Source: Caldisericota bacterium (lineage in GTDB: Bacteria > Caldisericota > JANLFM01). Taken from it: DNA of 13,797 bases. Below the pieces are notes generated by a model. The model was not told where the DNA came from, did no database searches, and worked only from the letters and a program-made list of their open reading frames with translations. Of the stretch, positions 1-13,797 are shown piece after piece. Positions within the stretch are counted from its first letter, which is position 1; every line of letters begins with the position of its first letter. The stretch is taken from assembly GCA_024655865.1 (NCBI GenBank), contig JANLFM010000030.1:1-13797 (forward strand), written 5' to 3'. The position numbers were made by a program, and so were the translations under genes.

Positions 1-813
1 GCAACGGAGACCGGCTTGCCTTTGTGGGAAGGTTTACTTCAGATGAAAGATTCTGGGCAACTAAAGAAGCCTGCCAGGGAGGCGCTGGAGAGACTCTTCT
101 CCCTTATTAATCTCTACCGCACGGAAAAAGAAAAACTGTGCCTTACTGAGCTTTTTCGCACGCTCGTAGAGAATTCTGGTTACCTGGAGTTCTGGCAATC
201 CCAGGGGACCCTGGAAGCCCAGAACAGGGTGGAAAACGTGAAGGAGCTTCTCAGCCTCTCAAGACAGCTGGAGGAAGAATATCCCGGCCTTTCGGTGGAG
301 GAATTCCTTTCTCACCTTGCGCTCTACACTGACATAGATACTCTGGACGAGGAAAAAGACGCTGTGTTGTTGATGACCGTGCACTCAGCCAAGGGTCTGG
401 AATTCCCCTATGTTTTCATTACAGGCCTGGAAGAGGGTGTTTTTCCCCACTGGCGCTCTTCGGGCCCCAGTGAGCTTGATGAGGAAAGGAGACTCTGTTA
501 TGTGGCCATTACCAGAGCGCAAAACCGCGTTTACTTCACCTGGGCGCGGAACAGGCTTTACTTTGGTAATAGGGTCTCGAGTGAGGTCTCCCGATTTTTG
601 CGGGAAATTCCCGAGGAGTTCTTTCCAGACTCTGTGCCCACCTCAGAGAGCGAAATTATGGAGGGAAAGAGGATCTGGCATCAGGCATGGGGGGAGGGGG
701 TGATCAGTGATGTTCAGGGGAAAGGTGAAGAAGCGATTATTGAGGTGTACTTTCCTACCGTGGGGCGAAAAAGATTGATTTTAAAATACGCTCCCATTAC
801 TATATTAGACTGA
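1..813 (+). CDS. pcrA: ATP-dependent DNA helicase PcrA/UvrD family, C-terminal part (5' end outside window)
   Basis: The reading frame is open from base 1 and ends at TGA 811-813, leaving about 270 residues of a superfamily 1A 3'-5' DNA helicase that works in repair and replication restart. Visible are the motif V region (MTVHSAKGLEF, near fragment residue 125), then EGVFP, and motif VI with the arginine finger (LCYVAITRAQNRVYF, near residue 165). The last ~50 residues (IWHQAWGEGVISDVQGKG, then ending in LKYAPI) match the Tudor-like RNA-polymerase-interacting tail typical of PcrA rather than Rep. The N-terminal Walker A half lies upstream, outside the window. The methionine near base 16 is only internal. 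It is separated by about 50 bases from the next gene on the same strand. UvrD is the main alternative name; family membership is very secure. Confidence 0.93.
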   Translation, partial: ATETGLPLWEGLLQMKDSGQLKKPAREALERLFSLINLYRTEKEKLCLTELFRTLVENSGYLEFWQSQGTLEAQNRVENVKELLSLSRQLEEEYPGLSVEEFLSHLALYTDIDTLDEEKDAVLLMTVHSAKGLEFPYVFITGLEEGVFPHWRSSGPSELDEERRLCYVAITRAQNRVYFTWARNRLYFGNRVSSEVSRFLREIPEEFFPDSVPTSESEIMEGKRIWHQAWGEGVISDVQGKGEEAIIEVYFPTVGRKRLILKYAPITILD

Positions 814-830
814 ATTAGTAAAATTCTATG

Positions 831-852
831 TCCGGTATCCCCTGGAACCGGA
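831..852 (+). promoter_or_regulatory. Hairpin in the leader just before the ECF S-component gene
   Basis: TCCGGT (831-836) pairs with ACCGGA (847-852), and inside it TCC (838-840) pairs with GGA (844-846). This gives 9 pairs with one bulged A (837) and a 3-base loop. It ends two bases before the Shine-Dalgarno GGAGGT (855-860). A TAAAAT hexamer at 819-824 could be a -10 placing the hairpin at the mRNA 5' end, but no convincing -35 is seen. No T-run follows, so it is not an intrinsic terminator. A role in mRNA stability or translation is inference only. Confidence 0.3.
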
Positions 853-864
853 ACGGAGGTAAAA

Positions 865-1488
865 ATGGAAAAGGAAAAATTAAGTAGACCTGTGGAACCG
901 GGAGGAACACAAGGTCCCGAGCTTAAAAGCTCCTACCCTTATCTTTCCGTCCGTAAGATCGCAATTGCGGGTATCTGTGGCGCTCTTGGTGTTGTCCTGG
1001 CTTTTACTCCCTTAGGGTTGATTCCCGTGCCCAATTTATCCGGTGCCGCCACTACTCTACACATTCCTGCTATTGTGGCCGGGGTCTTCGCTGGGCCGGT
1101 AGTGGGCGCATTTACCGGCCTCATTCTCGCGATCTCATCCTGGATTCTCTATGCAGGTAGTTTTCTGGCCTTTGCCGGGGGCAATTTGCTCGTGGCTCTT
1201 TTAAGCGCCTTTATTCCCAGGTTGCTGATCGGGGTTTTGGCCTATTACGCTTTCCGGCCCTTTAGATCCCACGTTTTGGGAGCAGTCCTGGCTTCTTTGG
1301 TAGGTACACTAACCAATACCGTTGGCGTTCTGGGCATCCTTTATCTCTTCGGAGACCCTGCCATGAGGCCCGCATTATTACCCATCATCCTCCTGAACCC
1401 CTGGGTGGAGATCGGTTTTGCTTTAATAGTCCTTGTTCCCTTAGTTCTCGCTTTAAGGAGGATTTTGCCCGATGTTATTAGCCATTGA
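865..1488 (+). CDS. ECF transporter S component, probably for pantothenate
   Basis: This 207-residue, very hydrophobic protein has a soluble N-terminal stretch (about 1-27) followed by five or six membrane segments (roughly 30-52, 67-95, 98-128, 137-160, 170-198). The arrangement and the first segment (VRKIAIAGICGALGVVL) match substrate-binding S components of energy-coupling factor vitamin transporters. S components bind one vitamin and recruit shared EcfA/A'/T proteins, which are not in the window, so this would be a group II system. The start is set by GGAGGT at 855-860. The gene overlaps coaX by 17 nt, so the two are probably translated together. Since CoaX phosphorylates pantothenate, pantothenate is the most economical substrate guess. 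Another vitamin or precursor is possible, because S-component sequence rarely reveals the ligand. Confidence 0.8.
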   Translation: MEKEKLSRPVEPGGTQGPELKSSYPYLSVRKIAIAGICGALGVVLAFTPLGLIPVPNLSGAATTLHIPAIVAGVFAGPVVGAFTGLILAISSWILYAGSFLAFAGGNLLVALLSAFIPRLLIGVLAYYAFRPFRSHVLGAVLASLVGTLTNTVGVLGILYLFGDPAMRPALLPIILLNPWVEIGFALIVLVPLVLALRRILPDVISH

Positions 1489-2242
1489 TGTGGGAAATAC
1501 GAACATTGTCCTCGGGCTTTTTGACGGGGCGAAGCTTTTAAGCTTCTGGAGGTTGCACACCGATTCCAGGATAACCACTGATGAATTTACTCTCGTGGTG
1601 GAGAGCCTTTTAAAGATGGCGGGTTTTTCCTTCCAGGATGTTCAAGGCATGGCCGTGGCCTGCGTGGTACCTCCTCTTATTCATCCTCTGACCAGGTTCG
1701 CAGAAAGGCACCTTAAACTCAGCCCTTTGATCGTGGGCCCCGGGACCAAAACCGGCATGCCCATCCTGATTGATAACCCCAAGGAATTAGGCGCAGACTT
1801 GATCGTGAATGCCGTGGCCGCTAAAGAAAAGTTTGGGGCACCCGTAATTGTCGTGGATTTTGGCACAGCCACCACTTTCAGTGCCGTTTCACCCAAGGGG
1901 GAATATCTGGGAGGTGTGATTGCTCCCGGAGTAAAGATGGCTTTGGATGGCTTATTTCTCCAGACCGCCAAATTGCCCAAGGTGGAGATCGTGGAGCCCT
2001 CAGCAGCGATTGGGAAAAATACCGTTACCGCGATCCAGTCAGGAATATTCTTTGGATTTGTGGGTCTGGCTCGAGAAATAATCAACAGGTTAAAGGAGGA
2101 GATAGGGGTATCCTGCCCCGTAATCGCCACGGGAGGGCTCTCCGGGATGATCGCCAGGCGCATTCCAGAGGTGGATTATCTGGAGCCACAGCTAACGTTG
2201 GAAGGGTTACGACTGATCTTTGAACGAAACCAGAAAAAGTAA
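1472..2242 (+). CDS. coaX: Type III pantothenate kinase
   Basis: CoaX phosphorylates pantothenate, the first step of coenzyme A synthesis, in the cytoplasm. The 256-residue length is normal for the family. The N-terminal ASKHA phosphate loop is clear (AIDVGNTNIVLG, residues 4-15, Asp6). The substrate loop GPGTKTGMPI (89-98), the NPKELGAD motif with the presumed catalytic Asp109, and the second nucleotide loop VVDFGTATTF (127-136) are all present. The residue after Asp109 is Leu, where I expect Arg in many homologues (GADR). The ATG at 1472 follows AGGAGG near 1456 inside the upstream gene, and the two genes overlap by 17 nt; the 3' end overlaps dus by 23 nt. This links vitamin uptake and phosphorylation in one operon. 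Type III kinases need a monovalent cation and escape CoA feedback (family knowledge). Confidence 0.95.
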   Translation: MLLAIDVGNTNIVLGLFDGAKLLSFWRLHTDSRITTDEFTLVVESLLKMAGFSFQDVQGMAVACVVPPLIHPLTRFAERHLKLSPLIVGPGTKTGMPILIDNPKELGADLIVNAVAAKEKFGAPVIVVDFGTATTFSAVSPKGEYLGGVIAPGVKMALDGLFLQTAKLPKVEIVEPSAAIGKNTVTAIQSGIFFGFVGLAREIINRLKEEIGVSCPVIATGGLSGMIARRIPEVDYLEPQLTLEGLRLIFERNQKK

Positions 2243-3185
2243 ATTTCCATTTCCTCTCATAGCTCTGGCGCCAATGTCTGAGTGGAACGACCTTGCCTTT
2301 CTCTCGCTCGTGCGGGAATATGGTGCCGACCTGGTGTTTTTAGGCCTGGTTTCCGCAGAGGGGCTAATCAGGGATAATCTGAAGACGAAGAGCCTGATTC
2401 GCTTAACGGAAAGAACTCGTCCCATATTTGCCCAGATTTTCGGCGCTAATCCATATAGTATGGCGAAGGCAGCGAAAATCGTGGAAGAAGAGGGGTTTGA
2501 TGGACTGGATATAAACGCAGGCTGTCCGGCGTCCAAAGTTTTGCGCGTTGGCTCTGGGGCAGCTCTCATGGAAGATTTAAAAAATGCCCGGGCAGTAGTT
2601 AAATCGGTGCGGAAAGCCGTCAAAATTCCTGTAACCATAAAAATGAGACTCGGGCCTACGGGCACAGAGCATCTAAAACTGGCAGCGATCGCTGAGGACG
2701 AGGGAGTAGACGCTGTAATCTTGCATCCCAGAACCGTGAGGCAAGGCTATTCCGGGCGGGCTGATTGGGGGAAAATCGTAGAACTGAAATCCATGCTCTC
2801 TATCCTCGTATTCGCTTCAGGCGACATCAAGAGCGGGGCTTCTTTTATGGAAGTTCTTCGTCTCACGGGGTGCGATGGTGTTCTCATCGGTAGGGGAGCG
2901 CTAGGCAACCCCTGGGTCTTTCGAGAATGCCATGATGCTCTAACTGGCAAAGATCCTTCGAGAGTGGATTTACAAGAAAGAGAAGGGGCGATTCTCAGGT
3001 ACCTTGATTACCTTGAGGAATTTTACAGGGAAAAGGGCTTGAAATTCGCCAGAAGGCATCTTTCTCTTTTTGTAAAGGGCCTTCCCCGATCCTCAGAGTT
3101 CAGAGCAAAACTCCAGGAAGCAGCCTGGTCCCAATTAAAAGACCTGGTGAGAAATTATTTCGAAAATTTAAGGAGGGTAAAATGA
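2220..3185 (+). CDS. dus: tRNA-dihydrouridine synthase family protein (divergent Dus)
   Basis: Dus enzymes are FMN-dependent TIM-barrel proteins that reduce uridines in the tRNA D-loop using NADPH. At 321 residues this one has the usual length. Conserved parts are INAGCPASKV with catalytic Cys102, TIKMRLG with Lys141, HPRTVRQGYSGRADW with His169, and the phosphate-binding GRGALGNPW (224-232). The first strand motif is unusual: LAPMSEWND where most members have LAPMAGVTD, and FLGLVSAEG where TEMVSAKG is typical. The only start that keeps the first barrel strand is TTG 2220, because an in-frame stop lies at 2214-2216 and the next ATG (2274) would remove it. It overlaps coaX by 23 nt and the next gene by ATGA. 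DusB is the closest Firmicute counterpart; substrate position cannot be read from sequence. Confidence 0.88.
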   Translation: MNETRKSKFPFPLIALAPMSEWNDLAFLSLVREYGADLVFLGLVSAEGLIRDNLKTKSLIRLTERTRPIFAQIFGANPYSMAKAAKIVEEEGFDGLDINAGCPASKVLRVGSGAALMEDLKNARAVVKSVRKAVKIPVTIKMRLGPTGTEHLKLAAIAEDEGVDAVILHPRTVRQGYSGRADWGKIVELKSMLSILVFASGDIKSGASFMEVLRLTGCDGVLIGRGALGNPWVFRECHDALTGKDPSRVDLQEREGAILRYLDYLEEFYREKGLKFARRHLSLFVKGLPRSSEFRAKLQEAAWSQLKDLVRNYFENLRRVK

Positions 3186-4081
3186 AGAGAATAGTCAGTA
3201 TCTCGCTCGGTTCCTCGAGCCGTAATCACCGAGCCGAGGTAGAACTCCTTGGAGAGAAGTTCGTTGTAGAAAGAATTGGAACGGACGGAGACCTTAATCT
3301 GGCTTCCAGGAAATACGAGGAGCTTGATGGACAGGTAGATGTCCTCTGCATGGGAGGGACGGACCTCTATTTTTACCTGGATAATAAAAAATACCCGGTG
3401 CGGGACGCCTTCAGGATAATACGGGGAGTACGCAAAACCCCGGTTGCCGACGGATCTAAGCTTAAAGTGAGCCTGGAATATGCCACGGTAAAAAAACTTG
3501 CGGAAATGGGAATTATCAAATCCGGAATGAAGACTCTGATGATCAGCGCTGTGGACCGCTTCGGAATGGCTAAAGCATTAGAGGAAGTCGGTTGTCAGGT
3601 GATCTTTGGCGATTTTTACTTCGCGCTCGGACTCCCCATCCCCCTGCGCAGCACGAAATCGGTCAAAATATTAGCAAAGATCCTTCTTCCCGTCCTTTGC
3701 AGGTTGCCGTTTAAGCTCCTTTACCCCGTGGGCAAGAAGCAGGAAGAGAACAAGCCTCGTTTCTCCCACCTTTTCAACTGGGCTGAAATAATTGCGGGAG
3801 ATTTCAATTACATTTCCCGATATATGCCTCAGGATCTTAAAGGGAAAATTGTACTTACGAATACCGTCACAGAAAAAGATGTGAATAAATTAAAGGAACG
3901 AGGGGTAAAAACCCTGGTCACTTCCACTCCCGAGCTTTCAGGACGCTCTTTTGGGACAAACGTGATTGAAGGGATCCTGGTTTGCGTCCTTTCTAAGAAG
4001 TCTGAAGATATCGAAGGAAAGGAGGCCATCGCCTGCCTGGAGAAATTAGGATTCCAGCCCCGGATCGAACACCTCAACTGA
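3182..4081 (+). CDS. Conserved 299-aa protein of the family often labelled 'quinate 5-dehydrogenase' (function unclear)
   Basis: The protein starts ISLGSSSRNHRAEVELLGE and has an alternating strand/helix pattern with a glycine-rich turn (CMGGTDLYFY, 56-65). A conserved-looking tail segment (VKTLVTSTPELSGRSFGTN, about 242-260) precedes the C-terminus. I recall this family from clostridia and related thermophiles, where databases call it quinate 5-dehydrogenase. I see no classical shikimate/quinate dehydrogenase signature and no other shikimate gene nearby, so the label should be treated as unproven. It begins at ATG 3182 in an ATGA overlap with dus, after a strong AGGAGGG (3171-3177), so it is translationally coupled to the tRNA-modification gene. 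Residues 160-185 include a hydrophobic, lysine-rich helix. It may be a Rossmann-like or tandem alpha/beta protein. Confidence 0.75.
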   Translation: MKRIVSISLGSSSRNHRAEVELLGEKFVVERIGTDGDLNLASRKYEELDGQVDVLCMGGTDLYFYLDNKKYPVRDAFRIIRGVRKTPVADGSKLKVSLEYATVKKLAEMGIIKSGMKTLMISAVDRFGMAKALEEVGCQVIFGDFYFALGLPIPLRSTKSVKILAKILLPVLCRLPFKLLYPVGKKQEENKPRFSHLFNWAEIIAGDFNYISRYMPQDLKGKIVLTNTVTEKDVNKLKERGVKTLVTSTPELSGRSFGTNVIEGILVCVLSKKSEDIEGKEAIACLEKLGFQPRIEHLN

Positions 4082-4089
4082 GAGAGAAC

Positions 4090-4119
4090 TTGAAAAAAGT
4101 TTTTATTTGTGTCTAAATT
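4090..4119 (+). promoter_or_regulatory. Candidate sigma-70 promoter for greA-lysS
   Basis: TTGAAA (4090-4095) and TAAATT (4114-4119) are separated by 18 bases, matching 5/6 and 4/6 of the consensus. They lie in an AT-rich gap of about 105 bases between the 299-residue protein and greA, ending about 67 bases before the greA start. A weak AACTT/AAGTT hairpin followed by T-rich sequence (4087-4107) overlaps the same bases and could instead end the upstream transcript. Confidence 0.4.
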
Positions 4120-4186
4120 TAATGCGTCCCTGATAATTCGCATGTTCTTGTTTAAAAAAATATATTTATTTGGCGGTGAGTTTGAG

Positions 4187-4666
4187 ATGGCAATGAATGA
4201 AAAGAAACTGTATGTAACTCATGAGGGTTTGAAAAGGTTAGAGGAAGAGCTGGAGTACTTGCGCACAGTAAGGCGGGCAGAGGTTGCGGAGAGGATTAAA
4301 AGAGCCAAGGAGTTTGGGGATCTCTCCGAAAATGCGGAATACGATGAAGCAAAAAAGGAGCAGGCCTTCGTCGAGGGTAGAATTATTACTTTGGAGAAGA
4401 TGCTCGCTCATGCCCAGATTATTGAGACTCAGGAAACCGATTCCAATGTGGTTTCTGTGGGAAGAACAGTGCGCCTTTTGAATCTGGACACTAAGCAAGA
4501 AGCAGAATACACGATTGTGGGCTCCTACGAGGCCAACCCTAAGGAGAACCGGATTTCCGATGACTCCCCTCTGGGAAAGGAGCTGATTGGTAAAAGGCTC
4601 CACGACTTTGTCCGAGTGAAGGCTCCTGCGGGTGAGTTCTACTACCAGATTATCGGCATAAAATAA
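4187..4666 (+). CDS. greA: Transcription elongation factor GreA
   Basis: GreA enters the RNA polymerase secondary channel and stimulates cleavage of backtracked RNA. The 159-residue product from ATG 4187 matches the normal length (about 155-160). It has an N-terminal antiparallel coiled coil (about 12-80) carrying the acidic tip FGDLSENAEYDEAK, with Asp45 and Glu48 as the metal-coordinating residues, and a C-terminal globular domain (about 85-159) containing ISDDSPLGKELIGK. An in-frame GTG at 4109 would add 26 residues (MSKFNASLIIRMF...) that no GreA carries. ATG 4187 has GGTGAG six bases upstream; ATG 4193 is also possible. The stop shares one base with the lysS start (TAATG), a greA-lysS pairing common in bacteria. 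Confidence 0.96.
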   Translation: MAMNEKKLYVTHEGLKRLEEELEYLRTVRRAEVAERIKRAKEFGDLSENAEYDEAKKEQAFVEGRIITLEKMLAHAQIIETQETDSNVVSVGRTVRLLNLDTKQEAEYTIVGSYEANPKENRISDDSPLGKELIGKRLHDFVRVKAPAGEFYYQIIGIK

Positions 4667-6120
4667 TGGAAGAGGAAATCTACCAGGAGAGGGTTGAGAA
4701 GCTTAAAAAGCTTCGGCAACTGGGGATAGAGCCCTTTAATGGGCCCTTTTTAATTACCCATTCTGCTTGCGAAATCTTGAGTGATTTTGAGACTTTTGAG
4801 AACAAGTCCGTCTCTGTTGCGGGAAGGATAGTGGCCTTGAGGGTGCACGGGAAAGCCACCTTCGCACATCTTGACGATGGAGATGCGAAGATCCAGGTCT
4901 ATTTCCGTATGGACACCCTTGGGGAGGAAGCCTATAGCGTAGTAACGAAACTTCTGGATCTTGGTGATATCCTTGGGGTGAAGGGGACAGTCTTTAAGAC
5001 AAAGACCGGAGAGACCACGATTGCTGTCCAGGAGTACAAGGTCCTCTCAAAAGCACTGAGGAACCTTCCCGAAAAATGGCACGGCTTGCGCGATATTGAA
5101 CTACGCTACCGCCAGAGATACCTGGATTTCATTGCCAACAAAAGATCAAGGGACCTGGTGAAGCTCAGGGCAAGGGTTATATCCCTGATTAGAAAATTTC
5201 TGGAAAGCAAGGGGTTTCTGGAAGTTGAAACCCCGATCCTCCATCCCATTCCCGGTGGGGCATTGGCCCGGCCTTTCATTACTTTCCATAATGCTTTGGG
5301 AATCAACCTCTACTTGAGAATAGCGCCCGAACTTTATCTTAAAAGGCTGATTGTTGGTGGATTCAACAAGGTCTTTGAGCTGGGGCGCTGTTTCCGAAAT
5401 GAAGGTATTTCTACCACTCATAATCCGGAATTTACCATGCTTGAGGTCTATCAGGCTTATGCTGATTATCGGGACATGATGACCCTGACTGAGGAGCTGA
5501 TCTCCTTTCTCGTTAAGGAAATTCATGGCTCTTACCAGGTTCACCTGAACGGAGAGGATCTGGATTTCACGCCCCCGTGGAAAAGGATGTCCCTCAATGA
5601 GGCTTTCAAAAACTACGCGGGCGTTGATGTCGAGTCCTTGAAGGATGAAAAGTTCAGATTAGAATATATCAGGGAATACGGAATCAAAATCGAAAAAAAG
5701 CTCACCTGGGCAAATGTTATTGACGAAATTCTGAAGAAACGAGTGGAGCCCCAAATAAAAGGCCCCATTTTTCTTTACAATTATCCTAAAGTTCTTTCCC
5801 CTCTTGCCAGAAATCAGTTAGATGCCCCGGAATGGGTGGAACGCTTCCAGCCGATTATCCTTGGCCTGGAAATGGGGAACGCCTACTCTGAGCTTGCTGA
5901 CCCTCTGGAACAGAGGGCTCGTTTTCTGGAGCAAGCCAAAGAAAAAGAAAAAGGGGAGGAGGAAGCTCATCCCATGGACGAGGATTTCGTCGAGGCCTTA
6001 GAGTACGGGATGCCCCCCACCGGCGGCCTGGGAATAGGAATCGATCGCTTAGTCATGCTCTTAGGGGAAGAGGATTCACTCAGGGAAGTTATAACTTTTC
6101 CCACCTTACGGCCGAAGTAG
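4666..6120 (+). CDS. lysS: Lysine--tRNA ligase, class II
   Basis: LysS charges tRNA-Lys with lysine. At 484 residues the protein is close to the usual 490-500. It has the N-terminal OB-fold anticodon-binding domain (about 45-130, VSVAGRIVALRVHGKATFAHL) and then the class II catalytic core. Motif 1 lies at 184-203 (FLEVETPILHPIPGGALARP), motif 2 at 237-262 (FELGRCFRNEG, then HNPEFTMLE), and motif 3 at 454-466 (GLGIGIDRLVMLL, with Arg461 contacting ATP). The ATG at 4666 overlaps the greA stop by one base and no separate Shine-Dalgarno is seen, so translation is probably by reinitiation. The gene is complete and looks functional. Only 41 bases separate its stop from radA, and these hold a promoter. 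Confidence 0.97.
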   Translation: MEEEIYQERVEKLKKLRQLGIEPFNGPFLITHSACEILSDFETFENKSVSVAGRIVALRVHGKATFAHLDDGDAKIQVYFRMDTLGEEAYSVVTKLLDLGDILGVKGTVFKTKTGETTIAVQEYKVLSKALRNLPEKWHGLRDIELRYRQRYLDFIANKRSRDLVKLRARVISLIRKFLESKGFLEVETPILHPIPGGALARPFITFHNALGINLYLRIAPELYLKRLIVGGFNKVFELGRCFRNEGISTTHNPEFTMLEVYQAYADYRDMMTLTEELISFLVKEIHGSYQVHLNGEDLDFTPPWKRMSLNEAFKNYAGVDVESLKDEKFRLEYIREYGIKIEKKLTWANVIDEILKKRVEPQIKGPIFLYNYPKVLSPLARNQLDAPEWVERFQPIILGLEMGNAYSELADPLEQRARFLEQAKEKEKGEEEAHPMDEDFVEALEYGMPPTGGLGIGIDRLVMLLGEEDSLREVITFPTLRPK

Positions 6121-6131
6121 GAGCTATCTTC

Positions 6132-6140
6132 TGATATAAT
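6132..6140 (+). promoter_or_regulatory. Extended -10 promoter for radA-yacL-ispD-ispF-rlmB
   Basis: TGATATAAT is a perfect extended -10 (TG-N-TATAAT), with TATAAT at 6135-6140. No good -35 lies 16-18 bases upstream, which is normal for extended -10 promoters. It starts 12 bases after the lysS stop. Transcription would begin near 6147, giving a leader of only about 15 bases that still includes the Shine-Dalgarno GGAGGG (6151-6156). Confidence 0.6.
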
Positions 6141-6161
6141 CAAAGTGACTGGAGGGAAATT

Positions 6162-7535
6162 TTGAGTTCCCGTAGGCATGATACATTATTTGTTTGTCAG
6201 AATTGTGGCTTTCAAAGCCTGAGGTGGCTGGGCAGGTGTCCTGAGTGTGGGGAGTGGAATGCTTTTGTGGAAAAAACCGATACCTCACCGAGTACGAGAG
6301 CTAAAATTCCCTCATCAGCTCCTTTGCCCATTCCCCAGATTTCCTCCGCCGAGTCCACAAGGATCAAGACGGAAATATCGGAATTCGATCGTGTCCTCGG
6401 TGGGGGAATCGTTTCCGGCTCATGCGTCTTGATCGCCGGCGAGCCGGGCATTGGTAAATCCACCCTCCTTCTTCAGGCGGCAAACGCCATTGCCCGGCAG
6501 GGAAAGAAGATCCTTTACATTTCCGGGGAAGAGGCTCCCACTCAACTGAAAATTAGAGCTGATCGGATAAGTGCCAATTCCCAGAATTTAATCGTCAGTT
6601 TTCAGAGCGAGATTGGAGAAATACTTGCTTTAATCGAAAACACCGATCCCGATCTGGTAATCGTGGATTCCATCCAGGCGGTTTTTTTGGAAGAGCTACC
6701 TGCCTCTGCCGGGAGCGTAATCCAGGTCAGAGAAAGCGCTTCTCGATTGTTCTCTGCAATAAAATCCAAACGAACCCCCTTGATCTTAGTAGGCCACGTG
6801 ACTAAAGAAGGAAGTATCGCTGGCCCAAAGCTTTTGGAACACCTGGTGGACGTGGTCCTCTATTTTGAGGGCGATCGCACAGGTCCTACAAGGATCCTGC
6901 GCTCTCAGAAGAACCGCTTTGGGGACACGACAGAGATCGGCATTTTTCAAATGACCAGTGAGGGCTTGAGGGAAGCCGCCGAGGATGAGCAATTGTTCCT
7001 TGACAGAAAGGCCATTTATACTCCTGGAAATGTGGTCGCTGCCATCCTCGAGGGGGCGAGGGTTATTTTAGCCGGGGTTCAGGCGCTCGCAGCCCATAGT
7101 TATCTGGCGATTCCTCGTAGGGTAGCCAACGGTTTCGATTACAACCGGCTTCTTGTGATTCTCGCAATCCTGGAGAAAACCGCCAATTTACGCTTCGGAC
7201 AACGGGACGTTTACGTGAATGTTCTGGGAGGACTCAGGGTAGACGATCCGGCATGTGACCTGGCACTGGCAATTGCCCTTTATTCCAGTCTGGAGGATCT
7301 CTCTCTGCCCCCCACCGTGGCTTTTGGGGAGCTGGGTTTAGGAGGTGAAATTCGCCTGGTTCCGGCGTTGGAAAAAAGAATCCTGCATGCTCAGAGGCTG
7401 GGATTTCAAGTTATTCTCACCCCCTCTCATAAAGGGTGGGAAAAAATGGAGAACGTCCAGGCCGCAGAGAACATCAGGGAGGTACTTAGCATCATAAGGA
7501 AAATTTCCAGAAGAGAGAAAGTGAACGATGAATAA
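6162..7535 (+). CDS. radA: DNA repair protein RadA (Sms)
   Basis: RadA is a RecA-like hexameric ATPase/helicase that drives branch migration in recombinational repair. The 457 residues carry, in order, a C4 zinc finger (Cys12, Cys15, Cys26, Cys29), Walker A (GEPGIGKST, 93-101), Walker B (LVIVDS, 165-170), the RadA-specific KNRFG motif (250-254) and a C-terminal Lon-protease-like domain (about 280-450). All expected features are intact. The start is TTG 6162, set by GGAGGG (6151-6156) five bases upstream and by the fact that it keeps the complete zinc finger. The stop overlaps yacL by 8 nt (ATGAATAA). In Bacillus radA is followed by disA then yacL; disA is absent here. Confidence 0.96.
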   Translation: MSSRRHDTLFVCQNCGFQSLRWLGRCPECGEWNAFVEKTDTSPSTRAKIPSSAPLPIPQISSAESTRIKTEISEFDRVLGGGIVSGSCVLIAGEPGIGKSTLLLQAANAIARQGKKILYISGEEAPTQLKIRADRISANSQNLIVSFQSEIGEILALIENTDPDLVIVDSIQAVFLEELPASAGSVIQVRESASRLFSAIKSKRTPLILVGHVTKEGSIAGPKLLEHLVDVVLYFEGDRTGPTRILRSQKNRFGDTTEIGIFQMTSEGLREAAEDEQLFLDRKAIYTPGNVVAAILEGARVILAGVQALAAHSYLAIPRRVANGFDYNRLLVILAILEKTANLRFGQRDVYVNVLGGLRVDDPACDLALAIALYSSLEDLSLPPTVAFGELGLGGEIRLVPALEKRILHAQRLGFQVILTPSHKGWEKMENVQAAENIREVLSIIRKISRREKVNDE

Positions 7536-8604
7536 AGTAGCAGCAATTCTTTTAACGATTGTAGTAGTAATTATTGGTCTAATTATAGGTTGGCAGTTAG
7601 GCGTATTCCTTGGGGGAAACTGGTTCATTCCTCTTCACCCCTACGTCCTGAATGCGATATCAGCCGTTTTCTTAGGGGCTGTTTTTTACGTGCTTTCCAT
7701 CTTTCTCACAAAATGGTTCTTTAGTCTGGTTAATTTCTTGAATCGCGTTTTCAAGAACGTCAGTCTCCTCGAGTTATTGCTAGGCTTCTTCGCTTTGATC
7801 CTCAGCATGCTTCTCGCTTTCCTGATTGACCTTGCTACCCACTTGAGCTCCATTCCCATTGTGGGCCCCTATCTTCCTGCGCTCCTGGCTATCTTTTTGG
7901 CATACCTCAGTTTGACACTCTTCGTCTCCAAAAGGGAAGAGGTAGGCGCTCTCTTTCAGTTTGGGGCTGCCTCCAAAGAAAAGGTTAGGTACAAGAGAAC
8001 AGAGCGCCGCTATCTCCTTGACACTAACGTGATTATCGATGGCAGAATCGCAGAGATGCTTAAATCCGGGATCATTGATGGTCTGATCATAATCCCCAGC
8101 TTCGTGCTCTCCGAGCTCCAGTACGTTGCCGATTCCCCCGACCCCATAAGGAGAGCGCGCGGAAGAAGAGGACTGGAAACCCTAAACCGGATTCAAAAGG
8201 AATCTCCGGTGAAAATAGAGATCATGGAAGTCAAGCTGGCAGGGGAACCGGTGGACCAGAGGCTCTTGAAACTGGCAAAAAGCCTTCAAGCCACTATAAT
8301 CACGAACGATTACAATCTGGCTCAAATTGCCAGGCTTCAGGATTTAAGCATTATTAATCTCAACGAATTGGCCAACGCCCTTAAGCCCGTCGTCCTCCCT
8401 GGAGAGGAAATTCAGGTAGCCATCACCAAAGAGGGGAAGGAGCCTAACCAGGGAGTGGGCTACCTCGATGATGGCACAATGGTAGTAGTGGAAGGGGGAA
8501 GACATTACTTAGGTCAAACCCTGAATACAGTGGTGACCAGCATTCTCCAGACCTCAGCCGGTAGAATGATCTTCGCCAAACCTGTGGAAGAGCACAATGC
8601 CTGA
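7528..8604 (+). CDS. yacL: Membrane-anchored PIN/TRAM domain protein (YacL family)
   Basis: The N-terminal third has four membrane segments (about 5-30, 42-62, 80-101, 112-133). It is followed by a PIN nuclease-like domain (about 160-280) with the acidic residues Asp165 (LLDTN), Glu196 (LSELQ), Asp243 and Asp261 (TNDYN), and a C-terminal TRAM RNA-binding domain (about 288-350). The 358-residue length is typical of YacL. PIN domains are usually Mg-dependent ribonucleases, and the complete acidic set suggests activity, but YacL's substrate is not established. It sits in the conserved radA-yacL-ispD-ispF order, with 8-nt overlaps on both sides and only a weak Shine-Dalgarno, so it is probably translated by coupling to radA. 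Confidence 0.92.
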   Translation: MNKVAAILLTIVVVIIGLIIGWQLGVFLGGNWFIPLHPYVLNAISAVFLGAVFYVLSIFLTKWFFSLVNFLNRVFKNVSLLELLLGFFALILSMLLAFLIDLATHLSSIPIVGPYLPALLAIFLAYLSLTLFVSKREEVGALFQFGAASKEKVRYKRTERRYLLDTNVIIDGRIAEMLKSGIIDGLIIIPSFVLSELQYVADSPDPIRRARGRRGLETLNRIQKESPVKIEIMEVKLAGEPVDQRLLKLAKSLQATIITNDYNLAQIARLQDLSIINLNELANALKPVVLPGEEIQVAITKEGKEPNQGVGYLDDGTMVVVEGGRHYLGQTLNTVVTSILQTSAGRMIFAKPVEEHNA

Positions 8605-9271
8605 AGGAAGTGCCTGCATTATCACCGCTGCAGGTACCTCTACAAGGTTTGGGGAAGACAAGATTTTTAAACCCATCCTTGGTCGGCCACTGGTAGAATG
8701 GTCCCTTAAACCCTTCCTCGAGTACCCGGAAATCACGGAAATCATCCTGGTTTTTCGGGCCGAGGTTTTAGATCGCGCTCGTTCGCTATTTAAAGGAGAT
8801 AAAATTCGGGCCATAGTTTCCGGAGGCGAGACCAGGGAGCTTTCAGTGTTAAATGGATTCCGGGAAATCAAGGATGCCGGATATGTCCTTGTTCACGATG
8901 GGGACAGGCCCTGCCTTACATCTCAGCTTGTAAGAAGGGTTCTGGAAGAATTAAAGAGTTATCCTGCCGTGATCCCCGCATGTCCCGTTAAAGAGACAAT
9001 AAAAGCCTGTAACTCTGAAATGCTCGTTAGCCGAACCTTAGGAAAAAATTACTGGTGCGCGCAAACTCCTCAGGGCTTTAAGCGCGAAATCCTGGAGGAG
9101 GCCTTTCAAGAGGTTGAGCTTGTTTCCGAGATCCCGGACGATTCAGAGCTCGTGGAAAAGCTGGGCCTTCCGGTAAAGGTCATTCGGGGTGAGGAGACGA
9201 ACATCAAAGTGACCACGCCATTTGACTTTAAAATTGCAGAGATGATTTTAAAGGAGCGAGCAGGTGCTTAG
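8597..9271 (+). CDS. ispD: 2-C-methyl-D-erythritol 4-phosphate cytidylyltransferase
   Basis: IspD joins CTP and methylerythritol phosphate, the third step of the MEP isoprenoid pathway. The 224-residue protein has the nucleotide-binding loop AAGTSTRFGEDKIFKP (11-26, with Arg17 and Lys22), GGETRELSV (76-84), VHDGDRP (99-105), AQTPQGF and the C-terminal NIKVTTPFD motif. Some positions differ from the common pattern: VHDGDRP where VHDAARP is usual, and KIFKP where KQFLP is usual. Catalytic Arg and Lys residues remain. ATG 8597 overlaps the yacL stop by 8 nt (ATGCCTGA), and the 3' end overlaps ispF by 8 nt, placing consecutive-pathway enzymes together as in Bacillus. Confidence 0.95.
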   Translation: MPEGSACIITAAGTSTRFGEDKIFKPILGRPLVEWSLKPFLEYPEITEIILVFRAEVLDRARSLFKGDKIRAIVSGGETRELSVLNGFREIKDAGYVLVHDGDRPCLTSQLVRRVLEELKSYPAVIPACPVKETIKACNSEMLVSRTLGKNYWCAQTPQGFKREILEEAFQEVELVSEIPDDSELVEKLGLPVKVIRGEETNIKVTTPFDFKIAEMILKERAGA

Positions 9272-9740
9272 GGTAGGGTTGGGCTTGGACGTCCATCCTT
9301 ATGAGCAGTCCCGTCCCCTTATCCTGTGTGGGGTGAGGGTTTCTGCAGAGCACGGCCTCCTCGGCCACTCGGACGGTGATGTGGCGACCCATGCTCTTAT
9401 GGACGCGATATTAGGGGCTTCAGGCCTTAAAGACATCGGCTATTTTTTCCCCTCTACCCCTGAGTGGAAGGATGCCTCAAGCCTGGAAATGCTTAAAATT
9501 GTAAAGGGAAAAATGGAGGAAAAGGGATTCCAGCTGATAAATGCGGATATTTCCCTGATGCTGGAAAGCCCGAAAATTTCCCCTTACTGTGATAAGATGA
9601 TCCAGAATCTAAATATGATTTTCCCCGGAGCTCAATTCTCAATAAAAGCTACCACCTGCGAGGGTCTGGGTTTTATCGGTAAAGAGGAGGGAGCAGCTGC
9701 CATAGCAGTGGTGCTTTTGGAATCCATTCGCTATGGTTGA
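9264..9740 (+). CDS. ispF: 2-C-methyl-D-erythritol 2,4-cyclodiphosphate synthase
   Basis: IspF cyclises the CDP-methylerythritol phosphate product in the MEP pathway and works as a trimer with a zinc site. The 158 residues show the zinc ligands Asp9, His11 (GLDVHPY) and His43, the GHSDGDV loop (34-40), DIGYFFP (57-63) and the closing KATTCEGLGFIGKEEG signature. The start is GTG 9264, with AAGGAG (9251-9256) seven bases upstream. It overlaps ispD by 8 nt (GTGCTTAG) and rlmB by 8 nt. Length and motifs are normal. IspE does not lie in the window. Confidence 0.96.
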   Translation: MLRVGLGLDVHPYEQSRPLILCGVRVSAEHGLLGHSDGDVATHALMDAILGASGLKDIGYFFPSTPEWKDASSLEMLKIVKGKMEEKGFQLINADISLMLESPKISPYCDKMIQNLNMIFPGAQFSIKATTCEGLGFIGKEEGAAAIAVVLLESIRYG

Positions 9741-10485
9741 GGTTTTTGGCTTTAACGCTGTCTGGGAGGCCCTGCAAGCGGGAGTAATGATCCGCAAGCT
9801 AATCCTCGCTGAGGACGAAAAGGGTAAAAACCGCCAGATTTACGATTTAGCAGTAAAAAAGGGGATCCCGGTGGAAGCAATTTCCAGAAAGGAATTTAAG
9901 AAAATCTACGGCGAGAAGAAGCAGTGGATAATTGCCCAAATTCAAAACCCCGTCCGGGAAATGGACGATTTTCTGGAAAGCCTCGCTCCCGATCCTGCTT
10001 CCCTTCTTCTTATCCTGGACCAGATTCAAGACCCTCAGAATTTAGGGTCAATTTTAAGAACTGCTGAGGCCTGCGCCGTTCAGGGGGTAGCCATTTCCCT
10101 TCACAGGACCGCTCCCATTACCCCTGCGGTCTTTAAAGCTTCAGCTGGAGCCATTTCCCACCTGAAAATCTGCCAGGTTCCCAGTTTGGGGAACTTCCTC
10201 ACCCTTATTAAGGAAAAGGGCTTCTGGATTGCGGCCACCGATTCCAGAAAAGGGGTTAATCTCTTTGCTACCGAATTGAACTTCCCCCTGGCCCTAATTT
10301 TAGGGTCTGAAGGATGGGGAGTCAGGCCACTTCTCCTCAAGCGCTGCGATTTTCTCCTGCGTTTGCCCATGTTTGGCAAAATCAGTTCCCTGAACGTCTC
10401 TGTGGCCTGTGGCGTGATGCTTTACGAAATAAGGAGAAAGCAAATAGAGCTAGGACTATTTCAACCTGCTGAAAAACTATCCTGA
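9733..10485 (+). CDS. rlmB: 23S rRNA 2'-O-ribose methyltransferase, TrmH/SpoU family (RlmB-like)
   Basis: This SPOUT enzyme uses S-adenosylmethionine and, as RlmB, methylates the 2'-O of a 23S rRNA guanosine. It has an N-terminal substrate-binding domain (about 1-75, beginning VFGFNAVWEAL). The SpoU core follows: motif 1 DPQNLGSILRTAEA (100-113, Asn103, Arg109), motif 2 ILGSEGWGVRP (189-199) and motif 3 around FGKISSLNVSVACGVMLYE (214-232), which forms the cofactor knot. The 250-residue length is typical. ATG 9733 overlaps ispF by 8 nt (ATGGTTGA). It is the last gene of the operon and faces the psuG homologue. Other TrmH-family targets cannot be excluded, but the locus supports RlmB. Confidence 0.93.
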   Translation: MVEVFGFNAVWEALQAGVMIRKLILAEDEKGKNRQIYDLAVKKGIPVEAISRKEFKKIYGEKKQWIIAQIQNPVREMDDFLESLAPDPASLLLILDQIQDPQNLGSILRTAEACAVQGVAISLHRTAPITPAVFKASAGAISHLKICQVPSLGNFLTLIKEKGFWIAATDSRKGVNLFATELNFPLALILGSEGWGVRPLLLKRCDFLLRLPMFGKISSLNVSVACGVMLYEIRRKQIELGLFQPAEKLS

Positions 10486-10494
10486 GCACTCAGG
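10481..10494 (-). terminator. Weak candidate terminator for the minus-strand psuK-psuG operon
   Basis: CCTGA and TCAGG form a 5-bp stem (10481-10494) around a 4-base loop. On the minus strand it lies about 45 bases past the psuG stop and is followed, after a short gap, by TTTTT (complement of 10472-10476). The stem overlaps the rlmB stop codon and has no T-run in the plus direction. The short stem makes this uncertain. Confidence 0.3.
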
Positions 10495-10538
10495 CTTACG
10501 GGCATCGGAAATCAAGGAGTTTAGTGAAGGATCTGACC

Positions 10539-11459
10539 TTATATTTTAGGAGTTTCCACCCTAATCCTGGTGTAAGCTTTGGCAATTTTTGCCCCTAATT
10601 TAGCGTTGGCCTGAGCAAGAGCGATGTTTGTCTCCACTGTCCTCCCTCCAGAGCTTTTCTCCAGGTAGGAGAGCAAAAATGGTGTGAGCTCCTTTCCCTT
10701 AATCTGTAATTTCTCCGCCGCCTGGAGCGCTTTTTTGATGAGTTCCTCCACGTAGAAATCAGGGAGCTCGCTTTCCTCAGGAGGACGATTGCCTACAAGG
10801 ATAGCTCTTTCTAACTGAAGGACACGCCAATTTAAAAACATGATCTCGGCAACTTCCTCAGGCGATCCCACCATGGGGATTTTCAAGCCGGAATTCCCTG
10901 TATAGAAAGCAGGAAAAGTAGGAGTTCTGTAACCCAAGACTGTTATGCCCAGGGTTTCTAAAAGTTCCAGCGTTCGGGGCAAGTCCAAAATGGCTTTAGC
11001 ACCGGAAGAAACGATACAGATGGGAATCCTGGCCATGGAGGTCAAATCCTGGGAGATATCGAAGGTCAGCTCTGCTCCCCTGTGTACCCCACCAATCCCC
11101 CCGGTTGCCATGACGGGGATCCCCACGCGGTGTGCGATTTCAATCGTGGCAGAAACTGTAGTTCCTCCACTTAATTTTTTCTTCAGGGCCCAGGAAAGGC
11201 TTGAAACCTGCACCTTCTCACTTTCTTTGCTTACCAGGTTTTCTAACTCAGGGTGGGTTAAGCCCACCTTTATTCGGCCTTCAAGAAGGGCTACGATGGC
11301 GGGAATAGCCCCCTCTTTTCTCACCGCGCTTTCCATAAGGTGCGCTGCTTCAATGTTTTTTGGATAGGGCAGGCCGTGTGTGATGATCGTCGATTCCAGA
11401 GCTACAATTGATTCTTTTTTATCCAGAGCGGATTTTACTTCCTCACTGATTTCAATCAC
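10539..11459 (-). CDS. psuG: Pseudouridine-5'-phosphate glycosidase
   Basis: PsuG cleaves pseudouridine 5'-phosphate to uracil and ribose 5-phosphate, breaking the C-C glycosidic bond of pseudouridine from RNA turnover. The 306 residues match the family length. Motifs seen are ALESTIITHGLPYP (20-33) with Glu22, ATGGIGGVHRGAE (118-130), FDISQDL (133-139) and TPFLL near the C-terminus. Lys82 aligns without gaps to the catalytic Lys93 that I recall for E. coli, although the following SRRDLP-like stretch is replaced by QVSSLS. The start is GTG 11459, because GGAGGTG (11475-11469) lies just upstream. A longer frame to 11579 would add 40 residues lying entirely inside psuK and is rejected. The upstream kinase's stop lies within that Shine-Dalgarno, indicating coupling. 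Confidence 0.93.
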   Translation of the reverse strand: MIEISEEVKSALDKKESIVALESTIITHGLPYPKNIEAAHLMESAVRKEGAIPAIVALLEGRIKVGLTHPELENLVSKESEKVQVSSLSWALKKKLSGGTTVSATIEIAHRVGIPVMATGGIGGVHRGAELTFDISQDLTSMARIPICIVSSGAKAILDLPRTLELLETLGITVLGYRTPTFPAFYTGNSGLKIPMVGSPEEVAEIMFLNWRVLQLERAILVGNRPPEESELPDFYVEELIKKALQAAEKLQIKGKELTPFLLSYLEKSSGGRTVETNIALAQANAKLGAKIAKAYTRIRVETPKI

Positions 11460-11467
11460 CGGGTTTT

Positions 11468-12379
11468 TCACCTCCTCTCTTTTAAGAAGCCTTTTATAGA
11501 AGGTTGAGCGCCAAAATGGGAGACCACGTAGGCCCCCAGGCGATTGCCCCCTTCTAGGGCCTGTTTTATATCCCCGCATTGAAGGAACTTCACAAGGAAG
11601 CCCGCATCAAAAGCATCCCCGGCCCCGGTTGTGTCTGAAACTGGAGCCGGGAAAGCAGGTAAGGAAAGCTCCTCCTTGTTCCAGAGAGCAGTTGCCCCTC
11701 CGGCACCTCTTTTGATAACCACCGTCTTCGCAAAGGCGCACAATCTGGAGAAATCCTTGTCCCCTGCAAATATCAAAGCCTCCTCCTCATTCAGCATCAG
11801 GAAATCCAGCGGGGTTACCAGCTCGATGAGCTCCTGGTACCCGAACTCCTCCATCAGATGGAACGATGAGGGATCAAAAGCGATTAAGATCCCAATTTTC
11901 CTGGCGTGGGATAAGGCCTTCCCAAGGAAGTTCACCGAAGAGCGGTTAAATACCGTGTAGCCCGTGAAAAATAGAAGGTCGTATCCCTCAAAAAGTTGGG
12001 GAGCGAAGTCCTCGGGAGAAAAAGCGAGGTGAGGGTCTTTGTCCATTACCATAGCTCTCTCCCCATTGGCTGAGACTAAAACTCCAATACGGGCCGTGCG
12101 CGCTCCAGGGACCGGGCTCAAGGGAAATTCAACCCCCTCTTCCTTCAAATGCTGAAGCATTAATTCTCCCAAAAGATCTTTTCCCACCTTACCCAAAAGC
12201 CTAATTTTTGCCCCGCACCTTGAAGCCCAGACCGCGAAGTTGCAGGCAGACCCCCCGTACGAGAATTCCACGCGCCCAGGGACGTCAGAGCCCCAGAATA
12301 ACCCCTGGGGTGTTTCCAGGAGGAAATCCCAGGCTATGTCCCCTAATGAGATGATTCTGGGCTTTTTATCTGCGCTCAT
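11468..12379 (-). CDS. psuK: PfkB-family carbohydrate kinase, probable pseudouridine kinase
   Basis: This 303-residue ribokinase-fold enzyme has the N-terminal SLGDIAWDF substrate segment (11-19), the YGGSACNFA lid/di-glycine region (41-49), NEEE (197-200), VIKRGAGGA (221-229) and the PfkB signature DTTGAGDAFDAGF (249-261) with catalytic base Asp255. It has no N-terminal helix-turn-helix, which some pseudouridine kinases carry. The family alone does not fix the sugar. Tight coupling to the glycosidase (the stop is 8 bases before the psuG start) makes pseudouridine kinase the best guess; another nucleoside or sugar is possible. ATG 12379 has no credible Shine-Dalgarno and sits seven bases after a -10 element, suggesting a leaderless message. 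It runs opposite to the housekeeping operon. Confidence 0.85.
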   Translation of the reverse strand: MSADKKPRIISLGDIAWDFLLETPQGLFWGSDVPGRVEFSYGGSACNFAVWASRCGAKIRLLGKVGKDLLGELMLQHLKEEGVEFPLSPVPGARTARIGVLVSANGERAMVMDKDPHLAFSPEDFAPQLFEGYDLLFFTGYTVFNRSSVNFLGKALSHARKIGILIAFDPSSFHLMEEFGYQELIELVTPLDFLMLNEEEALIFAGDKDFSRLCAFAKTVVIKRGAGGATALWNKEELSLPAFPAPVSDTTGAGDAFDAGFLVKFLQCGDIKQALEGGNRLGAYVVSHFGAQPSIKGFLKERR

Positions 12380-12386
12380 TTCTTAA

Positions 12387-12415
12387 ATTATGCGCTATGG
12401 GATTTTTTCAGTAAA
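12387..12415 (-). promoter_or_regulatory. Promoter of psuK-psuG, apparently leaderless
   Basis: Read on the minus strand, TTTACT (12415-12410) and CATAAT (12392-12387) are 17 bases apart, matching 4/6 and 5/6 of the sigma-70 consensus. The -10 ends seven bases before the ATG at 12379, so transcription should start at or next to the A of the start codon. Confidence 0.55.
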
Positions 12416-12837
12416 CTCCTCATAAGCTGCGTGATTTGGGTCCCTCGGCCTATTTGTTCAGGGAAACCCAGTTGCCCTCTTACCTCCTCGTGCTGGAGAT
12501 CTTCACCAATTATCAATTAACCAATAGACTACCCTCCTCTCATTGCACAAGCCATGGTGGAGTCTCTGCGTGATAGTGAATGAAATGTTGATCCAGTGAT
12601 CCAGCAGCGCTTGGAAAGATACGGGGCCTAGAAAAGTTTTTCCTGGTTGAAGAAGGACTGCTAACTATCCGGAGGTAGAATAGGGAAAGGCTGAAATTAA
12701 CCTATTATACTACCATAAGATCCTTTCCACTATGTGTATTTGACGCCTGCTCTGTGGCCTCGCTAGGTTGTCATCGGCACTTCAAAAATGCGCAAACCGC
12801 TAAGCGAAGTCATGAGCGAATGTTTTAGAAAATTATA
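12416..12837 (+). other. Gene-poor interval between psuK and the Cys-rich gene
   Basis: All six frames are short and broken, and I recognise no protein. Small structures seen are an imperfect hairpin TGGGT-CCCT / AGGG-AA-ACCCA (12437-12470), a tandem 8-mer TGATCCAG twice (12589-12604), and -10-like hexamers on both strands near 12704-12711 without good -35 partners. TTGACG (12740-12745) with TAGGTT (12764-12769) is a weak possible promoter for the downstream gene. It may be decayed sequence. Confidence 0.5.
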
Positions 12838-12846
12838 AAGGAGGTG
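12838..12846 (+). promoter_or_regulatory. Strong Shine-Dalgarno of the Cys-rich gene
   Basis: AAGGAGGTG is a near-perfect complement to the 16S 3' end. Its GGAGG core lies seven bases before ATG 12852, and this fixes the start and argues that the following ORF is translated. Confidence 0.75.
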
Positions 12847-12851
12847 TAAGT

Positions 12852-13388
12852 ATGCCCTTTAATCCGGCGAGGTTTCGCAAAAGCTTTATAGAGGTAATGT
12901 CCCAGGATCCATCGGTCTTCAAGAAGACCGATGGATCTCTATTCGGCCAGCTTAAAACACCCAAAAAGAAGGCTGAGTTCATTAAAGATCTCATCCAGGA
13001 GTTAATGGCTGTAGTCCCCATCGATAAAGCTAACCTTATAATGCAGGGTTGCGGGAAGCAGTGTATCGGTAACTCCATACTGAAAAAAGCGAGGACCTTA
13101 TTCATAGAGTCCCAAGACATGGATGATTTCATGATTAAACTTAACGAGCAGCATATCGGCGGTGGACGCCTGAATTTTAAGAGTAACGTGATCGAAGCAG
13201 GTTATGATAGATGCTACTGCGGCAGCGTGAGCGCTGGCAAAGAGAGAATGCCCCTCACTTACTGCTATTGCTCAACAGGCTGGTACAAGAGGCTATTCGA
13301 GGAAGTGCTGTCCCGACCCGTACAGGTTGAAATATTGCAGTCCATCATCAACGGGGCGGATACCTGTCGGTTCTTGATTCACATATAA
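12852..13388 (+). CDS. Cysteine-rich protein of unknown function, possibly V4R-like or DUF6144-like
   Basis: This soluble 178-residue protein has no signal peptide or membrane segment. It has seven cysteines in four groups: GCGKQC (Cys67, Cys71), RCYCG (Cys121, Cys123), YCYC (Cys138, Cys140) and Cys172 in GADTCRFLI. The end (FEEVLSRPVQVEILQSIINGADTC..F) resembles the last strand/turn of V4R-type hydrocarbon-binding domains and of some uncharacterised clostridial Cys-rich families. I cannot confirm either. The cysteine pairs could hold a metal or Fe-S cluster (inference). The gene has a strong Shine-Dalgarno and stands alone on the plus strand between psuK and recombinase debris. A perfect inverted repeat lies in codons 19-29. 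It shows no frameshift. Confidence 0.75.
   Translation: MPFNPARFRKSFIEVMSQDPSVFKKTDGSLFGQLKTPKKKAEFIKDLIQELMAVVPIDKANLIMQGCGKQCIGNSILKKARTLFIESQDMDDFMIKLNEQHIGGGRLNFKSNVIEAGYDRCYCGSVSAGKERMPLTYCYCSTGWYKRLFEEVLSRPVQVEILQSIINGADTCRFLIHI
12906..12937. repeat. Perfect 14-bp inverted repeat with 4-base loop inside a coding region
   Basis: GATCCATCGGTCTT (12906-12919) is followed by CAAG and then its exact reverse complement AAGACCGATGGATC (12924-12937); one more G-U pair could extend it in RNA. It encodes residues 19-29 (DPSVFKKTDGS) of the Cys-rich protein. No T-run follows on either strand, so it is not a usual terminator. Confidence 0.9.
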
Positions 13389-13424
13389 AAGGTTCAGGAA
13401 TTCACTTGCTCAGGGTTGCGGGAT

Positions 13425-13671
13425 TTAAGCAACTGCAAGGAGCTTCTGCATCTCGGAGTAGGTGAGGGGAAAGAGAGCCCGCTTCACTTTCTGGAAGAGG
13501 ATTCCCAGGGCCTCTCCTCTAAAAAAGGAGAAACCTTCCCAGTTTGTCCGAGTAGTACTTGATTGTCCTAGGGGAAAGGCCTTTCCTTTCCAAGAACTTT
13601 AAAAAGAGCAAAATTAAGTGTCCCGCTGATGTTGTAAAAACACCTTCTTTTTCTTTCTTCCCGACGGTCAT
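13425..13671 (-). pseudogene. Remnant of a tyrosine recombinase/integrase (truncated and frameshifted)
   Basis: On the minus strand ATG 13671, preceded by AGGAGG (13687-13682), opens a 50-codon frame ending at TAG 13521-13519. Its residues 26-40, FLERKGLSPRTIKYY, followed by SDKLGRFLLF, are a textbook N-terminal SAM-like core-binding segment of XerC/D-type recombinases. A few bases on, another frame reads FQKVKRALFPLTYSEMQKLLAVA to TAA 13427-13425, resembling the linker and the start of the catalytic domain (VK...PLT..E...LL). Between them roughly 60-70 residues expected in an intact enzyme are missing. All of the catalytic R-H-R-Y part is absent, so it cannot be active. It points away from the tRNA-Thr that starts 71 bases from its ATG. 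Confidence 0.75.
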
Positions 13672-13703
13672 GCGCAAATCGCCTCCTGCTTAGGATTTGG
13701 CAT

Positions 13704-13732
13704 TTGATGCTCATCGGGAAATTCGGTAAAAT
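13704..13732 (+). promoter_or_regulatory. Promoter of the tRNA-Thr gene
   Basis: TTGATG (13704-13709) and TAAAAT (13727-13732) are 17 bases apart, matching 4/6 and 5/6 of the sigma-70 consensus. The predicted start near 13739 lies about four bases before the mature tRNA 5' end, so the precursor leader would be very short. Confidence 0.65.
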
Positions 13733-13742
13733 ATTTCATAAG

Positions 13743-13797
13743 GCCGGCGTAGCTCAGCGGTAGAGCTGCTGAATCGTAATCAGCGGGTCGGGGGTTC
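13743..13797 (+). tRNA. tRNA-Thr (anticodon CGU), 3' end outside window
   Basis: Folding by eye gives acceptor strand GCCGGCG (13743-13749), U8, D-arm GCTC/GAGC around AGCGGTA, and anticodon stem GCTGA/TCAGC around loop ATCGTAA. A 5-base variable loop follows, then the T-stem GGGGG and the beginning of the TTC loop, where the window ends. The anticodon CGT reads the threonine codon ACG. About 20 bases (the rest of the T-arm and the acceptor 3' strand) are cut off. In many bacteria a tRNA-Thr precedes tuf and the secE-nusG region; whether that holds here is not visible. Confidence 0.92.

Follow-up and report, generated by a model that had tools for sequence, protein, structure and literature searches.

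What is the stretch that lies beside the tRNA-Thr gene at the edge of this contig, and how did it come to stand there? The window is the whole of contig C23 (13,797 nucleotides), part of a genome of 1.82 Mb in 63 contigs (hereafter G000), and a sister genome (G001) was used for comparison. A preliminary description had placed here, on the minus strand, a tyrosine-recombinase core-binding segment with its own Shine-Dalgarno sequence and a frameshifted second piece, about 70 bp from a tRNA gene. That description is confirmed, and the features on which the analysis rests are as follows.

12852–13388, plus strand: gene of the DUF6144 family, which G001 lacks at this position.
13425–13532, minus strand: second, frame-shifted piece of the integrase pseudogene, RGEALGILFQKVKRALFPLTYSEMQKLLAVA and stop, corresponding to the start of the catalytic domain (stop TAA at 13425).
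13519–13677, minus strand: N-terminal part (SAM-like/core-binding) of the integrase pseudogene, with start codons TTG (13677) and ATG (13671) and a TAG stop (13519).
13634–13742, no strand assigned: block unusually similar to G001: apart from the tRNA, identity is 88%, compared with an average of 72% in genes and 44% at third codon positions.
13682–13687, minus strand: Shine-Dalgarno sequence AGGAGG of the dead integrase, by direct reading.
13704–13732, plus strand: sigma-70-like promoter of the tRNA, TTGATG-17-TAAAAT, a consensus match only.
13743–13797, plus strand: 5′-terminal 55 nt of tRNA-Thr(CGT); the contig stops just within the T-loop.

The first piece of the relic (minus strand, 13677–13519) translates as MRMTVGKKEKEGVFTTSAGHLILLFLKFLERKGLSPRTIKYYSDKLGRFLLF followed by a stop, and the next frame ends in RGEALGILFQKVKRALFPLTYSEMQKLLAVA and a stop at 13425. 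A profile search, proposed in the preliminary description as a check, recovers the SAM-like integrase domain only below the Pfam cut-offs (PF13495 at E 0.003–0.005, PF02899 at E 0.05–0.1). The assignment to the N-terminal core-binding domain comes from homology within the same genome, where the first piece matches five integrase paralogues at E-values from 4.6e-14 to 7.4e-8. The match to the C42 integrase extends over 49 amino acids with 65% identity (E 4.6e-14), that to the C6 integrase shows 57% identity (E 2.8e-12), and the integrases of C38, C55 and C22 also match. When aligned with these paralogues, the second piece falls at the start of their catalytic domain. Pfam scores below the curated cut-offs would speak for a chance open frame, or for a conserved small protein that has nothing to do with integrases; the E 4.6e-14 match of the first piece to paralogous integrases and the alignment of the second piece already refute such a reading, to which I give practically no weight. 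Conservation as an independent small protein had been named beforehand as an observation that would refute the integrase reading, and in G001 the relic is instead shorter and independently frameshifted.

The AGGAGG (minus strand, 13687–13682) lies a few bases 5′ of the TTG and ATG starts (13677 and 13671), and a similar purine-rich leader is also found ahead of the intact paralogues. Aligned with these, the relic comprises residues 1 to about 50, a gap of about 50 codons, and the start of the catalytic domain, ending near residue 130 of 298; a frameshift and the deletion of about 50 codons separate the two pieces. None of the catalytic residues (R...HxxR...H...Y) of the catalytic domain is left, and the relic therefore has no recombinase activity now. 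Judged by these alignments, the stretch is the dead, twice-broken front third of a tyrosine integrase, a pseudogene and not a working member of its family.

The segment that differs between the two genomes is smaller than had been supposed. The preliminary description placed a former mobile insertion at roughly 10486 to 13742, but the psuG-like and PfkB-like genes within it (10539–12379) lie beside rlmB and are collinear with G001, and an insertion starting at 10486 is rejected on this ground. The difference is confined to about 12.4–13.62 kb, where G000 carries the DUF6144 gene and G001 an unrelated 334-aa ORF. The DUF6144 gene is possibly cargo, and possibly an ordinary lineage-specific gene. 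A perfect 15-nt inverted repeat with a 2-nt loop lies inside it (12906–12937).

The tRNA-Thr (anticodon CGT) begins at 13743 and is separated from the start of the relic by 65 bp. Its intact counterpart in G001 was identified by ARAGORN as tRNA-Thr(cgt), and is followed there by tRNA-Tyr, tRNA-Gly and tRNA-Thr(GGT), which represents the uninterrupted state. In G000, the 55-mer that ends the window also forms the very end of contig C19 and the very beginning of contig C42. Such sharing among contigs is what an assembler would give if one tRNA piece stood in several contexts. On C42 the tRNA-Thr is broken inside the T-loop and an integrase, itself truncated, starts about 20 bp further on, while on C19 a hairpin-like motif, GGCTCC..GGAGACTATT, lies about 115 bp before the tRNA-Thr piece. 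The tRNA-Thr at the window edge thus looks to have been hit again by an element. No contig of G000 was found to carry the 3′ half of tRNA-Thr together with the tRNA genes that follow it, and for this reason the joins of C23 to C42 and of C19 to the host are only inferred. C19 also carries genes for the ThaI restriction enzyme and its methylase (1534–3093) and HmaA-, HmaB- and HmaC-like defence genes with a DUF3800 gene (4753–15288), and ends in the tRNA-Thr piece. In two family members, L049 (3591–6638) and L050 (5816–8529), tRNA-Thr(CGT) and tRNA-Tyr are separated by 2.7–3 kb that hold other genes; in G001 this interval is about 100 bp.

Four of the relic's five paralogues share an arrangement. 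G000 encodes four intact integrase paralogues (297–298 aa, 78–84% identical) and one more that is truncated, on C42. About 20 bp before the integrase stands a 5′ fragment of a tRNA gene broken in the T-loop, namely tRNA-Lys(TTT) on C55, tRNA-Arg(TCT) on C38, tRNA-Arg(CCG) on C6 and tRNA-Thr(CGT) on C42; the break falls after GTTCGA in the first three and after GTTC in the last. The case of tRNA-Lys can be followed between genomes. In G001, dnaB, tRNA-Lys and a dehydrogenase-like gene are contiguous, whereas in G000 contig C55 holds dnaB, the tRNA-Lys 5′ fragment and the integrase, and the start of contig C8 carries the complete tRNA-Lys 3′ half with the dehydrogenase-like gene. The insertion at tRNA-Lys is visible from the comparison of the two genomes.

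A different geometry is found on C22 (8707–12981), where an element of about 4.2 kb lies between two identical, inverted pieces of tRNA-Ser(GCT) that are broken in the anticodon arm, and the integrase abuts the inverted tRNA-Ser 3′ fragment. The family thus extends beyond breaks in the T-loop and beyond 5′ fragments. Besides the integrase, the C22 element carries a weak replication-initiation-like gene, and has the size of a satellite or integrative plasmid.

The motif seen on C19, in its general form GGYTCC-n-GGAGACTATT, occurs six times in G000 and G001 (five and one), and every copy has a tRNA or a piece of one downstream of it. A reversed control pattern occurred nowhere; the motif itself is absent from G002 and G004. 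The single copy in G001 lies on contig C33 (about 219909–220075), between dnaB and the intact tRNA-Lys, and looks like the scar of a lost element. Taken together, the family of the relic is predicted to consist of elements in this genus that integrate in tRNA genes, mostly by a crossover in the T-loop, and displace the 5′ part. The preliminary description had remarked on the unusual 5′ side of the tRNA on which the recombinase lies. The observation holds, and the layout of the four paralogues that sit behind tRNA 5′ fragments explains it.

The relic is akin in sequence to the integrases of these T-loop elements (65% over 49 aa to the C42 integrase), but its surroundings differ from theirs. It reads away from its tRNA-Thr, from which 65 bp separate it, and there is no tRNA fragment directly before its start. 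No tRNA-like remnant was found in this gap or in 12370–13742, and no direct repeats bound the 12.4–13.8 kb segment. A repeat of the tRNA-Thr bases, whose presence had been put forward earlier as a further check, is missing from the window too, which holds no second copy or displaced piece of tRNA-Thr; the 55-base copies at the edges of C19 and C42 concern another element. The end motif, present upstream of the tRNA-Thr 55-mer on C19, is absent from the window. With no second copy, no end motif and no abutting fragment, an att site is not claimed for the relic, although its element presumably entered through this tRNA-Thr.

The comparison with G001 also bears on the age of the relic, which is present in both genomes: in G001 it has the same start, is frameshifted near the fifth codon and meets a stop after about 20 codons. 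The stretch 13634–13742 is 88% identical between G000 and G001, against a sliding mean of 72% in collinear regions, and the relic with its promoter block ranks at the top of 23 orthologous tRNA upstream regions. One explanation, which I consider rather unlikely, is that the relic is an old, vertically inherited scrap, and that constraint on the promoter or regulatory DNA upstream of tRNA-Thr keeps the two copies alike. The promoter-like TTGATG-17-TAAAAT does fall within the block, and other tRNA upstream regions are conserved too, up to 0.85 (Trp, the control maximum); the control median is however only about 0.62. Moreover, the similarity runs 59 bp into the dead gene at 85%, whereas third codon positions of neighbouring genes agree at only 44%, and the differences between the two relics mostly alter the amino acid, indicating that the protein itself is not maintained. 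Between genomes this far apart, neutral descent would not be expected to leave a dead gene with 85% identity, so that more recent arrival in both hosts or constraint remains. Of these I moderately favour the former, that the block would have reached both hosts more recently and horizontally, as the end of an element would. The element of the relic may accordingly have arrived after the two host lineages split.

The orientation of the relic suggests another possibility, which I likewise consider rather unlikely: that the element carried its integrase on the tRNA side, diverging from it, so that one of its ends consisted of the integrase, the tRNA promoter and the tRNA-Thr 5′ half. This would account for the direction in which the relic reads, and also for why two divergent hosts conserve the promoter, the start of the integrase and the tRNA 5′ half together as a single block; the C22 integrase likewise diverges from its adjacent tRNA piece. 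Against it, an intact element of this layout was found neither in G000 nor in the other genomes searched nor in viral contigs.

The best explanation, and in my view a probable one, remains that a 5′-displacing tRNA element came in, lost its body and decayed, leaving the relic behind at tRNA-Thr. The integrase of such an element would cross over site-specifically in a tRNA gene, mostly in the T-loop, and so displace the 5′ part. In the living copies the integrase starts about 20 bp behind the displaced 5′ fragment, and the second end of the element, with GGYTCC-n-GGAGACTATT, lies ahead of another copy of that tRNA. The rebuilt tRNA would then receive its new 5′ half, and probably a promoter too, from the element. 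Once the body was lost and the integrase had decayed, only the relic would remain at tRNA-Thr. A more far-reaching version of this history is one I would sooner doubt than adopt. It holds that this is a genus-specific family whose integrases, nearly identical to one another, have switched target among at least five different tRNA genes, usually displacing the 5′ part, so that the host tRNA promoter could drive the integrase while the element gives the rebuilt tRNA a new promoter and 5′ half; the relic would then be the remains of a version with integrase, tRNA promoter and tRNA 5′ half as one end, which moved between hosts and left promoters of element origin on their tRNA genes.

Tyrosine integrases that act in tRNA genes are well known. 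Displaced 5′ tRNA fragments are rare, but have been catalogued for 159 of 3919 islands in the Islander database (PMC4383910). As here, those islands have a tyrosine integrase, a split tRNA gene, and a rebuilt copy with a displaced 5′ fragment (PMC4383910). Unlike them, G000 has several near-identical integrases in one genome, at different tRNAs and abutting the displaced fragment, as well as a relic without a visible fragment. The pTN3-like archaeal integrases also use the 5′ half of the tRNA gene, and the rebuilt tRNA is transcribed from a promoter of the element, a strategy said to be seldom seen in bacteria (PMC8371274). These are archaeal, and their integrase gene is split on integration, whereas the bacterial integrase described here starts past the break and is not split. 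At the protein level, the integrase shows 32% identity over 92% of the query to the integrase of Thermus phage phiFa, a XerC/XerD-like enzyme, and its structural relatives are XerA, XerC and XerD. Phage integrases of the phiFa type thus belong to the same protein family as those of G000, but are distant. Outside G000, neither viral contigs nor named genomes yielded a close relative of the integrase; the named genomes hold relatives only at 23–29% identity, and the exact 30-bp flank of the relic was not found in viral contigs. Other genomes contain distant XerC/D-like integrases, none with a T-loop-broken tRNA fragment at the integrase start. The relic is a further, dead case of a known kind, and the family around it is the more interesting object.

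Side observations were made on three other contigs of G000. On C61 (about 87426–87494), a tRNA-Ile-like gene (anticodon GAT) contains a ten-N scaffold gap exactly at the T-loop (GGTTC-N10-CCAG), another assembly break at this position. At the end of C10 (1–62), the 5′ half of a tRNA-Val(CAC)-like sequence is joined to an inverted copy of its own T-arm, either by an assembly fold-back or by a T-loop inversion. Fragments of a second tyrosine recombinase are found on C32 (4779–5124), just 3′ of a transposase-like coding sequence. The tRNA matches number 31 in G000, several of them fragments, against 46 in G001, and together with the tRNA pieces at contig ends this suggests why the G000 assembly breaks at tRNA genes.

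By itself, the relic is an ordinary fossil, and its value is as a pointer to a family of 5′-side tRNA integrators. This family is apparently recent and has, within a single small genome, five or more target tRNAs. It offers a natural series on how a tyrosine integrase switches its target tRNA, and lets one ask whether host tRNA genes acquire replacement promoters from mobile elements.
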